Below are positions 1-64,000 of a DNA stretch of 64,000 nt, in pieces. This DNA is from Paraburkholderia aromaticivorans. GTDB taxonomy: Bacteria; Pseudomonadota; Gammaproteobacteria; Burkholderiales; Burkholderiaceae. Below the pieces are notes generated by a model. That model was not told the origin of the DNA, ran no database searches, and saw only the letters and a program-made list of their open reading frames with translations. Location: assembly GCF_002278075.1 (NCBI RefSeq), contig NZ_CP022989.1, positions 2,542,001-2,606,000 of the forward strand. Direction: 5' to 3'. The translations under genes were made by a program, and so were the position numbers. Within the stretch, counting starts at the first letter, position 1. Each line of letters opens with the position of its first letter.

Positions 1-378
1 CGTGGCGGGCGGCGTCGGTGTCCCGGCCTGCAGACTTTCTACCAGCTTTTGCAGTTCCTCGATGCGCGTCGCATACCACGTCCCCAGACAGGCCGTATCG
101 CGGCAATTCGCTTCCCGCCATGCCCACTTGCTGTCACTGTCGGTGAGAAAGGCACGCCGGTTGGCGACCCGCCGCCGCGCTTTCCAGTACAGTTGCCCCA
201 GCGTGTCGTCGAGCTTCGAGAGCGCGGGTTCGTGGCAAATCATCTGCTCGGTCAGCGAACGTCCCTTGTTGCAGTCGAAGCTGGCGGCGTGGGTGAGCGC
301 AGGGGTGAGCATCAATGTGGCGATCAGAAGCGGACGCAGGAGGTTCAACGCCGTTCCGGCAGTGCATGGCTTTTTCAT
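1..378 (-). CDS. LprI/DUF1311-like exported protein (C-terminus cut by window edge)
   Basis: The minus strand is open from an ATG at 378 to the left edge, 126 codons without a stop. The N-terminus is a signal peptide: basic MKKP, a hydrophobic stretch with LLIATLMLTPAL, and an AxA-type cleavage site THAASF. After it come Cys-rich segments (DCNKG, MICHEPALSKLDD, NCRDTACL) and an Arg/Trp-rich helix, the pattern of the DUF1311/lysozyme-inhibitor-LprI family. Members are periplasmic or lipid-anchored and some inhibit lysozyme; function here is inferred. The C-terminus lies outside the window. The frame is convincing because signal peptide, spaced cysteines and G/C third positions coincide. Other readings on both strands are shadows. 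Confidence 0.7.
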   Translation of the reverse strand, partial: MKKPCTAGTALNLLRPLLIATLMLTPALTHAASFDCNKGRSLTEQMICHEPALSKLDDTLGQLYWKARRRVANRRAFLTDSDSKWAWREANCRDTACLGTWYATRIEELQKLVESLQAGTPTPPAT

Positions 379-532
379 GCCAGCGATGATCGGCCGAATT
401 GGCGGAACCCGGACGCCCGAAAAACGCGTGACTTCGGCCGGGTGGTTACCAAATCTTGCCGGTCGGAGGCGGCGTGAGAACCGCTGAAGGGCGCGGTTGA
501 CCGTCTTCAGGCATGCGCCGTGCAACCGGACT

Positions 533-586
533 GTAAGTCGATGCATCGCGCGGCAATGCGTAAGTCGATGCATCGCGCGGCAATGC
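533..586. repeat. 27-bp tandem duplication, two perfect copies
   Basis: The 27-bp unit beginning GTAAGTCGATGCATCGC is present twice head to tail (533-559 and 560-586) with no mismatch. It contains the palindrome ATGCAT. It lies between the outward-facing LprI-like gene and the Gly/Pro-rich gene, in a stretch (379-676) where no other coding signal was seen. Identical copies suggest a recent slippage event. Confidence 0.9.
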
Positions 587-676
587 GATGGGCCGTGCAA
601 TAACAACAAGCCGCACTCATGACACACCAGCAGGGTAGGCCCGCAGACGGACATGGCCGTTGAATCGGGAGAAAGA

Positions 677-1225
677 GTGAAACAACACCTCGTTCGATGT
701 CTTTGTGCGGCGGCCGACCGTGGTATGGCCAGCAATCGCGCTGGGCGCATCATCCGCAGCCGCCCCCCGCCGCGCGCTGGGGCCGGAAGGCCACCAGGAG
801 GCCGTCCGCCGGGCGGCCCGCAGTCTGGGCATGGCGGCGGCAGGCCACCGGGCGGGCCACAGTCGGGACATGACGGTGGCAGGCCACCTGGCGGGTCGCA
901 GTCGGGACATGACGGTGGCAGGCCACAGGGTGGTCCGCAATCGGGTCATGACAGTGGCAGGCCACCAGGTGGGCCACAGTCGGAACATGACGGCGGGAGG
1001 CCACCAGGCGGACCGTCGCCGGGGAATGGCGGCGGCCATCCGCCGGGCGGTGGCAACGGCGCAGAAAGAGGCGGTGGCGGCGGACGCCCACCGGACCGCA
1101 CGGCTGATCGCGACCACGCCACCGGCAAGATGCCGGCGCCCGACCCATGTGACCTGACGATAGACAGCCGGATCCGGCATGCGGTACGCGATGTGCGAAG
1201 AATAAAATTCGCAACCCTCGCGTAA
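677..1225 (+). CDS. Gly/Pro/His-rich low-complexity protein with 13-residue repeats
   Basis: About 182 residues from a GTG at 677, chosen because GGAG lies 5 bases upstream; an ATG at 653 in the same frame lacks a ribosome site. Residues about 42-119 are six copies of a 13-residue unit of the form GRPPGGPQSGHDG, followed by a more degenerate Gly-rich part and a charged tail. Comparing the copies, most base changes fall at third positions of this frame (Pro CCG/CCA/CCT, Gly GGC/GGG/GGT/GGA), which favours translation in this frame over the longer antisense frames. There is no clear signal peptide or transmembrane segment, and no family is recognised. The function is unknown; a disordered or matrix-type protein is possible. 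Confidence 0.45.
   Translation: MKQHLVRCLCAAADRGMASNRAGRIIRSRPPPRAGAGRPPGGRPPGGPQSGHGGGRPPGGPQSGHDGGRPPGGSQSGHDGGRPQGGPQSGHDSGRPPGGPQSEHDGGRPPGGPSPGNGGGHPPGGGNGAERGGGGGRPPDRTADRDHATGKMPAPDPCDLTIDSRIRHAVRDVRRIKFATLA
800..1033 (+). repeat. 39-bp minisatellite, six diverged copies
   Basis: Six consecutive 39-bp units start at 800, 839, 878, 917, 956 and 995, with a seventh, decayed unit after them. The unit length is a multiple of three, so copy-number change keeps the Gly/Pro-rich frame open. Copies differ mainly at every third base. Confidence 0.9.
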
Positions 1226-1279
1226 ACCCCGGTGTGCCGCGTACACTAAAGTGCCGATGTCGGGTTAGGGGGCGCACAA

Positions 1280-3589
1280 ATGACTTGCGAAGCGACATCA
1301 GAACACAAGACGGGAGCCGCGCCTGAAGGGATTCGCTACGCCGCGAATCTGGTTGAAGGAGTGCGGGCCTCGGAGCGCACGGTGTTGCGTTTGATTACGC
1401 GCAATACGCCGCTGCCGGAATTGCTTGACGAAGTATGCCGCCGCGCGGAAACGCTGCTGGGAGAAGGTGCGTCCTGCTCGATCATGCTGCTGGACGCCGA
1501 CGGCGTGCACGCCAGAGTGGGGGGCGCACCTTCGCTGCCCAAGCACTTCTGCGCGGCGATCGACGGGGTGGCGATCGGCCCGCAGGTGGGCTCATGCGGC
1601 ACCGCCATGTTCGATCGGCGGCTGGTTGCGGTCGAAGATATCGAAACCGATCCGCTGTGGGCCGACTACCGGCACCTCGCGTTACCGATCGGTCTGCGAG
1701 CCTGCTGGTCGGTGCATTTTGAAAACGATTCCGGCGCGGTGCTCGGCGCGTTCGCGGTGTACTACCGCACGTCGCGCCGTCCGAGCGCCGAAGAGGAAGC
1801 GATGCTGCGCGACATCGGCCGCAGCGTCGGTCTCGCCGTGCATCAGGACACCATGGCGCAGCGGCTCGCACACAGTGAGGAGCATCACCGCCTCGTTGTC
1901 GACCATCTGATCGAAGGGATCGTCGTGCAGTCGCGCGCGGGCGTGGTGTTGGCCTGCAATCCGAGCGCGCAGCGCATTTTGCGCGCCACCCCGCAGATCG
2001 TCGGCCGCAGCATCCAGACGGTGATGGTGCGCGCCTATCACGAGGACGGCTCGCTCGTCACCGACGCCGCGCGCCCGACCGCTCAGGTGCTGGCAACGGG
2101 CAAGCCCGTGCTGGGCGTCACGATCGGCGTGGAGCTGATCGGCGGCGACATCGTCTGGATCACCGAGAATGTCGTGCCGATCATCAAGCCGGGCGAGACC
2201 GAGCCGAGTTCGGTGCTGATCTCGTTCACCGACATCGGCCCCGTGCGCGAAGCGCAACGGCAACTCAAGTTCCTCGCTACCCGTGATTCGCTCACCGGCC
2301 TCTACAACCGCGCCTATCTCACGGAGCGGCTGCGCGATCTGTTCTCGCTCGATACCTCCTCCGGCGTGGGCGAGCTGGCGAGCGTCGCGGTGCTGTTCGT
2401 CGACCTGGACGGCTTCAAGAAGGTCAACGACACCGCCGGTCACGAAGCCGGCGACTCCCTGCTATGCAGCGTGGCCGGGCGGCTTTCGGCGTGCATCTCG
2501 CCCGAGGACACGCTCGCGCGGGTGGGCGGCGACGAATTCGTGATCGTGGTCAGCGCCTATGAAAACACCGCGCAGCTGATCGGCCTCGCGCGGCGCATTC
2601 TCGACATGATCGCGGAGCCGTTCGCGGTGGCGGACAACGAGTACTACCTGGGCGCGTCGATCGGCATCAGCCGCTTTCCCGAGGACGGCCAGGACGTGGC
2701 CACGCTGATGCGCAACGCTGATTCGGCGATGTATCACGCCAAGCAGCGCGGCCGCAACAACTTCCAGTTCTTCACCGCCGAGCTGAATCAACAGCTGCAA
2801 CGGCGCTTCACGATCGAGCAATCGCTGCGGCGCGCGCTCGCCTCCAATGAATTGAGCCTCGTGTACCAGCCGATCGTCGACAGCCGCGATGGCCGCACGA
2901 TCGGCGCGGAGGCGCTGCTGCGCTGGTACAACAGCGAACTGGGCAACGTGTCGCCGGGGGAATTCATCCCCGTGGCCGAAGATGCGGGCCTGATCGGCGA
3001 AATCGGCAACTTCGTGCTGTCGCGAGCCTGCGAGCAGGTGGCGCAGTGGCGGCGCACGCTGGCGCCGGAGTTGATCGTCGCGGTGAATCTGTCGCCGCGG
3101 CAGTTCAACGACGGCCTGGTGGAGCGCATCCAGCGCTGCCTGATGCAATCCGGGCTCGAACCGGCGGCGCTGGAACTGGAGATCACCGAACGGCTGCTGA
3201 TGAGCGACAGCGAAACCGTCCTGCCCATGCTGAGCGAGCTGAACGCCATGGGCGTGCGTATTTCCGTCGACGATTTCGGCACCGGTTATTCGTCGCTGTC
3301 GTATCTGAAGCGCTTTCCGCTGCATAACCTGAAGATCGACCGCTCGTTCGTGGCCGGCTTGCCGGATCATCGCGATTCGATTGCGATCACTCAGGCGGTG
3401 GTGGCGATGGCGCACTCGCTCGGCATGAACGTCACCGCTGAAGGGGTGGAGACCGCCGAACAGGCGGCGTTTCTGCGTGCGATCGATTGCGACAAGCAGC
3501 AGGGCTATTTTTACAGCCGCCCGGTCGGGGCCAGTGCGTATGCCCGCAGTTTGTGGAATACCCAGGTTGGCATGGTCGACGCCTCCTGA
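1280..3589 (+). CDS. GAF-PAS-GGDEF-EAL c-di-GMP cyclase/phosphodiesterase
   Basis: A 769-residue soluble signalling protein. Order: GAF sensor (about 45-190), PAS (about 205-320), GGDEF (about 330-500) and EAL (about 515-760). The GGDEF motif is intact at 416-420. The autoinhibitory I-site is missing: the RxxD position upstream reads SPED. The EAL domain looks catalytic: EAL at 544-546, NLSPRQF, the ITE acid, DDFGTGYSSL, KIDRSFV and EGVET are all present. Known family members make or degrade cyclic di-GMP; the intact EAL set suggests phosphodiesterase activity with the GGDEF domain either regulatory or active. There is no transmembrane segment, so the signal is probably cytosolic. GGGGGC lies about 8 bases before the ATG. 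Transcribed alone. Confidence 0.95.
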   Translation: MTCEATSEHKTGAAPEGIRYAANLVEGVRASERTVLRLITRNTPLPELLDEVCRRAETLLGEGASCSIMLLDADGVHARVGGAPSLPKHFCAAIDGVAIGPQVGSCGTAMFDRRLVAVEDIETDPLWADYRHLALPIGLRACWSVHFENDSGAVLGAFAVYYRTSRRPSAEEEAMLRDIGRSVGLAVHQDTMAQRLAHSEEHHRLVVDHLIEGIVVQSRAGVVLACNPSAQRILRATPQIVGRSIQTVMVRAYHEDGSLVTDAARPTAQVLATGKPVLGVTIGVELIGGDIVWITENVVPIIKPGETEPSSVLISFTDIGPVREAQRQLKFLATRDSLTGLYNRAYLTERLRDLFSLDTSSGVGELASVAVLFVDLDGFKKVNDTAGHEAGDSLLCSVAGRLSACISPEDTLARVGGDEFVIVVSAYENTAQLIGLARRILDMIAEPFAVADNEYYLGASIGISRFPEDGQDVATLMRNADSAMYHAKQRGRNNFQFFTAELNQQLQRRFTIEQSLRRALASNELSLVYQPIVDSRDGRTIGAEALLRWYNSELGNVSPGEFIPVAEDAGLIGEIGNFVLSRACEQVAQWRRTLAPELIVAVNLSPRQFNDGLVERIQRCLMQSGLEPAALELEITERLLMSDSETVLPMLSELNAMGVRISVDDFGTGYSSLSYLKRFPLHNLKIDRSFVAGLPDHRDSIAITQAVVAMAHSLGMNVTAEGVETAEQAAFLRAIDCDKQQGYFYSRPVGASAYARSLWNTQVGMVDAS

Positions 3590-3722
3590 GCGCGCCACCG
3601 GTCCCGCGCGCAGGCCCGGAAGCCTTGCCGGGCTTGCGAATGCGGGATTTCGCCCGGCGCGGCCGCGAGCGGCCTGACCCGATTGTTCGGTTTGACAAAC
3701 AAGTGCCTTCGCGTTAGCGCTA

Positions 3723-3751
3723 TTTATCCGCGACGGCCGCCTCCCTACAAT
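3723..3751 (+). promoter_or_regulatory. possible sigma70 promoter before the small hypothetical gene
   Basis: TTTATC (3723-3728), a 17-base spacer and TACAAT (3746-3751) lie about 60 bases upstream of the ATG at 3813. The -35 element is poor; a separate TTGACA at 3692-3697 has no well-spaced -10. Weak call. Confidence 0.22.
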
Positions 3752-3812
3752 CCTCCCATCGAAACGTGAATAGAGCGCGGTGCCGAAGCGGTGCTGCGCG
3801 ACGGGAGTTGTC

Positions 3813-4001
3813 ATGCCAGCTTTGATCAGGAACCAGCTTTACCGGCCCTCCGTGTTGTTGCCGATGGTCGCCCTCATGCAGGTGATGGTGTCGCAGGATT
3901 TCAATTTGGGCCAGGTCGGTTGGGTCGTGGCGTCCCGCGGCGCGCAAGCCGCGTTGCAACGCTCGCGCGAATTGATCTGCGCCGTGCATTGCCACGACTG
4001 A
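3813..4001 (+). CDS. small hypothetical protein, 62 aa, CxxxC-H tail
   Basis: The ATG at 3813 is preceded by GGGAG at 5-6 bases, a good ribosome site. The product begins MPALIRNQLYRPSVLLPMVA, has a moderately hydrophobic N-terminal half and ends in RELICAVHCHD, a Cys/His cluster that could bind a metal. The overlapping antisense frame (3720-3995) lacks such features. No family is recognised. It stands between the c-di-GMP enzyme and the flavoprotein gene, with its own spacing on both sides. No function is proposed. Confidence 0.4.
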   Translation: MPALIRNQLYRPSVLLPMVALMQVMVSQDFNLGQVGWVVASRGAQAALQRSRELICAVHCHD

Positions 4002-4132
4002 ACCTCACGCGCGGCGACAGGCGACCCGCGAGGGCGATCGGCGCCTGATCGGCAATTGGCAATGCAGCATGGTGATTCGGGACGCTGGGCGTAAGATGCT
4101 ACGACGTGCACCCCAGCCTCCGGAGAGTTGCC

Positions 4133-5533
4133 ATGCCACAGCGCTTCGATGCAGTCGTAATCGGTACGGGACAAGGCGGCGCGCCGCTTGCGGTGCGTCT
4201 TGGTCAAAGCGGCCGCAAAACCGCGGTCATCGAGCGCGCGGCCTTTGGCGGCACCTGCGTGAACGTCGGCTGCACACCCACCAAATCGTATGTGGCCAGC
4301 GCTCGCGCGGCGCATGTCGCGCGTCATTGCGCGGAACTCGGCGTGCAGGTGAGCGGCGCAATCAGCGTCGATCTGACCGCGGTCAAGGTGCGTAAGGACA
4401 GGATCATCGGGCAGTCGCGCGACGGCGTCGAGAAATGGCTGCGCGGCACGAAGAACGTGAGCGTGTTCAACGGCCACGCGCGCTTCACGGGGCCTCATGC
4501 GCTCTCTATCAGCGGGCCGGACGGCACGTTGCTCGACGAGATCAGCGCCGACGAAATCTTCATCAATACCGGCACGCGCGCCGTCGTGCCGCCGCTGCAT
4601 GGTCTCGAGCGGATTCCGTACTACACCAATTCCAGCCTGCTCGAACTGACGGAATTGCCGGGTCATCTCGTGATCGTCGGTGCGAGTTATATCGCGCTCG
4701 AATTCGCGCAGATCTTTCGCCGCTTCGGCAGCCGCGTGACCGTGCTGGTGCGCGGCGAACGCGTGCTCACCCGCGAGGACGCCGACTTCGCCGACTCCGT
4801 GCAGAAGGTGCTGGCGCGCGAAGGGGTGGAATTTCGCTTCGGCGTGCAGCCGTCGCGGGTCGAACCGCATCCGCATCATCCGGACGAATTGTGTATCGGC
4901 TTCGAGCAGAACATTCCCGCGCTGGAAGCGTCGCACTTGCTGTTCGCGACCGGCCGTGAGCCGAACACCGACGACCTCGGTCTCGCGGCCGCCGGCATCG
5001 CCACGGACAAGCACGGCACGATCCCGGTGGACGGCCAGTTGCGCACCAACGTGCCGGGCGTCTGGGCGATCGGCGACGTCAACGGGCGCGGCGCTTTTAC
5101 CCACACCTCTTACGACGACTTCCAGATCGTCGCGGCCAATCTGCTCGACGGCGGCGCGCGTAGTGTGGACACGCGGATCATGGCGTATGCGGTGTTCGTC
5201 GATCCGCCGCTTGCGCGCGTCGGCGCCTCGGAGGCCGAGGTGCGCAAAGCGGGCCGCGATGCGCTGATCGCCACCATGCCGATGACGCGCGTGGGCCGCG
5301 CGCGCGAACGCGGCGAGACCGACGGCTTCATGAAGGTGATGGTGGACAAACAGAGCAAGCGGATTCTCGGAGCGGCGATTCACGGCATTGAAGGCGATGA
5401 GGCAATTCATACGTTCATCGACATCATGACGGCGGGCGCGCCGTATCCGACCTTGCAGTACGCCATGCATATTCATCCGACCATCAGCGAACTGGTGCCC
5501 ACCTTGCTCGACGGCCTCAAGCCCATGAATTAA
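4133..5533 (+). CDS. class I pyridine nucleotide-disulfide oxidoreductase (mercuric reductase/Lpd-like)
   Basis: A 466-residue flavoprotein. FAD-binding GTGQGG is at 11-16, the redox-active disulfide GGTCVNVGC at C42/C47, the NAD(P)-binding GASYIALEF in the middle, an ATGREPNTD segment, the second FAD motif AIGDVNG, and the C-terminal HPTISE of the dimer partner's active site. This is the architecture of dihydrolipoamide dehydrogenase, glutathione reductase and MerA; there is no N-terminal heavy-metal domain and no mer gene nearby, so the substrate is open. The ATG at 4133 is chosen because GGAGAG lies 5 bases upstream; an in-frame GTG at 4106 has no ribosome site. The cupin gene follows after 27 bases, so co-transcription is likely. 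Confidence 0.9.
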   Translation: MPQRFDAVVIGTGQGGAPLAVRLGQSGRKTAVIERAAFGGTCVNVGCTPTKSYVASARAAHVARHCAELGVQVSGAISVDLTAVKVRKDRIIGQSRDGVEKWLRGTKNVSVFNGHARFTGPHALSISGPDGTLLDEISADEIFINTGTRAVVPPLHGLERIPYYTNSSLLELTELPGHLVIVGASYIALEFAQIFRRFGSRVTVLVRGERVLTREDADFADSVQKVLAREGVEFRFGVQPSRVEPHPHHPDELCIGFEQNIPALEASHLLFATGREPNTDDLGLAAAGIATDKHGTIPVDGQLRTNVPGVWAIGDVNGRGAFTHTSYDDFQIVAANLLDGGARSVDTRIMAYAVFVDPPLARVGASEAEVRKAGRDALIATMPMTRVGRARERGETDGFMKVMVDKQSKRILGAAIHGIEGDEAIHTFIDIMTAGAPYPTLQYAMHIHPTISELVPTLLDGLKPMN

Positions 5534-5560
5534 ACGACGCGGCCCAGCGGAGGAAGCACG

Positions 5561-5911
5561 ATGAAGCGCGCGTTCAGAAGCGGCAATCTATTCGAGCCCG
5601 GCGCATCGGTGGGCGGCGACGAGCGGATCGACACCCTGGTGGAGCAGGGCGGCGTGAGCATCGAGCGGATCGTCTCGATGGGGCACGCCAGCGCGCCGGG
5701 CTTCTGGTACGACAGTCCTCGCGCCGAGTGGGTCGTGCTGCTGAGCGGGGCGGCCGCGCTCGAATTCGAAGGCGAGGCCGCGCCGCACCCGATGAAGCCC
5801 GGCGACCACGTGCTGATCGAAGCGCATTGCCGGCATCGGGTAGCATGGACGAGCGACAGGGAGCCGAGCGTGTGGCTCGCCGTCTATTACCCGGACGACG
5901 CCTCCCGCTGA
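5561..5911 (+). CDS. small cupin-domain protein
   Basis: A 116-residue single-domain protein with a cupin-like barrel: the segment around WVVLLSGAAALEFEG is the first strand pair, and MKPGDHVLIEAHCRHRV is the PGD turn followed by His residues of the second cupin motif. The His-rich turn suggests metal binding, but the first motif lacks the usual HxH pair, so catalysis is uncertain. GGAGG lies just upstream of the ATG. Probably in one transcript with the preceding oxidoreductase. Confidence 0.8.
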   Translation: MKRAFRSGNLFEPGASVGGDERIDTLVEQGGVSIERIVSMGHASAPGFWYDSPRAEWVVLLSGAAALEFEGEAAPHPMKPGDHVLIEAHCRHRVAWTSDREPSVWLAVYYPDDASR

Positions 5912-6033
5912 CCCATCGCACGCCGGCCGTTTTCGGTCGGATCGACAAATCGTCACGGCTTCGCGGATAATCGGCAGCGGCGCGGGCGAGCCTTGCGCGC
6001 AACCGTATTCATCATCATCAGGGAACCCAAGCG

Positions 6034-6609
6034 ATGGGCAAAGGACGTGTCGAAGCCTTCAGCGATGGCGTGATCGCCATCATCATCACCATCATGGTGC
6101 TCGAGTTGAAGGTGCCGGAAGGCTTCGACCTCGCGGCGCTGCGTCCGGTGCTTCCGGTGTTCTGCGCGTACGTGCTGAGCTTTATTTACGTGGGCATCTA
6201 CTGGAACAATCATCATCACATGTTCCATGCGGTGCAGAAGGTCAACGGCGCGGTGCTATGGGCCAACCTCCATCTGCTGTTCTGGCTGTCGCTGCTGCCG
6301 GCCGTGACGCATTGGGTCGGCGAAAACCATCTGGCGTCCTGGCCGACCGCCATGTACGGCGTGGTGCTGTTCATGTCGGCGATCGCGTATTTCATCCTGA
6401 TGCGCGTGCTGATCCGCGAGCACGGCAAGGACTCGACCCTCGCCCGAGCCGTCGGCAACGACTTCAAAGGCAAGGTCTCGGTCGTGATCTATCTGGCGGG
6501 TATCGCGCTGGCGTTTGTCGTGCCGTGGGGTTCGGCCGCGCTCTATACGCTCGCCGCCGCGTGGTGGCTGGTGCCGGACCGGCGCATCGAGCACGTGCTG
6601 GAAGCCTGA
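6034..6609 (+). CDS. TMEM175/DUF1211-family membrane protein
   Basis: A 191-residue integral membrane protein. The N-terminus has the family signature RVEAFSDGVIAI at residues 5-16, continuing with TIMVLEL, which in bacterial TMEM175 proteins lines a potassium-permeable pore. About six hydrophobic helices follow, with the conserved WNNHHHMF segment near residue 57. Known family role: leak potassium channel; physiological role here unknown. CAGGGA precedes the ATG. Stands alone, with a convergent operon downstream. Confidence 0.88.
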   Translation: MGKGRVEAFSDGVIAIIITIMVLELKVPEGFDLAALRPVLPVFCAYVLSFIYVGIYWNNHHHMFHAVQKVNGAVLWANLHLLFWLSLLPAVTHWVGENHLASWPTAMYGVVLFMSAIAYFILMRVLIREHGKDSTLARAVGNDFKGKVSVVIYLAGIALAFVVPWGSAALYTLAAAWWLVPDRRIEHVLEA

Positions 6610-6612
6610 GCG

Positions 6613-6640
6613 GCCCGCTTGCGTTCAAGCGCGTGCGGGC
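6613..6640. terminator. possible bidirectional hairpin between convergent genes
   Basis: GCCCGC (6613-6618) pairs with GCGGGC (6635-6640), with further pairing in the intervening bases. It sits just after the TMEM175-like stop and before the 3' end of the minus-strand ABC operon. There is no clear T-run, so this is only a candidate. Confidence 0.3.
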
Positions 6641-6788
6641 GTGACTTTCGGGCCATGAGTGCCTCGCTCAAAGCGCGAGTCGAATCGAAACGGCGCGAGG
6701 CAATCACACCCACTTCGACCCGTCTGCGGGAGCGCGGTCCGCGAGCGATGCCAGGGTCGCGAGGCCGGGCGCCGGGCGGCCCCGCGCA

Positions 6789-7616
6789 TCAGGTGAGCGC
6801 GCTGCTGGCCGCGGCCGCGCGGCCGCGCAGCCAGTTGATGCTCGCGAAGAGCAGCACGGCGAATACGATCAGCATGGTCGCCACGGCAAGGATCGACGGG
6901 TCGATCGAGTCACGAATACCGCTCCACATCCGCCGCGGCACGGTGGTTTGATCCGGGCCGCCAATGAACAGAATGACGATCACTTCATCGAACGAGGTCG
7001 CAAAGGCGAACACGCTGCCGGTCGCGACCGCCGGCATGATGAGCGGCAGCGTGACGCGCCGGAACGTGACCCAGGGCGTCGCGCCCAGCCCGGAAGCGGC
7101 GCGCAACAGACTCTGATCGAACGACAGCAGCGAGGCCGTCACGGTGATCACCACGAATGGCGTGCCGAGCGCCGCGTGCGCGAGCACCACGCCGGGATAC
7201 GAGTTCACAAGGCCAAGCGGCGCGAAGATCAGATAGAAGCCCGCCGCGACCACGACGATCGGCACGATCATCGGCGAAATGATGATCGGCATGATCAGCG
7301 AGCGCAGCGGAAACTGCGCGCGAGAAAGGCCCAGCGCGGCAAGCGTGCCGAGACAGGTGGCGATCAAGGTGGACGCCGCGCCGATGCCGATGCTGTTCAG
7401 CAGCGAGCGTTGCCAGTCCGCGCTCGTGAGCGCCTGCTCATACCAGCGAAACGAAAAGCCCTGCATCGGGTACGAGAAGTACGAGCCCGAATTGAACGAA
7501 AGCGGGATGATGGCGAGAATCGGTGCGATCAGAAAGAACAGCACGAGCGCGCTATGCAGCCGCACCCAGCGCGTGGCGATGCGCTCCGTCAGCACCTTGT
7601 TGCGTTTGTCTTGCAT
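6789..7616 (-). CDS. polyamine-type ABC transporter permease (PotC-like)
   Basis: A 275-residue inner-membrane permease with about six helices. The cytoplasmic coupling loop is visible as RAASGLGATPWVTFRRVTLPLI (split here: ASGLGA, FRRVTLPL), the EAA motif that contacts the ATPase. It resembles PotC/YdcV subunits of spermidine/putrescine importers. AAGGAA precedes the ATG. It is the last gene of a minus-strand operon: Rieske oxygenase, ATPase, binding protein, permease 1, permease 2. The real substrate is inferred only at the level of a cationic or amine-containing compound. Confidence 0.9.
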   Translation of the reverse strand: MQDKRNKVLTERIATRWVRLHSALVLFFLIAPILAIIPLSFNSGSYFSYPMQGFSFRWYEQALTSADWQRSLLNSIGIGAASTLIATCLGTLAALGLSRAQFPLRSLIMPIIISPMIVPIVVVAAGFYLIFAPLGLVNSYPGVVLAHAALGTPFVVITVTASLLSFDQSLLRAASGLGATPWVTFRRVTLPLIMPAVATGSVFAFATSFDEVIVILFIGGPDQTTVPRRMWSGIRDSIDPSILAVATMLIVFAVLLFASINWLRGRAAAASSALT

Positions 7617-7652
7617 GTCGTTCCTTCGTCGTGTGCGCGTGTGCGACCGCGC

Positions 7653-8918
7653 TTAACCAAAGCGCAAGCGGTCGATACCGACGATGCGGTTGAACAGGAA
7701 ATAGAAGATCGCCGTGAAAATCACCAGATAGGCCGAGAGTGCGCCGGCGAGTCCCCAGTTGAGCTGCGTGTTGGTCTGGATCGCGATGAGCTGGCTGATC
7801 ATCTCGTCGCCTGCGCCGCCGAGCAGCGCGGGCGTGATGTAGTAGCCGAGCGCGAGCACGAACACGAGGAAGCAGCCGGCGCCCACGCCCGGCAGCGTCT
7901 GCGGTATGTAGACGCGCACGAACGCGGTGAACGGATGCGCGCCGAGCGATTGCGCGGCCCGCACATAGACGGGCGACACGCTTTTCATCACCGAGTAGAT
8001 CGCCAGAATCATGTAGGGCAGCAGCACGTGCGTCATGCCGATGAGCACGCCGGTTCGGTTGAAGATGAGCGGCAGCGGATGCGTGGCGAGACCCAGACCC
8101 GTCAGCAGGCTGTTGATGACGCCGCCTGGTTGCAGCAGCACGTACCACGCGGTCGTGCGTACGAGCAGCGAGGTCCAGAACGGCACGATCACGAAGAGCA
8201 TCAGGCGGTTGCTGCTTTTCGCGGGCAGGTTCGCGAGCAGCCACGCCACCGGATAGCCGAGCACGAGGCACAGCAGCGTGACCGTGGCGCTGATCGAGAT
8301 CGTGCGCACGAACGCTTGCCGGTAGATCGAGGCGTTATCCGGCACGAACGCGACCGAGCCTTGCGGCGTGACTTGCGCATCGACGGCGGCGAGCAGATAG
8401 TCCGGCGTCGGCGAGGCGGCGGCGCGCTTGAGCAGACGCCAGGTCTCTGGCGAATTCCAGCGTTCGTCGAGTTCGACCAGCGCCGGTTTCCACGCGGGCG
8501 GCGCATCCGCGGGAAGCTGGCGCGCGGTGCGCATCAACAGGCTGCGGAATTCAGCCTGCTCGAAGTTCAGCCGCCGCGCGACAGTGCCGAGTTGTCCGCT
8601 CTGCTGCGCTTTCTTGAGGCCCAAAGCGAGCAGGGCGAAGGTGTGTTCGTCCGGCACGCCGCGGCCGTCCCACGCGTCGAGCGCGCGGCTCAGCGCGGGC
8701 ATGCTGCTCGACATTTCGTGGTTCTGCACGCTGCGCGCGAGCAGCAGCGCGATCGGTGCGATGAACGTCGACACGAGGAACACGATGAGCGGCAGCGCGA
8801 GCAGCAGCGCCCGCACCGACGCGCGGCGACGCGCCTTCTGAAATGACGCGCCGCCATCGGCTCTCGTCGGAGAGCCCAGGGCTTTGGCGCGGGCCGGGGC
8901 GGGCATGCTGGTAGTCAA
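7653..8918 (-). CDS. polyamine-type ABC transporter permease (PotB-like) with large periplasmic insert
   Basis: About 421 residues, much longer than the roughly 285 of PotB. The extra length lies between the first hydrophobic helix (about 38-62) and the second (about 205-228): about 140 hydrophilic residues predicted to be periplasmic, as in the longer YdcU-type subunits. The EAA loop AAQSLGAHPFTAFVRVYIPQ marks the permease core. The start is uncertain: a TTG at 8918 has GAGAG about 7 bases upstream, while the in-frame ATG at 8906 does not. Follows the binding-protein gene after 25 bases. Confidence 0.9.
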   Translation of the reverse strand: MTTSMPAPARAKALGSPTRADGGASFQKARRRASVRALLLALPLIVFLVSTFIAPIALLLARSVQNHEMSSSMPALSRALDAWDGRGVPDEHTFALLALGLKKAQQSGQLGTVARRLNFEQAEFRSLLMRTARQLPADAPPAWKPALVELDERWNSPETWRLLKRAAASPTPDYLLAAVDAQVTPQGSVAFVPDNASIYRQAFVRTISISATVTLLCLVLGYPVAWLLANLPAKSSNRLMLFVIVPFWTSLLVRTTAWYVLLQPGGVINSLLTGLGLATHPLPLIFNRTGVLIGMTHVLLPYMILAIYSVMKSVSPVYVRAAQSLGAHPFTAFVRVYIPQTLPGVGAGCFLVFVLALGYYITPALLGGAGDEMISQLIAIQTNTQLNWGLAGALSAYLVIFTAIFYFLFNRIVGIDRLRFG

Positions 8919-8943
8919 GTTGGGCTCTCGTCGGACGATGGGA

Positions 8944-9990
8944 TTACTGCGTCAGCCAGACCTGGAAGCGCTTGTTGATCTGGTCCGCGTTGTCGGCCCA
9001 GAAGCTTGCGTTGATCTGCAGCGCGCGCTTGAAGTTCTGCGGTGAAGTCGGCAGATCGGCGAGGCGCTGCTTGTCGACGAGCGCGATCGCGTCCTTGCGC
9101 GGCGGCGCATAGGCGATGTACTTCGAGAGGTCCGCATACGCCTTCGGCTGCGACGCGGAGACGATGAATTTCGCGGCGGCGTCGGCATGCTTGGCGCCCG
9201 TCGGCACGCCCCACCAGTCGAAGTCGTAGACCTGCGCGTCCCAGACGGCCTTGAACGGCTTGTTGTCCTTCTTCGCCGCGTCGTCGATACGGCCGTTGTA
9301 GGCCTGCGTCATCACCACCGCGCCGTCCGCGAGCAATTGCGGCGCCTGCGCACCCGACTCCCACCACACGATGCTCTTCTTGATCGTGTCGAGTTTCTTG
9401 AACGCGCGATCCACGCCCGCGGGCGTGCCGAGCACCTTGTAGACATCCTTGGGATCGACGCCGTCGGCGATCAGCGCCCATTCCATCGACACCTTCGGCG
9501 ACTTGCGCAGGCCGCGCTTGCCGGGGAATTTCTGCAGGTCGAAGAAGTCGTTGACGGTGGTCGGCGCGGTCTTCAGCTTGCTCGCGTCGTACGCGTACAC
9601 CGTGGACCAGACCATGCTGGCGACCGCGCAATCGCTGATCGAGCCGGGAATGAAGTCGCTCGTCTTGCCGAGCGACTTCTTGTCGAACTTCTGCAGCAGG
9701 CCTTCGTCGCAGGCGGTGATCGCGTCGTTCGTTTCGAGGTCGATCAGGTCCCACGTGGTGTTCTTCGCCTGCTCCATCGCGGAGAGCTTGGCGAGGCCGC
9801 CGTCGTACGATTCAGTCGAAAAGCCGATGCCGGTGGCCTGCGTGAACGGTTCGAAATAGGCCTTCTTCGCGGCCGCTTCGTACGCGCCCCCGAAGGTCAC
9901 GACGGAGAGCGTCTCCGCGGCCTGGGTGGTCACAGTGGCGAAGGCGAGTGCGGCGAGTGCGGCGCATTGTGCTTTGATGAGGGTGCGCAT
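8944..9990 (-). CDS. extracellular solute-binding protein, spermidine/putrescine type (PotD-like)
   Basis: A 348-residue periplasmic binding protein. Signal peptide MRTLIKAQCAALAALAFATV with cleavage near TTQAAE, followed by the family-1 start LSVVTFGGAYEAA. WWESGAQAPQLLADG and VMTQAYNGR are typical hinge-region segments of PotD/YdcS-like proteins. The ATG at 9990 is chosen because AGGAG lies about 10 bases upstream; a longer in-frame reading adds a non-signal extension. It starts one base after the ATPase stop, so the two are translated together. Confidence 0.92.
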   Translation of the reverse strand: MRTLIKAQCAALAALAFATVTTQAAETLSVVTFGGAYEAAAKKAYFEPFTQATGIGFSTESYDGGLAKLSAMEQAKNTTWDLIDLETNDAITACDEGLLQKFDKKSLGKTSDFIPGSISDCAVASMVWSTVYAYDASKLKTAPTTVNDFFDLQKFPGKRGLRKSPKVSMEWALIADGVDPKDVYKVLGTPAGVDRAFKKLDTIKKSIVWWESGAQAPQLLADGAVVMTQAYNGRIDDAAKKDNKPFKAVWDAQVYDFDWWGVPTGAKHADAAAKFIVSASQPKAYADLSKYIAYAPPRKDAIALVDKQRLADLPTSPQNFKRALQINASFWADNADQINKRFQVWLTQ

Positions 9991-9991
9991 A

Positions 9992-11173
9992 TCAGTTGGC
10001 TCCTGCGGCTGCTGTTGTGATGATGGAAGGTGACGGCGGTGTGGATACGTGGAGCGCGGGCGCGCTGCGGGGCGCGCTTGCCGCGAGAATCTTGCAGTCG
10101 TCGTGGCGCCACGCAATGTCGATTTCGTTGCCCGGCGAAGGCAGCGCGTGGCGCTGCGTGTTGGGCACTTTCACGACGAGGGAATCGCGCGAACCGAGCT
10201 TCAGGTGGACGCGATGGTGATCGCCGCAATACACCAGTTCCTCGACGCGCGCGCGCACCACGTTGCTGTGCTCGTCGATGTGTGTGCCTTCCGCGCTCGG
10301 GATGTGCGCGCGTTCAGGGCGCAGTGCGAGCATCGCTTCGTCGCCCGCGCGCAGGCCGGGTTCGCAACGGCCGCGAATGACGCTGCCGTCCGACAGCGCA
10401 AGCGTTGCCCAACCGTCGCCCACGTTGACGACGCGCCCGTTCAGCCCGTTGTTCTCACCCACGAAGTTGGCGACGAAGGCGTTTTGCGCGTTCTCATAGA
10501 GTTCGCTCGGCGTCGCGGCTTGCTGGATGCGTCCGTCGGAGAATACGGCGACGCGATCGGACATGGTCAGCGCTTCGGCCTGATCGTGCGTCACATAGAC
10601 GATCGTGAGCGACAGCTCGCGATGCAGGCGCATGATTTCGTACTGCATGGTTTCGCGCAGGCGCTTGTCGAGCGCGCCGAGCGGCTCGTCCATCAGCACG
10701 ACGCTCGGCTCGAACACGAGCGCGCGGGCGAGCGCCACGCGCTGCTGCTGTCCGCCCGAGAGCTGCACGGGGCGCCGGTTCGCCAGATGCGGCAACTCGA
10801 TCATTTCGAGCGCGCGCTTCACGCGTGTCTTCTGCTCGGCGCGGCTGACGTGCCGCACGGAAAGCGGAAACGCGACGTTCTCCGCAATCGTCAGATGGGG
10901 AAAGAGCGCGTAGTTCTGAAACACCATGCCGATGTCGCGTTGATGCGGCGGCTTGTCGTCGAGCCGGCGGCCATCCAGGCGGATCTCGCCGTGCGTGGGC
11001 GATTCGAATCCCGCCAGCATCATCAGCGTGGTCGTCTTGCCCGAGCCGGACGGGCCGAGCAGCGACAGGAATTCTCCCTTGCGCACGTCGAGGTTCAAAT
11101 CGTCGACGACATTTTGCGTGCCGTCATACGTTTTGCTCACGCCCGAGAACGAAATGAAGGAAGGGTTTGACAT
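9992..11173 (-). CDS. polyamine-type ABC transporter ATPase (PotA-like)
   Basis: A 393-residue ATPase. Walker A GPSGSGKTT near residue 38, Q-loop FQNYALFPHLT, signature LSGGQQQRVALARAL, Walker B VLMDEPLGALD and the H-loop THDQAEA are intact. A C-terminal TOBE/OB domain follows (from about residue 240), usual in PotA. The ATG at 11173 gives the standard N-terminus MSNPSFISFSGVSKTYDG. Second gene of the minus-strand operon, 29 bases after the Rieske oxygenase. Confidence 0.95.
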   Translation of the reverse strand: MSNPSFISFSGVSKTYDGTQNVVDDLNLDVRKGEFLSLLGPSGSGKTTTLMMLAGFESPTHGEIRLDGRRLDDKPPHQRDIGMVFQNYALFPHLTIAENVAFPLSVRHVSRAEQKTRVKRALEMIELPHLANRRPVQLSGGQQQRVALARALVFEPSVVLMDEPLGALDKRLRETMQYEIMRLHRELSLTIVYVTHDQAEALTMSDRVAVFSDGRIQQAATPSELYENAQNAFVANFVGENNGLNGRVVNVGDGWATLALSDGSVIRGRCEPGLRAGDEAMLALRPERAHIPSAEGTHIDEHSNVVRARVEELVYCGDHHRVHLKLGSRDSLVVKVPNTQRHALPSPGNEIDIAWRHDDCKILAASAPRSAPALHVSTPPSPSIITTAAAGAN

Positions 11174-11202
11174 CGTGATTGCGTCCTGTCGGTCAAGCGG
11201 GT

Positions 11203-12366
11203 TCAAGGCGCGCCGAGCGTCGCCGCGGCGACTTTGCTCGCAAGGTAGCGCGCGAAATCGTAGTTCGGGCGTTCGAGATGGCTCAGGTGGCCGGGTCTCG
11301 CGAGCGGTGCGTGCACACCGCGAAAGACCGCTTCCACGCCGCGTTTGTCTTCGGCATTCACTTCGTCGAGCAGCTTTTTCAAGGTCGTCATGTGCGCGTT
11401 GGCCGCGGGATCCGCAATGAACTCCGGCGCGAGCCCGCCGCCGAAGCGGATATGCACGCGCCCCACGCCTTGCGGCTGCAACACGAGATACCAGAAGTAG
11501 CCGGGCGTGAGCGTGACGAGGTGCGTCGGGTAGATCGCGAGCAGCGCAGTGGTCTTGCGCCAGTGCCCAGTGAGACGCGTGTTGTCCGGATGCGCATTGC
11601 CGATGGGCAAGCTCGCTTCCTTGGTGATCCAGTGATAGTTGAAGGCGGGGTGGCCCGGCGGGCATTCCATTTCATCGAGCCGCGAATGCGGTCCCACCGT
11701 CGCGCGATGCAGCATCGGCAGGTGATAGCTCTCCATGAAGTTTTCCGCGAGGATCTTCCAGTTCGTGTCCCACACGTGCTCTTCATAGAAGGTTTCAATG
11801 TAGTCCGACATGCCGTACGCGCCGACGAGTTCGTCCAGTTTGGCGAGCTGCAGGTGAACGGGCGGCGCGCTTTCGTCGAGTGTCACGTAGAGCCAGCCTT
11901 GCCATTCTTCGCAACGCACGGCGGGCAGCTTGTAGGCCTCCTTGCAGAAGCCCTCTTGCCGGTCCATGAGCGGCGCGCCTTGCAGCGCGCCGTCCAGCGA
12001 ATAGTTCCATGCGTGATACGGGCAGACGATGCGACGCACGTTGCCGCGTCCTTCGAGCAGCACCGACATGCGATGCAGGCACACATTCGACATCGCCTTG
12101 AGCCGCATCTGGTCGTCGCGCAGAATGACGATGGGTTGCACGCCGATACGCGTGCTCAGGTAGTCGCCGGGCGCTTTGAGCACACTCGCGCGGCCAACGC
12201 ATTGCCATTCGCGCTGAAAGATCGTGCACTCTTCCAGCGCGAGGAAATCAGCCGACGTATAGACACCGGGCGGCATCGCATGCGCGTCGCTGAATGGCCG
12301 TTCGCAACCTGCCTGCAGTTGGTCGACAAGCGCTTGCACTTCAATCGTCGCTGCAGGGTTGGCCAC
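11203..12366 (-). CDS. Rieske non-heme iron oxygenase, alpha subunit
   Basis: A 387-residue oxygenase. The Rieske [2Fe-2S] ligands are C96-x-H98 and C115-P-Y-H118 (NVCLHRM ... CPYHAW). The mononuclear iron site is in NWKILAENFMESYHLPMLH, with H215 and H220. Architecture matches choline monooxygenase, stachydrine demethylase and related N-demethylating or ring-hydroxylating enzymes. No ferredoxin or reductase gene is adjacent. Start is GTG at 12366 with GGAGG 5 bases upstream. It leads an operon with a polyamine-type importer, so its substrate is probably the imported compound. The exact reaction cannot be read from the sequence. Confidence 0.92.
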   Translation of the reverse strand: MANPAATIEVQALVDQLQAGCERPFSDAHAMPPGVYTSADFLALEECTIFQREWQCVGRASVLKAPGDYLSTRIGVQPIVILRDDQMRLKAMSNVCLHRMSVLLEGRGNVRRIVCPYHAWNYSLDGALQGAPLMDRQEGFCKEAYKLPAVRCEEWQGWLYVTLDESAPPVHLQLAKLDELVGAYGMSDYIETFYEEHVWDTNWKILAENFMESYHLPMLHRATVGPHSRLDEMECPPGHPAFNYHWITKEASLPIGNAHPDNTRLTGHWRKTTALLAIYPTHLVTLTPGYFWYLVLQPQGVGRVHIRFGGGLAPEFIADPAANAHMTTLKKLLDEVNAEDKRGVEAVFRGVHAPLARPGHLSHLERPNYDFARYLASKVAAATLGAP

Positions 12367-12448
12367 GGTATCCTCCTGGATTCATCACGGGACGAGCGCG
12401 CCGGCACGAGGCTCGATGGCGTAGCGCTCAACATGGGCATCAATCTAT

Positions 12449-12469
12449 CAAGCCAAATTGCAAGCCAAA
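12449..12469 (-). promoter_or_regulatory. direct repeat in A/T-rich promoter region of the Rieske/ABC operon
   Basis: CAAGCCAAA occurs at 12449-12457 and 12461-12469, a 12-base period. The surrounding 12440-12510 is strikingly A/T-rich for this genome and lies about 80-140 bases upstream of the GTG of the Rieske gene. It is the likely promoter and activator site of the operon; exact -35 and -10 elements could not be fixed. Confidence 0.4.
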
Positions 12470-12548
12470 ATATTGTTTTTAGATACAAAGCAAAGTTTTT
12501 ACCTATGCAGCGAGTACCGGCTCGAACCGGGCAAGCGCGCTGCGCCGC

Positions 12549-13475
12549 TCAATCGTCGAGGTGCAGCCGCCGGATATACGTCTCGCAGAACGACGCGAAG
12601 CGATGCACGACCTGGCGCGGTTTCATCGTGCGTGATTGGGCAATGCCGAGCATTGTCGCGTTGACGTTGTCTTTGAAGCGTTTAATGACGAACTCTTCCC
12701 CATCCACGGTGCGAGTCGATTTGAGCGGGAAGTTGAGCAGGCTATAGCCGAGACCGTTGGCCACCATGCCGCGCACGACCTCCGGCTGCGATGAACGGAA
12801 CGCGGGCACGGGACGGTTGCCCACCGCATCGAAGAGCGCGGCGAAATATTCGCGGCTGTGCGGGAGATCGAGCATCACATACGGCTCGGGCAGCAAGTCG
12901 GCGAGCGATACCTTGCGAGCGCGTGCGAGGCGATGCGTCCTCGGCAGGATCGCATATGGCGGCAGCGACAGCAGCGGCGTGAAGGCGATATCCTCAGTCA
13001 AGTCGAGGCTATAGGTGAGGGCGATATCGAGTGAACCGTCGTGCAGGCCGCGCAGGAGACCATCCTGATGCGCTTCGACCGTGCGAAACGAGATGCCCGT
13101 GTGCTCGCTCGTGAAGCGGCTGATCAGCCTCGGCATGAGCGGCGGCGCGAGCGAGACGAGGCAGCCGAGCGTGATGGCGCCCGTCATGCCGCCGTCCATT
13201 TCCTTGGCGGCCATCTGCAGTTCTTCCGCGATCTTCAGCAGATTGCGCGCTTGCCCAAGCAGATCGCGTCCCGCCTGCGTGAGCGAGAGCCCGCTCGCGT
13301 GATGCCGTATGAAGAGTTGCACGCCGAACGACACTTCGAGGTCCGCGAGCGCGGTCGAGATCGACGGCTGCGAGATGTGCAGACGCCTGGCGGCGGCGGT
13401 GAAGGACAGCGCTTCCGCAGTGACCACGAAATAACGCAACTGGCGCAACGAATAGCGCAAGGCGTGACTCTCCAT
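12549..13475 (-). CDS. LysR-family transcriptional regulator
   Basis: A 308-residue regulator. The N-terminal winged helix-turn-helix is clear: LRQLRYFVVTAEALSFTAAARRLHISQPSIS, split here as LRQLRYFVV, SFTAAARRLHISQPS (about residues 7-40). The effector domain starts near residue 90 with GAITLGCLVSLAPPLMPRLI. The ATG at 13475 has GGAG about 8 bases upstream; an upstream in-frame start adds 29 atypical residues. It sits between the minus-strand Rieske/ABC operon and the plus-strand monooxygenase block, and probably controls both. The shared promoter has a perfect dyad at 13535-13562. Confidence 0.93.
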   Translation of the reverse strand: MESHALRYSLRQLRYFVVTAEALSFTAAARRLHISQPSISTALADLEVSFGVQLFIRHHASGLSLTQAGRDLLGQARNLLKIAEELQMAAKEMDGGMTGAITLGCLVSLAPPLMPRLISRFTSEHTGISFRTVEAHQDGLLRGLHDGSLDIALTYSLDLTEDIAFTPLLSLPPYAILPRTHRLARARKVSLADLLPEPYVMLDLPHSREYFAALFDAVGNRPVPAFRSSQPEVVRGMVANGLGYSLLNFPLKSTRTVDGEEFVIKRFKDNVNATMLGIAQSRTMKPRQVVHRFASFCETYIRRLHLDD

Positions 13476-13534
13476 CGACGACGCTCCATGTTCAGGGTCT
13501 CCAATGAAGAGGATTGTGAGGCGGTCAAAAAGGC

Positions 13535-13562
13535 ATGCATAGGAAAATCCAATGCTATGCAT
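13535..13562. promoter_or_regulatory. perfect 8-8 dyad, likely LysR operator
   Basis: ATGCATAG (13535-13542), 12-base spacer, CTATGCAT (13555-13562), 60 bases upstream of the LysR start and about 175 upstream of the flavin monooxygenase. It abuts a very A/T-rich run with TATATT at 13571-13576, probably a -10. Size and position fit a LysR recognition site. Confidence 0.6.
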
Positions 13563-13737
13563 TTTTTAAATATATTTTTCAGATTCGGTATGGACGCGTA
13601 GATTTTCACGAGCACGAACGGCCCACGGCGGTACGCGCCATCGGAAAACACGATTGGATCCGCCACGGTTGCGAGCGTTCGAAGGCCGCGAGGCCGCAAC
13701 CGATTCGAAACATTCCGCCTTTCAGAAGGACACAGCC

Positions 13738-15087
13738 ATGACAGTGGAAACAACGTCAATCGACACGCTGGTGGTCGGCGCCGGTCAGGCCGGCGTCGCC
13801 ATGAGCGAACACCTGAGCAGGCTCGGCGTGCCGCACCTCGTCCTGGAGCGCGATCGTATCGCCGAGCGCTGGCGCACGGGACGTTGGGATTCGCTGGTTG
13901 CCAACGGCCCCGCATGGCACGATCGTTTCCCCAACCTCGAGTTTGCCGATGTCGACCCTGACGGTTTCGCGCCGAAAGAGCAGGTCGCGGATTATTTCGT
14001 CGCCTATGCGAAGAAGTTCGATGCACCGATCCGCACCGGCGTGGAAGTCAGGAGCGTCGTGCGCAATGCAGGGCGGCCGGGCTTCACCGTCGAAACGTCG
14101 AAGGGCACGATCGAGGCCAATCGCGTGGTCGTCGCGACCGGACCGTTCCAGCGCCCCGTGATTCCGCCGATCGCGCCGCGAGATTCGAGTCTCACGCAGA
14201 TTCATTCCGCCGAGTATCGCAATCCCGACCAATTGCCCGATGGCGGCGTGCTGGTGGTGGGTGCCGGATCGTCGGGCGTGCAGATCGCCGACGAACTGCA
14301 GCGTGCGGGCAGGCGCGTCTATCTGTCGGTCGGGGCGCACGATCGTCCGCCGCGCGCCTATCGCGGCCGCGACTTCTGCTGGTGGCTGGGCGTGCTCGGC
14401 GAATGGGACGCGGAGGTCATGAAGCCCGGCAGGGAACACGTCACCATTGCGGTGAGCGGCGCGCGCGGCGGCCATACGGTGGACTTCCGGCGACTCGCGC
14501 ATCAGGGCATCACGCTCGTCGGACTGACGAAGTCGTTCGAGAACGGCGTGGCGATCTTCGAAACGGATCTCGCGGAGAACATCGCGCGCGGCGACGAGAA
14601 CTATCTGTCGCTGCTCGACGCGGCCGACGCCTATGCCGCCCGCAACGGCCTCAATCTTCCCGACGAGCCTGAAGCCCGCATCATTCCCGAGGATCCGGAA
14701 TGCGTGACCCATCCGCTGCACGATCTCGATCTGGCGAAAGCCGGCGTGACGTCGATTGTCTGGGCAACCGGCTATGCACTCGACTTCAACTGGTTGAACG
14801 TCGATGCTTTCGATGAAAAGGGCAAGCCGAAACATCAGCGCGGCGTCTCGAAGGAACCGGGCATCTATTTTCTCGGTTTGCCGTGGCTGTCGCGCCGTGG
14901 TTCCGCGTTCATCTGGGGCGTATGGCACGACGCGAAGCATATCGCCGATCATATCGTTACGCAGCGCAAGTATCTCGCTTACTACGACGGCCCGCAGCGC
15001 GATGCACAAAGCCCCGGCGAGGGCGGCGCCGAAAACCCATCCGCCGATTCACGCGTTCGCAAACTCAGCGTGATGGGCGTGAATTGA
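13738..15087 (+). CDS. flavin-containing monooxygenase (class B FMO/YUCCA-like)
   Basis: A 449-residue NAD(P)H- and FAD-dependent enzyme. FAD motif GAGQAG at 14-19, NADPH motif GAGSSGVQIADEL in the centre, an HSAEYRN segment at the position of the FMO fingerprint, and ATGYALDFNW near the C-terminus. Class B FMOs insert oxygen at N, S or carbonyl carbon of small substrates. ATG at 13738 has AGAAGGA 7 bases upstream; the longer in-frame reading begins in the promoter region. First gene of a plus-strand block with a Rid-like, a DUF1028 and an M20 gene. The substrate is not known. Confidence 0.9.
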   Translation: MTVETTSIDTLVVGAGQAGVAMSEHLSRLGVPHLVLERDRIAERWRTGRWDSLVANGPAWHDRFPNLEFADVDPDGFAPKEQVADYFVAYAKKFDAPIRTGVEVRSVVRNAGRPGFTVETSKGTIEANRVVVATGPFQRPVIPPIAPRDSSLTQIHSAEYRNPDQLPDGGVLVVGAGSSGVQIADELQRAGRRVYLSVGAHDRPPRAYRGRDFCWWLGVLGEWDAEVMKPGREHVTIAVSGARGGHTVDFRRLAHQGITLVGLTKSFENGVAIFETDLAENIARGDENYLSLLDAADAYAARNGLNLPDEPEARIIPEDPECVTHPLHDLDLAKAGVTSIVWATGYALDFNWLNVDAFDEKGKPKHQRGVSKEPGIYFLGLPWLSRRGSAFIWGVWHDAKHIADHIVTQRKYLAYYDGPQRDAQSPGEGGAENPSADSRVRKLSVMGVN

Positions 15088-15141
15088 TCTGTACGCGTCT
15101 TTAATCCGCGATCCCTTTCTCCCCAGTATTGAGGTGCATTG

Positions 15142-15579
15142 ATGAGCCAACCCACGCACACCCGTATCCGCATGTTCAACACGAAGGATACCTATCCGAA
15201 CCAGACGCTCGATAACGACCTTTGTCAGGCCGTGCGCGCCGGCAACACCGTCTATGTGCGCGGCCAGGTGGGCACGGACTTCGACGGGCGCCTGATCGGC
15301 CTCGGCGATCCGCGTGCTCAGGCCGAACAGGCGATGAAAAACGTCAAGCAACTGCTCGCGGAGGCGGGCAGCGACTTGTCGCATATCGTCAAGACGACGA
15401 CGTTCCTGACCGACATCCGCTACCGCGAGCCGGTCTATCAGGAAGTCGGAAAGTGGCTGAAGGGCGTGTTTCCCATTTCTACCGGCCTCGTGGTGGTCGC
15501 ACTGGGTCAGCCGCAGTGGTTGATGGAGATCGATGTGGTGGCGGTCATTCCCGATGGATGGACGCCGCCGTCGGCCTAA
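15142..15579 (+). CDS. Rid-family (YjgF/YER057c/UK114) protein lacking the catalytic arginine
   Basis: A 145-residue protein of the Rid fold: GNTVYVRGQVGTD, EQAMKNVKQLLAEAG, and IVKTTTFLTDI are family segments. In enamine/imine deaminase RidA the key arginine lies in a segment of the form PARS; here the equivalent reads FPIST, with Ser in place of Arg. This places it among non-archetypal Rid proteins, often linked to specialised catabolism, and deaminase activity is doubtful. ATG at 15142 with GAGG about 7 bases upstream. The DUF1028 gene follows 10 bases after the stop. Confidence 0.85.
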   Translation: MSQPTHTRIRMFNTKDTYPNQTLDNDLCQAVRAGNTVYVRGQVGTDFDGRLIGLGDPRAQAEQAMKNVKQLLAEAGSDLSHIVKTTTFLTDIRYREPVYQEVGKWLKGVFPISTGLVVVALGQPQWLMEIDVVAVIPDGWTPPSA

Positions 15580-15589
15580 GGAGCGGGAC

Positions 15590-16267
15590 ATGACATTTTC
15601 TATCGTCGGACGGTGTGCTGAATCCGGACAGCTTGGCATCGCGATCAGTTCGTCCAGCATCGCGGTGGGCGCTCGATGCCCCTGGGTGCGCGCGGGCGTG
15701 GGCGCGGTCGCGACTCAGAACGTCACGCTGCCGGCTCTCGGCCCGCGGGTTCTCGATCTTCTGGAGAACGGATCATTGGATCCGGCCGCGGCATTGGAAC
15801 GCGCGCTCGGCGGGAGCGAATGGAGCGAGTACAGGCAGGTGACGGTGGTGGACAGCCAGGGCCGTACGGCCTTTTTCAGCGGCAAGCAAGCGCTGGGCAC
15901 GTATCACGCTGTCGCCGGCAAGCAATGCGTGGCGGCGGGCAATATGCTCGCCGGCGTCGAAGTGATCGAGGCGATGGTTCCGGCGTTCGAGCAGGCATCC
16001 GGCACACTCGCCGAGCGCCTGCTCGCGGCCATGCATGCCGCGATGGCAGCCGGCGGCGAAGCGGGGCCCGTGCATTCGGCGGCGCTCAAGACCGTGGGCG
16101 AGCAGAGCTGGCCGATCGTGGATTTGCGGGTCGACTGGGCGGACGACGATCCCATCGGTCAGCTCGACAGCCTGTGGCAGGCGTATCGGCCGCAGATGCA
16201 GGACTACATTACGCGGGCGTTGAATCCGACGGCCGCCCCCAGCTACGGGGTGCCGGGCAATGAATGA
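15590..16267 (+). CDS. DUF1028 Ntn-hydrolase-like protein
   Basis: A 225-residue protein with the DUF1028 hallmarks: start MTFSIVGRCAESGQLGIAIS, then SSSIAVGARCPWVRAGVGAVATQN, VVDSQGRTAFFSG and GNMLAGVEVIEAM. The family is predicted to adopt an Ntn-hydrolase fold; its reaction is not established. ATG at 15590 has GGAG about 8 bases upstream. Its last 8 bases overlap the start of the M20 deacylase, indicating translational coupling. Such pairs with amidohydrolases suggest amide or peptide-like substrates. Confidence 0.85.
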   Translation: MTFSIVGRCAESGQLGIAISSSSIAVGARCPWVRAGVGAVATQNVTLPALGPRVLDLLENGSLDPAAALERALGGSEWSEYRQVTVVDSQGRTAFFSGKQALGTYHAVAGKQCVAAGNMLAGVEVIEAMVPAFEQASGTLAERLLAAMHAAMAAGGEAGPVHSAALKTVGEQSWPIVDLRVDWADDDPIGQLDSLWQAYRPQMQDYITRALNPTAAPSYGVPGNE

Positions 16268-17429
16268 CCGATCCAGCCGCGCGCTGCTCGAACGGCTGAT
16301 CAGCTTCGCCACGGTCAGCCGCGACTCCAATCTGGAGATGATCGAATTCATTCGGGATTACCTCGGGGAACTCGGCGTCGAGAGCGAGCTGTTCTATAAC
16401 GCCGAGCGCACCAAGGCGAATCTGTTCGCCACCATCGGTCCGCGTGAGCGAGGCGGCGTCGTGCTGTCCGGCCACACCGACGTGGTGCCGGTGGACGGCC
16501 AGGCGTGGACCGTCGACGCATTCCGTCTTACCGAGCGGGATGGGCGGCTCTATGGCCGCGGCACGGCCGACATGAAGGGCTTCATCGCGTCGGTGCTGGC
16601 GGCGGTGCCCATGTTTGTCGAGCGCGAGCTGACGCTGCCGGTGCACCTCGCGTTTTCGTACGACGAGGAAGTGGGCTGCCTCGGCGTGCGGCCAATGCTG
16701 GCGGAGCTGGAGCGGCGCCCGCACAAGCCCGCGCTGTGTCTCATCGGCGAGCCCACCGAGCTCAAGCCGGTGCTGGGTCACAAGGGCAAGCTGGCCATGC
16801 GTTGTCACGTGAAAGGCGCGCCTTGCCATTCGGCTTACGCGCCTTATGGCGTCAATGCCATTCAATACGCGGCGCGGATGATAGGCCATCTGGAAGAGAT
16901 CGGCGAGCAACTGGCGCAGCCCGAGCATCACGACGAGCGCTTCGATCCGCCGTTCTCGACCGTGCAGACCGGTGTGATCAAAGGTGGCCGTGCGCTGAAC
17001 ATCGTGCCGGCGGAATGCGAGTTCGACTTCGAAGTGCGCGCGCTGCCTGGCTTTAACGCCCACAAGGTAGCCGACCAGTTGCAGACCTACGCCGAAGCCG
17101 AGTTGCTGCCGAAGATGCGCGCCGTGAAGTCCGACACCGAGATTCGCCTTCAGCCGCTGTCCGCTTATCCGGGATTGGCCACTTCGCCCGATAGCGACGC
17201 GGCGCGTCTTCTCGCGCTGCTGAGCGGTTCCACCGAATTCGGCACGGTCGCGTTCGGCACCGAGGGCGGCCTTTTCGAACAGGCCGGCATTCCCACGGTA
17301 GTCTGCGGACCGGGCAGCATGGACCAGGGACATAAGCCTGACGAGTTTGTCACTGTCGAGCAATTGCGCGATTGCGATGCGATGCTGACTCGCCTCGCGG
17401 ACTACCTCTCGACCACATCCTTTCAATAA
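16260..17429 (+). CDS. M20-family deacylase (acetylornithine deacetylase-like)
   Basis: A 389-residue zinc hydrolase. Metal and catalytic residues are visible: SGHTDVVP (H72, D74), GRGTADMKG, the acidic pair in YDEEVGCLG, GEPTELKP, the dimer-domain His in CHVKGAPCHSAY, and the C-terminal metal ligand in SMDQGHKPDE. Closest in pattern to ArgE, but the context (Rieske oxygenase, FMO, Rid-like, importer) points to a catabolic N-acyl or amide substrate rather than arginine synthesis. The ATG overlaps the DUF1028 stop. Last gene of the block; a T-rich stretch (17463-17495) follows. Confidence 0.9.
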   Translation: MNDRSSRALLERLISFATVSRDSNLEMIEFIRDYLGELGVESELFYNAERTKANLFATIGPRERGGVVLSGHTDVVPVDGQAWTVDAFRLTERDGRLYGRGTADMKGFIASVLAAVPMFVERELTLPVHLAFSYDEEVGCLGVRPMLAELERRPHKPALCLIGEPTELKPVLGHKGKLAMRCHVKGAPCHSAYAPYGVNAIQYAARMIGHLEEIGEQLAQPEHHDERFDPPFSTVQTGVIKGGRALNIVPAECEFDFEVRALPGFNAHKVADQLQTYAEAELLPKMRAVKSDTEIRLQPLSAYPGLATSPDSDAARLLALLSGSTEFGTVAFGTEGGLFEQAGIPTVVCGPGSMDQGHKPDEFVTVEQLRDCDAMLTRLADYLSTTSFQ

Positions 17430-17579
17430 TATTTCACTTCCCGATTCGAACATCGACTCAATGATTTTTTTGGCTTTTGTTTTTGAAACATGTTAAAAAG
17501 CATTCCGTTATCGTATGTTGACATCATGGCTTCACGCAAAGCGGCAACACTGGTGTCGACGAATGACGCGTAGTAGCGG

Positions 17580-17609
17580 TTGAATCAATGCTTTTCAATT
17601 AAATATAAG
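17580..17609 (+). promoter_or_regulatory. candidate sigma70 promoter of the rhamnolipid operon
   Basis: TTGAAT (17580-17585), 18-base spacer, TATAAG (17604-17609) inside an A/T-rich stretch. Predicted start near 17616, about 240 bases before rhlA. Confidence 0.4.
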
Positions 17610-17679
17610 AAATATCACGAGGCATCGAACGCTCGATTGAAGCGAACCCGAGTTCCGGGGCGCTGCGGGGAGCGGGCAG

Positions 17680-17698
17680 GCATCACGTCCGGTGATGC
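17680..17698. promoter_or_regulatory. perfect 7-5-7 dyad in the rhlA leader
   Basis: GCATCAC (17680-17686), spacer GTCCG, GTGATGC (17692-17698), about 160 bases upstream of rhlA. It does not match the las/lux box I know from Pseudomonas rhlA, so it may bind another regulator or form an RNA hairpin. Confidence 0.4.
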
Positions 17699-17855
17699 AT
17701 GCGTTCGGTGCAGCAGCGGCCGTCGCGGATCGGATTTGCCGGCGTAAAGGCAAGTCGCATGGGCCTGATCCACGGTAGTACGGCCGCAAAGCGTCCGCAG
17801 GAGCGGACGCGGTATCGGTACGCATTTGCCTTGCGCAAGTGCATGCGAATACGCC

Positions 17856-18818
17856 ATGCCCATCGAAAAACTCCTTGTTCCGCTACCCGCGGGCCTGAAA
17901 GTCTACGTTGAACGCCACGTATTCGATCCGGCCTTCGAGAGTGTCATTCTGATCAACGGCGCGTTAGCCACCACGGCGTCGTTTGGACAGACAATCAAAT
18001 ACCTCGGCGAGCGCTATAACCCGATTTGTTTCGATTTGCCCTATGCGGGACAATCGAAAGCGCATAACGAATGCGGCTTCATTCTCACCAAAGACGATGA
18101 AGTCGACATTCTGTTGCATCTGATCGGCCTATTCGAGCCGGGCTTCCTGTTGTCGGTTTCGTGGGGCGGCGTGGCGTCGTTGCTCGCGCTCTCGCGAGCG
18201 CGCACGAGCGTGCGCCGCGCCGTCATTGCGTCGTTCTCGCCGCTGCTCAACGAGCCCATGACGGCCTACGTAACCGCGGCGCGCGACTACATCGCGGCGG
18301 GCGAAAACCTGAAGGCCGCGCAGCTGCTCAACGACACCGTTGGCCGTCATCTGCCGCGGATCATGAAGCTCTACAACTACCGCTATCTGTCGACGCTGCC
18401 GCGCGACGAGCAGCACCAGGTGGCGTTTCATGTCGACCAGATTCTGGCGATTCGACCCGAGCAGTATCTGCACGAATTCCGCAATATCGACTGCGGGCTG
18501 AAGTTCATCAACGGCGAGCTCGATGATTACACCACGCCTGACGATGTCCGCTCGCTCAGCCTTCATCTGAAGCGCGCCGAGTTCGCGACCATCGAGCAGG
18601 CCGGCCATTTCCTCGATCTGGAAGGGCGCGCCGCGCTGCGTCAGGTGCGCGCGTCGATTCTCGATTACTTCGGCGCCGCGCCGGTTCAACAACCCGTGCG
18701 CGCGCTCGACTGCTTCGACGCGCTGAGCGGCCGCGCGTCACTCCCGCTCGCGCCCGAACCCGCCATCGCGAACATTGCCGCCCCGGCGCTGCAGGCCGCC
18801 GCCGATCACTCGTTCTAA
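17856..18818 (+). CDS. rhlA: RhlA, 3-(3-hydroxyalkanoyloxy)alkanoate (HAA) synthase
   Basis: A 320-residue alpha/beta hydrolase-fold acyltransferase that joins two 3-hydroxyacyl chains to give HAA, the lipid part of rhamnolipids. The nucleophile elbow SVSWGG has Ser at 102, the position of the catalytic Ser in Pseudomonas RhlA. The acid lies in NGELDDYTTPDD and the His in QAGHFLDLE. VILINGALATTASF and CFDLPYAGQSKAHN are strongly RhlA-like. The ATG at 17856 gives the usual N-terminus; an upstream in-frame start is less likely. The ribosome site is weak. The C-terminus is about 25 residues longer than in Pseudomonas. First gene of a tight seven-gene operon. Confidence 0.95.
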   Translation: MPIEKLLVPLPAGLKVYVERHVFDPAFESVILINGALATTASFGQTIKYLGERYNPICFDLPYAGQSKAHNECGFILTKDDEVDILLHLIGLFEPGFLLSVSWGGVASLLALSRARTSVRRAVIASFSPLLNEPMTAYVTAARDYIAAGENLKAAQLLNDTVGRHLPRIMKLYNYRYLSTLPRDEQHQVAFHVDQILAIRPEQYLHEFRNIDCGLKFINGELDDYTTPDDVRSLSLHLKRAEFATIEQAGHFLDLEGRAALRQVRASILDYFGAAPVQQPVRALDCFDALSGRASLPLAPEPAIANIAAPALQAAADHSF

Positions 18819-18832
18819 CAGGCCGAACTACC

Positions 18833-19402
18833 GTGAATATCGCTCAGAGCATTGCCATCGTCGCACCGTGGACACTGTGGCTGCTGTATTGGATCGCCAC
18901 GTCGAACCGGGTCAAGGAGACCGCGCGCAAAGAGGCGTCCGTATCGCGCACCTTGCAGTCGATTCCGTTGATCGCCGGCGGCGCGTTGATCGTGCTGCCG
19001 GAATTCAATGCCGCGGCGTGGTCCTTCGACTCGCATTCGATCGGTGCGCTGCAATACGCCGGCTTTGCCGTGCTGCTTGCCGGCCTCGCGTTTTCCGTGT
19101 GGGCGCGCTTGCATCTGGGCACCAACTGGAGCGTGTCGGTCACGCTGAAGGAAGATCACGAACTGGTGCGCAGCGGCCCGTATGGGCTCGTACGGCATCC
19201 TATCTATACCGGCTGTCTGCTGGCGCTCGCAGGCGCGGTGCTGATCGGCATGCAATGGCGCGGCGCGCTCGGGCTGCTGCTGATTTTCGCTTCGCTCGCA
19301 TACAAGGTGCGGATCGAAGAGAGCTGGCTGACCGGGCACTTCGGCCGGGCCTATTCGCAGTATCGCCGCGACGTGGCCGCGTTGATCCCGGGTCTCTTCT
19401 GA
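18833..19402 (+). CDS. isoprenylcysteine carboxyl methyltransferase (ICMT)-family membrane methyltransferase
   Basis: A 189-residue integral membrane protein with about five hydrophobic helices. The C-terminal half has the ICMT/PEMT signature SGPYGLVRHPIYTG (about 121-134), which binds S-adenosylmethionine, then an EESWLTGHFG...YSQYRRDV segment typical of the family. Known relatives methylate carboxyl groups of membrane-bound lipidated substrates. It lies 14 bases after rhlA and 10 before rhlB, so it is built into the rhamnolipid operon. The inference is carboxyl methylation of HAA or rhamnolipid; a housekeeping or unrelated role is possible. Starts with GTG at 18833. Confidence 0.88.
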   Translation: MNIAQSIAIVAPWTLWLLYWIATSNRVKETARKEASVSRTLQSIPLIAGGALIVLPEFNAAAWSFDSHSIGALQYAGFAVLLAGLAFSVWARLHLGTNWSVSVTLKEDHELVRSGPYGLVRHPIYTGCLLALAGAVLIGMQWRGALGLLLIFASLAYKVRIEESWLTGHFGRAYSQYRRDVAALIPGLF

Positions 19403-19412
19403 GCTGCCGGGC

Positions 19413-20744
19413 ATGACGCGAGTCATCATTACGGCGATCGGCTCCGCGGGCGACGTGCATCCGCTGCTCGGCATCGGCGCGGAACTCGCGTCGCGCGGAC
19501 ACGAGATCGTGTTCTGCACGCATGCGCCGTTCGCGCAAGCGGCGACGCACCGCGGCTTCACGTTCGTGCCGATCGGCACGGCCGCGCAATACGCGCAGGC
19601 CATGGAGAACCCGGCGCTGTGGCATCCGCGCACATCGTTTCGCACCTTGTGGGCGGTCATAGCGCCAACCCTGCGGGCGCATTTCGACACCCTGGCATCC
19701 TTGACCACGCAAGACACCGTGCTGGTGGGCACGTTATGGGCCTTTTCCGCGCGGCTGATGCAGGAGCTATACCACGTGCCGTTCGTGTCGGTTCAGGTGT
19801 CGCCGTCGACCCTGCTCTCCGCGCACGCTCCGCCGACCCATCCGCGGCTGACCATTCCACGGCGCTTGCCGCTCGCGGTGAAGGTGGCGCTGATGCGTGC
19901 GATCGAACGGTACGCGCTCGACAAGGTGTGCGGTCCGGCGCTGAACGCGCTGCGCGAGGAACTGGGGCTCGCACCGGCCACGCGCATCGTCGGCAAATGG
20001 TTGCATTCGACCGATGGCGTGCTATGTCTTTTTCCCGACTGGTTCGCGCGGCCCCAGCCCGACTGGCCGGCTCCGTATCGCATGAGCGGTTTTCCGCTCT
20101 TCAACGACACGCTTGAGCGCGCGCCCGATCCGCAACTCGATGCTTTTCTCGCCGCGGGCGAACGGCCCGTGGTGTTCACGGCGGGCTCGACGTTGATCGA
20201 TCAGGCGCGTTATGGGCGAGCGGTGCGCGACACGCTGCGGGAGAGCGGACTGCGCGGCATTCTGTTGCGGCCCGACGCGACAATCGAGCATCGCGCCGCT
20301 GAGGATGAGGCGATTTCGTTGCCCATGCTGATCGAGCGCCGCTATGTGCCGCTGCAAACCCTGTTGCCGCGTTGTCGCGCATTGGTGCATCACGGCGGCA
20401 TCGGCACGGCGGCGCTGGCCTATGCCGCCGGTATTCCGCAAGTGGTGACGCCGTTCGCACACGATCAGTTCGATAATGCGCGGCGCGTCGTCGCGAGTGG
20501 TTGCGGGGTTCGGCTCGACGGCCCCGTCGAGGCGCGGACTTTGACGCGCGCGCTCAGGCAGGTGCTCGGCAATCCGTCGATAGCGACGCAGTGCGGGCGC
20601 ATATACGACCGGCTTGCAACATCACCGAATGGATGCGAAGCGGCGGCGCGCGTGATCGAGGGTTTCATGCAGTCGCACCTGCGGCAACAAGGCGATGTTC
20701 GCGCGTTGTCGACCACGTTGTCGCTTAGCGGGCAGAGCGTATGA
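19413..20744 (+). CDS. rhlB: RhlB, rhamnosyltransferase 1 catalytic subunit
   Basis: A 443-residue GT-B glycosyltransferase of family 1. The N-terminus MTRVIITAIGSAGDVHPLLG and the C-terminal nucleotide-sugar site HHGGIGTAALAYAAGIPQVV (split: HHGGIGT, AAGIPQVV, PFAHDQFDNA) are typical. It transfers rhamnose from dTDP-L-rhamnose to HAA, giving mono-rhamnolipid at the inner membrane. The stop overlaps the start of the MFS gene by 4 bases. Identified by fold plus operon position between rhlA and rhlC. Confidence 0.93.
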   Translation: MTRVIITAIGSAGDVHPLLGIGAELASRGHEIVFCTHAPFAQAATHRGFTFVPIGTAAQYAQAMENPALWHPRTSFRTLWAVIAPTLRAHFDTLASLTTQDTVLVGTLWAFSARLMQELYHVPFVSVQVSPSTLLSAHAPPTHPRLTIPRRLPLAVKVALMRAIERYALDKVCGPALNALREELGLAPATRIVGKWLHSTDGVLCLFPDWFARPQPDWPAPYRMSGFPLFNDTLERAPDPQLDAFLAAGERPVVFTAGSTLIDQARYGRAVRDTLRESGLRGILLRPDATIEHRAAEDEAISLPMLIERRYVPLQTLLPRCRALVHHGGIGTAALAYAAGIPQVVTPFAHDQFDNARRVVASGCGVRLDGPVEARTLTRALRQVLGNPSIATQCGRIYDRLATSPNGCEAAARVIEGFMQSHLRQQGDVRALSTTLSLSGQSV

Positions 20745-22375
20745 GCACCGCGGCGCGACTGCCGGAGCGCGGCGACGCAAGCCATGATGTGCGCCCCGGC
20801 ATGGACCGCGGGCGCGAAAAACACAACGAGCACAACGAGCACAACGAGCAAACCATGCGCGGCGCCCGCCTCGCGTTGCTGACCTTCGCGCTCTCGCTCG
20901 CGACCTTCATCGAGGTGCTCGACTCGACAGTGACCAACGTCGCGGTCCCGGCCATTTCCGGCGGCCTTGGCGTGTCCAACAGCCAGGGCACGTGGGTGAT
21001 CAGTTCGTACTCGGTCGCCGCCGCGATCGCCGTGCCGTTGACCGGCTGGCTATCGCGACGGCTCGGCGAAACGCGCCTCTTTCTCGCGGCCGTGATCCTG
21101 TTCACGCTGACCTCGCTGCTTTGCGGCGTGGCCGGCGACTTTCATGTGCTGGTGGTGTGCCGCGCATTGCAGGGCCTCTTTTCCGGGCCGATGGTGCCGC
21201 TCTCGCAAACCATCCTGTTGCGCACGTTTCCACCCGATAAGCGCGTCGTGGCCCTGGCGCTGTGGGCGATGACCGTGCTGCTCGCGCCGATCCTGGGGCC
21301 GGTGGTCGGCGGCTGGATCATCGACAGCTTCTCGTGGCCCTGGATCTTCCTGATCAATTTGCCGATCGGCATCTTTTCGTTCGCGGTGTGCACGACACTG
21401 CTGCGTGCCGATACCCGTGACGCGCACGGTGCGACGGCCGCGCCGGTCGACTTGCCGGGCATCGTGCTGCTGATCGTGGGCGTCGGTTCGCTGCAGGCGG
21501 TGCTCGATCTCGGTCACGACCGCGGCTGGTTCGACTCGCCGCTCATCCTGACGCTCGCCATCGTCGCCGCGCTCGCGATCGTGTCGCTGCTGATCTGGGA
21601 GGCGGGCGAGAAGGATCCGGTGATCGACCTCAGTCTGTTTCGCGACCGCACGTTCTCGTTCTGCGTGTTGATCATTTCGCTCGGGATGATGAGTTTCTCC
21701 GTAGTCGGCGTGATCTTCCCGTTGTGGCTCCAGGCCGTGATGGGCTACACCGCGTATCAGGCCGGGCTCGCCACGGCTCCGCTCGGCGTGCTCGCGCTGG
21801 TGTTCTCGATTCTCGTCGGGATCTTTTCCGCGCGTTTCGACGCGCGCGTGCTCGCCACGTTCGGCTTTCTGATCTTTGCGGGCGTGCTGTGGTGGGACGC
21901 GCACTTCACGCTGACGATGACCTTTACCCAGATCATCACGCCCGGCCTGATTCAGGGTATCGGCTTGCCATGCTTCTTTATTCCGCTGACCGCCGCGACG
22001 CTGTCGCGCGTGTCCGACGACAAGCTCGCCGCGGCCTCCAGTCTGTCGAACTTTCTGCGCACGCTGTCGGCCGCGTTCGGCACGGCGATGAGCGTGACGC
22101 TGTGGGACAACCGCGCGCTGTATCACTACGACGTGGTCGCGCAGTCGGTGGCGAAGTCCTCCGGCAACACGCAGCGCTTCGTTCAGATCCTGCACGGCAT
22201 GGGCATCGACGGCGCGCGCGAACTGAGCACGCTGCATCATATCGTGCAGCAACAGGCGTACATGATGGCGACCGGCGACATGTTCTACATGGCGAGCGTC
22301 ACCTGCCTCGTGCTCGCCGCGATGATGTGGCTGACGCGCCCCAAACGCGGCGCCGCGATGACACCAGGTCACTGA
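20741..22375 (+). CDS. DHA2-family MFS efflux pump (EmrB-like)
   Basis: About 544 residues with 14 predicted helices. The DHA2 motif LDSTVTNVAVPAI lies in helix 1, and WVISSYSVAAAIAVPLTGWL follows. The N-terminus has a charged extension with the repeat HNEHNEHNE, coded by three tandem copies of CACAACGAG; later in-frame ATGs near 20801 and 20855 could be the true start. Forms, with the EmrA-like and NodT-like products of this operon, a tripartite pump, probably for rhamnolipid export. Starts within the rhlB stop (ATGA). Confidence 0.92.
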   Translation: MSTAARLPERGDASHDVRPGMDRGREKHNEHNEHNEQTMRGARLALLTFALSLATFIEVLDSTVTNVAVPAISGGLGVSNSQGTWVISSYSVAAAIAVPLTGWLSRRLGETRLFLAAVILFTLTSLLCGVAGDFHVLVVCRALQGLFSGPMVPLSQTILLRTFPPDKRVVALALWAMTVLLAPILGPVVGGWIIDSFSWPWIFLINLPIGIFSFAVCTTLLRADTRDAHGATAAPVDLPGIVLLIVGVGSLQAVLDLGHDRGWFDSPLILTLAIVAALAIVSLLIWEAGEKDPVIDLSLFRDRTFSFCVLIISLGMMSFSVVGVIFPLWLQAVMGYTAYQAGLATAPLGVLALVFSILVGIFSARFDARVLATFGFLIFAGVLWWDAHFTLTMTFTQIITPGLIQGIGLPCFFIPLTAATLSRVSDDKLAAASSLSNFLRTLSAAFGTAMSVTLWDNRALYHYDVVAQSVAKSSGNTQRFVQILHGMGIDGARELSTLHHIVQQQAYMMATGDMFYMASVTCLVLAAMMWLTRPKRGAAMTPGH

Positions 22376-22385
22376 GGAAATCGAC

Positions 22386-23372
22386 ATGACGATGCTGGGC
22401 GCGTTGGTCATCCTGTTCCACCCGAGCGAGACGCAGTTGGCGCGAGCCGTGGCGATGCATGCGGAGTGCGACTGTCTGCTGGTGGTCGACAATTCCCCGC
22501 AGCCGGACAGCCGCGCGGCCCGGATGCTGCGCGAAGCAGGGATCGAGGTGCTGCATCACGGCAATCGCCACGGTATTGCCGGCGCTTTCAATGGCGGTCT
22601 GAGCGCGCTATTCGAGCGGGGCGCGGATGCCGTCGCGCTATTCGATCAGGATTCCGACGCGCCGGCCGGCTATTTCGACGTGATGCGCGACCGGTGTGCG
22701 TCGCTAAGCGGCGGTGCGTTCCTTGCCGGCCCGCGCATCTTCGATGAAAACGATCAGCGCTTCCTGCCGGAACTGGCGACCAGCGGTCTCGGTGTCGAAA
22801 GACTGTCGTTGCGCGCGGACCTCAGCGTGCAGCGCTGCGCGTTCCTGATCTCGTCCGGTTGTGTGATTTCGCGCGAAGCGTTCGCGCGTCTTGGCCGGTT
22901 CGACGAATCGTTGTTTATCGATCATGTGGACACCGAGTATTGCCTGCGTGCGTTGTTGAGCAATGTACCGATATACGTGGTGCCGTCGCTGGTGTTGTCG
23001 CATCGGATCGGTACGCGGCGGCGCCATCAATGGGGGCCCTTCGAGTTGACGACGATGAATCACCCTGCATTCCGGCGCTACTACAGCGCGCGTAACGGCA
23101 TGCAATTGGCGTTCCAATATGGAATGCGTCTGCCGGTCGCGTTCGTGCCGAATCTGCTTACGTTGTGGCAAATCGTCCAGATCGTGCTGCTGGAAAAACA
23201 CAAGCTCGGCAAGCTGAATGCGATTGCACTCGGTTTGATCGATGGATTGTTCGTGCGGATGGGGCCGCTCGCGCGGACCCGCCCGCGCCTCGCGGCTAAA
23301 ACGGCCGGGCCGGTCGGCGTGAATGCGCCGGCCGCGACCGAAGGTGCGATGCCTCGCACGCACCATTCATGA
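22386..23372 (+). CDS. rhlC: RhlC, second rhamnosyltransferase
   Basis: A 328-residue GT-A family 2 glycosyltransferase. VVDNSPQPD and GNRHGIAGAFN are family segments, and LFDQDSDAPAG carries the DxD-type metal site. FIDHVDTEYCLRA is the conserved acid region. It adds the second rhamnose to mono-rhamnolipid. The MFS gene ends 10 bases upstream; its own stop overlaps the start of the outer-membrane factor gene (ATGA). Confidence 0.92.
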   Translation: MTMLGALVILFHPSETQLARAVAMHAECDCLLVVDNSPQPDSRAARMLREAGIEVLHHGNRHGIAGAFNGGLSALFERGADAVALFDQDSDAPAGYFDVMRDRCASLSGGAFLAGPRIFDENDQRFLPELATSGLGVERLSLRADLSVQRCAFLISSGCVISREAFARLGRFDESLFIDHVDTEYCLRALLSNVPIYVVPSLVLSHRIGTRRRHQWGPFELTTMNHPAFRRYYSARNGMQLAFQYGMRLPVAFVPNLLTLWQIVQIVLLEKHKLGKLNAIALGLIDGLFVRMGPLARTRPRLAAKTAGPVGVNAPAATEGAMPRTHHS

Positions 23373-24913
23373 GGCAGTCGATGCGATGGTTCATGCGCCA
23401 TTCGTGGCCCTTGCTGCTGATTGCAGCGGCGCTGAGCGGCTGCGTCAGCGATGCCGGCCTGCACGCGAACGTGCAGCCTCGCAAGCCATCCGCCGATGCG
23501 CTCGCGCAAACCGCCGGTTCGGGCGCGACGGGCGCGTGGCCCACGCCCGATTGGGTCAGGCGCTATCGCGATTCGCAGCTCGACGAGTTGCTTGCCGAAG
23601 CCCTGCAGAACAACCCGGACCTGCAGATCGCCAAGGCACGCGTGGGCGCCGCGCAGGCGCAGCTCGAACAGTTCGCGTCACTGACCGGCCTCACCGGCAC
23701 GGCGCTCGCGACCGTGAGCAAGACCCGCTTGCCGCAACCCGCGGATGTGGCCAACGTGTCGGTTGGCGGCCAGCAGATTCCGGTGCAGGTGTTCAACGAT
23801 CCGACGGTGTCGCCGGCCGCGCTGCTCGCGGGTCTAAGCTATCAACTCGATCTGTGGGGCAAGAATGCGGCGCTCTCGCGCGGGTTGCTGTCGACGCGCG
23901 ACGCGGCACGGATCGACGCGGAGCAGGTGCGGCTCACGCTGACGGTCGCGATGGTGACGCTCTACTGCGAACTCGATCGCGCGTACGCGATGCGGGACAT
24001 TCTGCGGCAGAAGCAGCAGGCGGCCGAGCAGGTCGATGCAGTGTTGCGCGAACGTAGCGCGCGCGGCCTCGATAACGCCTACGACGCCGCGGACGCGGCG
24101 CTCAAGCAAAGCCGGCTCGCCGCGCAACAGACGCTCAACGACGAGCGCATCACCTTGACCGAGTTGCAGATCGGCGTGATGAGCGGGCGCGGGCCGGAGC
24201 GCGGTTTGTCGCTGCATCGACCGCAACTGGCTGCGGCGGCAGATGCTCCGCTGCCGGCGCATCTGCCGGTGGATCTGCTGGGCCGCCGCCCGGATATCGT
24301 GGCGGCGCGGTTGCGGGCCGAAGCCGCGCTCGCCAATGTCGACGCCACGCGCGCGCAGTTCTATCCCGACGTGAATCTCGTCGCATTCGCCGGTTTGACT
24401 GCGTTGACGCCTGCCGCGCTGTTCTCGCGCGCGGCGATGACCGGCTCGATCGGCCCGGCGATCTCGCTGCCGGTGTTCGACCGCAACCGCTTGCGCGCAC
24501 AACTGGGTGGCGACTATGCGAACGTCGACGCTTCGGTGAGCCTCTACAACAAGACCGTCGACGAAGCGCTCGGCGAGGTCGCGCGCCAGCTCGCTTCATT
24601 GCGCACGGTGGACACGCTCACGAACGAGCAGAGCCGCGCGGTGGAGGCGGCCACACGCATCGTCGCGATTGCCGAAGAGCGGCACCGGCGTGGTATCGGC
24701 ATGCAGAAGGACGTGACGCTCGCCGACCTCTCGTTGCTCGATGAACGCGCACAGCAGGTCGATTTGCAGGGCCGCCGCAGGCTGTTGCAGGTTGCGCTGG
24801 TCGGCGCGCTCGGTGGCGGCTTCGACGAGCGCAAGGTGGCCGGCGCGCCGATTTCGCATGATCAGACTTCTTTTCCCTCTCACGCGCGCATTACGGATAC
24901 GCACTTCGATTGA
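23369..24913 (+). CDS. NodT-family outer-membrane efflux lipoprotein
   Basis: A 514-residue TolC/OprM-like factor. The lipoprotein signal ends in the lipobox LSGC (Cys near residue 25). Two repeats of the OEP domain with long helices follow; LLGRRPDIVAARLRAEAA is the signature segment of NodT proteins. Spans periplasm and outer membrane as the exit duct of a tripartite pump. Starts inside the rhlC stop and is followed directly by the EmrA-like gene, which begins at the next base. Confidence 0.92.
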   Translation: MRQSMRWFMRHSWPLLLIAAALSGCVSDAGLHANVQPRKPSADALAQTAGSGATGAWPTPDWVRRYRDSQLDELLAEALQNNPDLQIAKARVGAAQAQLEQFASLTGLTGTALATVSKTRLPQPADVANVSVGGQQIPVQVFNDPTVSPAALLAGLSYQLDLWGKNAALSRGLLSTRDAARIDAEQVRLTLTVAMVTLYCELDRAYAMRDILRQKQQAAEQVDAVLRERSARGLDNAYDAADAALKQSRLAAQQTLNDERITLTELQIGVMSGRGPERGLSLHRPQLAAAADAPLPAHLPVDLLGRRPDIVAARLRAEAALANVDATRAQFYPDVNLVAFAGLTALTPAALFSRAAMTGSIGPAISLPVFDRNRLRAQLGGDYANVDASVSLYNKTVDEALGEVARQLASLRTVDTLTNEQSRAVEAATRIVAIAEERHRRGIGMQKDVTLADLSLLDERAQQVDLQGRRRLLQVALVGALGGGFDERKVAGAPISHDQTSFPSHARITDTHFD

Positions 24914-26140
24914 ATGCACAACGATAAACAGGCACATGACGCCGCCGGCTGGACCGAGGAACGGGTCAACGCGGCAAGCGCGGCGCTCGGCGAGCGCAAT
25001 CGCATCCGGGCGACGCGCCGGCGCCGCTTCGGCATTTTCTTCGGCGTGGTGGCGCTTGCCGGCGCGGCGTGGCTGAGCTGGTGGGGGGTGAGTGCGCGCT
25101 TTTTCGAAGAGACCGACGACGCTTACGTTGCCGGCAATATTGTCCAGATTGCCGCGCAAATACCGGGTACCGTCACCGACATTCTGGTGGACAACACGCG
25201 CCAGGTGCGCGCGGGGCAGCCGCTCGTCAAACTCGACGACGCCGAAGCGGCGGCGGCGTTCGCACAGGCGCGCGCACAGTTGACGCTCGCGGTGCGGCAG
25301 GTGGCGAACGCGACGATCTCGCGCAAGCTCTACGTGCAATCCATCGACGCGCGCCGCGCCGAGCTGGCGTTGGCGCAGCGCGCGTTGGCGGCGCGCGACC
25401 ACGCGTTGGTCGAAGTCGTGTCGCCGGAAGAACTGGCGCGCGCGCGCGAAGCGGTCGCCGTTGCGCAGGCGAATCTGGCTTCGGCACAGGTTCAACTGGA
25501 CGCCGCACGCGCGCTCGGCGGCAAATTTCCGATCGAGTCGAGCCCGCCTGTTCTGCAAGCGGCCGCGCAAGTGCGGCTCGCCTATCGCAATCTGCAGCGC
25601 ACGACTATCGTGTCGCCCGTCGACGGCACGGTCGGGCAGCGTTCGGTGCAGATCGGCCAGCAGGTCGGGCCGGGTATCGCGCTGATGTCGATCATTCCGC
25701 TCGAACGTCTGTGGGTCGAGGCCAACTTCAAGGAAGGGCAGATCCGCGGCATGCGCGTGGGGCAGGCGGTGCGCATCGTGTCGGATGTATATGGCTCGCA
25801 GGTGGTGTATCGCGGGCGGGTGGAGGGCTTTTCGGCGGGCACCGGCAGTGCGTTTTCGATGCTGCCGCCGCAGAACGCCGCCGGTAACTGGATCAAGGTC
25901 GTGCAGCGTGTGCCGATCGTGATTTCGCTGGACCCGGCCGATCTCGCCGCGCATCCGCTGCGGCTCGGATTGTCGATGCAGGTGTCGGTGGATACGCACG
26001 TGCGCAGTGGCCAACTGATCGGCAACGATACGCCCGCGCCGACGCAAAGCACGCGTGTGCATGACAACGTTGCGCGTGATGCGGATGCGTTGATCGAGAG
26101 AATTATTCGGGAGAATAGCGAGCGGGGAGGGGATAGATAG
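24914..26140 (+). CDS. EmrA/HlyD-type membrane-fusion adaptor
   Basis: A 408-residue periplasmic adaptor. One N-terminal anchor helix (about 36-55), then TDDAYVAGNIVQIAAQIPGTV, the biotinyl-lipoyl motif of EmrA. A long helical hairpin rich in Ala (about 105-215) and the second lipoyl half IVSPVDGTVGQ follow. Connects the MFS pump to the outer-membrane factor. The start codon directly follows the previous stop. Last gene of the rhamnolipid operon. Confidence 0.93.
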   Translation: MHNDKQAHDAAGWTEERVNAASAALGERNRIRATRRRRFGIFFGVVALAGAAWLSWWGVSARFFEETDDAYVAGNIVQIAAQIPGTVTDILVDNTRQVRAGQPLVKLDDAEAAAAFAQARAQLTLAVRQVANATISRKLYVQSIDARRAELALAQRALAARDHALVEVVSPEELARAREAVAVAQANLASAQVQLDAARALGGKFPIESSPPVLQAAAQVRLAYRNLQRTTIVSPVDGTVGQRSVQIGQQVGPGIALMSIIPLERLWVEANFKEGQIRGMRVGQAVRIVSDVYGSQVVYRGRVEGFSAGTGSAFSMLPPQNAAGNWIKVVQRVPIVISLDPADLAAHPLRLGLSMQVSVDTHVRSGQLIGNDTPAPTQSTRVHDNVARDADALIERIIRENSERGGDR

Positions 26141-26286
26141 CGAATTGCGGTGCGCTCGCAGGCTGTTGGCTACGAGCGCGCACACGGGGCAGCCGGATTC
26201 TGCGCCGGGTTGCAGGAACGGGAGCCGGGAGGAAGCGCTTGCCCGATATGGCGCCAGGGTGATCGACCCGCCGGCCGGCGCCTGCG

Positions 26287-26985
26287 CTAATTCCCGCTCG
26301 TGGCCTGCAGCACTTTCATCACTTCCGCTGCCGTATGTTCCGAATGCTCGCGTAGTAACCGGGCGAGGCATGCTCCGTCGCGCCTCGACAGCGCATCCAG
26401 TATTGCACCGTGTTCTCCAAGAGACTCGCTCCACCGCAGAACATCGGCATTGGCCGCGCCTCGCGCGCGGTGGATCTTGCTCATCAACGAAGCGTACAGG
26501 TCGGATAGCACGGCATTGCCGGCCACATCGACGATCTGCTGATGCACTTTCTGGTTGGCGCGATAGTAGGCCGTGCGCTTGCCCTCGCGGTGATAAGCCT
26601 CCATGGTGCGATGGCGCTCCAGCAGCACTCTCATCTGCTTGTCGTCAATACGCTGCGCTGCAAGTCGACCCGCGGTTTCTTCCAGTCCATGCAGCACTTC
26701 AAAGATCGCGCCTATCTCATCCTTGCTGATTGGCGCGACCTGAAAACCCATGTGCTGCCGGTGTGTCACGTGACCTTCAGTCACCAGCGTTTTGAGCGCC
26801 TCGCGCAAAGGCGTTCTGGAAATGTCGAACTGCTCGCACAGGGCTTTCTCGTCGATATGCGCGCCGGGAGGCAATTCGCCTTCGAGAATCATCTCGCGCA
26901 ACTGTTCGGCGATCGCGGCGTACATGCCCGTGCCGCGCAGGCTGATGCGCTTGCGTGTCTCAGCCGTTAATGACTTCATCTCCAT
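26287..26985 (-). CDS. GntR-family (FadR/FCD subfamily) regulator
   Basis: A 232-residue repressor. The winged helix is MYAAIAEQLREMILEGELPPG followed by DEKALCEQFDISRTPLREALK (split: EKALCEQFDISRTPLREAL). The C-terminal all-helical FCD domain holds probable metal ligands in NQKVHQQIVD, LGEHGAILDAL and REHSEHT. Family members bind small organic acids. It is divergent from the MFS/decarboxylase/amidohydrolase/racemase operon, and a perfect dyad covers that operon's -35. It probably represses it until the substrate is present. Confidence 0.92.
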   Translation of the reverse strand: MEMKSLTAETRKRISLRGTGMYAAIAEQLREMILEGELPPGAHIDEKALCEQFDISRTPLREALKTLVTEGHVTHRQHMGFQVAPISKDEIGAIFEVLHGLEETAGRLAAQRIDDKQMRVLLERHRTMEAYHREGKRTAYYRANQKVHQQIVDVAGNAVLSDLYASLMSKIHRARGAANADVLRWSESLGEHGAILDALSRRDGACLARLLREHSEHTAAEVMKVLQATSGN

Positions 26986-27071
26986 GCCGTCCCTGTTTTC
27001 CTGTTTCGCTTAATTGTCTTACAGGTTGGTTCGATGTTCCACAAAATTAAATATGTATAAAATTCAAGCAC

Positions 27072-27086
27072 TTACAGCGCTTGTAA
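27072..27086. promoter_or_regulatory. TTACA-N5-TGTAA dyad, likely GntR operator
   Basis: TTACA (27072-27076), spacer GCGCT, TGTAA (27082-27086). It overlaps the -35 of the downstream promoter, a position from which a bound repressor would block polymerase. A larger imperfect dyad CAAGC...GCTTG (27065-27083) is superimposed. Confidence 0.6.
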
Positions 27087-27109
27087 TTCATAATTAGGCA
27101 TCATATACT
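27081..27109 (+). promoter_or_regulatory. sigma70 promoter of the MFS/amidohydrolase operon
   Basis: TTGTAA (27081-27086), 17-base spacer, TATACT (27104-27109). Predicted start near 27116, giving a leader of about 87 bases that contains a GC-rich hairpin. Confidence 0.6.
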
Positions 27110-27134
27110 GCTCTGGCGCATGCAGCGCACCGGA

Positions 27135-27150
27135 CCGGGAGTGGTCCCGG
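27135..27150 (+). other. leader hairpin before the MFS gene
   Basis: CCGGGA (27135-27140), loop GTGG, TCCCGG (27145-27150). A perfect 6-bp stem in the predicted 5' leader, about 50 bases before the start codon. It could stabilise the RNA or affect translation. Confidence 0.45.
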
Positions 27151-27202
27151 CTACAAAACTGAAACCCGAATGCCATGTTCAGGCAAGACGGAGGAGACAG
27201 AG

Positions 27203-28498
27203 ATGCGATTCGTAGAGACCGCCGTGCAGGCCGAGGTCAGGACCGGCGTACGCTGGAAAATCTTTCTGATCATGCTGATGCTCATTTCGATCAACTATGT
27301 GGACAGGGCCTCGCTGTCCGTGGCCATGCCCCTGATCGCAAAGGAGTTTCATATAGCCCCTGCTGTGCAGGGCCTGATTCTGAGCTCGTTCTTCTGGACC
27401 TACGCGTTCATGCAGATTCCGGGGGGCATGCTGGCTGATCGTTTCAAGCCGCGTATCGTGATTGCATGCGCTACCTTGTTCTGGGGCTTCTTTCAGGGCA
27501 TTGCCGCAGTCTGCTCGACAGCCACCGCGCTGATCCTCACGCGGCTGGGGTTGGGACTCGCCGAAGCACCGATCTATCCGGCCGGCGGCAAGCTCAACGC
27601 AATGTGGATGACGCGCCACGAACGCGGCCGCGGGGCGACGCTGCTTGACGGTGGCGCGCCGCTGGGCGCCGCGCTCGGTGCGATCATCATCTCCGGGCTG
27701 ATCAGCGAGTTCGGATCCTGGCGCACTTCGTTCGTGGTAGCCGGGGTGGGCACCATGCTTGCCGGTGTATTTGCCTGGTACTACATTCGAAACAATCCGG
27801 GCGAGCATCCGGCAGTCAATCAGGCCGAAGCCGACTATCTCGAAGCGGCGCTGCAGGAGGAACACCGCAGCGAGCCCGTTCATGCCAGCGGACGTAGCCT
27901 TGATTTTTTCCGGTACCGCTCGGTGTGGGGCATGTTCTTCGGCTGGATGTGTTTTAACTCCGTGTTCTACGGGTTGCTCACCTGGATGCCGAACTATCTG
28001 AACAAGGTGCACGGGTTCAATATCCAGCAGATGGGCGGAGCCAGTTTCGCAATCTTCTTCAGCGGCTTCGTGGGTGAGCTTGTCGGCGGATGGATCGCGG
28101 ACAAGTGGAAGGCGGCCGGCGGCTCGCCCAACCGCGTGATGCGAACCCTGTTCGCCATAGCAGCCGTAGCGGCCACGGTGTCGATCTTCTCGGTGGCTTA
28201 TGTCGGCAATCCGGTGACGGTCGTGGTGCTGCTTGCATCCACCTTGTTCTTTCTGCGCTGGTGCGGTCTCTATTGGTGCCTGCCGTCCATCCTCGGTACG
28301 CGCAACAAGATCGGTTTTCTCGGCGGCCTGATGAACCTTGGCGGCAATATCGGCGGAATTCTGGTTCCGATCATTGTTGGCCTGATCGTTCAGACGACCG
28401 GCTCCTACTTTCTGGCCTTGATGTTTTTCGCCGCCGCAGGCGTAGGGCTCTTCGTCTGTTCGGCGCTCATCGATTACGAACGCAAGCTGCCGGTCTGA
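27203..28498 (+). CDS. MFS transporter, anion:cation symporter (ACS) family
   Basis: A 431-residue carrier with 12 predicted helices. INYVDRASLSVAMPLI in helix 1 and GGMLADRFKPR between helices 2 and 3 are ACS features; relatives import organic anions such as galactarate, glucarate, phthalate or ureido acids. ATG at 27203 with GGAGGAG about 7 bases upstream; an earlier in-frame start lacks a site. First gene of an operon with a decarboxylase-like, an amidohydrolase and a racemase-fold gene, so it probably imports their substrate. Confidence 0.92.
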   Translation: MRFVETAVQAEVRTGVRWKIFLIMLMLISINYVDRASLSVAMPLIAKEFHIAPAVQGLILSSFFWTYAFMQIPGGMLADRFKPRIVIACATLFWGFFQGIAAVCSTATALILTRLGLGLAEAPIYPAGGKLNAMWMTRHERGRGATLLDGGAPLGAALGAIIISGLISEFGSWRTSFVVAGVGTMLAGVFAWYYIRNNPGEHPAVNQAEADYLEAALQEEHRSEPVHASGRSLDFFRYRSVWGMFFGWMCFNSVFYGLLTWMPNYLNKVHGFNIQQMGGASFAIFFSGFVGELVGGWIADKWKAAGGSPNRVMRTLFAIAAVAATVSIFSVAYVGNPVTVVVLLASTLFFLRWCGLYWCLPSILGTRNKIGFLGGLMNLGGNIGGILVPIIVGLIVQTTGSYFLALMFFAAAGVGLFVCSALIDYERKLPV

Positions 28499-28540
28499 GC
28501 GGGGCTTTCTCACCTTCAACAACTGATTACAGACTTCATC

Positions 28541-29269
28541 ATGAGCAAACGCGTCCTGATCGGCATGCTTACCCCTTCGTCGAACACCGCGCTCGAACCG
28601 ATTACAAGCGCAATGGTGGCCCAGTTGCCCGGTGTCAGCGTCCATTTCTCGCGCTTCACGGTCACCGAGATCTCTCTGTCCGAGCGGGCGCTCGGACAGT
28701 TCGACACGACCCATATCATTCAGGCCGCCAGGCTGCTGGCCGACGCGAAGGTCGATGTCATCGCATGGAATGGCACTTCGTCCGGCTGGCTCGGTTTCGA
28801 GACCGACCGCCGCCTGTGCCGCGAGATCGAGGACGCGACCGGTATCCCCGCGACCACGTCGGTGCTGGCGCTCAACGAGATCCTGGAGAAAGCCGGCGTG
28901 AAAAAATTCGGCCTGGTCACTCCATACCTCAAGGAAGTCCAGCAGAGGATCGTCGCGAATTACCGCGACAAAGGCATCGACTGCTCTTGCGAAAATCACC
29001 TGGGCCTGAAGGTGAACTTCCAGTTTTCCGAAGTGACCGAAGATACGCTGCGCGCACAGATCGGCGAGGTCGCGATGCACCGCCCGGAGGCAATCGTCAC
29101 CTTCTGCACCAACCTGCGCGCCGCGCATCTTGCCTCAGAGGTGGAGCAGCACCATGGTATTCCCCTCTACGACACCATTTCCACCGTGGTATGGAAATCG
29201 CTAAAACTCGTCGGCTACGATACGACCCGGCTCGCGGGCTGGGGCCGGCTCTTTGCCGAAGTCGCGTAA
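28541..29269 (+). CDS. Asp/Glu racemase-fold enzyme, arylmalonate decarboxylase/maleate isomerase-like
   Basis: A 242-residue protein. MLTPSSNTALEP is the N-terminal substrate-binding loop. Maleate isomerase has two catalytic Cys; here the first position is Gly78 (WNGTSSGW) and only Cys189 (TFCTNL) remains. Gly first and Cys second is the arrangement in arylmalonate decarboxylase (Gly74/Cys188), and VTPY near 129 fits its oxyanion site. A decarboxylase or related lyase of a malonate- or maleamate-type acid is therefore more likely than an isomerase. Its stop is 10 bases before the amidohydrolase start. Confidence 0.85.
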   Translation: MSKRVLIGMLTPSSNTALEPITSAMVAQLPGVSVHFSRFTVTEISLSERALGQFDTTHIIQAARLLADAKVDVIAWNGTSSGWLGFETDRRLCREIEDATGIPATTSVLALNEILEKAGVKKFGLVTPYLKEVQQRIVANYRDKGIDCSCENHLGLKVNFQFSEVTEDTLRAQIGEVAMHRPEAIVTFCTNLRAAHLASEVEQHHGIPLYDTISTVVWKSLKLVGYDTTRLAGWGRLFAEVA

Positions 29270-29279
29270 GGGATCTGCC

Positions 29280-30695
29280 ATGACAACCATGTACGACCTG
29301 GTCATCCGTAACGCTGACGTGGTGACCGCGTCAGAGCGTTTTAGCTGCGATATTGGCGTGAAGGACGGCATCGTCGTCGCGCTGGGCCGGCATCTCGATG
29401 CAGCAAGGCGCGAACTCGACGCCACCGGCCTGCTGGCGTTGCCCGGCGGTATCGACGCCCATTGCCATCTGGATCAGCCAATGCCCGACGGGCTGAAGAT
29501 GGCGGACGATTTCCACACGGGCACGCGTGCTGCCGTGTGCGGCGGCACCACGACCGTGATTCCCTTTGCCGCACAGGCGAAGGGCCAGTCGCTGAAGTCC
29601 GCGGTCGACGACTACCATCGCCGCGCCAACGGTCGCGCGGTCACCGACTATGCGTTCCACCTGATTGTCTCCGATCCGACGCCGGAGGTTCTGGAGCGCG
29701 AGTTGCCGGAACTGATCGCGGCCGGTTACACGTCGTTCAAGATCTACATGACCTACGATGACCTCAAGCTCAGCGACCGCGAAATCCTCGAGGTGATGGA
29801 TGTTGCGCGGCGCAACGAGGCGCTCGTCATGGTGCATGCGGAGAATTCCGACTGCATCGCGTGGCTGACGGACAAGCTCACCGAAGCCGGAAAACACGCG
29901 CCAAAGTATCACGCGGTGTCACGGCCAGGGGTGATCGAGCGAGAGGCGACGCACCGCGCCATTGCTTTGTCCGAACTCGTCGACGTGCCTATCCTTATCG
30001 TTCACGTGTCTGGCGAGGACGCGATCGAGCAGATTGAATGGGCCCAGCGGCGCGGCCTCAACATTTACGCTGAGACCTGCCCGCAGTACCTGTACCTGAG
30101 TGCCGCGGACCTCGGCCATGAGGATGGTTATCACGGCGCGAAGTGCGTTTGCAGTCCGCCGCCGCGCGACGCGTCGAGCCAGAAGGCCGTGTGGAGTGCG
30201 CTAAAGCGCGGCGTTTTCAGTGTGTTCTCGTCCGACCATGCGCCGTTCTCATACGACGATCCGCAAGGCAAAAAGCCCGGAGGCAAAGAGGTGTCGTTCG
30301 AGCATATCCCGAACGGCATTCCCGGCATCGAGACGCGGTTGCCGCTGCTGTTCGATGGGGTGAGCCGCGGCACGCTGTCATTGAACAAGTTCGTCGAGCT
30401 GACCTCCCTGAACCCCGCGAAGCTGTACGGCCTCTATCCGCGCAAGGGTACGATCGCGATTGGCGCCGATGCCGACATCGTGCTGTGGGACCCGCGCAAG
30501 CAGGTCACCATCCACAACGACGCACTGCACCACAACGTCGACTACACGCCGTACGAAGGCCGAAGCGTGCAAGGTTGGCCGCAGCACTGCCTGTCACGCG
30601 GCGAACTGCTGGTCGAGAGCGGCCGCTATCTCGGGCCGGAGGCCGGTCGTGGCCGCTTTCTCGCCGCTGGCAAGCCGCAGTTCGTCGACCTCTGA
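29280..30695 (+). CDS. cyclic amidohydrolase (dihydropyrimidinase/D-hydantoinase family)
   Basis: A 471-residue metal-dependent hydrolase. HxH at H61/H63 (DAHCHLDQP), carboxylated-lysine candidate K154 (TSFKIYMTY), His ligands in VHAENSD and LIVHVSGED, and Asp in SSDHAPFSYDD are all present. It opens cyclic imides or ureides such as hydantoins and dihydropyrimidines. ATG at 29280 with AGGGA about 6 bases upstream; a longer reading would overlap the upstream gene. Clustered with a decarboxylase-like enzyme and a racemase-fold protein, as in hydantoin-type pathways. Confidence 0.93.
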   Translation: MTTMYDLVIRNADVVTASERFSCDIGVKDGIVVALGRHLDAARRELDATGLLALPGGIDAHCHLDQPMPDGLKMADDFHTGTRAAVCGGTTTVIPFAAQAKGQSLKSAVDDYHRRANGRAVTDYAFHLIVSDPTPEVLERELPELIAAGYTSFKIYMTYDDLKLSDREILEVMDVARRNEALVMVHAENSDCIAWLTDKLTEAGKHAPKYHAVSRPGVIEREATHRAIALSELVDVPILIVHVSGEDAIEQIEWAQRRGLNIYAETCPQYLYLSAADLGHEDGYHGAKCVCSPPPRDASSQKAVWSALKRGVFSVFSSDHAPFSYDDPQGKKPGGKEVSFEHIPNGIPGIETRLPLLFDGVSRGTLSLNKFVELTSLNPAKLYGLYPRKGTIAIGADADIVLWDPRKQVTIHNDALHHNVDYTPYEGRSVQGWPQHCLSRGELLVESGRYLGPEAGRGRFLAAGKPQFVDL

Positions 30696-30709
30696 TATCG
30701 GAGCGCAGC

Positions 30710-31501
30710 ATGAAGATACTGGTGATCAACCCAAACATCTCCGAAAGCGTGTCGAAGCTGATTCATGCGGAGGCGCAGCGCAGTGCATCGCCTGGCACGG
30801 AAATCGAGGTCGCGACCGCACAGTTCGGCGTCGCGTACATCGAGACACGCTTTGAAGCATTGGTCGGCGCTTACGCGACAGCGTGCGTGGCCGCCGAGCG
30901 CCATGGCACTTACGATGGTGTCGTGGTTGCAGCATTTGGTGATCCGGGCCTCCAGGGCATCAAGGAACTGATCGACGTGCCGGTCGTCGGCCTGACCGAG
31001 TCCTCCCTCATCACCGCGGCAGCGCTCGGGCAGCGCTTCTCGATCATTGCGATCTCGCCGCGAATCAAGGCGTGGTATCGCGAGACTGTCGAACGCAGTC
31101 ATCTGGCGAGCCGGCTCGCCAGCATTCGCGCGCTCGAGGAGCCGTTGCGCGATATCGGCAGCGTGCAACAGGATTACGCCGCAAGACTGAAGGTTTTGTG
31201 CAATCAGGTGGTAGACGAGGACGGTGCCGACGTCGTTATCATCGCCGGCGCGCCCCTTGCAGGGCTCGCACGGGAGATCCGCAACGAACTGCCGGTGCCG
31301 GTGGTGGATGGCGTGTCGAGTGCGATTACCCAGCTTGAGGGCCTTATCCGGCTAAGTCCGAAGAAAGCGACGAAGGGCAGTTTCAGCCATCCGCCAGTCA
31401 AACCGAACCGGGGTCTGCCCGAGCCGCTCGAACGGCTACTGAACGGTGGACCGAGCGACTTATCCGCGCGTACCACGCCAGCCGCTCAGACCGGCGGATG
31501 A
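30710..31501 (+). CDS. hydantoin-racemase-family protein lacking both catalytic cysteines
   Basis: A 263-residue Asp/Glu/hydantoin racemase fold: MKILVINPNIS start, and FGDPGLQGIKELIDVPVVG in the centre. Hydantoin and allantoin racemases use two Cys, in segments like ACFGDP and LGCAGM. Here these read AAFGDP (Ala75) and IAGAPL (Gly180), so the two-base racemase chemistry cannot operate as known. It may catalyse another reaction, bind a ligand, or be decaying, although the reading frame is intact and coding quality is good. A poorly conserved tail of about 40 residues is added. GGAG lies 6 bases before the ATG. Confidence 0.88.
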   Translation: MKILVINPNISESVSKLIHAEAQRSASPGTEIEVATAQFGVAYIETRFEALVGAYATACVAAERHGTYDGVVVAAFGDPGLQGIKELIDVPVVGLTESSLITAAALGQRFSIIAISPRIKAWYRETVERSHLASRLASIRALEEPLRDIGSVQQDYAARLKVLCNQVVDEDGADVVIIAGAPLAGLAREIRNELPVPVVDGVSSAITQLEGLIRLSPKKATKGSFSHPPVKPNRGLPEPLERLLNGGPSDLSARTTPAAQTGG

Positions 31502-31621
31502 TGAGGGGGTCGCACCGCCCTGATCGACAACAGGCCGCCTGGTTCAGGAAGCGCTGGAGGAAAGGAGTATCGTCTTCACATTCAAGCCTGAGTAGCGGGT
31601 GATCGAGACTATCTCTTTCAG

Positions 31622-31638
31622 CTATTCGTATTGAATAG
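31622..31638. promoter_or_regulatory. 6-5-6 dyad upstream of the NTF2-like gene
   Basis: CTATTC (31622-31627), spacer GTATT, GAATAG (31633-31638), about 80 bases before the ATG at 31717, in a gap (31502-31716) with no gene. Possible operator. Confidence 0.4.
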
Positions 31639-31716
31639 TCAAGGAAGGGCTTTGATCAACCCGCAATGCCGCGCGTCGCGCGATCGAAAACGTCAACGGG
31701 TAGCCGGAGGCACGCC

Positions 31717-32100
31717 ATGCAGGAAAGAGAAATACGTGAAGCCCTGAATGCACACTGGCAGGCGTCCGCGGCCGGCGATCTCGACGCGGAGCACGATATT
31801 TACGACGCCGACGCCGTCTGTGACTATCCTCAGTCGGGCGAACGAATCCTCGGGCGAAAGAACTTGCAGGCACTCCGGAGTCATCATCCGGGCAAGCCGG
31901 CAGGGTTCGATGTCAGGCGAATTCAGGGAGAAGGTGATCTTTGGATCACTGAATACGCCATCACCTATGGCGACCGACTGAACTACACGGTGAGCATTAT
32001 GGAGTTCAGCAACGGCAAGGTCGTTCACGAGACCCAGTATTTTTCGGAGCCTTTCGAAGCACCGGCTTGGCGGAGCCAATGGGTCCAGCAGATCGCGTAA
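31717..32100 (+). CDS. SnoaL/NTF2-like fold protein
   Basis: A 127-residue alpha+beta-barrel protein. REIREALNAHWQASAAGDLDAEHDIYDADAVCDYPQSGE is the typical N-terminal helix and cone entrance (split: ALNAHWQASAAGDLDA, DYPQSGERI). Family members include polyketide cyclases, ketosteroid isomerase-like enzymes and many of unknown role. ATG at 31717 with GGAGG 7 bases upstream. Monocistronic between the amidohydrolase operon and the flavin monooxygenase. No substrate can be proposed. Confidence 0.82.
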   Translation: MQEREIREALNAHWQASAAGDLDAEHDIYDADAVCDYPQSGERILGRKNLQALRSHHPGKPAGFDVRRIQGEGDLWITEYAITYGDRLNYTVSIMEFSNGKVVHETQYFSEPFEAPAWRSQWVQQIA

Positions 32101-32160
32101 CAACGCGTTGCGGCGATCGATCGAGGCGGTCGCAACGCCGCGCTTAATGCATTTGCGTCA

Positions 32161-32185
32161 CTTCCATATCGATAGAAATTGGAAG
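32161..32185. promoter_or_regulatory. 6-13-6 inverted repeat before the flavin monooxygenase
   Basis: CTTCCA (32161-32166) and TGGAAG (32180-32185) flank 13 bases that include ATCGAT. It lies about 65 bases before the monooxygenase start. Candidate operator. Confidence 0.35.
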
Positions 32186-32250
32186 GCCGCGCGCGCCGGC
32201 GAGGGTAGCATGGGCGTTTTGCCCTTTCGCTTTCCTCGCGTATCTAATCG

Positions 32251-33312
32251 ATGTCAGTCAAACTTCCACGCTTCGGCGTCTGGGCGCTCGTGCACGGCAG
32301 CCGAGCCGCATTGCAGGATCCCGCCGAACCCTACGACGCCTCGTGGGCGCGCAACAAGGCGCTCGTACTCGAGGCCGAGCGCCTCGGCTACGACTCGGTG
32401 CTCGTCGCCCAGCACACCATCAATCCGCACGACCCTTCGCTCGACCAGCTCGAGGCATGGACCGCATCGGCTGCATTGGCGGCGCTCACGTCGCGCATCG
32501 AGATCATCACGGCGATCAAGCCCTATCTCTATCATCCGGTCGTGCTCGCGAAGATGGCCCAGCAGATCGAGCACATCAGCGGCGGGCGCTTTGCGATCAA
32601 CCTGGTGAACGCGTGGAATCGTCCGGAGCTCGAACGGGCCGGCATTGGCTTTCCCGAGCACGATGAGCGCTACGCGTACGGCCGCGAATGGATCGAAGTC
32701 GTCGCCGCGCTGCTGCGCGGCGAAGTCCTCAATCATCACGGCGATCACTTTCGTATCGACGAATACCGCTTGCGTCCTGCCGATCCGTTTCGCGCGCGCC
32801 CGCGCATCTATGTGGGCGGCGAATCGGAGCCGGCGCGCGAACTGGTGGCGGCGCACGGCGACGTGTGGTTCATCAACGGACAACCGCATGACGATGTCGC
32901 GCGTCTCATCGCCGACGTCTCCGCTCGCGCGCGTCCCGCCGGGCAGGATGCATTGCGTTTCGGGCTGTCGGCCTTCGTGATCGCACGCGAAACACCGGCG
33001 CAGGCAGAGGCGCACCTCGCCCACCTGTTCGAGCTGGCCGAGCTCGACAAGCCGCTGCGCGAACGGCAGAAGGCCAATATCGATCCGAAAGCCGTGATGC
33101 ACCAGACCTTCGCGCAATCGCCGCGGGTCGGTTCGAACGGCGGCACGGCCGCGGGGCTCGTCGGCGATTACGATAGCGTTGCGCGGCGCGTCGCCGCGTT
33201 TCACCGGGCGGGCATCGAACTCTTCATGCTGCAGTTCCAGCCTTTCGAAGCCGACATGCGCAGCTTCGCGGAGGAGGTCGTGCCGCGCGTTCGCCGGCTG
33301 CTGTCCAACTGA
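32251..33312 (+). CDS. luciferase-like (LLM) FMN-dependent monooxygenase, SsuD/SfnG type
   Basis: A 353-residue TIM-barrel monooxygenase. AERLGYDSVLVAQHT, the IKPYLYHPVVLAKMAQQIEH strand-helix (split: YLYHPVVLAK, QQIEHISGGR), INLVNAWN and RPRIYVGGESEPA are family segments. FMNH2-dependent members release sulfite from alkanesulfonates or sulfones. It faces an ssu-type importer operon, which supports an organosulfur substrate. No Shine-Dalgarno sequence precedes the ATG: the upstream bases are TATCTAATCG, so the start or its translation mode is uncertain. The reduced-flavin supplier is not adjacent. Confidence 0.9.
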   Translation: MSVKLPRFGVWALVHGSRAALQDPAEPYDASWARNKALVLEAERLGYDSVLVAQHTINPHDPSLDQLEAWTASAALAALTSRIEIITAIKPYLYHPVVLAKMAQQIEHISGGRFAINLVNAWNRPELERAGIGFPEHDERYAYGREWIEVVAALLRGEVLNHHGDHFRIDEYRLRPADPFRARPRIYVGGESEPARELVAAHGDVWFINGQPHDDVARLIADVSARARPAGQDALRFGLSAFVIARETPAQAEAHLAHLFELAELDKPLRERQKANIDPKAVMHQTFAQSPRVGSNGGTAAGLVGDYDSVARRVAAFHRAGIELFMLQFQPFEADMRSFAEEVVPRVRRLLSN

Positions 33313-33349
33313 GCGCAGCCGGGCCCGAAGCGCGCGCGACGTGGTGTGA

Positions 33350-34564
33350 TCAGAAGAACGCGCCGGTGGGCGGAAGCTGGCCGTTCAGCAGGTTCTGCCC
33401 GAGGAGCCGTTCCTTGTACAGGCGCGGATTGTGTGAAGCAATCACCTTGATGTTGCGCCAATGCCGGTCCAGCGCGCCCACACGAGACACGACCGAGCCC
33501 GACCCGAGGTCGATCAGCCAGCTGGCGATCTGCGGGGCGAGGTCGTCGATCACGACCTTGGCTTCCGCCGCCGCGAACGTGGCAGCCAGCGTGGTGTCGT
33601 ATTCGTCCACGGTTGCATAGCTGTCCCAGGCACGCTGAAGCGCTGCCACGGCGCGATCGGCGGTGGCCTCGACGCTGGCTGCATAGGCGCGAATGCGGCC
33701 GAGCAGCGTTTGCAGCACAGGCTCGTCCGTGGGATGCGCCGCGTCGCCGTGATAGAAGTTGCGCCCGCGTGCGCGCAGAACCTCGACGGCGTCCAACGCG
33801 ACCCGCCGCACGATGCCTGCAATGCAGTTGGTCAGATAGACCTGGTGAAAGGTGTATCCCCACGGCGCCGCTTCGCCGGTTCGCGGCGGGTCGGTCGGAT
33901 AGACATGAGCCGCGGGCACGGTCACGGCATGAAACTTAGCCGTGCCTGAGCCCGTGAGGCGCTGACCGAATCCTTGCCAGTCGTCGTCGTTGCTGACGCC
34001 CTGGCCGCGGTCGAACACGTATTGCACGGTCCTGCCTTCACGGCTTTCCACTGCGAGGCCGACGAATGCGTCGTTGTAGAGATTGCCGGTCGCGTAGACC
34101 TTCTCGCCTGAGCCGAGATACGCGCGCCGCGCTTCGTCCCATTCGAGCCGGCTCAGGACCTGGCTCGGTCGCGCGCCGGCCGCCACCGCATCGCTCTCGG
34201 TGAAACTGAGGCCGACGGTTTTCCTGTTCCTCGTCAGATCGAGAACGTGCGCATGGAACGGGTGGTCCCGGCGTCTGAGCGCCGCTTCGACTTGCCACAG
34301 ATGATTGCGAAAAGCGTGAGCGATGTTCGAATCCGCCGCGGCGACGTCGCGTGCCACGACGAACAATCCGCTCAACGACACGTCTTGCGCGCCGGCGTCG
34401 GCCGGCAGGCGCAGCGCGCCGAAGCCGAGCGCCTTGAGCATCGCGATCTCCTCGTGCGGCAGACGATGATTCCGTTCCCGCTCCGCCGCAGTCGATGCGA
34501 TATGGGCGATGCTTTCAGCAAACCCGAGTGTGGCGGACAATGGCGAAATAAGCGTGGTTCCCAT
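33350..34564 (-). CDS. acyl-CoA dehydrogenase-fold flavin monooxygenase (SfnB/DszC-like)
   Basis: About 404 residues of the acyl-CoA dehydrogenase fold: HEEIAMLKALGFGALRLPAD at the N-terminus, LSFTESDA and LTGSGTAKFHAVTVPA as flavin-site strands, and a C-terminal four-helix domain with LIDLGSGSVVSRVGALDRHWRN (split: IDLGSGSV, LDRHWRNIKV). SfnB and DszC act on sulfur compounds rather than acyl-CoAs; the ssu neighbours support that. ATG at 34564 has GAGG 7 bases upstream; an in-frame ATG at 34576 overlaps the ssuA stop by one base. Last gene of the ssu operon. Confidence 0.88.
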   Translation of the reverse strand: MGTTLISPLSATLGFAESIAHIASTAAERERNHRLPHEEIAMLKALGFGALRLPADAGAQDVSLSGLFVVARDVAAADSNIAHAFRNHLWQVEAALRRRDHPFHAHVLDLTRNRKTVGLSFTESDAVAAGARPSQVLSRLEWDEARRAYLGSGEKVYATGNLYNDAFVGLAVESREGRTVQYVFDRGQGVSNDDDWQGFGQRLTGSGTAKFHAVTVPAAHVYPTDPPRTGEAAPWGYTFHQVYLTNCIAGIVRRVALDAVEVLRARGRNFYHGDAAHPTDEPVLQTLLGRIRAYAASVEATADRAVAALQRAWDSYATVDEYDTTLAATFAAAEAKVVIDDLAPQIASWLIDLGSGSVVSRVGALDRHWRNIKVIASHNPRLYKERLLGQNLLNGQLPPTGAFF

Positions 34565-34575
34565 GATGTGCCTCA

Positions 34576-35580
34576 TCAAACCTTGACGCTGTAATCCGCG
34601 ACCTTGATTCGCGACTTGATGATCTTGCGTTCCGCGAGCCAGTCGGCGGCGCGTTGGAACTGCGCGATGAATGCGGCGTCGTCGGGTTCGTGGAATTGAT
34701 TCACACGCTTGAGGCTCGTCAGATAGTCGCGCACCTGATCCGGATATCTGGCTTCCTGCTGCACGAGCTGTTCGGATTCGGCGGAGTGCGCCGACTGCCA
34801 CGCGCCTTCGACGTAGTACGCGTCGATCACTGCGCGAATCAGTTCGGAATTCTCTTCGGTAAATTTTCGGCGCGTCACGAGAGAGCTGTAATCGATCGGG
34901 AAATCGAGGTCGCGTCCTTCGTTGAAAATGTCCCTGGCGTCGTTGGCGTGGCGCGCGATATCCACGGCCGGGGACCACATCGACCACGCGTCGACTACAC
35001 CTTGCGCAAACGCCGGCGCGGCATCGGGCGGATTCAGGTAGACGAACTCGACCTTGCTGCGGTCGATATGATGCTTTTCCAGCGCTGCGATCAGCAGGAA
35101 TTCACCCAATCCCGACCGGTTGATCGCCACTTTGCGGCCCACCAGATCGGCCACCGAATGGATACCGCTCGATTTCTTCACGATGATCGCGGTCGAGCGG
35201 GGCGAATAGATGTCGAACGCATTGAAGACGAGCGGTGAGCCGGCCAGCATCGCGGCCAGTGCGGGTGTCGTCGATCCCCAGAAGCCGAAATCCGCGCTGC
35301 CGCCGACCACAGCCTGAATCGAAGGCGCGTGATTCGGGAACGGCCCGACCCATTCGACCTTGATGCCTTTTGCAGCCAGCGTCTTTTCGAATACGCCGCG
35401 CTGTTTGGCAATGTCCGGCAGGGCGCCGTAGCCCCAGCCGACGCGAACAGTATCGGTGTTGCGGGTCAGCTTGCGCGGCTCGGCTGCGCGAACCGGAAAC
35501 AGGCTGCTGGCGGCGGCGCCGGCCAGCAGGCCACCCGCCGCGCGCAACAGTTGGCGGCGGCTCAATGAAGAATCGTTCAT
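34576..35580 (-). CDS. ssuA: aliphatic sulfonate ABC transporter, periplasmic binding protein
   Basis: A 334-residue binding protein with a Tat-type signal (SRRQLLRAAGGLLAG) and cleavage near VRAAEP. VRVGWGYGALPDIAKQRG, VEWVGPFPNHAPSIQAV, GSADFGFWGSTTPALAA and VGRKVAINRSGLGEFLL are SsuA/TauA-like segments. It captures sulfonates or sulfonate-like anions for the SsuBC pair encoded upstream. Gene order ssuC-ssuB-ssuA differs from the usual ssuA-first order. Confidence 0.9.
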   Translation of the reverse strand: MNDSSLSRRQLLRAAGGLLAGAAASSLFPVRAAEPRKLTRNTDTVRVGWGYGALPDIAKQRGVFEKTLAAKGIKVEWVGPFPNHAPSIQAVVGGSADFGFWGSTTPALAAMLAGSPLVFNAFDIYSPRSTAIIVKKSSGIHSVADLVGRKVAINRSGLGEFLLIAALEKHHIDRSKVEFVYLNPPDAAPAFAQGVVDAWSMWSPAVDIARHANDARDIFNEGRDLDFPIDYSSLVTRRKFTEENSELIRAVIDAYYVEGAWQSAHSAESEQLVQQEARYPDQVRDYLTSLKRVNQFHEPDDAAFIAQFQRAADWLAERKIIKSRIKVADYSVKV

Positions 35581-35616
35581 CCTTATCAGGTCCTTGGAGT
35601 CATGCGGAAAAAGCGC

Positions 35617-36360
35617 TCAGTGGGACTGAACGCCGAGTTCATCGAGCAGGATCGGCCGCAGTGCCTGCGGCGTGTGGTGTTTGGGTTCGAAGGAAGCCGC
35701 GATGCGCCCCGCGCGCATGACGAGAATCCGGTCGGCGAGCGTGAGCGCTTCGTCGACGTCATGTGTCACGAGCAACACGCCGGGGTGATGGCGCGCGATG
35801 AGTTCCTCGACGAGTCCGTGCATCTTGATGCGCGTGAGCGCGTCGAGCGCCGCGAATGGTTCGTCGAGCAGCAGCAACGCGGGCTCGCGGACGAGGCCGC
35901 GCGCCAGCGCCACGCGTTGCGCCTGACCGCCAGAGAGGTTGCGCGGCCAGTCGTCTTCGCGGCCGCAAAGTCCGACTTCGGCCAATGCGCGCGCCGCCCC
36001 GGAGCGGCCAACCGTCGTTTCATGACCGAGCGCGACGTTCTCCCACAGCGTCGCCCAAGGCAGGAGACGGTGCTCCTGGAACACGACGGAAGGACGTTCG
36101 GGCGCGCGAATCTGACCGGCGTCGGGCTGATCGAGCCCGGCCAGCGCGCGCAACAGGGTAGTCTTGCCACATCCGCTTTCGCCGAGCAGCGCGACAAATT
36201 CACCTTCGCGGATATCGAGGTCCAGCGCGTCGATAACGACACGGGTGCCGTAGCGGCGCTGCAGACCACGCACCGAGACGGCGAGGGGGGCGCGGTCTGC
36301 CCGCGCTTCGGTGAGAACCGGAGCGGCGGCATCCTGGGGCAGTGCAAGATCGAGGCTCAC
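35617..36360 (-). CDS. ssuB: aliphatic sulfonate ABC transporter ATPase
   Basis: About 247 residues. Walker A GESGCGKTT, FQEHRLLPW Q-loop, LSGGQAQRVALARGL signature, LLLLDEPFAALD Walker B and THDVDEA switch are intact. Start chosen as GTG at 36360, which overlaps the ssuC stop (GTGA) and has GGAGC 7 bases upstream; an ATG at 36393 would overlap ssuC by 37 bases. The short unstructured N-terminus is like other SsuB proteins. Confidence 0.92.
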   Translation of the reverse strand: MSLDLALPQDAAAPVLTEARADRAPLAVSVRGLQRRYGTRVVIDALDLDIREGEFVALLGESGCGKTTLLRALAGLDQPDAGQIRAPERPSVVFQEHRLLPWATLWENVALGHETTVGRSGAARALAEVGLCGREDDWPRNLSGGQAQRVALARGLVREPALLLLDEPFAALDALTRIKMHGLVEELIARHHPGVLLVTHDVDEALTLADRILVMRAGRIAASFEPKHHTPQALRPILLDELGVQSH

Positions 36361-37196
36361 TTGTGCGCTCCGTCGGTGTAGTTCGCGTGCCATGAGAGGA
36401 AATGCGCTTCAAGCAGCCGCACCAGCGCGTCCGCCACGACGCCGATGATCGCGTAGATGATCATGGTCAACAGGATGACGTTGGTCTGGAGGAATTCGCG
36501 GGCATCCATGGCCAGAAAGCCGATGCCTTTCGTGGTCGCGAGCGTTTCGGCGATGACCAGCGCGAGCCAGGCATGGGCGAGCGCATAACGCACGCCCGTG
36601 AGAATCGACGGCATCGCACCGGGCAGAATGATCCGTCGCACAACCGCGCTCCTGTCCAGCCCGATGACCTTGGCGAGTTCCATCAGCTTCGGATCGATCT
36701 GGCGAATCCCAAGCATGGTGTTGATGTAGATGGGGAACAGTACGGCGAGCGCGACCAGAAAGATTTTCGCCGCTTCGCCGACCCCGAACCAGACGATGAC
36801 GAGCGGCAGCATCGCGAGAAAAGGAATCGCGCGCACCATCTGGATCGAGCGATCCAGCAGCGCCTGCGCGAGCGGCGAAAAGCCGACCAGGATGCCGAGT
36901 GCAAGTCCGATCGTGCCGCCGATCGCAAAGCCCGCGGCGGCCCGTAACAGTGAAACGCCCAGGTGAACGAAGAGTTCGCCGTTTCTGGCCAGATCCAGCG
37001 CGGTTGCGGCAACACTGCTCGGGGCGGGCAGCACCTGAGGGGCAATCAGTCCAACGCGCGCCGCAACTTGCCACAGTACGAGTATTAGAGCGGGGACGAT
37101 CCACGATAGCCATCTGTAGAACGCGCGTTTCGACACGCCCCGGTAGAACCGGGTCGAAGCGACATAGCTGCTGCGAGAATAAGTGACGTCTGCCAT
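36357..37196 (-). CDS. ssuC: aliphatic sulfonate ABC transporter permease
   Basis: A 279-residue permease with about six helices. APQVLPAPSSVAAT after helix 1 and the EAA loop AKVIGLDRSAVVRRIILPGAMPS (split: AKVIGLDRSA, RRIILPGAMPS) are typical of SsuC/TauC. First gene of the minus-strand operon ssuC-ssuB-ssuA-sfnB-like. The promoter candidate lies about 150 bases upstream. Confidence 0.92.
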   Translation of the reverse strand: MADVTYSRSSYVASTRFYRGVSKRAFYRWLSWIVPALILVLWQVAARVGLIAPQVLPAPSSVAATALDLARNGELFVHLGVSLLRAAAGFAIGGTIGLALGILVGFSPLAQALLDRSIQMVRAIPFLAMLPLVIVWFGVGEAAKIFLVALAVLFPIYINTMLGIRQIDPKLMELAKVIGLDRSAVVRRIILPGAMPSILTGVRYALAHAWLALVIAETLATTKGIGFLAMDAREFLQTNVILLTMIIYAIIGVVADALVRLLEAHFLSWHANYTDGAHK

Positions 37197-37344
37197 GTCG
37201 GTCCCAGATTAGCCATGAAAAAGGACTGCTCCGAGAGGGAGCCAGTACGGGTCAACACACCTCAGGGCGAATTCATTTTGCCCAGTGATCCGGATGGCGA
37301 AGATGTATCGGCAAAAGGCGGTGCCTCGCGAAGGCGAGTTTGTT

Positions 37345-37374
37345 ATTAGAGGCCGACTGGCATTGCGATGACAA
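37345..37374 (-). promoter_or_regulatory. candidate promoter of the ssu operon
   Basis: On the minus strand TTGTCA (37374-37369), an 18-base spacer and TCTAAT (37350-37345). Predicted start near 37338 and a leader of about 140 bases. The gap 37197-37523 otherwise holds no gene. Sulfur-starvation control (CysB/Cbl/SsuR) would be expected but no site was identified. Confidence 0.42.
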
Positions 37375-37523
37375 ACAGTTTTTTATGCTTTGCTTTTCAG
37401 TTCTCGCGCATTGCCTGCAGCGGTCGACGGTTGGCGCGCGACGGCTCGGGCGTTGGTGTCTTTTCCAGGGTTGCTTGATAGTGGGGCGCGTGGGGGGGCG
37501 GGTAAGCTTTCCACGCGCCGTGT

Positions 37524-37832
37524 TTAAACGTCCTTAGTATCGAACACGAGCAGCTCGACACCGGCCTGGGCGAAATTGGCCAGATCGCTCGCTGTCGCTT
37601 TGCCTTCAGGTGAACTGAGTGCCTGCTGCAGGGAATCCATCGAATCAAAGCTCAGGATCGCTGCGAGATAATACGGGGAGGCACCTTGCGGGGTGGCTAC
37701 CGGCCCGGCGCTGACTTGGTAGCGCTGAAGCCCGGATATCGTTTTCGCAAGCGGCACATGCTTCGAAAAGTAGTGCGCGTCGAACGCGGTCGGGTCTGAC
37801 GGTGTCTTGTACAGTGCGACGAGCTTTGCCAT
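37524..37832 (-). CDS. EthD-family protein
   Basis: A 102-residue ferredoxin-like barrel protein. MAKLVALYKTPSDPTAFDAHYFSKHVPLAKTI carries the EthD hallmark of a Tyr/His pair (split: KTPSDPTAFDAHYFSKHVPL), and SPYYLAAILSFDSMDSL is the second half. Relatives take part in ether or ketide metabolism; the role is often unknown. ATG at 37832 has GGAG 8 bases upstream, better than the ATG two codons earlier. Single gene. Confidence 0.82.
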   Translation of the reverse strand: MAKLVALYKTPSDPTAFDAHYFSKHVPLAKTISGLQRYQVSAGPVATPQGASPYYLAAILSFDSMDSLQQALSSPEGKATASDLANFAQAGVELLVFDTKDV

Positions 37833-37938
37833 GGTCATGTCTCCTTGAGGACCCGGCGAGTGCGGTGCGTGACAGAATGAGCGTCTCGCGCTCCACTCCG
37901 CCGGCGGCCGGGATCGTGCCAGACTGATACGGGTTCGG

Positions 37939-38196
37939 CTATCCAGCCGTTTTACCCGGGCGAGATTTCAGCTTGGATTCTACGCCCGGACAACGCGCCG
38001 TGAACCGGCTGATTGCAAGCGGCAGCATTTCGTGCACGATGGACGGCACGGGCTGGTAGAGATCGTCGCGCATGCTTGCTTGACGCGTCGAATCGAGCAA
38101 TTCGATGGCAGGGCAGAATTGGCATTGGCCGCCGGACAGCAAGCGCCCGATGTGAACGGCGGCCATGTCAATGTAGACAGAGGCGAGAATCCACAT
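37939..38196 (-). pseudogene. possible fragment of a LysR effector domain
   Basis: The minus frame contains SIVHEMLPLAISRFTARCPGVE, read here as IVHEMLPLAISRF and ARCPGVESKL, which resembles the start of LysR effector domains (LLPxAIxxFxxxxPGV). No winged helix precedes it and it ends soon after. The remainder is not recognised. It may be a decayed regulator next to the divergent EthD-like and SgcJ-like genes. Weak evidence. Confidence 0.28.
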
Positions 38197-38629
38197 GACT
38201 CAAATGAGACAACCCGAAGACGCGCTTCACGTGTTTCAGACCGCCTGGAACAACCACGACATGGAGTCGCTCGGAGCACTGTTCCATGACGATGCGACAT
38301 TCGTGAACCGTTTCGGGCACTACGTGCGCGGCGTGGAGGCGATTATCAAGCTGCACGCGCCTATCCACGCAACCATCTACAGCGATTCAACGCTGGAGAA
38401 CGAGTTGATCGACGTGGTCGCGATCGGCGAGGACGCAACGCTCATGCATTTCTGGAGCCGCCTCACGGTGGGTGCGGCGCATCCGGCGGGCGCGCATGCC
38501 GTCGATACGCTGATCCTGGCCGTGCTGACGCGGCAGGTCGGCGAGTGGCGAATCAAGGCACTCGAAAACGTCACCCTGACCAATCCCCGCACGGGAGAAG
38601 CTGTCTTGAGAGACGGCCGGGGTCTTTGA
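38195..38629 (+). CDS. SgcJ/EcaC-type NTF2-fold protein
   Basis: A 144-residue DUF4440-like protein. QTAWNNHDMESLGALFHDDATFVNRFG (split: AWNNHDMESLGALFHDDA) is the standard cone entrance; FWSRLTVG and GEWRIKALENVTL are the C-terminal sheet. Related proteins occur in antibiotic gene clusters and as stand-alone enzymes of unknown role. It ends in a short arginine-rich tail. Single gene; no substrate is suggested by context. Confidence 0.8.
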   Translation: MTQMRQPEDALHVFQTAWNNHDMESLGALFHDDATFVNRFGHYVRGVEAIIKLHAPIHATIYSDSTLENELIDVVAIGEDATLMHFWSRLTVGAAHPAGAHAVDTLILAVLTRQVGEWRIKALENVTLTNPRTGEAVLRDGRGL

Positions 38630-38765
38630 TCGAGCGGTAAAGGGATTCTCAAGGGGATTTTCAGGGCGTATACGGCCGTAGGCGGTTGTGCGCTTGCGGG
38701 TCGACCACGTATCCGCCATGGGGGGCGGGCATGGTTGCCGGATCCCCGCAGCAACGCTGGGCCCG

Positions 38766-39593
38766 TCAGCGCTGGACCTGGATCACGTGTGCCTGAATCT
38801 TCGCGTCGACTGGTCCCGTGCCGAATCGCTCAACGATGGCAGCCGCGGACGCTGCCGTCGCCTCTTGAAGACCCGCTGCGGAACGGGCCTCGATCTCGTT
38901 GCGCAACGGCGTTCCCTGGCAATAGGCGACGGCCGGCACGCGCGCCGATGCCGCGCGGCTGCGCGCCGCGATCGTTTCGACGCGCGGCGCCGCGTCGAAG
39001 CCCGCAGCCGCGAGATCGCGGGAAATCACATGCGTGTCGAAATAGCCGTGCGGTGTGCGCACCATGAAAAGCGGTGGGTCCGCCGGGAAGAGGGCAGCGA
39101 GCGTCGCCGTGACGGTATCGGCCAACTCGTTTTCCTCGATGCGATCCCACACGTTGAACAGGAACAGGCCGCCGCGCCGAAGGACGCGCCGGGCTTCAGA
39201 GAAGGCGCGCGCTCTGTCCGGAAAAAACATGGCCCCGAACTGACAGACGACCATGTCGAAACTCGCGTCGTCGAACGGCAGCCGGGTCGCGTCTGCCTGT
39301 TGCCACGTGACCGGCCTTGGGGTGCCGATTGCCGCGGCGCGATCGAGCATCGGCTGATTCAGGTCGGTCGCCACGAGCTCGACATGTGCGGGCAATGCAT
39401 GCGCCATTGCGCGGGTCACCACGCCAGTGCCGGCCGCGGTCTCGAGCACACGGGACGGCTGGTGCGCGGCGACCCGCTTCGCGAGATCCGCGGCGTAGGG
39501 TTCGAAAATCAGCGGAACGAGATGACTGTCATAGAGCTCGGGGATTGAGCCAGCGAAGCGAATGTCGGTACCGACGCTGTCGAAGCTGTCCAT
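38766..39593 (-). CDS. class I SAM-dependent methyltransferase
   Basis: A 275-residue enzyme with motif I VLETAAGTGVVTRAMA (about residues 49-64), motif II ATDLNQPML, motif III FDMVVCQFGAMFFPD and LRRGGLFLFNVWD. This is the UbiE/Methyltransf_25 arrangement, acting on a small molecule. A near-ideal ribosome site, AAGGAGG, stands about 5 bases before the ATG. Single gene with nothing in context to show the substrate. Confidence 0.88.
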   Translation of the reverse strand: MDSFDSVGTDIRFAGSIPELYDSHLVPLIFEPYAADLAKRVAAHQPSRVLETAAGTGVVTRAMAHALPAHVELVATDLNQPMLDRAAAIGTPRPVTWQQADATRLPFDDASFDMVVCQFGAMFFPDRARAFSEARRVLRRGGLFLFNVWDRIEENELADTVTATLAALFPADPPLFMVRTPHGYFDTHVISRDLAAAGFDAAPRVETIAARSRAASARVPAVAYCQGTPLRNEIEARSAAGLQEATAASAAAIVERFGTGPVDAKIQAHVIQVQR

Positions 39594-40099
39594 GGCGCCT
39601 CCTTCATGCTCATGCGGAAATTCTAGGTGCAGCGCAACGGATTGAACAGTCGTGCCGCAAGGATCCGCTCTGGCATCCTTGGCGCGTGGGCCTGGGTTCG
39701 CTTTCCGACCGCACTATGACCGCTTGCGCTATTCCACACAATCGTCGAATCGAACACGGCTTGGGGCGGCCGCGGTCTCGCATCGGGCCGCCCGTTCCCA
39801 ACGCGAAAGCGCCGACCACAATCGATCCGAGCAGCGAGACCATGGCGAAATAGCCCAACACCGCCTCAACGCTCAGACACGTCAGCAGTCCACCGATACT
39901 GATCGGCCGATCACCGAAGAGAAAGCCGCGCAATGACCTTGCAAACCACGGCTGAGCCGCCGCAGGCGCGACATCCGTTGCAAGCCAACCAATCGCAATG
40001 CAATCGCGTCACGCTTGACTGGCGTTTCGTGTCGGCCGCCCATTCGCGAACGACCCGATCGACCATTCAGCCGCGAGCGCGCTTCGCCCAGCGCGACGA
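39594..40099. other. 506-base gap without a supported gene
   Basis: No complete gene is supported. The minus frame 39930-39780 codes a hydrophobic stretch (GGLLTCLSVEAVLGYFAMVS, then LLGSIVVGAFALG) that could be two membrane helices from a decayed transporter, but it loses this character after about 50 residues and matches no family I know. The right part has no coding feature. Confidence 0.4.
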
Positions 40100-41650
40100 T
40101 TACTCGATCACCGCTTCGATCAGGCGGGGGCCGCGTTGCGCCATCGCGGCCGCGAACGCCTCCTCGAAGGCGCGGCGGGAACGCGCGCGAAAGGCGGGCA
40201 CACCGAGGCCCTGTCCGATAGACGCCCAGTCCAACGCCGGTCTGCCGAGGTCGAGCATCGCCGCGGCGCCGGGACCATTCGACGCAGCGCCCACGCGGAG
40301 CAACTCGTTGTTGAGCACTTTGTAGCCGCGATTGGCGAACACGACAGTGACAATGTCGAGGTTCTCGCGTGCCTGGGTCCAGAGCGACTGGACGGTGTAC
40401 ATCGCGCTGCCGTCGCCGACCAGCGTCACGATCTTGCGGTCTGGACTCGCAATGCCGGCGCCGGTCGAGACCGCCATCATGCTGCCGATCGCGCCGCCGG
40501 TCAGGTTAAGAAAATCGTGCGATGCGGCGTTGTTCAGGATTTCGTAATGAGGCAGGGTCGACGAGATGCCCTCGTCGGCCACGATCGAGTTCACAGGCAG
40601 GTGCATCGCCACGATCTGAGCAATGCTTTTCGCGTCGAGCGCGCCGTCGAGCGACAGCGCGATGGCTTCCCGCCGGGTGACCCGTGCCTGCGCGCCCCGC
40701 GCATCCACCGCCTCCATGAGGGCCGACAATGCGGCCGCGCTGTCTTCGTGCGGATGCGTCAGCACGGTGATCTCGCAACCCTCGGGCGTCAACCAGCCGG
40801 GTTTGTCGGGATACGCGAAGAAACTGACAGGGGGGCGCGCGCCGACCAGGATCAGCAGTTCGGTTCCGGCGAGGAATTCGGCTGCGTGCTCGCCGAAATA
40901 CGGAAGCCGCTCCACCGGTACCCGGTCTTCGCCACGCTCGAGGCGTGGGGCAAAGGTGTCGCACACGAGCCGCGCGCCGGTCTTCGCCGCGATCTTGCCC
41001 GCTGCTGTCAGCGCATCGCCGAGCAGCGCTGCGCCTCTCATCAGCAGGACGGTCTTCACGCCTCGCTTCAGGGCGCTGGCGACACGGTCGATCGTCGACC
41101 CGTCGGCATGCATGCGCGGCAGAAGTGGCAGCGGTGCCGCGACGCTTTCGGCGGCGTCCCACGCCGTGTCGGCCGGCAGGATCAGCGTCGCGATCTGTCC
41201 CGGCGCCGACCGCGCGGCGGCTACGGCGCGCGCCGCATCCGCGCCGACGGATCGGGCACTCGTGGACGAGTGCACCCAATCGGACACCGGGCGCGCGAAG
41301 CCCGCGATGTCCGACGCAAGCGGTGCGTCGTATCGTGCGTGCGATGACGCATGGTCGCCGACGATATTGACGATCGGACTGGAAGCCCGGCGTGCGTTGT
41401 GGAGGTTGCTCAGACCGTTCGCGAGCCCCGGACCAAGGTGCAGGAGCGTGGCGGCCGGCTTGCCCGCCATGCGTGCATATCCATCCGCCGCGCCCGTCAC
41501 GACGTTTTCCTGCAAGCCTAGTACGGGCCTCATTTCCTTTACGGCGTCGAGTGCCGCGACAAAATGCATTTCCGATGTGCCGGGGTTGCCGAAACACACT
41601 TCCACGTCGCTGGCAACGAGCGACTTCAGCAGGCTTTCCGCACCGTTCAT
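40100..41650 (-). CDS. ThDP-dependent enzyme, acetolactate synthase large-subunit/benzoylformate decarboxylase-like
   Basis: A 516-residue three-domain enzyme. The catalytic Glu is in LGLQENVVTGAADGYARM (about 45-62). The PYR domain begins FGNPGTSEMHF. The C-terminal ThDP/Mg site is GDGSAMYTVQSLW ... NRGYKVLNN. GNPGTSE and the lack of the FAD-domain fingerprints suggest a decarboxylase or carboligase rather than a true acetohydroxyacid synthase; no ilvN partner follows. ATG at 41650 with GGAG 9 bases upstream. Divergent from a LysR gene that probably controls it. Confidence 0.88.
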   Translation of the reverse strand: MNGAESLLKSLVASDVEVCFGNPGTSEMHFVAALDAVKEMRPVLGLQENVVTGAADGYARMAGKPAATLLHLGPGLANGLSNLHNARRASSPIVNIVGDHASSHARYDAPLASDIAGFARPVSDWVHSSTSARSVGADAARAVAAARSAPGQIATLILPADTAWDAAESVAAPLPLLPRMHADGSTIDRVASALKRGVKTVLLMRGAALLGDALTAAGKIAAKTGARLVCDTFAPRLERGEDRVPVERLPYFGEHAAEFLAGTELLILVGARPPVSFFAYPDKPGWLTPEGCEITVLTHPHEDSAAALSALMEAVDARGAQARVTRREAIALSLDGALDAKSIAQIVAMHLPVNSIVADEGISSTLPHYEILNNAASHDFLNLTGGAIGSMMAVSTGAGIASPDRKIVTLVGDGSAMYTVQSLWTQARENLDIVTVVFANRGYKVLNNELLRVGAASNGPGAAAMLDLGRPALDWASIGQGLGVPAFRARSRRAFEEAFAAAMAQRGPRLIEAVIE

Positions 41651-41781
41651 GGTGTTTGCTCCAAAGAGGTCGATAAGTGAGCGCCGACATCCCGGGGATT
41701 GGACGCGGCACCGCTTGACGGCCATTCTCGGCAGTCTTAATGTGCGTAACAATGGAGCCGGATTGGAAACTTTATTACCCC

Positions 41782-42717
41782 ATGCGTAAGAATCTCGATT
41801 ACGGACTGCTTCATGCAATGACGGCGTTTGTCAGAGTCGTGGACGCCGGCACCTTCACATCCGCGGCCGAGCAAATGGATCTCACCACCGCGCAGATATC
41901 CCGCCTCGTTTCCGGGCTGGAAGAGCGGCTTCGTACCCGACTGCTCCAGAGAACGACCCGTCGGATTGCATTGACGAGCACAGGCGAGGCGTATGTGGCT
42001 CAGTGCCGGGATATCCTCGAACGCGTCAACGTGGCGGAGGCGTTTGCATCGGGATCGACGATCGAACCGGCCGGGCGGCTCAGAGTTCAATGCATGGGTA
42101 ACTTTGGCAATCGTTACGTCGTGCCCCAAATCGCAGCGTTTTGCGCCGAGTTTCCGAAGGTGAGCATCGAGTACGCGACTTCGCAATACGCGCCTGCGCT
42201 TCTCGCGGAGGGCATTGACGTCGGCATCTATATCACGCGGGAGCTCTCCGATTCCGGGCTGGTCGCGCTGCCGTTGGGGAAGATATTCAGCGTGCTATGC
42301 GCGGCACCGGAATACGTTGCGCTGCGCGGCGCGCCGAAGCACCCGCGCGACCTGCAGGATCATGCCTGTGTGCAGCTAGTCAATTTTTCCGCGCCCGCGC
42401 AATGGGAACTGATATCGGGCAAGCGGTCATTCCGGATGCAACCCGGCGGGCCGATCATTGCCGACAACCCGGACGTGCTGTTAAGCGTGGCGGAGCAGGG
42501 CAGTGGAATATCGTTGTTGCCGTTCTTTACGATCAAGGAGTCGATTCGTAGCGGGCGCCTCGTTCGAGTCCTGCCGTCCTGGCGCACACCGGAAATCGGT
42601 GTTTTCGCGTTGTACCCCTCCAGACACTTTCTCGACGCAAAAACCAAGGCGTGGCTCGATCTGCTCAAGAGCCGGATCACTCCCGCGCTGGTGGCCGATG
42701 GTGCGATGTTTTTGTGA
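41782..42717 (+). CDS. LysR-family transcriptional regulator
   Basis: About 311 residues. The winged helix is MTAFVRVVDAGTFTSAAEQM followed by LTTAQISRLVSGLEERLRTRL; the effector domain starts near GRLRVQCMGNFGN. Of the CrgA/DmlR-type subfamily. The start is uncertain: ATG at 41782 gives the usual N-terminus, while in-frame ATGs at 41740 and 41752 also exist and none has a strong ribosome site. Divergent from the ThDP enzyme gene across about 130 bases. Confidence 0.9.
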   Translation: MRKNLDYGLLHAMTAFVRVVDAGTFTSAAEQMDLTTAQISRLVSGLEERLRTRLLQRTTRRIALTSTGEAYVAQCRDILERVNVAEAFASGSTIEPAGRLRVQCMGNFGNRYVVPQIAAFCAEFPKVSIEYATSQYAPALLAEGIDVGIYITRELSDSGLVALPLGKIFSVLCAAPEYVALRGAPKHPRDLQDHACVQLVNFSAPAQWELISGKRSFRMQPGGPIIADNPDVLLSVAEQGSGISLLPFFTIKESIRSGRLVRVLPSWRTPEIGVFALYPSRHFLDAKTKAWLDLLKSRITPALVADGAMFL

Positions 42718-43137
42718 CTCGGAGGGTTTCCGATCGACACCTCCCCGGCCGCTAATCGTGAATTGCGGACCGTGCCGCGCAGATGGGCGGCTGGCGGGGC
42801 GTGATAACACGCCGCACAAAGCGGGCAGCAACGCCGAAGTGGTTCTGTCGACGGCATGCGTCGGCGTGGGGACGCGATCGTTGTGATCCGGCTGAGGAAG
42901 CTGGTTATCCGGCGGCGCAGGATGGCCTCGAATGTTCTGCATTCGTTGCAAAGCGGCCGGTTTCGGCCGGTCGATCTCGCTTGCACCCAGACATCAGAGC
43001 GCCTGCTTAGGCTCAGCTAGCCGACTGTCACGGACTGTGCGGCCCAATAGATTTGCCAGCGGGATCCATCAGAATCGAAGCCCTGGGGCGTTCGGCTGAC
43101 CTACGTCACGAAGCGAGGCAGCGCAATCATCGCAGCG
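42718..43137. other. 420-base gap without a supported gene
   Basis: Between the convergent LysR and HxlR genes. It holds a perfect 6-bp hairpin GGCGTG-ATAA-CACGCC (42798-42813) about 80 bases after the LysR stop, possibly ending that transcript, and a second short stem CGGCCG at 42954-42969. Open frames on either strand lack recognisable features. Confidence 0.5.
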
Positions 43138-43581
43138 TCAATCTTTGCCCGGGTCGACAACGCGTATCGGACGAGTCCCGATCCTCGCTCCCGTGACCTC
43201 GTCGATCGCCACCGCCCTGATCTCAGTTCCTGTTTCCGCATCCAGGAAGCGAACCAGCTTGCCGTCGCCACGGTATTGCCGCCCCCATGCACCGATCATG
43301 AAGAGCACCGGCAGGAAGTCTCGCCCGGCAGCCGTCAGAAGGTACTCCTCGCGCGGCGGGTGCTCAGAGTAGCGGCGTTTTTCCAGCAGTCCCTCCTCTG
43401 TCAGCGTTGCCAGTCGCCGGGTCAGCATGGTCGGTGCAATGCCCAGACTTTTGCGGAACTGGTCAAAGCGTGTGAGACCGGCATGGGCGTCGCGCAGGAT
43501 AAGGATGCTCCACGCGTCGCCGGCGACACCCAGGCTGCGCGCGATCGGACACGGCTCATCGCAAAAATTCTTGTCGTCCAT
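43138..43581 (-). CDS. HxlR-family winged-helix regulator
   Basis: A 147-residue regulator: CPIARSLGVAGDAWSILILRDA with the N-terminal Cys at 11 (plus Cys7), FRKSLGIAPTMLTRRLATL as recognition helix, and RREEYLLT-type wing (PPREEYLLTAAG). HxlR proteins such as YodB and HypR sense electrophiles or disulfide stress through the conserved Cys. Divergent from an SDR, a membrane protein and a quinone oxidoreductase-like gene, which would fit an electrophile/quinone response. No Shine-Dalgarno sequence precedes the ATG; a dyad directly abuts it. Confidence 0.92.
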   Translation of the reverse strand: MDDKNFCDEPCPIARSLGVAGDAWSILILRDAHAGLTRFDQFRKSLGIAPTMLTRRLATLTEEGLLEKRRYSEHPPREEYLLTAAGRDFLPVLFMIGAWGRQYRGDGKLVRFLDAETGTEIRAVAIDEVTGARIGTRPIRVVDPGKD

Positions 43582-43643
43582 ACTATTTTGATAGTGACAT
43601 GCTCTCGATTTACCAGTATAGTCGATTTCAAATTGATAGTTAC
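43582..43643. promoter_or_regulatory. HxlR operator region with dyad and repeated TTGATAGT
   Basis: ACTAT-TTTG-ATAGT (43582-43595) is a perfect 5-4-5 dyad touching the hxlR start codon. TTGATAGTGAC (43588-43598) is repeated as TTGATAGTTAC (43633-43643), 45 bases away and about 27 bases before the SDR start. ACTAT/ATAGT half-sites resemble HxlR/YodB recognition sequences. Confidence 0.6.
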
Positions 43644-43669
43644 TACAGTCCTCTTACACGGAGCTTCGC

Positions 43670-44530
43670 ATGGTCGACAGAAGGAATTTGGGCGTGGCCC
43701 TTGTTACGGGGGCATCTTCCGGCATCGGGCAAGCCACCGCACAGCGGCTCGCCGACGCAGGCTACACGGTCTTCGGCACCAGCAGACGGGCGGCCCTCAC
43801 CGGCCAGCGATCCTTCGAGATGCTGACCCTCGACGTCACCAGCGATGAATCCGTCGCCGCCGTGGTCAACGAAGTCATACGACAGGCGGGTCGCATCGAC
43901 GTGCTGGTGAATAACGCGGGCTTTGGTGTCGCTCCGGCCGGCGCCGAAGAAAGCTCGATCGAGCAGGCCCGATCGATCTTCGACACGAACTTCTTTGGAG
44001 TCGTCCGGATGACTCGCGCCGTCGTGCCCCACATGCGACACCAGCGCAGTGGTCGCATCGTCAACATCGGCTCGGTGCTCGGTTTCGTGCCGATGCCGTA
44101 CGGTGCGCTCTATGCCGCAACGAAGCATGCAATTGAAGGTTATTCCGAATCGCTCGACCATGAACTTCGCACCTGGGGCATCCGTGTCTCGGTTATTGAG
44201 CCGGCTTACACGAAGACGCCGTTCGACGCGAATTTTCTGGAGCCCGATGCCAAGCTCGATGCATACCGCGAGGCTCGTGCGGTCGTCAGCAACCGTGTCA
44301 ATGAGGTAATGGCAAGCGCCACTGAGCCCCGCGTCGTGGCCGACGTCGTGCTGAGGGCTGCAGTTGCGGTTCGTCCGAGACTCCGGTACCCAGCCGGCGC
44401 GCTCGCGAGTCGTCTGCAATTGCTGCGCAGATTCGCGCCGGCGGGCATGGTGGATGCCGCGCTTCGGAAGGACCTGCGGCTCGACACGATACCGGCGTCG
44501 CGGTCTGGCAGTCCGGTCCCGCAAAAATAG
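43670..44530 (+). CDS. short-chain dehydrogenase/reductase
   Basis: A 286-residue NAD(P)-dependent enzyme. TGASSGIG near residue 14, NNAGFG near 82, the catalytic Ser in IVNIGSVLG and Tyr-x3-Lys in YAATKHA are all present. Classical SDR of the oxidoreductase type that includes retinol/steroid DH-like proteins; substrate unknown. Divergent from hxlR and followed after 9 bases by a small membrane protein, so co-transcribed with it and probably with the oxidoreductase behind. Confidence 0.92.
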   Translation: MVDRRNLGVALVTGASSGIGQATAQRLADAGYTVFGTSRRAALTGQRSFEMLTLDVTSDESVAAVVNEVIRQAGRIDVLVNNAGFGVAPAGAEESSIEQARSIFDTNFFGVVRMTRAVVPHMRHQRSGRIVNIGSVLGFVPMPYGALYAATKHAIEGYSESLDHELRTWGIRVSVIEPAYTKTPFDANFLEPDAKLDAYREARAVVSNRVNEVMASATEPRVVADVVLRAAVAVRPRLRYPAGALASRLQLLRRFAPAGMVDAALRKDLRLDTIPASRSGSPVPQK

Positions 44531-44539
44531 CAGATCGCC

Positions 44540-44947
44540 ATGAACGTCAACTTCCGCAATCTTGCCATCCTGTCTGCACTCGTTTTCTTCGCTTTGGGAT
44601 TCGCCTGGATGCTTGCGCCGAGTTTCTTTCCGTCAAGGTGGGGTGTCGAGTTCTCATATCCGGTCGGACTGATCGGTCGGCGCGGAGCTGCTCTGTATGT
44701 CGGCATTGGGGTGATGTTCTTCTCGGCGAGGAACGCCGAACCATCGTCCGCCCGTTCCGCTCTCGTTAAAGGTTTTACTGTTGCGTGCTTAACTCTTGCG
44801 GGCCTTGGGGTCTTCGAGCTCCTCACCGGCCATGCCCGGTCCGGCATCCTGGCTGCCGTCCTGATAGAAGCCGCGCTTGCTCTGGCGTTCGTGTGCGTCG
44901 CACGCATCGGGGACGCGAGCCACGAAGCAGGAACACTGAGTTCGTAG
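44540..44947 (+). CDS. small four-helix membrane protein (DUF4345-like)
   Basis: A 135-residue protein with four predicted helices (about 8-27, 42-62, 76-96, 100-122). The arrangement and the RRGAALYVGIGVMFFSAR segment resemble small DUF4345-type membrane proteins. No catalytic motif. It lies between the SDR and the quinone oxidoreductase-like gene in the HxlR-controlled unit. Function unknown. Confidence 0.75.
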   Translation: MNVNFRNLAILSALVFFALGFAWMLAPSFFPSRWGVEFSYPVGLIGRRGAALYVGIGVMFFSARNAEPSSARSALVKGFTVACLTLAGLGVFELLTGHARSGILAAVLIEAALALAFVCVARIGDASHEAGTLSS

Positions 44948-45006
44948 TTGCGGAGCATGCTGCGGGGTGCAGGCTCAGGTCCCGATCGCTGCCAAGAAAA
45001 GAACGC

Positions 45007-46044
45007 ATGGACCGACAAGTCAAATCTGGGAAACAAAACACTATGCGAGCATTTATTCTCGAACGCTATGGACGCAAGGATGGCGTGCGGATTGGCGAAA
45101 TGCCGGAACCGGAACTACACGACGATGACGTATTGATCCAGGTCCACGCCGCAGGGGTGAACCTTCTGGATTCCAAAATCCGCGACGGCGAATTCAAGCT
45201 CGTTTTGCCCTACCGCTTGCCGCTCGTTCTGGGCCATGATGTGGCGGGGGTGGTCGTGCGGGTTGGACCGCGCGTGCAGCGATTCAAGGCCGGCGACGAA
45301 GTCTATGCGCGGCCCAATAAAGATCGGATCGGCGCGTTTGCCGAGCTGATTGCAGTGAACGAAGCGGACCTCTCGATCAAACCGAAGACGCTTACCATGG
45401 AAGAGGCCGCCTCCATTCCGCTGGTTGGTCTGACTGCCTGGCAGGCGTTGATCGAAAAAGCGCACCTCGCAAAAGGACAGAAGGTTCTCATCCACGCAGG
45501 ATCCGGTGGTGTCGGAACGTTTGCGATCCAGTTGGCGAAGCATGTCGGCGCGTTCGTCGCGACGACAACAAGCACGGCGAACGTGAACTGGGTCAAACGC
45601 CTCGGTGCCGACGTCGTCATCGACTACAGGAAGGACCATTTCGAGAATATCCTTGCCGACTATGACGTGGTTATAAACAGCCTCGACGCGCAGACGCTCA
45701 GCAAATCCCTGCGCGTGCTCAAACCCGGCGGACAGCTCATCTCGATCTCTGGTCCACCGGATCCGGATTTTGCAAAGGAGCTCGGTTTGTCCCGGTTCCT
45801 GGCACTGGTGATGCGCCTCCTGAGTTATCGGATCAGGAAGCAGGCAAAACGTCTTAAGGTTAGCTATTCATTTCTGTTCATGAGGGCAAGCGGAGACCAG
45901 CTGCGCCAAATCACAGCCCTCGTCGATTCCGGTGTCATACGCCCGGTTGTGGATCGGATCTTTCCCTTCGAATCGACCAGGGAGGCGATGGCCTACGTCG
46001 ATACCGGGCGAGCCAAAGGCAAAGTCGTTGTCAAGATGAGGTGA
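45007..46044 (+). CDS. NADPH:quinone reductase-like zinc-independent MDR enzyme
   Basis: About 345 residues of the medium-chain dehydrogenase fold. AAGVNLLDSKIRDG, LPLVLGHDVAGVVVRVG, SIPLVGLTAWQAL and the NADPH motif IHAGSGGVGTFAIQLAKHVG (split: AGSGGVGTFAIQLA) are QOR features; zinc ligands are absent. Reduces quinones, enones or similar electrophiles. ATG at 45007 is used; a second in-frame ATG at 45043 gives the more usual N-terminus MRAFILERYG and may be the real start. The HxlR context supports electrophile detoxification. Confidence 0.9.
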   Translation: MDRQVKSGKQNTMRAFILERYGRKDGVRIGEMPEPELHDDDVLIQVHAAGVNLLDSKIRDGEFKLVLPYRLPLVLGHDVAGVVVRVGPRVQRFKAGDEVYARPNKDRIGAFAELIAVNEADLSIKPKTLTMEEAASIPLVGLTAWQALIEKAHLAKGQKVLIHAGSGGVGTFAIQLAKHVGAFVATTTSTANVNWVKRLGADVVIDYRKDHFENILADYDVVINSLDAQTLSKSLRVLKPGGQLISISGPPDPDFAKELGLSRFLALVMRLLSYRIRKQAKRLKVSYSFLFMRASGDQLRQITALVDSGVIRPVVDRIFPFESTREAMAYVDTGRAKGKVVVKMR

Positions 46045-46240
46045 TGGGTGTGCCCGACAGAAGGGCGGCCATTCCGGGGAAGCAAAGGCGGCCCGCCGCT
46101 TTTGATCGAAATTCCCGGGCGGACGGCGGTTGTACTCTGAGAGCTGCCGCCCGCGCAGCGGAGGTCCGAGCGGCTGCTGTGGGTCGACCTGAGACGATCA
46201 TCATTGCCTCTCGTCGCGACAATATCGCGCCGAAGATTAA

Positions 46241-46444
46241 TCATCCGTTCCATGGACGAATTGAAGCGAGGCGAGATCTCAGCTCTATTTTCGACGTCTT
46301 GGCGATACATGGCTGCGGTACGTGCAGACACTTCTCGCTTGCGCATGGCGGGCAACGCGGATGGGCGCTCTCGTGTTTAGCGAGATGTTCGGTGTGCTCG
46401 AACAAATGGCCACACTTCTTCCAACAATATCGATACGTTGGCAT
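46241..46444 (-). CDS. FmdB-family zinc-ribbon protein with shifted first cysteine
   Basis: A 67-residue protein. MPTYRYCWKKCGHLFE and KHESAHPRCPPCASEK match the FmdB family (MPTYxYxCxxCGxxFE ... CPxC). The first knuckle is CxxxC (C7, C11) where family members have CxxC at 8 and 11, so metal binding may be altered. The C-terminal 20 residues are atypical. AGAAG lies about 7 bases before the ATG. It is the only recognisable gene in 46045-46681, and is divergent from the adenosine-kinase gene. FmdB was linked to regulation of formamidase; the general role is unknown. Confidence 0.62.
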   Translation of the reverse strand: MPTYRYCWKKCGHLFEHTEHLAKHESAHPRCPPCASEKCLHVPQPCIAKTSKIELRSRLASIRPWNG

Positions 46445-46681
46445 TTACACTTCTTGAGCACGAATCCACCTGGCCGGTCCGATACGACTCGCCAGCGCTG
46501 TCCGGCACTGTGAAAATCCATCTTGGTGCAGGAAATGCACAAGCATGCGTGTCCGGTTCGTACTAGGCTTGATTATGGTCGGGGCGGTCGCAGTCCGACA
46601 AAACGTGATGAACCGATACCCGCCTGCTGGCGAAAACCGCCTCTCCCCCAGTGTTCCTGGCGGCACAGAGCGAGGTCCGAT

Positions 46682-47167
46682 ATGCAAGTGCTTACGGTAA
46701 CAATCATCAAACCCGAAGTGATGAACTTCATCCTTGGGCAAAGCCACTTCATCAAGTCTGTCGAGGATCTGCACGAGGCAATGGTCGGTACCGTTCCGGG
46801 TATCAAGTTTGGTTTGGCTTTTTGTGAAGCGTCAGGTAAGCGCCTTGTGCGCCGGTCTGGCACCGACGCCGACCTGGTCGAGTTGGCGTGCCGGAATGCC
46901 ACGGCCATCGGTGCGGGCCACAGCTTCGTGATTTTTCTCGGCGATGGCTATTACCCCGTCAATGTTCTGAACGCGATAAAAGCTGTGCCGGAGGTATGCC
47001 GGATATTCTGTGCGACGGCGAATCCCACGCAGATTCTGGTGGCCGAGACAGAGCAGGGGCGCGGCATCCTGGGTGTGGTTGACGGGTTCCCGCCGCTCGG
47101 CGTGGAAAACGAGGAGGACGTTCAATGGCGTAAGGATCTGTTACGTGCTATCGGTTACAAAGTGTAG
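46682..47167 (+). CDS. adenosine-specific kinase (DUF355 family)
   Basis: A 161-residue protein of the compact fold first seen in archaeal adenosine-specific kinase: VTIIKPEVMNFILGQSHFIK, GIKFGLAFCEASGKRLVR, GAGHSFVIFLGDGYYPVNVLNAI and ATANPTQILVAETEQGRGILGVVDG (all truncated here) follow the family order. It would convert adenosine to AMP. ATG at 46682 with GAGG 6 bases upstream; the longer in-frame reading is not family-like. Followed by an Ap4A phosphorylase-like gene, suggesting adenine-nucleotide recycling. Confidence 0.88.
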   Translation: MQVLTVTIIKPEVMNFILGQSHFIKSVEDLHEAMVGTVPGIKFGLAFCEASGKRLVRRSGTDADLVELACRNATAIGAGHSFVIFLGDGYYPVNVLNAIKAVPEVCRIFCATANPTQILVAETEQGRGILGVVDGFPPLGVENEEDVQWRKDLLRAIGYKV

Positions 47168-47209
47168 GTGCGGCCGCTCTCCTCGCGCGACCCGCGTGCC
47201 GATCGAACC

Positions 47210-48145
47210 ATGGAACATCTACATCTGCACCCCGGCACGCTGTGGCCGGCCATCCTGCGTCAGACTGAGCACGCGCTGCGTCTTGGTGCACTGCGGCCGA
47301 TCGCGACAATCCAGACGGTGCTCGAAGATCGCGGAATACGTTTTCTCGTCCGTCAGGTCTCCAGCCTCGCGCGCAAGGAGGAGGCCGGACAGCCGCGCAA
47401 GGTGGAGGTGGGCGCGTGCAGCGCGGTGAATCCGTTCCTTCCTTACGACCCCGACCTCCTTGTGGCCGATCTCTCGGACACTCACGTCGCCTTGCTCAAC
47501 AAGTTCAACGTCGTCGACCATCATCTCCTGATCGTCACCCGTTGTTTCAAACCGCAGGAAGCATTGCTCGAGTTTGCGGACTTTGTTGCATTGACCGCCT
47601 GCATGGCCGAGTTCGACGGCCTCGGCTTCTACAACGGTGGAGCGGAATCCGGCGCGAGTCAACGCCACAAGCATCTGCAGATCGTGCCGCTGCCGCTCGG
47701 AGAATCAGGTCCGCCGCTACCCGTTGAATCCGTGTTTAGGCCCAGCGGCATGGAAGATCCGATCGGCACTGTACCCGGCCTGCCTTTCCTGCACGCGTTT
47801 GCCCGTCTGGAACTGGCTCCTGCCGCCTCGCGGCAGGCAGCAAACGCTGCGATCGATTGCTACCACGCGTTGCTCGAAGCTACTGGCCTGAGAGCGATCA
47901 ATGTGAATGGCGAATTGCATCAGTCGGCACCGTACAACCTGCTTGTCACCCGCCGATGGATGCTGCTCGTACCACGGCATTCAGAATGCGTCGAAGGCAT
48001 TTCAGTGAATGCTCTGGGGTTTGCCGGATCGCTCTTCGTGCGTGACGCAGCACAGATGGAAGTCATTAAAAGGCTCGGTCCGATGTCCGTGCTGCAACGT
48101 GTCGCGGTCCCTGCTGCCGTGGGTCAACCGGGCCCATCTGCATAG
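47210..48145 (+). CDS. ATP adenylyltransferase / Ap4A phosphorylase-like (HIT superfamily)
   Basis: A 311-residue protein. HPGTLWPAILRQTEHALRLG at the N-terminus, NKFNVVDHHLLIVTR and the histidine motif SQRHKHLQIVPLPL match Ap4A phosphorylases (HxHxQ active site). Family reaction: phosphorolysis of diadenosine tetraphosphate to ATP and ADP, or the reverse. Start at ATG 47210 gives the family N-terminus, but its ribosome site is weak; an in-frame GTG at 47168 directly follows the adenosine-kinase stop. Same transcript as the kinase. Confidence 0.88.
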   Translation: MEHLHLHPGTLWPAILRQTEHALRLGALRPIATIQTVLEDRGIRFLVRQVSSLARKEEAGQPRKVEVGACSAVNPFLPYDPDLLVADLSDTHVALLNKFNVVDHHLLIVTRCFKPQEALLEFADFVALTACMAEFDGLGFYNGGAESGASQRHKHLQIVPLPLGESGPPLPVESVFRPSGMEDPIGTVPGLPFLHAFARLELAPAASRQAANAAIDCYHALLEATGLRAINVNGELHQSAPYNLLVTRRWMLLVPRHSECVEGISVNALGFAGSLFVRDAAQMEVIKRLGPMSVLQRVAVPAAVGQPGPSA

Positions 48146-48628
48146 CGTTATCGCTCCAAGGCTGAACCTCGGAGGCGGGAATGTGCACGGGCGCTGATTG
48201 TCCACCGCGCCTCCGACAGTGAAGTGGTACAGGCCTTGCCGGGTGTGATCCTGCGCGCCAGGCAGTGCGTGCATTTCGTCATCGACAAAGCACCGGATCC
48301 CGGTGGCGTAGAGCGTATTGAAACTGTCAACGTTGGGCACAACAGTTGTGCCAACTCACGACCGGATCGCGACGACGTTCCGGCCCAACCTTAATGGGCA
48401 AGGGCTTCCAGATGCGAAATAGCTGTGCCACCCGAGACCGTAGATCCGGCCGTAGTGGTGGCCGAAAGTAAGGTCTCAATGCGGCCCATTTCTGCCACTC
48501 GCCCCATCCATGCAACGGTTACTCGAACGGCTGGTCCGCCCCGAACCCGGCCGATGCTCGACGCGCGCACGTCGGCCGAAGCCGGCTCCCTCACGGAGCC
48601 AGCGTGCTTCATGAATTGAGGGACCGGC
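48146..48628. other. 483-base gap without a supported gene
   Basis: Lies between the convergent Ap4A phosphorylase-like and dehydroquinase genes. Apart from the dyad at 48332-48355, no feature was found. Short open frames on both strands (for example 48391-48657 minus) match nothing I recognise. Confidence 0.5.
48332..48355. repeat. 24-base imperfect palindrome
   Basis: GTTGGGCACAAC (48332-48343), a central A, and GTTGTGCCAAC (48345-48355). The arms are complementary except for one extra G in the left arm. It lies between convergent genes, so it may form a hairpin in either transcript; no T-run is present, which argues against a simple terminator. Confidence 0.6.
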
Positions 48629-49075
48629 TCAGGTTGGATTGCCCCACAGATCGTCAATCGCGCGGATCGCTAGCAGATATCCGTTTGCTCCTGCCCCGCA
48701 GATCACCGCCGTAGCCGCTACCGAGATGGTCGAGTGACGATATTCTTCCGAACGCGCATGTATGTTGGTGATATGCAATTCCACTACCGGCCGACGGACG
48801 AGCTTGACTGCGTCGAGCACCGGAATCCGGCCGAACGAAAAACCGGCCGGATTGATGATCAGCGCCGCGTCCTGCAGGAACGCTTCCTGGATCCAGTCAA
48901 TCAGCTCGCTTTCGCTGTTGGTCTGACGGAATACGCAGTCGAACTTGAGCGCGTCAGCCAGCGTCAGGCAGTTCTCTTCGATGTCCTTGAGCGTGGTGGT
49001 GCCGTAAATGTGAGGCTCCCTTGCGCCCAGCATGTTCAGATTGGAGCCATTGAGGATGTAGAGTTTGCGAGTCAT
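48629..49075 (-). CDS. aroQ: type II 3-dehydroquinate dehydratase
   Basis: A 148-residue protein. LNGSNLNMLGAREPHIYG at the N-terminus carries the catalytic Tyr and the flexible-loop Arg; IINPAGFSF and VVELHITNIHARSEEYRHSTIS (split: VELHITNIHARSEEY, HSTIS) are the anion- and His-containing segments. The middle segment differs from the usual INPGAYTHTS, so this is a divergent copy. Interconverts 3-dehydroquinate and 3-dehydroshikimate. It is 4 bases after an MHS carrier gene and controlled with it, so a catabolic role in quinate/shikimate use is likelier than biosynthesis. Confidence 0.88.
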   Translation of the reverse strand: MTRKLYILNGSNLNMLGAREPHIYGTTTLKDIEENCLTLADALKFDCVFRQTNSESELIDWIQEAFLQDAALIINPAGFSFGRIPVLDAVKLVRRPVVELHITNIHARSEEYRHSTISVAATAVICGAGANGYLLAIRAIDDLWGNPT

Positions 49076-49079
49076 GGTT

Positions 49080-50423
49080 TCAATGTGTAGAAGAGCGTTC
49101 CAGGGACGTGCCTTTGGTTTCCCGGGATATTGCGATCATCAGGAAGGAGATCAGGTTCAGTGAGCCGCAAACCGCTACGATGGCCCACGGGGACCCGTTA
49201 AAGGCATTGAGCAGCGCCACGGCGACGATCGGCATCGGGCCGCCGGTGAGCAGGTTGGCTCCCGAGTACGACAGTGCGGACCCCGTGTAGCGCGCCTCGG
49301 TCGGAAAGGACTCAGCGAACCAGACCGGCTGGATGCCACTCTGGAACTGTGTGAATCCGAGGAACGCGCCCATCACGGCCATCGTCATGGCGATCGAGTT
49401 CTGGTTGAGAATCGGGAAGTAGATCAGGCAGCAGATCAGCGTACAGAACGAGCCGATCATCAGCGCACGTTTGCGTCCGATCCGATCGCTCAGATAGCCG
49501 CCCGCCAGCGCCCCCGCGATTGCACAGACATTCGCAACCATTAGCAGCATGAATCCGGTCTGCTTCGGTACGCCGAGGTGTTTCGTCAGGTAGCTGAGTG
49601 AGAAAACCACGATCAAATAGAACAGCGCAGCCGGCCCGCAAAAGAACAGCGTCAGACGCAGCGCGGTGCGCCAGTGGTACTTGAATACGATGCCGAGCGG
49701 ATTGGCGGCGTGTGCGCGCGCGCCACTCCTGTTGAGCGCCTCGAAGGCCGGTGTCTCGCTAACCTTCCTGCGGATGTAGATGCCCAGCAGCACAAGGACG
49801 AAGCTTGCGAGGAACGGGATTCGCCATCCCCATGAATCGAAGTCGTCCGACGAAAGCACGGCGGCGAGCGTAAACAGCGAGAAATTGGCGAGGATCTGGC
49901 TGAGCGGCGAGCAAATGCCGAGTAGACCCGAATACCACCCACGTCGCGCTGCTGACGCATGCTCCACCGCCATCAGTTGCGCGCCCGTCGATTCCCCGCC
50001 GAGCGCGAAACCCTGGATGATCCGCAACGAGACCAGCAACGTTGGCGCGAGGATGCCAACCTGGTGGTAAGTGGGCAGCAATCCCATCAGGAACGACGAC
50101 ACGCCCATTACCGAGACTGTGACCAGCATCAGTTTGCGGCGTCCCCAACGGTCGCCCAGCATCCCGCAGATCACCGCACCCAGCGGACGTGCGGCGAGCC
50201 CGGCCCAGAAGCTCGCCAGCGATGCGAGCAGCGAGGCGGTCGGGTCGAGGGACGGGAAAAACAGCTTCGGAAAGATCGTGGCCGCGACGACGCCATACAA
50301 CGCGAAGTCGAACCATTCGAGCGCCGTACCGACGGTTGCGCCTGCCACCGCCCGGCGCGCCATCAAGTGAGCCTGCGCGGACTGTTCTTCCGCGGCAAGG
50401 TCTGAATTAGCAAGAAATGACAT
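49080..50423 (-). CDS. MFS carrier of the metabolite:H+ symporter (MHS) family, shikimate/quinate-type
   Basis: A 447-residue carrier with 12 helices. GTALEWFDFALYGVVAA in helix 1, GDRWGRRKLML, GESTGAQLMAVEHA and SETPAFEAL are MHS features (ShiA, KgtP, PcaT relatives). ATG at 50423 with AGGAG 6 bases upstream; a longer in-frame reading crosses the promoter. Co-transcribed with aroQ, suggesting import of shikimate, quinate or a related cyclohexane acid. Divergent IclR regulator. Confidence 0.9.
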   Translation of the reverse strand: MSFLANSDLAAEEQSAQAHLMARRAVAGATVGTALEWFDFALYGVVAATIFPKLFFPSLDPTASLLASLASFWAGLAARPLGAVICGMLGDRWGRRKLMLVTVSVMGVSSFLMGLLPTYHQVGILAPTLLVSLRIIQGFALGGESTGAQLMAVEHASAARRGWYSGLLGICSPLSQILANFSLFTLAAVLSSDDFDSWGWRIPFLASFVLVLLGIYIRRKVSETPAFEALNRSGARAHAANPLGIVFKYHWRTALRLTLFFCGPAALFYLIVVFSLSYLTKHLGVPKQTGFMLLMVANVCAIAGALAGGYLSDRIGRKRALMIGSFCTLICCLIYFPILNQNSIAMTMAVMGAFLGFTQFQSGIQPVWFAESFPTEARYTGSALSYSGANLLTGGPMPIVAVALLNAFNGSPWAIVAVCGSLNLISFLMIAISRETKGTSLERSSTH

Positions 50424-50506
50424 GTTGTCTCCTGAATTTTCGATATGTTGAAACGTTCGCTTCTGGCGACGAACCAGTGCTATTGTTTGCGCTGCAAAGA
50501 GGGGGC

Positions 50507-50521
50507 GTTCCGTACCGGAAC
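50507..50521. promoter_or_regulatory. perfect 15-bp dyad, likely IclR operator
   Basis: GTTCCG-TAC-CGGAAC. It sits in the 128-base divergent promoter between the MHS carrier and the IclR gene, 30 bases before the IclR start. The form resembles TGGAA/TTCCA-type IclR sites. Confidence 0.6.
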
Positions 50522-50551
50522 TGCATTTCACATTGTGGAAGTGGGCGGGAC

Positions 50552-51337
50552 ATGTCGCTCAAAAACGGTCTAAGAATTCTCGATTTGCTGGCGTCGCAAG
50601 GCGAAGGCGTGGGCCTCGTTGCCATTGCGGATGCCTTGTCCCTGCCGCGCAGCACGTGTCACCGCGTGCTCGCCGAACTCGTTGAAGGCGGGTATGTCAG
50701 GCAACTGGCCGATCACAGCCAGTACATCCTGACAATGCGCATGACGTCGAACGGACTCGAGTTCCTGAGCCTGACGGGGATCGCAGATATCGCCCAGCCG
50801 ATCATCGAACGCGTCGCCGCGCAGAGCGGTGAACTGGCGCGGCTGTCGTTGGTGGACGGCGAAGCAATTATCTGGGTGGGTAAGGCGGACGGGCATCGCA
50901 TCGGCTTTCGCTACGATCCCGACATGGGCCAGGCTGCGCGACTTTCATGCACGTCGACCGGACACGCGTGGCTCATGACGATGACCGACGAACAGGCGAT
51001 CGCACTGGTTTTGAAGCAGGGCTTCGGACAGCCAAACGAGTTCGGACCCAATGCGCCGACGACGCTCAAGGCGCTGCTGGGTTTCCTGCACGCCGCGCGT
51101 GTGCGTGGTTACGCGATGATCGACGAGGTGTTTGCTCCGCGCATGTCAGCGGTGGCGGTGCCCGTGGTAAGCGGCTCGCGCTGCGTCGGCGTGATCAGTC
51201 TGGCCGGTCCACGGGTGCGGCTGACCGCCGAGAAGATCCACGAGTACTCGGTCCTGCTGCGCGAGGCAGCGAATGAACTGGCCCAGTTGAGTAATATGGC
51301 GGGGTTTCCCAGTCGGCCGCCACTCGGTAAGGGATGA
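50552..51337 (+). CDS. IclR-family transcriptional regulator
   Basis: A 261-residue regulator. Winged helix in LKNGLRILDLLASQGEGVGL and IADALSLPRSTCHRVLAELVEGGYV (split: IADALSLPRSTCHRVLAEL); effector GAF-like domain with LSLVDGEAIIWVGKADG and LSCTSTGHAWL. ATG at 50552 with GGCGGGAC immediately upstream; the longer reading is not family-like. It probably controls the divergent carrier-aroQ operon in response to an aromatic precursor acid. Confidence 0.92.
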   Translation: MSLKNGLRILDLLASQGEGVGLVAIADALSLPRSTCHRVLAELVEGGYVRQLADHSQYILTMRMTSNGLEFLSLTGIADIAQPIIERVAAQSGELARLSLVDGEAIIWVGKADGHRIGFRYDPDMGQAARLSCTSTGHAWLMTMTDEQAIALVLKQGFGQPNEFGPNAPTTLKALLGFLHAARVRGYAMIDEVFAPRMSAVAVPVVSGSRCVGVISLAGPRVRLTAEKIHEYSVLLREAANELAQLSNMAGFPSRPPLGKG

Positions 51338-51345
51338 GGCGGAAC

Positions 51346-51380
51346 TGGATCAGCGCCGTGTGGAAAGCAAGCCTGATCCA
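51346..51380. terminator. 8-bp inverted repeat after the IclR gene
   Basis: TGGATCAG (51346-51353) and CTGATCCA (51373-51380) flank 19 bases, starting 9 bases after the stop. No T-run follows. Possible transcript end; 51381-51619 has no further feature. Confidence 0.35.
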
Positions 51381-51619
51381 CTTCGATCGAACTGCTGAGG
51401 AGGCGCTGCTGCATCACGGGAGAATGGGCCGCAGGCCAAAACGCGGCTTGAGCGATAAGGAGCACTGGCATAGGTCGGCTGTAAAGTTGCTTTGGCGCAG
51501 AGCTTATCGGTGCGCTACTTTACCGGGCCAGGAAAGCGAACTTCATCCAGCCTCCCCATCCATCTCACTTTGCACCAGACTGCCTCGTCCGTTCGCGAGT
51601 CAATGCGTCTGACGGCGAC

Positions 51620-52669
51620 TTATTGCCTTAGCGTCGATTCCATCACACGCAACGTTGCCTGTCCGTGGACGTTTTTGAGCGGGAAGTAAGCCCGATGCGT
51701 AAGTTGATCCACCGCGACGACATGTGCATTGGGGCCAACGTGAGCGTCGCCGATTTTCGATACGGTGCCTGCTTCGGCTCTGAAAATCGAGACAATGCCG
51801 GCTTCGCCTGCCACATAAACCAGATGCTGTGCGGAGTCCAAAGCGAGGACATCCGGATCGTGGCCGACGCTAAAGGATGAGGTGACGTGCATCGTGCGCA
51901 TGTCGAGTACCAGCAGTTTGTCATTGCCCTGGCACGCTATGAAGGCGAGCCGTTGTCCTGGATCGATGAGCAGTCCGTGATTGCCGCGTGCGCCGGGTAA
52001 ATCGATACGCGCGACGATTTGATCGGTGGCGGGGTCGATGTCCACCAGTTGTCGTCGGGACTGAACGTTCACGAAAATGTGCCGGGAAACCGGATCGTAC
52101 TGGGTATTGCCGGCCTCGCCGCCGAGCGGGATCGTCGCGATCCGCGTGTTCGAGCGAACGTCAATCACGGTCTGCGTCGCACCTGTTTCGTCGGATACAT
52201 ACAGTTTATGCGCATCGGGAGCGTAAGCCATGCCGTCCGGGTAGGTGCCACCCGGCATACGCGCGGTGACCTTCAGCGTCACCTCATCAATTGCGACAAC
52301 CTCGTGCGACCCCGTAGCCGACGCATAAACACGTGACAGCTCAGGAATCGCCAGTACGCCATGCACTGAGGCGACGTCCGGAATCCGGCTGACAACGCGC
52401 GCAATGCGCGTATCGAACACGATGACCTGGCCGTCACCCAGGTGCGCGATGAACAGCAGATGACGCCCCGGATCGAGGCTCGCGTAGTCGAGTCGTGTCG
52501 GCCCTCCGCCGAGCGGCGCGTCGGTTATCAACTTGAGTGGCAGACCGCCGGGTTCAAAACCATCACCTGCACGCGAAGCCCGAAACGCGACGAGCGCCAG
52601 CACGGCAGCGAGAGCGTACGCGAAACGAAGCCGCCAACGAGCGACCGGCCGGATATGAAGTGAATTCAT
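51620..52669 (-). CDS. exported YncE-like beta-propeller protein
   Basis: A 349-residue protein with an N-terminal signal/anchor (LRFAYALAAVLALVAFRASRA) and about seven repeats of the form DxxxxxLYVSxxxxxxVxVxD (YASATGSHEVVAID, KLYVSDETGATQTVID, LLFIAHLGDGQVIVFD). YncE-like propellers bind DNA or partners in the periplasm; no catalytic residue is expected. Last gene of the chr operon, 9 bases after the MFS gene. Its role in chromate resistance is not known. Confidence 0.85.
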   Translation of the reverse strand: MNSLHIRPVARWRLRFAYALAAVLALVAFRASRAGDGFEPGGLPLKLITDAPLGGGPTRLDYASLDPGRHLLFIAHLGDGQVIVFDTRIARVVSRIPDVASVHGVLAIPELSRVYASATGSHEVVAIDEVTLKVTARMPGGTYPDGMAYAPDAHKLYVSDETGATQTVIDVRSNTRIATIPLGGEAGNTQYDPVSRHIFVNVQSRRQLVDIDPATDQIVARIDLPGARGNHGLLIDPGQRLAFIACQGNDKLLVLDMRTMHVTSSFSVGHDPDVLALDSAQHLVYVAGEAGIVSIFRAEAGTVSKIGDAHVGPNAHVVAVDQLTHRAYFPLKNVHGQATLRVMESTLRQ

Positions 52670-52678
52670 GACCGTACT

Positions 52679-53935
52679 CTACTCGGTGAGTTTCACCCGT
52701 CGGAACACCCCTAGCAGGGCAAGGTCATAGCTAATCTTGAGCACCCCGCAGGCGATAAGCGGGGCGCCGACCCATCCGACAGCCAGCAGCGCTGCTGCCA
52801 GCGTGGGGCCGAGTGCCGCCGCCAGGCTTCTGGGTACCGCTGTGAAGCTCGCGGCTGCAGGCCGCTCGGGCGGCGTCACCACCGCCATTACATAGGCGGT
52901 CCGGGTTGGCACGTCCATTTGCGACAGCGCGCTGCGCATCAGCAGTAACGCTAGCGTCAGCAGCAAGGACGGTGCGAGAGCGGCAGCAATCAGGCAGAGG
53001 CTGGATGGGATGTGGGTGAATACCATCGTATTCAGCAATCCGATCTTGCGAGCCAGCGGCACCGCGGCGAGCTGCGAACCTGCGGTCAACAACCCTGCCC
53101 AGAAGAAGAACTGACCCGCCGCGGCCAGCGAAAGGCCAAAGCGCTGCATCAACCACAGCGACAGCAACGAGTTCACGACCAGGCCACCAGCGAATGCGTC
53201 CACGCTGAAAAGTAGTGCGAGGCGCGTGACGATTCCGCGCGACGGACCCAACGATGCGTTGCGAATCGGCTCTTGCTGTTGCGGTTCTGGCAACCTGCGA
53301 TAGAGGAGCCACAGAGCAAGTCCGACCAGCGCATAAACGCCGAACATTGCGCGCAGGGCAGCAAGCAGTGACAGGCCGATGTGCAGGACCACCCACCCTG
53401 GAATAGCTGCCGCCAAAGCACCCACGGCGGCGGACACCGCGCCGACCAGGCTATAACGGGCAAATATCGCTGTGCGCGCATCGCCTGCGGCTGAACCCGC
53501 GAGGATCGCCAGTTCAAGCGGTAGAAACAGGCTGACGTCCCCTGAACTGGGGTTGAGCGTTCCGCCGAACGCGACGATGAGCAACGGCCAGAGCGAAGAC
53601 GATCCCATGAAGCCCATGCCGGTCGCGGCCATCAGGCCCGCTGCAAGGATGAGCACGCGACGCGGCGGATGGCGCGCGGCGAAGATTCCGACCAGGATTG
53701 TCGCGAGCGCCGAACCGATCAACGTGGCGCTGCTAACGAGTCCGACGTCCAGTAGACCGAAACCTAGAGCGAGCAGGTACGCCGGCAGAAGCACCGCGAC
53801 GAATCCGTCGCAGAAACCGCGCAACCCGCGACCGATGAGCAGGGGTACCGCGCTTTCGTCTGCCCCGGCGGGCAAGATCAGGCGTGCCAATGCACTGTGA
53901 CCGGCGATCGCAGACTCTCTCCTAGATGTGCGCAT
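52679..53935 (-). CDS. MFS transporter in the chromate-resistance operon
   Basis: About 418 residues with 12 predicted helices; GRGLRGFCDGFVAVLLPAYL in helix 1 and GLLDVGLVSSATLIGSALAT in helix 2 are DHA1-like. An ATG at 53935 gives a suitable N-terminus; it overlaps the end of the chrB fossil by 14 bases. It stands in the position where chr operons often carry an accessory pump. The substrate is not known. Confidence 0.85.
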   Translation of the reverse strand: MRTSRRESAIAGHSALARLILPAGADESAVPLLIGRGLRGFCDGFVAVLLPAYLLALGFGLLDVGLVSSATLIGSALATILVGIFAARHPPRRVLILAAGLMAATGMGFMGSSSLWPLLIVAFGGTLNPSSGDVSLFLPLELAILAGSAAGDARTAIFARYSLVGAVSAAVGALAAAIPGWVVLHIGLSLLAALRAMFGVYALVGLALWLLYRRLPEPQQQEPIRNASLGPSRGIVTRLALLFSVDAFAGGLVVNSLLSLWLMQRFGLSLAAAGQFFFWAGLLTAGSQLAAVPLARKIGLLNTMVFTHIPSSLCLIAAALAPSLLLTLALLLMRSALSQMDVPTRTAYVMAVVTPPERPAAASFTAVPRSLAAALGPTLAAALLAVGWVGAPLIACGVLKISYDLALLGVFRRVKLTE

Positions 53936-54092
53936 CGCCTCGACACCACGCATGGAGCGCGCCGTACACAACCGTGCCGTGCCGCAACCGCTCGTGGTCG
54001 CAATCGCGGGACAGCCCGATCGAGATCGCGTAAAGCCCGCTCGCCTCCGGAGCCGGGTCGAGCCGACTTGTGTCCGCGCCGCGCACAACTAG
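53922..54092 (-). pseudogene. fossil C-terminus of a second chrB
   Basis: The minus frame reads VVRGADTSRLDPAPEASG, then LYAISIGLSRDCDHERLRHG and TVVYGALHAWCRGDAHI before a stop. This is the C-terminal end of typical ChrB proteins (IVRGADTxRxDLxPEAAGLLAxSLGLS, then YDALYAWCR). Only about 55 residues remain; the rest is missing. It starts within the chrA 3' end and runs into the MFS start. The intact ChrB upstream ends differently, so this belongs to another, largely deleted copy. Confidence 0.6.
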
Positions 54093-55273
54093 ATACCGTG
54101 AGAATGAACAAGCGGATAAACGACAAGACCAAATAGTGCCGCTGCGATGACGATGACCGGCTCCTGCAGTTTCTTGAAGCGCAACAGAAGCAGCACGGTT
54201 GCGAGCGCCAACGCAATGGTTGGGATATCGATGAGAGATCGTTTCGCGATGACCAGAACGGAGCCCGTGATGGCTCCAACGGCGGCCGCCGTGATGCCAT
54301 CCACGAACGCCTTGACGCCCGGCAGCTTCCCGTATCTCTTGAAGTACGGTGCCGGAAGCACGGTGAACAGGTAACACGGCAGGAATGTGGCCAAGGCCGC
54401 GACACATGCGCCGGCCAAACCTGCCACCAGGTATCCAATGAATCCGACTGTGATGACGACCGGTCCCGGTGTAATCATCGCCACGGCAACCGCGTCGACG
54501 AACTGGCGGTCATTCAGCCAATGGTGCTCGGTGACGACCCCGCCGTACAGAAACGGCACGATGGCGAGACCGGAGCCGAAGACGAATGCGCCGGCTTTCG
54601 CGAAGAACAGCCCGATCTGTCCGAGCAGTGGAAGGTCGACACCGCTCAGTAAGCCGCTCATTGCGGGCAGGTACCCTACAGCAAGTCCGTGTACGCTGCC
54701 TTTGGTGAGCCACTTCGGTGGCGCGCGTCGCAACCATCCGATGACGCCCGCGGCGATGAAGAGCCACGCAATCTCCGATTCCGTCACGAACGTGACGGCG
54801 GCCAGTGTGAGAAAGATCGCCCATAGCAACTTGTCGGAACCGACCGTCTTCTTTGTCAGCTTGTACGCGCTCATCGCGATAATGCCGACGACCGCCGCGC
54901 CCACGCCATAAAAGACCGCCTGCATCCACGACAGGCCGCCAAAGTGCGCATAGGCCCAACCAAGCGCCACAACCATCAAGAACGATGGGACGACAAACGC
55001 TATGCCCACGAGCGTGGCGCCGAGGACACGGAAGTGCACATATCCGAGATAGATGGCCAGTTGCGCGGCCATCGGCCCCGGCGCCAACTGGGCCAGCGCT
55101 ATTCCTTCCTTGTAGTCCTCTTCGCTGATCCAGCCCAACCGTTCGACGAGGTCGCGGTGCATATAGCCGGCCAATGCGACCGGCCCGCCGAAGCCAATGG
55201 TGCCGAGTCGCAACATGTAGCGGACCAGTTGACCGAGCGTGTAAGTGGGCACGGCGTGCGTGACGGTGCTCAT
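54089..55273 (-). CDS. chrA: chromate efflux transporter ChrA
   Basis: A 394-residue CHR-family membrane protein with two homologous halves. Each half has the family motif: LRLGTIGFGGPVALAGYMHR and LAPGPMAAQLAIYLGY in the first, FAKAGAFVFGSGLAIVPFL and MITPGPVVITVGFIGYLVAG in the second. It exports chromate through the inner membrane. The start overlaps the chrB stop by 4 bases, so the two are translated together. The last residues (HSHGI) may reflect the recombination that left the chrB fossil behind. Confidence 0.94.
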   Translation of the reverse strand: MSTVTHAVPTYTLGQLVRYMLRLGTIGFGGPVALAGYMHRDLVERLGWISEEDYKEGIALAQLAPGPMAAQLAIYLGYVHFRVLGATLVGIAFVVPSFLMVVALGWAYAHFGGLSWMQAVFYGVGAAVVGIIAMSAYKLTKKTVGSDKLLWAIFLTLAAVTFVTESEIAWLFIAAGVIGWLRRAPPKWLTKGSVHGLAVGYLPAMSGLLSGVDLPLLGQIGLFFAKAGAFVFGSGLAIVPFLYGGVVTEHHWLNDRQFVDAVAVAMITPGPVVITVGFIGYLVAGLAGACVAALATFLPCYLFTVLPAPYFKRYGKLPGVKAFVDGITAAAVGAITGSVLVIAKRSLIDIPTIALALATVLLLLRFKKLQEPVIVIAAALFGLVVYPLVHSHGI

Positions 55274-56247
55274 TGGCGTTTCCCTGCGTCGGTTTTTTCA
55301 GTGGCGGCAAAATGCGCCAGCAGCGAATCAAGGACGTTGCTCATTTCTGCCAGCAACGCGTCGTCGGTCAGCGCACGCGCTTTCGCTCCCGTCATGACGG
55401 CTTCGAAGCCGATGGCTTCCGGTACCACTTCGCCGCCGATATCGAGCGCATGGACGAGCGTGCCCAGTTTGAGTAGTCCCGGTTGGTCCATAAGACCGAA
55501 GCTGGCCACCAGCACTTCAAAGGTCACGCGCTCGCCAACGTGGGAAAAGGCGGCGCCATCGAAGTCGAAGCCGAGGGCGTCGGGAGGACACTCGTCGGGG
55601 GATGAAAGCCACAGAAAACGCGCCTCGGAATCAACAAAGCGCCGGATGAGCCACGCGCTCGCCACGCGGTCCACCCACAGCCGCTGGCGCGTCGCCCAGA
55701 TCCGGCCGTGATAGTCCTCGCGGCGCAGCTTGGGAATGGCGCCTTCGACCTGATGAGGCTCCCCCGGCGACAGGATCGTGTTGGCCAGCGCGACGAAATC
55801 CTGCCACGCCGCCTCGGCGCGGGTCGATGCCTCGTTCCTGAAGAAATCGATACCGGAAATCGCCTCGAAGTCCTTGCCCGTGCGCCTCAACAGGCGGGCG
55901 ATTTCTGTGGGCGAGAGGCTGGACAGGGTCTTTCTCGCATCGGCAAGCGCCCGTATGAAAGCTGCGTACTCGTCGGCCCGGTCGAAAAGGGACCGGAACT
56001 CGGCTTCCTGATCCGCTCCGCGACTGGGAGCCCGGATGAGATGCGCCGCCCCACCGGCTTCGCCGATACTCGATCCAAGTTCCAGCAGCTCGGCTTCGGC
56101 GGCGTCGGTCGCGGGCAACAGATAAACCCCGTCACGCAGGACTGCGCAGCCTCTGGCTTTGAGAGCGCGCCAGAAGCGCATGCGGGCGGTGGCGTTGTCG
56201 GTCGGGAGCGTGAGGACCAGTAACAGCCAGTTGTTCGATGAGTTCAT
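55270..56247 (-). CDS. chrB: ChrB, chromate-responsive regulator/resistance protein
   Basis: A 325-residue protein. The N-terminal domain NNWLLLVLTLPTDNATARMR...ALKARGCAVLRDGVYLLP (shortened) is the PaaX-like ChrB-N domain; the C-terminal ChrB-C domain starts near HGRIWATRQRLWVDRVASAWLIRRFVD (split: RLWVDRVASAWLIRRF). ChrB is needed for full resistance and senses chromate. The ATG at 56247 has no ribosome site and sits inside a dyad about 7 bases after a -10, so a leaderless message is likely. First gene of the chr operon. Confidence 0.9.
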   Translation of the reverse strand: MNSSNNWLLLVLTLPTDNATARMRFWRALKARGCAVLRDGVYLLPATDAAEAELLELGSSIGEAGGAAHLIRAPSRGADQEAEFRSLFDRADEYAAFIRALADARKTLSSLSPTEIARLLRRTGKDFEAISGIDFFRNEASTRAEAAWQDFVALANTILSPGEPHQVEGAIPKLRREDYHGRIWATRQRLWVDRVASAWLIRRFVDSEARFLWLSSPDECPPDALGFDFDGAAFSHVGERVTFEVLVASFGLMDQPGLLKLGTLVHALDIGGEVVPEAIGFEAVMTGAKARALTDDALLAEMSNVLDSLLAHFAATEKTDAGKRQ

Positions 56248-56283
56248 GTTGTTTACGTTACAACATGGTAGCGTACTCTACAA
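56245..56283 (-). promoter_or_regulatory. leaderless chrB promoter with 8-7-8 dyad over the start codon
   Basis: On the minus strand TTGTAG (56283-56278), a 17-base spacer and TAACGT (56260-56255) lead to a predicted start at or next to the chrB ATG (56247). CATGTTGT (56245-56252) and ACAACATG (56260-56267) form a perfect dyad around TTACGTT, covering the -10 and start codon. A repressor, possibly ChrB itself, could bind here. Confidence 0.6.
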
Positions 56284-56944
56284 GATGGAGTCCGGGCACG
56301 TTTGCCCAACCTGGGCACGGCGTGGTCCGCGCCGCGAGCGCGCGGACGAAGTCGATGGAGGGACGAACGTGGAATACGGAATATGTGTTGTCCAAAGGGC
56401 CGATGCCGTCGAACTCTCCGCGCGTCCAGAACTACGATCGTCCTCTCGCAGAGGGACTTCGGTCGTTCGCCGGGACAATACGAACGTCTCCTGAGGGGCG
56501 TGACATGCCTTTGCCCAGGTGAGCCCGTCGGCGATGTCCCCGTCCGTACCATGCTGGCGTGAACAGGGCACAATGACCAGACCCACGGGTGCCTGCGCGG
56601 CAGGTGTGAAGGTGCGCATCACTCGCCAGCGTATGGTCGGAAAAATCGCCCGACACAGTGGCGCGGACATAGCAGCCGGTGTAACGCCCGGTCGCCCGTG
56701 GCATTCCACTGCGCGCCCATGGAACCGGGTGACTATTTCTCGCGACGGACGGGAACTGCCCGGCGAGCGTTCGGATACGTGCTCTCGGCCACGAAGGGAC
56801 GCTCGCCGGTGTGACACCGAACGACCGCTTTCGATCAAGTCTCTCGGTAAGGCGTCTTCGCGACATCAGTTGAGATACCCGCGGCCGGGCAAGGCCAGAC
56901 TGAACCCATCTGCAGGCCGCTTCGATCCCTGACGATCAGTCAGC
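56268..56944. other. 677-base gap without a supported gene
   Basis: Upstream of chrB and downstream of ttuB. Open frames exist on both strands (for example 56278-56838 and 56432-56866 minus, 56519-56932 plus) but are rich in Arg, Ser and Pro, have no ribosome site and match no family I know. A short hairpin CTGAC-GATCA-GTCAG (56929-56943) directly follows the ttuB stop and may end that transcript. Confidence 0.5.
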
Positions 56945-58255
56945 TTAGTGACCGTGCCGTTGGCCAACGGGTGCGTGTGTTTGCTGTGCTCGCCGACTCA
57001 GCATCAATGTCACGACGGCGGACACCGCCAACGTCGCGGCGACGACATACAGTCCGGCCGAATAACTACCCGTCACGTTTTTCAGCCAGCCGATCACAAA
57101 CGGGCCGACGAAGCCGCCGAGATTGCCAACCGAGTTGATCATCGCGATGCCCGCAGCCGCTCCCGCGCCGGAAAGAAACATGCTCGGCATCGCCCACAGC
57201 GGCGCTTTTGCGGCGCTGATACCGATATTCACGATGACCAGTGCAAGAATGACCATCAATGCCGTGCTGGCCTGACCGACAAAGACAAAACCCAGGCACG
57301 CGAGGACACACGGGATCACCACGTGCCACGTGCGTTCTTCGGTGCGATCGGAATGCTTGGCCCACAGAATCATTGCGACTACCGCCAGTACGCTGGGAAT
57401 GCCTGCAATGAGGCCGGTCTCGAACGAGCCGAAGCCATACTGACGGATGATCAGCGGAGCCCAAAGGCCGAGCGTGTACAGACCCGCCGACGTACCGAAG
57501 TAGATCAAGGCGAGCGCCAGAACCCGTGGGTCGCGCAATGCGCTCAGCGCCCCGGCGGTATGCCCGGCGTGCGATTCCCGTGCGTCAGCTTCGGCCTTCA
57601 GCTTCGCAATCAACCACTCGCGTTCTTCGGGTTGCATCCAGTGTGCTTTCGACGGCGCGTCCGTCATGTACTTCAACACCACGAAGCCAAGAATGATTGC
57701 GGGAAGGGCTTCAAGGATGTACAGAATTTGCCAGTCGGCCAGGCCGGCGATCGGCGGCAGCTTCATGATCGCGCCTGAGATCGGCGAGCCGATCGCCGTG
57801 GAGATGGGAGCCGCCGCCATGAACCAGGCCGCTGCAACGGCGCGCTGGCGCGCCGGGAACCACAGGCTCAGGTACAGGATGATGCCAGGGAAGAAGCCGG
57901 CTTCCGCGACGCCGAGCACAAAGCGAAGCGCGTAAAAGGTATTCGGGCCGATCACGAAAGCCGACGCTGCGGAAACGATGCCCCACGTTACCATCACGCG
58001 TGCGATCCACAATCGCGCCCCGACCTTGTGAAGAATCAGGTTCGACGGCACCTCGAACAGAAAGTAGCCGATAAAAAACAATCCACCACCCAGGCCAAAC
58101 GCCGTCGGCGAAAGGCCGATGGCTTTGTTCATTGTCATCGCGGCGAAACCCACGTTGACGCGGTCGAGAAAACTGACGAAATACAGCAGCATGACAAACG
58201 GAATTATCCGCAGCATGAGCTTCCGGGAAACCCGGGCTTCGAGATCGGAAATCAT
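56945..58255 (-). CDS. ttuB: MFS tartrate transporter (ACS family)
   Basis: A 436-residue carrier with 12 helices. FLDRVNVGFAAMTMNKAIGL in helix 1 and FFIGYFLFEVPSNLILHKVGAR (split: GYFLFEVPSNLILHKVG) are ACS hallmarks, close to TtuB and phthalate/galactonate carriers. The assignment rests on the operon: a tartrate dehydrogenase, glycerate 2-kinase, pyruvate kinase and enolase are encoded upstream on the same strand. Probably takes up tartrate with protons. Confidence 0.85.
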   Translation of the reverse strand: MISDLEARVSRKLMLRIIPFVMLLYFVSFLDRVNVGFAAMTMNKAIGLSPTAFGLGGGLFFIGYFLFEVPSNLILHKVGARLWIARVMVTWGIVSAASAFVIGPNTFYALRFVLGVAEAGFFPGIILYLSLWFPARQRAVAAAWFMAAAPISTAIGSPISGAIMKLPPIAGLADWQILYILEALPAIILGFVVLKYMTDAPSKAHWMQPEEREWLIAKLKAEADARESHAGHTAGALSALRDPRVLALALIYFGTSAGLYTLGLWAPLIIRQYGFGSFETGLIAGIPSVLAVVAMILWAKHSDRTEERTWHVVIPCVLACLGFVFVGQASTALMVILALVIVNIGISAAKAPLWAMPSMFLSGAGAAAGIAMINSVGNLGGFVGPFVIGWLKNVTGSYSAGLYVVAATLAVSAVVTLMLSRRAQQTHAPVGQRHGH

Positions 58256-58338
58256 TGTCTCCTCCTTGGAGGCTTGAGCATTGCTCTATTGAAAATGGGA
58301 TACGTAAGCACGCAGTCCGGCAGCCATTGGTCCGGCTT

Positions 58339-61058
<2,720 letters not shown>

Positions 61059-61059
61059 C

Positions 61060-62400
61060 TTATCTACTCCCCGAAAGATCGCCGTGCTGAGCGGCAATAA
61101 AAATGGCACGGAAATCGTTGACGTTGGTCAGCGTCGGCCCGGTGATGACCGAGTCGCCAAGCGCCTGAAAGAAGCCGTGAGCATCGTTGTCTTCAAGACG
61201 CTCGGTCGCACGGATGCCACGCATCCTGGCCCGCGCCAGAGTGTCTGGCCTGAGAAGCGCGCCGGCGATTTCTTCCTGACCGTCAACGCCGTCTGTATCA
61301 CCTGCAAGGGCGAATACACCGGGCTCGCCGTTCAGCGCGACGGCAAGGGAAAGCAGAAATTCAACGTTGCGTCCACCGCGGCCGTTTCCCCGGATGGTGA
61401 CGGTCGTCTCTCCGCCGGACAGCAGGATGCAGGGTGCAGGGAAGGGCTGACTGCGTCGGCTTACCTGCATCGCAATGCCGGCCATCACGGCGCCCACATC
61501 GCGCGCCTCTCCTTCGATCGCGTCACTGAGGATGTAAGCGCATATTCCCGCGGCGCGTGACTGCGCCGCAGCGGCTTCGAGGGCGAGTTGAGGCGTCGCG
61601 ATCAGATGGGTTTCGATGTCCGGCAAGCGGGGATCGTTGGGCTTTAACGTCTCCGTACGGTTGTTTTCCAGCAGATCGATGATCGCTGGGGACGCACAAA
61701 TTTCGTAGCGTCGCAGCACCGCCAGGGCGTCCGCGCAGGTCGTGGCGTCCGGCACAGTCGGACCTGATGCGATATCGCTTGCGGCATCGGCGGGCACGTC
61801 CGAGATGATCAGATTGACGACACGAGCCGGATAGCACGCTGCAGCAAGGCGACCGCCCTTGATTGCCGAGAGGTGTCTACGGACGCAGTTCATTTCAGAG
61901 ATGGTTGCGCCGCTGGAAAGCAATGCCTGATTGATTTCCTGTTTGTCCTGCAACGTCAGGCCATCGGCCGGTAGCGGCAACAGCGAAGATCCGCCTCCAG
62001 AGATGAGGCAGAGCACCAGGTCGTCGGCGGTCAGGCCCGAGACACGTTGCAGCATCCGTTGAGCTGCTTTCAGCCCGTTCTCGTCGGGTACCGGGTGGGC
62101 CGCCTCGACAATCTCGATTCGCTCGCATGCAACGGCGTATCCGTAGCGCGTGACGACAAGACCTTCGATCTCCCCGCTCCAGTGATCTTCGACTGCCTTC
62201 GCCATGGCTGCCGAGGCTTTGCCTGCGCCGATGACAATGGTTCGCCCGCGAGGCGGAGACGGAAGGAAGCCAGGGACGCGAAGCGCCGGTTGTGCGGTCG
62301 AGATGGCGGCCTTGAACATCTCTTGCAGCAGACAGTCGATATCCGGTTCGCTGGGCGCGCCGTTGTTCGCTGACGGCCTGACATGGGCGGAGGTTTTCAT
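61060..62400 (-). CDS. ttuD: glycerate 2-kinase (MOFRL type)
   Basis: A 446-residue kinase. RTIVIGAGKASAAMAKAVE at the N-terminus, LVLCLISGGGSSLLPLPADGL and MNCVRRHLSAIKGGRLA in the middle, and the C-terminal MOFRL domain with CILLSGGETTVTIRGNGRGGRN (split: LSGGETTVTIRGNGRGGRN). This type phosphorylates D-glycerate to 2-phosphoglycerate. TtuD was once annotated as hydroxypyruvate reductase. Its ATG overlaps the stop of a 24-residue upstream frame (ATGA). Confidence 0.92.
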   Translation of the reverse strand: MKTSAHVRPSANNGAPSEPDIDCLLQEMFKAAISTAQPALRVPGFLPSPPRGRTIVIGAGKASAAMAKAVEDHWSGEIEGLVVTRYGYAVACERIEIVEAAHPVPDENGLKAAQRMLQRVSGLTADDLVLCLISGGGSSLLPLPADGLTLQDKQEINQALLSSGATISEMNCVRRHLSAIKGGRLAAACYPARVVNLIISDVPADAASDIASGPTVPDATTCADALAVLRRYEICASPAIIDLLENNRTETLKPNDPRLPDIETHLIATPQLALEAAAAQSRAAGICAYILSDAIEGEARDVGAVMAGIAMQVSRRSQPFPAPCILLSGGETTVTIRGNGRGGRNVEFLLSLAVALNGEPGVFALAGDTDGVDGQEEIAGALLRPDTLARARMRGIRATERLEDNDAHGFFQALGDSVITGPTLTNVNDFRAIFIAAQHGDLSGSR

Positions 62401-62471
62401 TTCTGCTCTCGCGTGGCGGCCGCGCTGGCCGGAGCAGAATCGAAGGGCGCGAGATCGAGTGAAGTGAACAT
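62397..62471 (-). CDS. 24-residue leader-type ORF coupled to ttuD
   Basis: An ATG at 62471 with a strong AGGAG 6 bases upstream opens a 24-codon frame (start MFTSLDLAPFDSAP) whose TGA overlaps the ttuD ATG as ATGA. The arrangement suggests that ribosomes translating it restart at ttuD. The peptide has no recognisable motif. It could be a translation-coupling leader or the remnant of a lost gene. Confidence 0.4.
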   Translation of the reverse strand: MFTSLDLAPFDSAPASAAATREQK

Positions 62472-62580
62472 GGTGTCTCCTGCTTCATATTTGCTGCGTA
62501 AGGACGAGTTCGACCGGCCGCGCAACGCAGCGGCGTTGTCGTAGTCTGAGGAACACGTGGGACGCCCGCGCTGCTCGACC

Positions 62581-62602
62581 GCGCCCACCACCTGGTGGGC
62601 GC
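62581..62602. other. strong 10-bp stem-loop between ttuC and ttuD
   Basis: GCGCCCACCA (62581-62590), CC, TGGTGGGCGC (62593-62602): a perfect 10-bp inverted repeat in the 169-base gap after ttuC. It has no T-run on the minus strand, so it is more likely to protect or process the ttuC message, or reduce read-through, than act as a full terminator. Confidence 0.6.
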
Positions 62603-62640
62603 GCGGTGCGGGCTGCAACCGTGCGCGGGTGGCCTGGCGC

Positions 62641-63735
62641 TTACGCTGCGTTGCTGCTGGGAACGGCCGCTTTCTCGATCAGCGCGCAAACAGCGGCAGT
62701 CACTTGCGCCGTCGTTGCGGTGCCGCCGAGATCGCGTGTGTGCAGAGACGTGTCAGCAGTGACGGCTTCGACTGCCTGCATGACACGCCTCGCGGCGTCG
62801 ACTTCGCCGAGATGCTCCAGCAGCATGACGACTGACCAGAAGGTGCCGACCGGATTGGCGAGTCCCTTGCCCATGATGTCGAACGCCGAGCCGTGGATCG
62901 GTTCGAACATCGACGGATAGCGGCGTTCCGGATCGATGTTGCCCGTCGGCGCGATGCCGAGGCTGCCGGCGAGTGCAGCGGCCAGGTCGCTGAGAATGTC
63001 GGCGTGCAGATTGGTGGCGACGATCGTGTCGAGTGTGGCCGGACGGTTGATCATGCGTGCGGTCGATGCGTCGACCAGTTCCTTGTCCCATTTGACGTCC
63101 GGGAATTCCTTCGAGATTTCGAGTGCGATCTCGTCCCACATCACCATGGCGTGGCGTTGCGCATTGCTCTTGGTGATGACGGTCAGCAACTTGCGCGGTC
63201 GGGATTGAGCGAGACGGAACGCGAAACGCATGATCCGCTCGACGCCGGCGCGGGTCAGGATCGAGACGTCAGTTGCGGCTTCGATCGGATGCCCTTGGTG
63301 GACCCGGCCGCCCACGCCCGAATATTCGCCTTCTGAATTTTCACGCACGATGACCCAGTTCAGATCTTCCGGTTTGCAGCGCTTCAGCGGTCCATCGATT
63401 CCCGGCAGGATGCGGGTCGGCCGGACGTTGGCGTATTGATCAAATCCTTGGCAGATCTTGAGGCGCAGGCCCCACAGCGTGATGTGGTCGGCAATGTCCG
63501 GATCGCCTGCCGAGCCGAACAGGATCGCGTCCTTGTGGCGGATGGAGTCGAGGCCGTCCGCGGGCATCATGACGCCGTGTTTGCGGTAGTAGTCGCCACC
63601 CCAATCGAAGTTTTCGAACTCAAACGCAAACGACTTTGTGGTCTTTGCAAGTGCTTCGAGAATCTGCGCGCCAGCAGGTACGACTTCCTTGCCGATGCCG
63701 TCGCCGGGGATGGTTGCGATGCGATAGGTCTTCAT
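62641..63735 (-). CDS. ttuC: tartrate dehydrogenase/decarboxylase (D-malate dehydrogenase family)
   Basis: A 364-residue enzyme of the isopropylmalate/isocitrate dehydrogenase fold. IPGDGIGKEV, the substrate-binding RENSEGEYSGVGGRV with its extra Gly typical of tartrate/D-malate enzymes, ITKSNAQRHAMVMWDE, and NLHADILSDLAAALAGSLGIAPTGNI (split: LHADILSDLAAAL, GSLGIAPTGN) are present. NAD-dependent, metal-dependent oxidation and decarboxylation of tartrate to D-glycerate. ATG at 63735 with AAGGA about 8 bases upstream. First gene of the operon. Confidence 0.93.
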   Translation of the reverse strand: MKTYRIATIPGDGIGKEVVPAGAQILEALAKTTKSFAFEFENFDWGGDYYRKHGVMMPADGLDSIRHKDAILFGSAGDPDIADHITLWGLRLKICQGFDQYANVRPTRILPGIDGPLKRCKPEDLNWVIVRENSEGEYSGVGGRVHQGHPIEAATDVSILTRAGVERIMRFAFRLAQSRPRKLLTVITKSNAQRHAMVMWDEIALEISKEFPDVKWDKELVDASTARMINRPATLDTIVATNLHADILSDLAAALAGSLGIAPTGNIDPERRYPSMFEPIHGSAFDIMGKGLANPVGTFWSVVMLLEHLGEVDAARRVMQAVEAVTADTSLHTRDLGGTATTAQVTAAVCALIEKAAVPSSNAA

Positions 63736-63829
63736 GTCTCCGTCCTTCACGTGTTGTGGGGTGTGGGTGAACTTTATCCCTCTCTGACCGCAAAAACCGG
63801 TGCTAAACTCAAAGCATCCTTAACTTTCA

Positions 63830-63841
63830 TTCACAAGTGAA
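63830..63841. promoter_or_regulatory. TTCAC-AA-GTGAA dyad before the LysR gene
   Basis: A perfect 12-bp dyad 5 bases before the LysR start codon, in the 110-base divergent promoter with ttuC. Possible autoregulatory operator; the A/T-rich stretch 63810-63830 is also a candidate LysR site. Confidence 0.5.
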
Positions 63842-63845
63842 GGTC

Positions 63846-64000
63846 ATGCGCGACACCGTCGACCCGTCTGATTTGAGTTTCTTTTCGACACTTGCTGCGT
63901 CGGGCAGTCTGAGCGCCGCGGCCCGGGAACTGGGACTGACGCCCGCAGCCGTCAGCAAGCGTCTGACGCTGATGGAAAGCCGCGCGGGCGTTGCGCTGAT
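63846..64000 (+). CDS. ttuA: LysR-family regulator of the tartrate operon (cut by window edge)
   Basis: An ATG at 63846 with AAGG just upstream opens a frame that runs to the right edge. The 51 codons read MRDTVDPSDLSFFSTLAASG, SLSAAARELGLTPAAVSKRL and TLMESRAGVAL: a LysR winged helix. It is divergent from ttuC, the place of ttuA in the tartrate cluster, and probably activates the operon in the presence of tartrate. The rest lies outside the window. Confidence 0.85.
   Translation, partial: MRDTVDPSDLSFFSTLAASGSLSAAARELGLTPAAVSKRLTLMESRAGVAL

Follow-up and report, generated by a model that had tools for sequence, protein, structure and literature searches.

A probable rhlM orthologue in the rhamnolipid operon of Paraburkholderia aromaticivorans and its predicted rhamnolipid methyl ester product

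The window analysed here, a stretch of 64,000 nucleotides from Paraburkholderia aromaticivorans (NZ_CP022989.1, positions 2,542,001 to 2,606,000), carries a rhamnolipid operon in which a gene of the ICMT family lies between rhlA and rhlB. We consider it very probable (about 0.93) that this gene is an orthologue of rhlM and that the product of the operon is a rhamnolipid methyl ester. In Paraburkholderia kirstenboschensis F3, the strain from which rhamnolipid methyl esters were isolated, the ICMT-family gene that lies downstream of rhlA (locus tag RW095_02150) was given the name rhlM (Liu et al. 2024, PMC11069360). The first-pass annotation of this DNA reached the published function from the raw sequence alone, and the result holds nothing new for specialists: the rhlA-rhlM-rhlB arrangement was in print by 2020 and its function by 2024, so that the finding is already known. 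The analysis extends the list of genomes in which a pathway to rhamnolipid methyl esters is likely by one, and it describes close rhlM homologues that are tightly bound to rhl operons.

The operon and its methyltransferase

The ORF list and profile searches place seven genes on the forward strand in a compact operon at positions 17856-26140 of the window (Table 1). The intergenic distances, taken in order from rhlA to the adaptor gene, are 14, 10, -4, 10, -4 and 0 bases; the rhlB and EmrB-type permease genes overlap by 4 bases, as do the rhlC and NodT-type channel genes, and the start of the adaptor gene directly abuts the channel gene. With rhlA ending at 18818 and rhlB starting at 19413, rhlM is flanked by gaps of 14 and 10 bases, and on this point the first-pass annotation proved exact in both coordinates and gaps. 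Its description of the neighbouring genes was equally borne out by profile matches for RhlA, RhlB, an EmrB-type pump, RhlC, a channel and an adaptor. For rhlA, a longer TTG start at 17826 is also present in the ORF list; for the adaptor, EmrA is the top NCBIfam match, with a score below that model's cut-off.

Table 1. Genes of the operon, with positions numbered within the window
Gene or product	Position	Strand	Basis
rhlA, HAA synthase	17856..18818	+	ORF; alpha/beta hydrolase fold above cut-off; 57-86% identity to RhlA matches in other family genomes
rhlM, membrane carboxyl methyltransferase of the ICMT family, proposed to synthesise rhamnolipid methyl esters	18833..19402	+	PF04140 and PF04191 above cut-off
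rhlB, first rhamnosyltransferase	19413..20744	+	Glyco_transf_28 and EryCIII-like C-terminal domains above cut-off; rhlM neighbour kept across genomes
EmrB-type DHA2 MFS efflux permease	20741..22375	+	TIGR00711, 465.9 bits (cut-off 230.2)
rhlC, second rhamnosyltransferase (di-rhamnolipid)	22386..23372	+	TIGR01556, 226.2 bits (cut-off 200.55)
NodT-type outer-membrane efflux channel	23369..24913	+	TIGR01845, 294.7 bits (cut-off 210.05)
EmrA/HlyD-type periplasmic adaptor	24914..26140	+	HlyD_D23 and HlyD_3 above cut-off

The six neighbouring genes have GC3 values of 0.760-0.879, a range that includes the value of the ICMT-family gene (0.805), and we therefore see no compositional sign of a recent insertion of rhlM. 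For dTDP-L-rhamnose, the genome contains adjacent matches to rmlC and rmlD (C1:431408-432819), each above cut-off, which makes a supply of this sugar donor in the strain likely.

The rhlM reading frame opens with a GTG codon and encodes a protein of 189 amino acids. Against Pfam, this protein scores 54.3 bits with ICMT (PF04140, cut-off 24) and 46.1 bits with PEMT (PF04191, cut-off 25), while a simple hydropathy scan delimits four hydrophobic segments (residues 3-21, 44-62, 70-88 and 135-153); the PF04140 score together with these segments identifies it as an ICMT-family integral membrane protein. Its top PDB sequence matches in a phmmer search are two ICMTs, the archaeal 4a2n (E 8.3e-11) and the eukaryotic 5vg9 (E 2.2e-6), both of which are thus sequence relatives. 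The substrate of the eukaryotic ICMT is a prenylated protein (PMC11069360), whereas that of the window protein would, by analogy with F3, be the carboxyl group of a glycolipid.

The segment SGPYGLVRHPIYTG starts at residue 114 of the protein, and residues H122 and E162 carry the same numbers as the SAM-contact residues of the published F3 RhlM. Among 19 columns examined in an alignment of 36 RhlM-like rows (28 from rhl loci, the window included, and 8 others), N98, W99, G115, Y117, R121, H122, P123, Y125, E162, E163 and Y177 do not vary. Since they are kept in the eight non-rhl rows too, these invariant residues, H122 and E162 included, are features of the wider family and do not single out RhlM.

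In a tree of 35 rows, a branch supported at 99/99 separates the 28 rhl-linked rows (again with the window) from the 7 others, and the named RhlM rows nearest to the window protein are from Paraburkholderia. This tree omits five rows from the strain's own genome and L031. An earlier tree that contained the five own-genome rows required two changes for the rhl grouping and placed the very long L002_own inside the rhl group; it was set aside as unreliable because L005_own and L006_own are apparently wrong ORFs, picked by a loose motif rule and out of step with the reported PF04191 frames, and because other rows have very long branches. The input to both trees was limited to tblastn pieces no shorter than 150 residues, which excludes L029, L033, L034, L035 and L044. 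Of the 30 close matches (at least 60% identity), the trees contain 7, namely the strain's own copy and those of G164, G093, G199, G183, G128 and G219.

We read orthology to F3 RhlM from the operon position, the SAM-contact residues and the common clade of the rhl-linked copies. Both proteins are encoded by an ICMT-family gene downstream of rhlA in an rhl cluster and agree in the numbering of H122 and E162, and no difference between them was seen in a comparison made through the published description in PMC11069360 (gene place and residue numbers).

Gene order across genomes

In the genome_contigs collection, 29 loci encode a relative of the window protein, and rhlA, rhlM and rhlB follow one another in this order at 21 of them (L007-L027). 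The pump genes and rhlC are also present at 19 of these 21 ordered loci, contig ends cutting the other two (L017 and L019); the locus titled B. lata (L021) has the same operon as the window. The remaining eight loci show neither rhlA nor rhlB: in five (L029, L030, L031, L033 and L034) a contig end is close to the match, and in L028, L032 and L035 there is DNA on both flanks and rhl genes are absent there.

Among 249 family genomes, the window's own included, RhlM-like matches at E <= 1e-20 occur in 35. The first-pass annotation had stated that its idea would be refuted by a gene found mostly away from rhl loci with another assigned substrate; the gene's location was examined, and every match with at least 60% identity (30 of 30) is flanked by rhlA and rhlB on the same strand, so that the close homologues do not refute the idea. 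The other five matches, with 31-49% identity, have neither gene alongside. As the order is shared by 21 of 29 loci and by all 30 close matches, the place of rhlM between rhlA and rhlB is not due to chance.

These data also bear on whether the protein might be a general ICMT/PEMT-like membrane methyltransferase, acting on a prenylated protein, a phospholipid or a thiol and merely sitting in the operon. The NCBIfam protein-S-isoprenylcysteine O-methyltransferase model (NF040696) does match, and the genome has six PF04191 places, the gene in the window and five others, with more distant homologues lying outside rhl loci; the NF040696 score of 80.6 bits, however, is far below the equivalog cut-off of 160, the close matches are rhl-linked without exception, and rhlM is required for the ester in F3 (PMC11069360). 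We regard such a general enzyme as exceedingly improbable.

Viewed from the side of the rhamnosyltransferase, 32 of the same 249 genomes have an RhlB match at E <= 1e-60, and rhlM is present in 30 of them. All the shares given here are a property of the sample drawn and no census. It is absent from G083, in both of its rhl copies, and from G052. According to the first-pass annotation, the gene is missing from this place in the Burkholderia rhl clusters known to it, a view that fits these two genomes but fails for the other 30.

Variations on the common layout were also found. In G183 (L047) the order is rhlA-rhlM-rhlB-MFS-channel-adaptor-rhlC, with rhlC last, and in G219 (L049) it is rhlA-rhlM-rhlB-rhlC; within the 17.5 kb examined there, the only pump homologue is an MFS match that is weak (26.6%) and lies on the opposite strand. 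In G187, the rhlA match (C33:104134-104950) is split into two pieces that overlap but differ in frame, and one of them has an internal stop, so that this rhlA looks broken or misassembled; rhlM (residues 1-189 of 189) and rhlB (1-420 of 443) are long unbroken matches in the same genome. The plasmid collection gave 129 records, of which three Burkholderia records larger than 3 Mb match at 73-75% identity and the other 126 lie below 60% among the matches listed; it added nothing on rhlM function.

Proposed pathway and published function

In the pathway that we propose, RhlA would join two 3-hydroxyacyl chains to give HAA, to which RhlB and RhlC would add two rhamnoses from dTDP-L-rhamnose. RhlM, as a small membrane enzyme, would methylate the completed rhamnolipid at its free carboxyl, with S-adenosylmethionine as methyl donor, and the end product, a non-ionic rhamnolipid methyl ester, would probably be exported via the pump whose genes belong to the operon. 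From the behaviour of F3 we infer that the strain produces the ester and, following the proposal of the F3 authors, that the methyl group is added last; the three pump genes are plausible candidates for the export route.

The experiments on F3 reported in PMC11069360 define the function of rhlM. Deletion of the gene abolished the methyl esters while free rhamnolipids and HAAs were still produced, and complementation brought the esters back. Labelled methionine introduced three deuteriums into the ester, identifying methionine as the methyl source, and the authors propose methylation as the final step of the pathway.

An alternative order of events, with methylation of HAA preceding rhamnosylation and neutral HAA methyl esters as the released product, would agree with the established chemistry of HAA, which has a free carboxyl, and with the position of rhlM directly after rhlA. 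It is nevertheless very improbable, as HAAs but no methylated HAAs were found in the F3 rhlB mutant (PMC11069360). Of the two kinds of methyl ester put forward by the first-pass annotation, those of rhamnolipids are accordingly the ones demonstrated in F3, whereas those of HAA find no counterpart in that mutant. We also consider it improbable that the window enzyme has a wider substrate range than that of F3, accepting for example HAA or mono-rhamnolipid as well and yielding mixed neutral surfactants.

The same source describes a separate ICMT sequence cluster found mostly in rhamnolipid contexts, and it counts rhlM in 92% of the Paraburkholderia species with rhl genes; in Burkholderia, one of two subclades is without rhlM, with one exception (PMC11069360). 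The arrangement is not an unusual one, and a methyl transferase ORF between rhlA and rhlB had already been noted in B. cenocepacia and B. ambifaria (2020, PMC7054101). That ORF matches the window gene in its position and in the type of operon; PMC7054101, in its available part, states the presence of the ORF only, and its species are Burkholderia, whereas among named RhlM rows those closest to the window protein come from Paraburkholderia. As for the compounds, PMC11069360 refers to one earlier report of natural methyl rhamnolipids (Hirayama and Kato 1982) and to a non-ionic or methyl rhamnolipid of Burkholderia lata (Gauthier et al. 2024). The latter speaks for the rhlM reading, since the operon of the window recurs at the locus titled B. 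lata (L021). Judged by title, PMC11069360 is the only paper concerned with the gene among the literature matches listed. The available parts of PMC12004965 and PMC9958762 contain nothing on the rhlM gene, and in that of the review PMC12005046 the term "rhamnolipid methyl ester" occurs once.

Homologues outside rhl loci

The substrate of the more distant RhlM-like proteins outside rhl operons is a question that PMC11069360 raises too. Twenty distant homologues were scanned for their gene contexts, and no defensible common theme was apparent among them. RhlM-like proteins with 48-49% identity and neither rhlA nor rhlB nearby are encoded at L040:6943-10493 (G072), next to an MdoG-type periplasmic glucan gene and an LtrA-type gene, and at L041:6511-8779 (G048). 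At L043:5472-9310 (G171), an RhlM-like protein of about 40% identity is encoded, and a squalene/phytoene-synthase-type gene in the same orientation lies about 2 kb upstream. The region L044:8554-10903 of G143, which belongs to the genus of the window, has an ICMT-family gene only distantly related to rhlM (31% identity to RhlM), directly followed by a fatty-acid-hydroxylase-type gene (PF04116) and then an alpha/beta hydrolase gene, a layout that resembles the Rhodanobacter arrangement described in PMC11069360.
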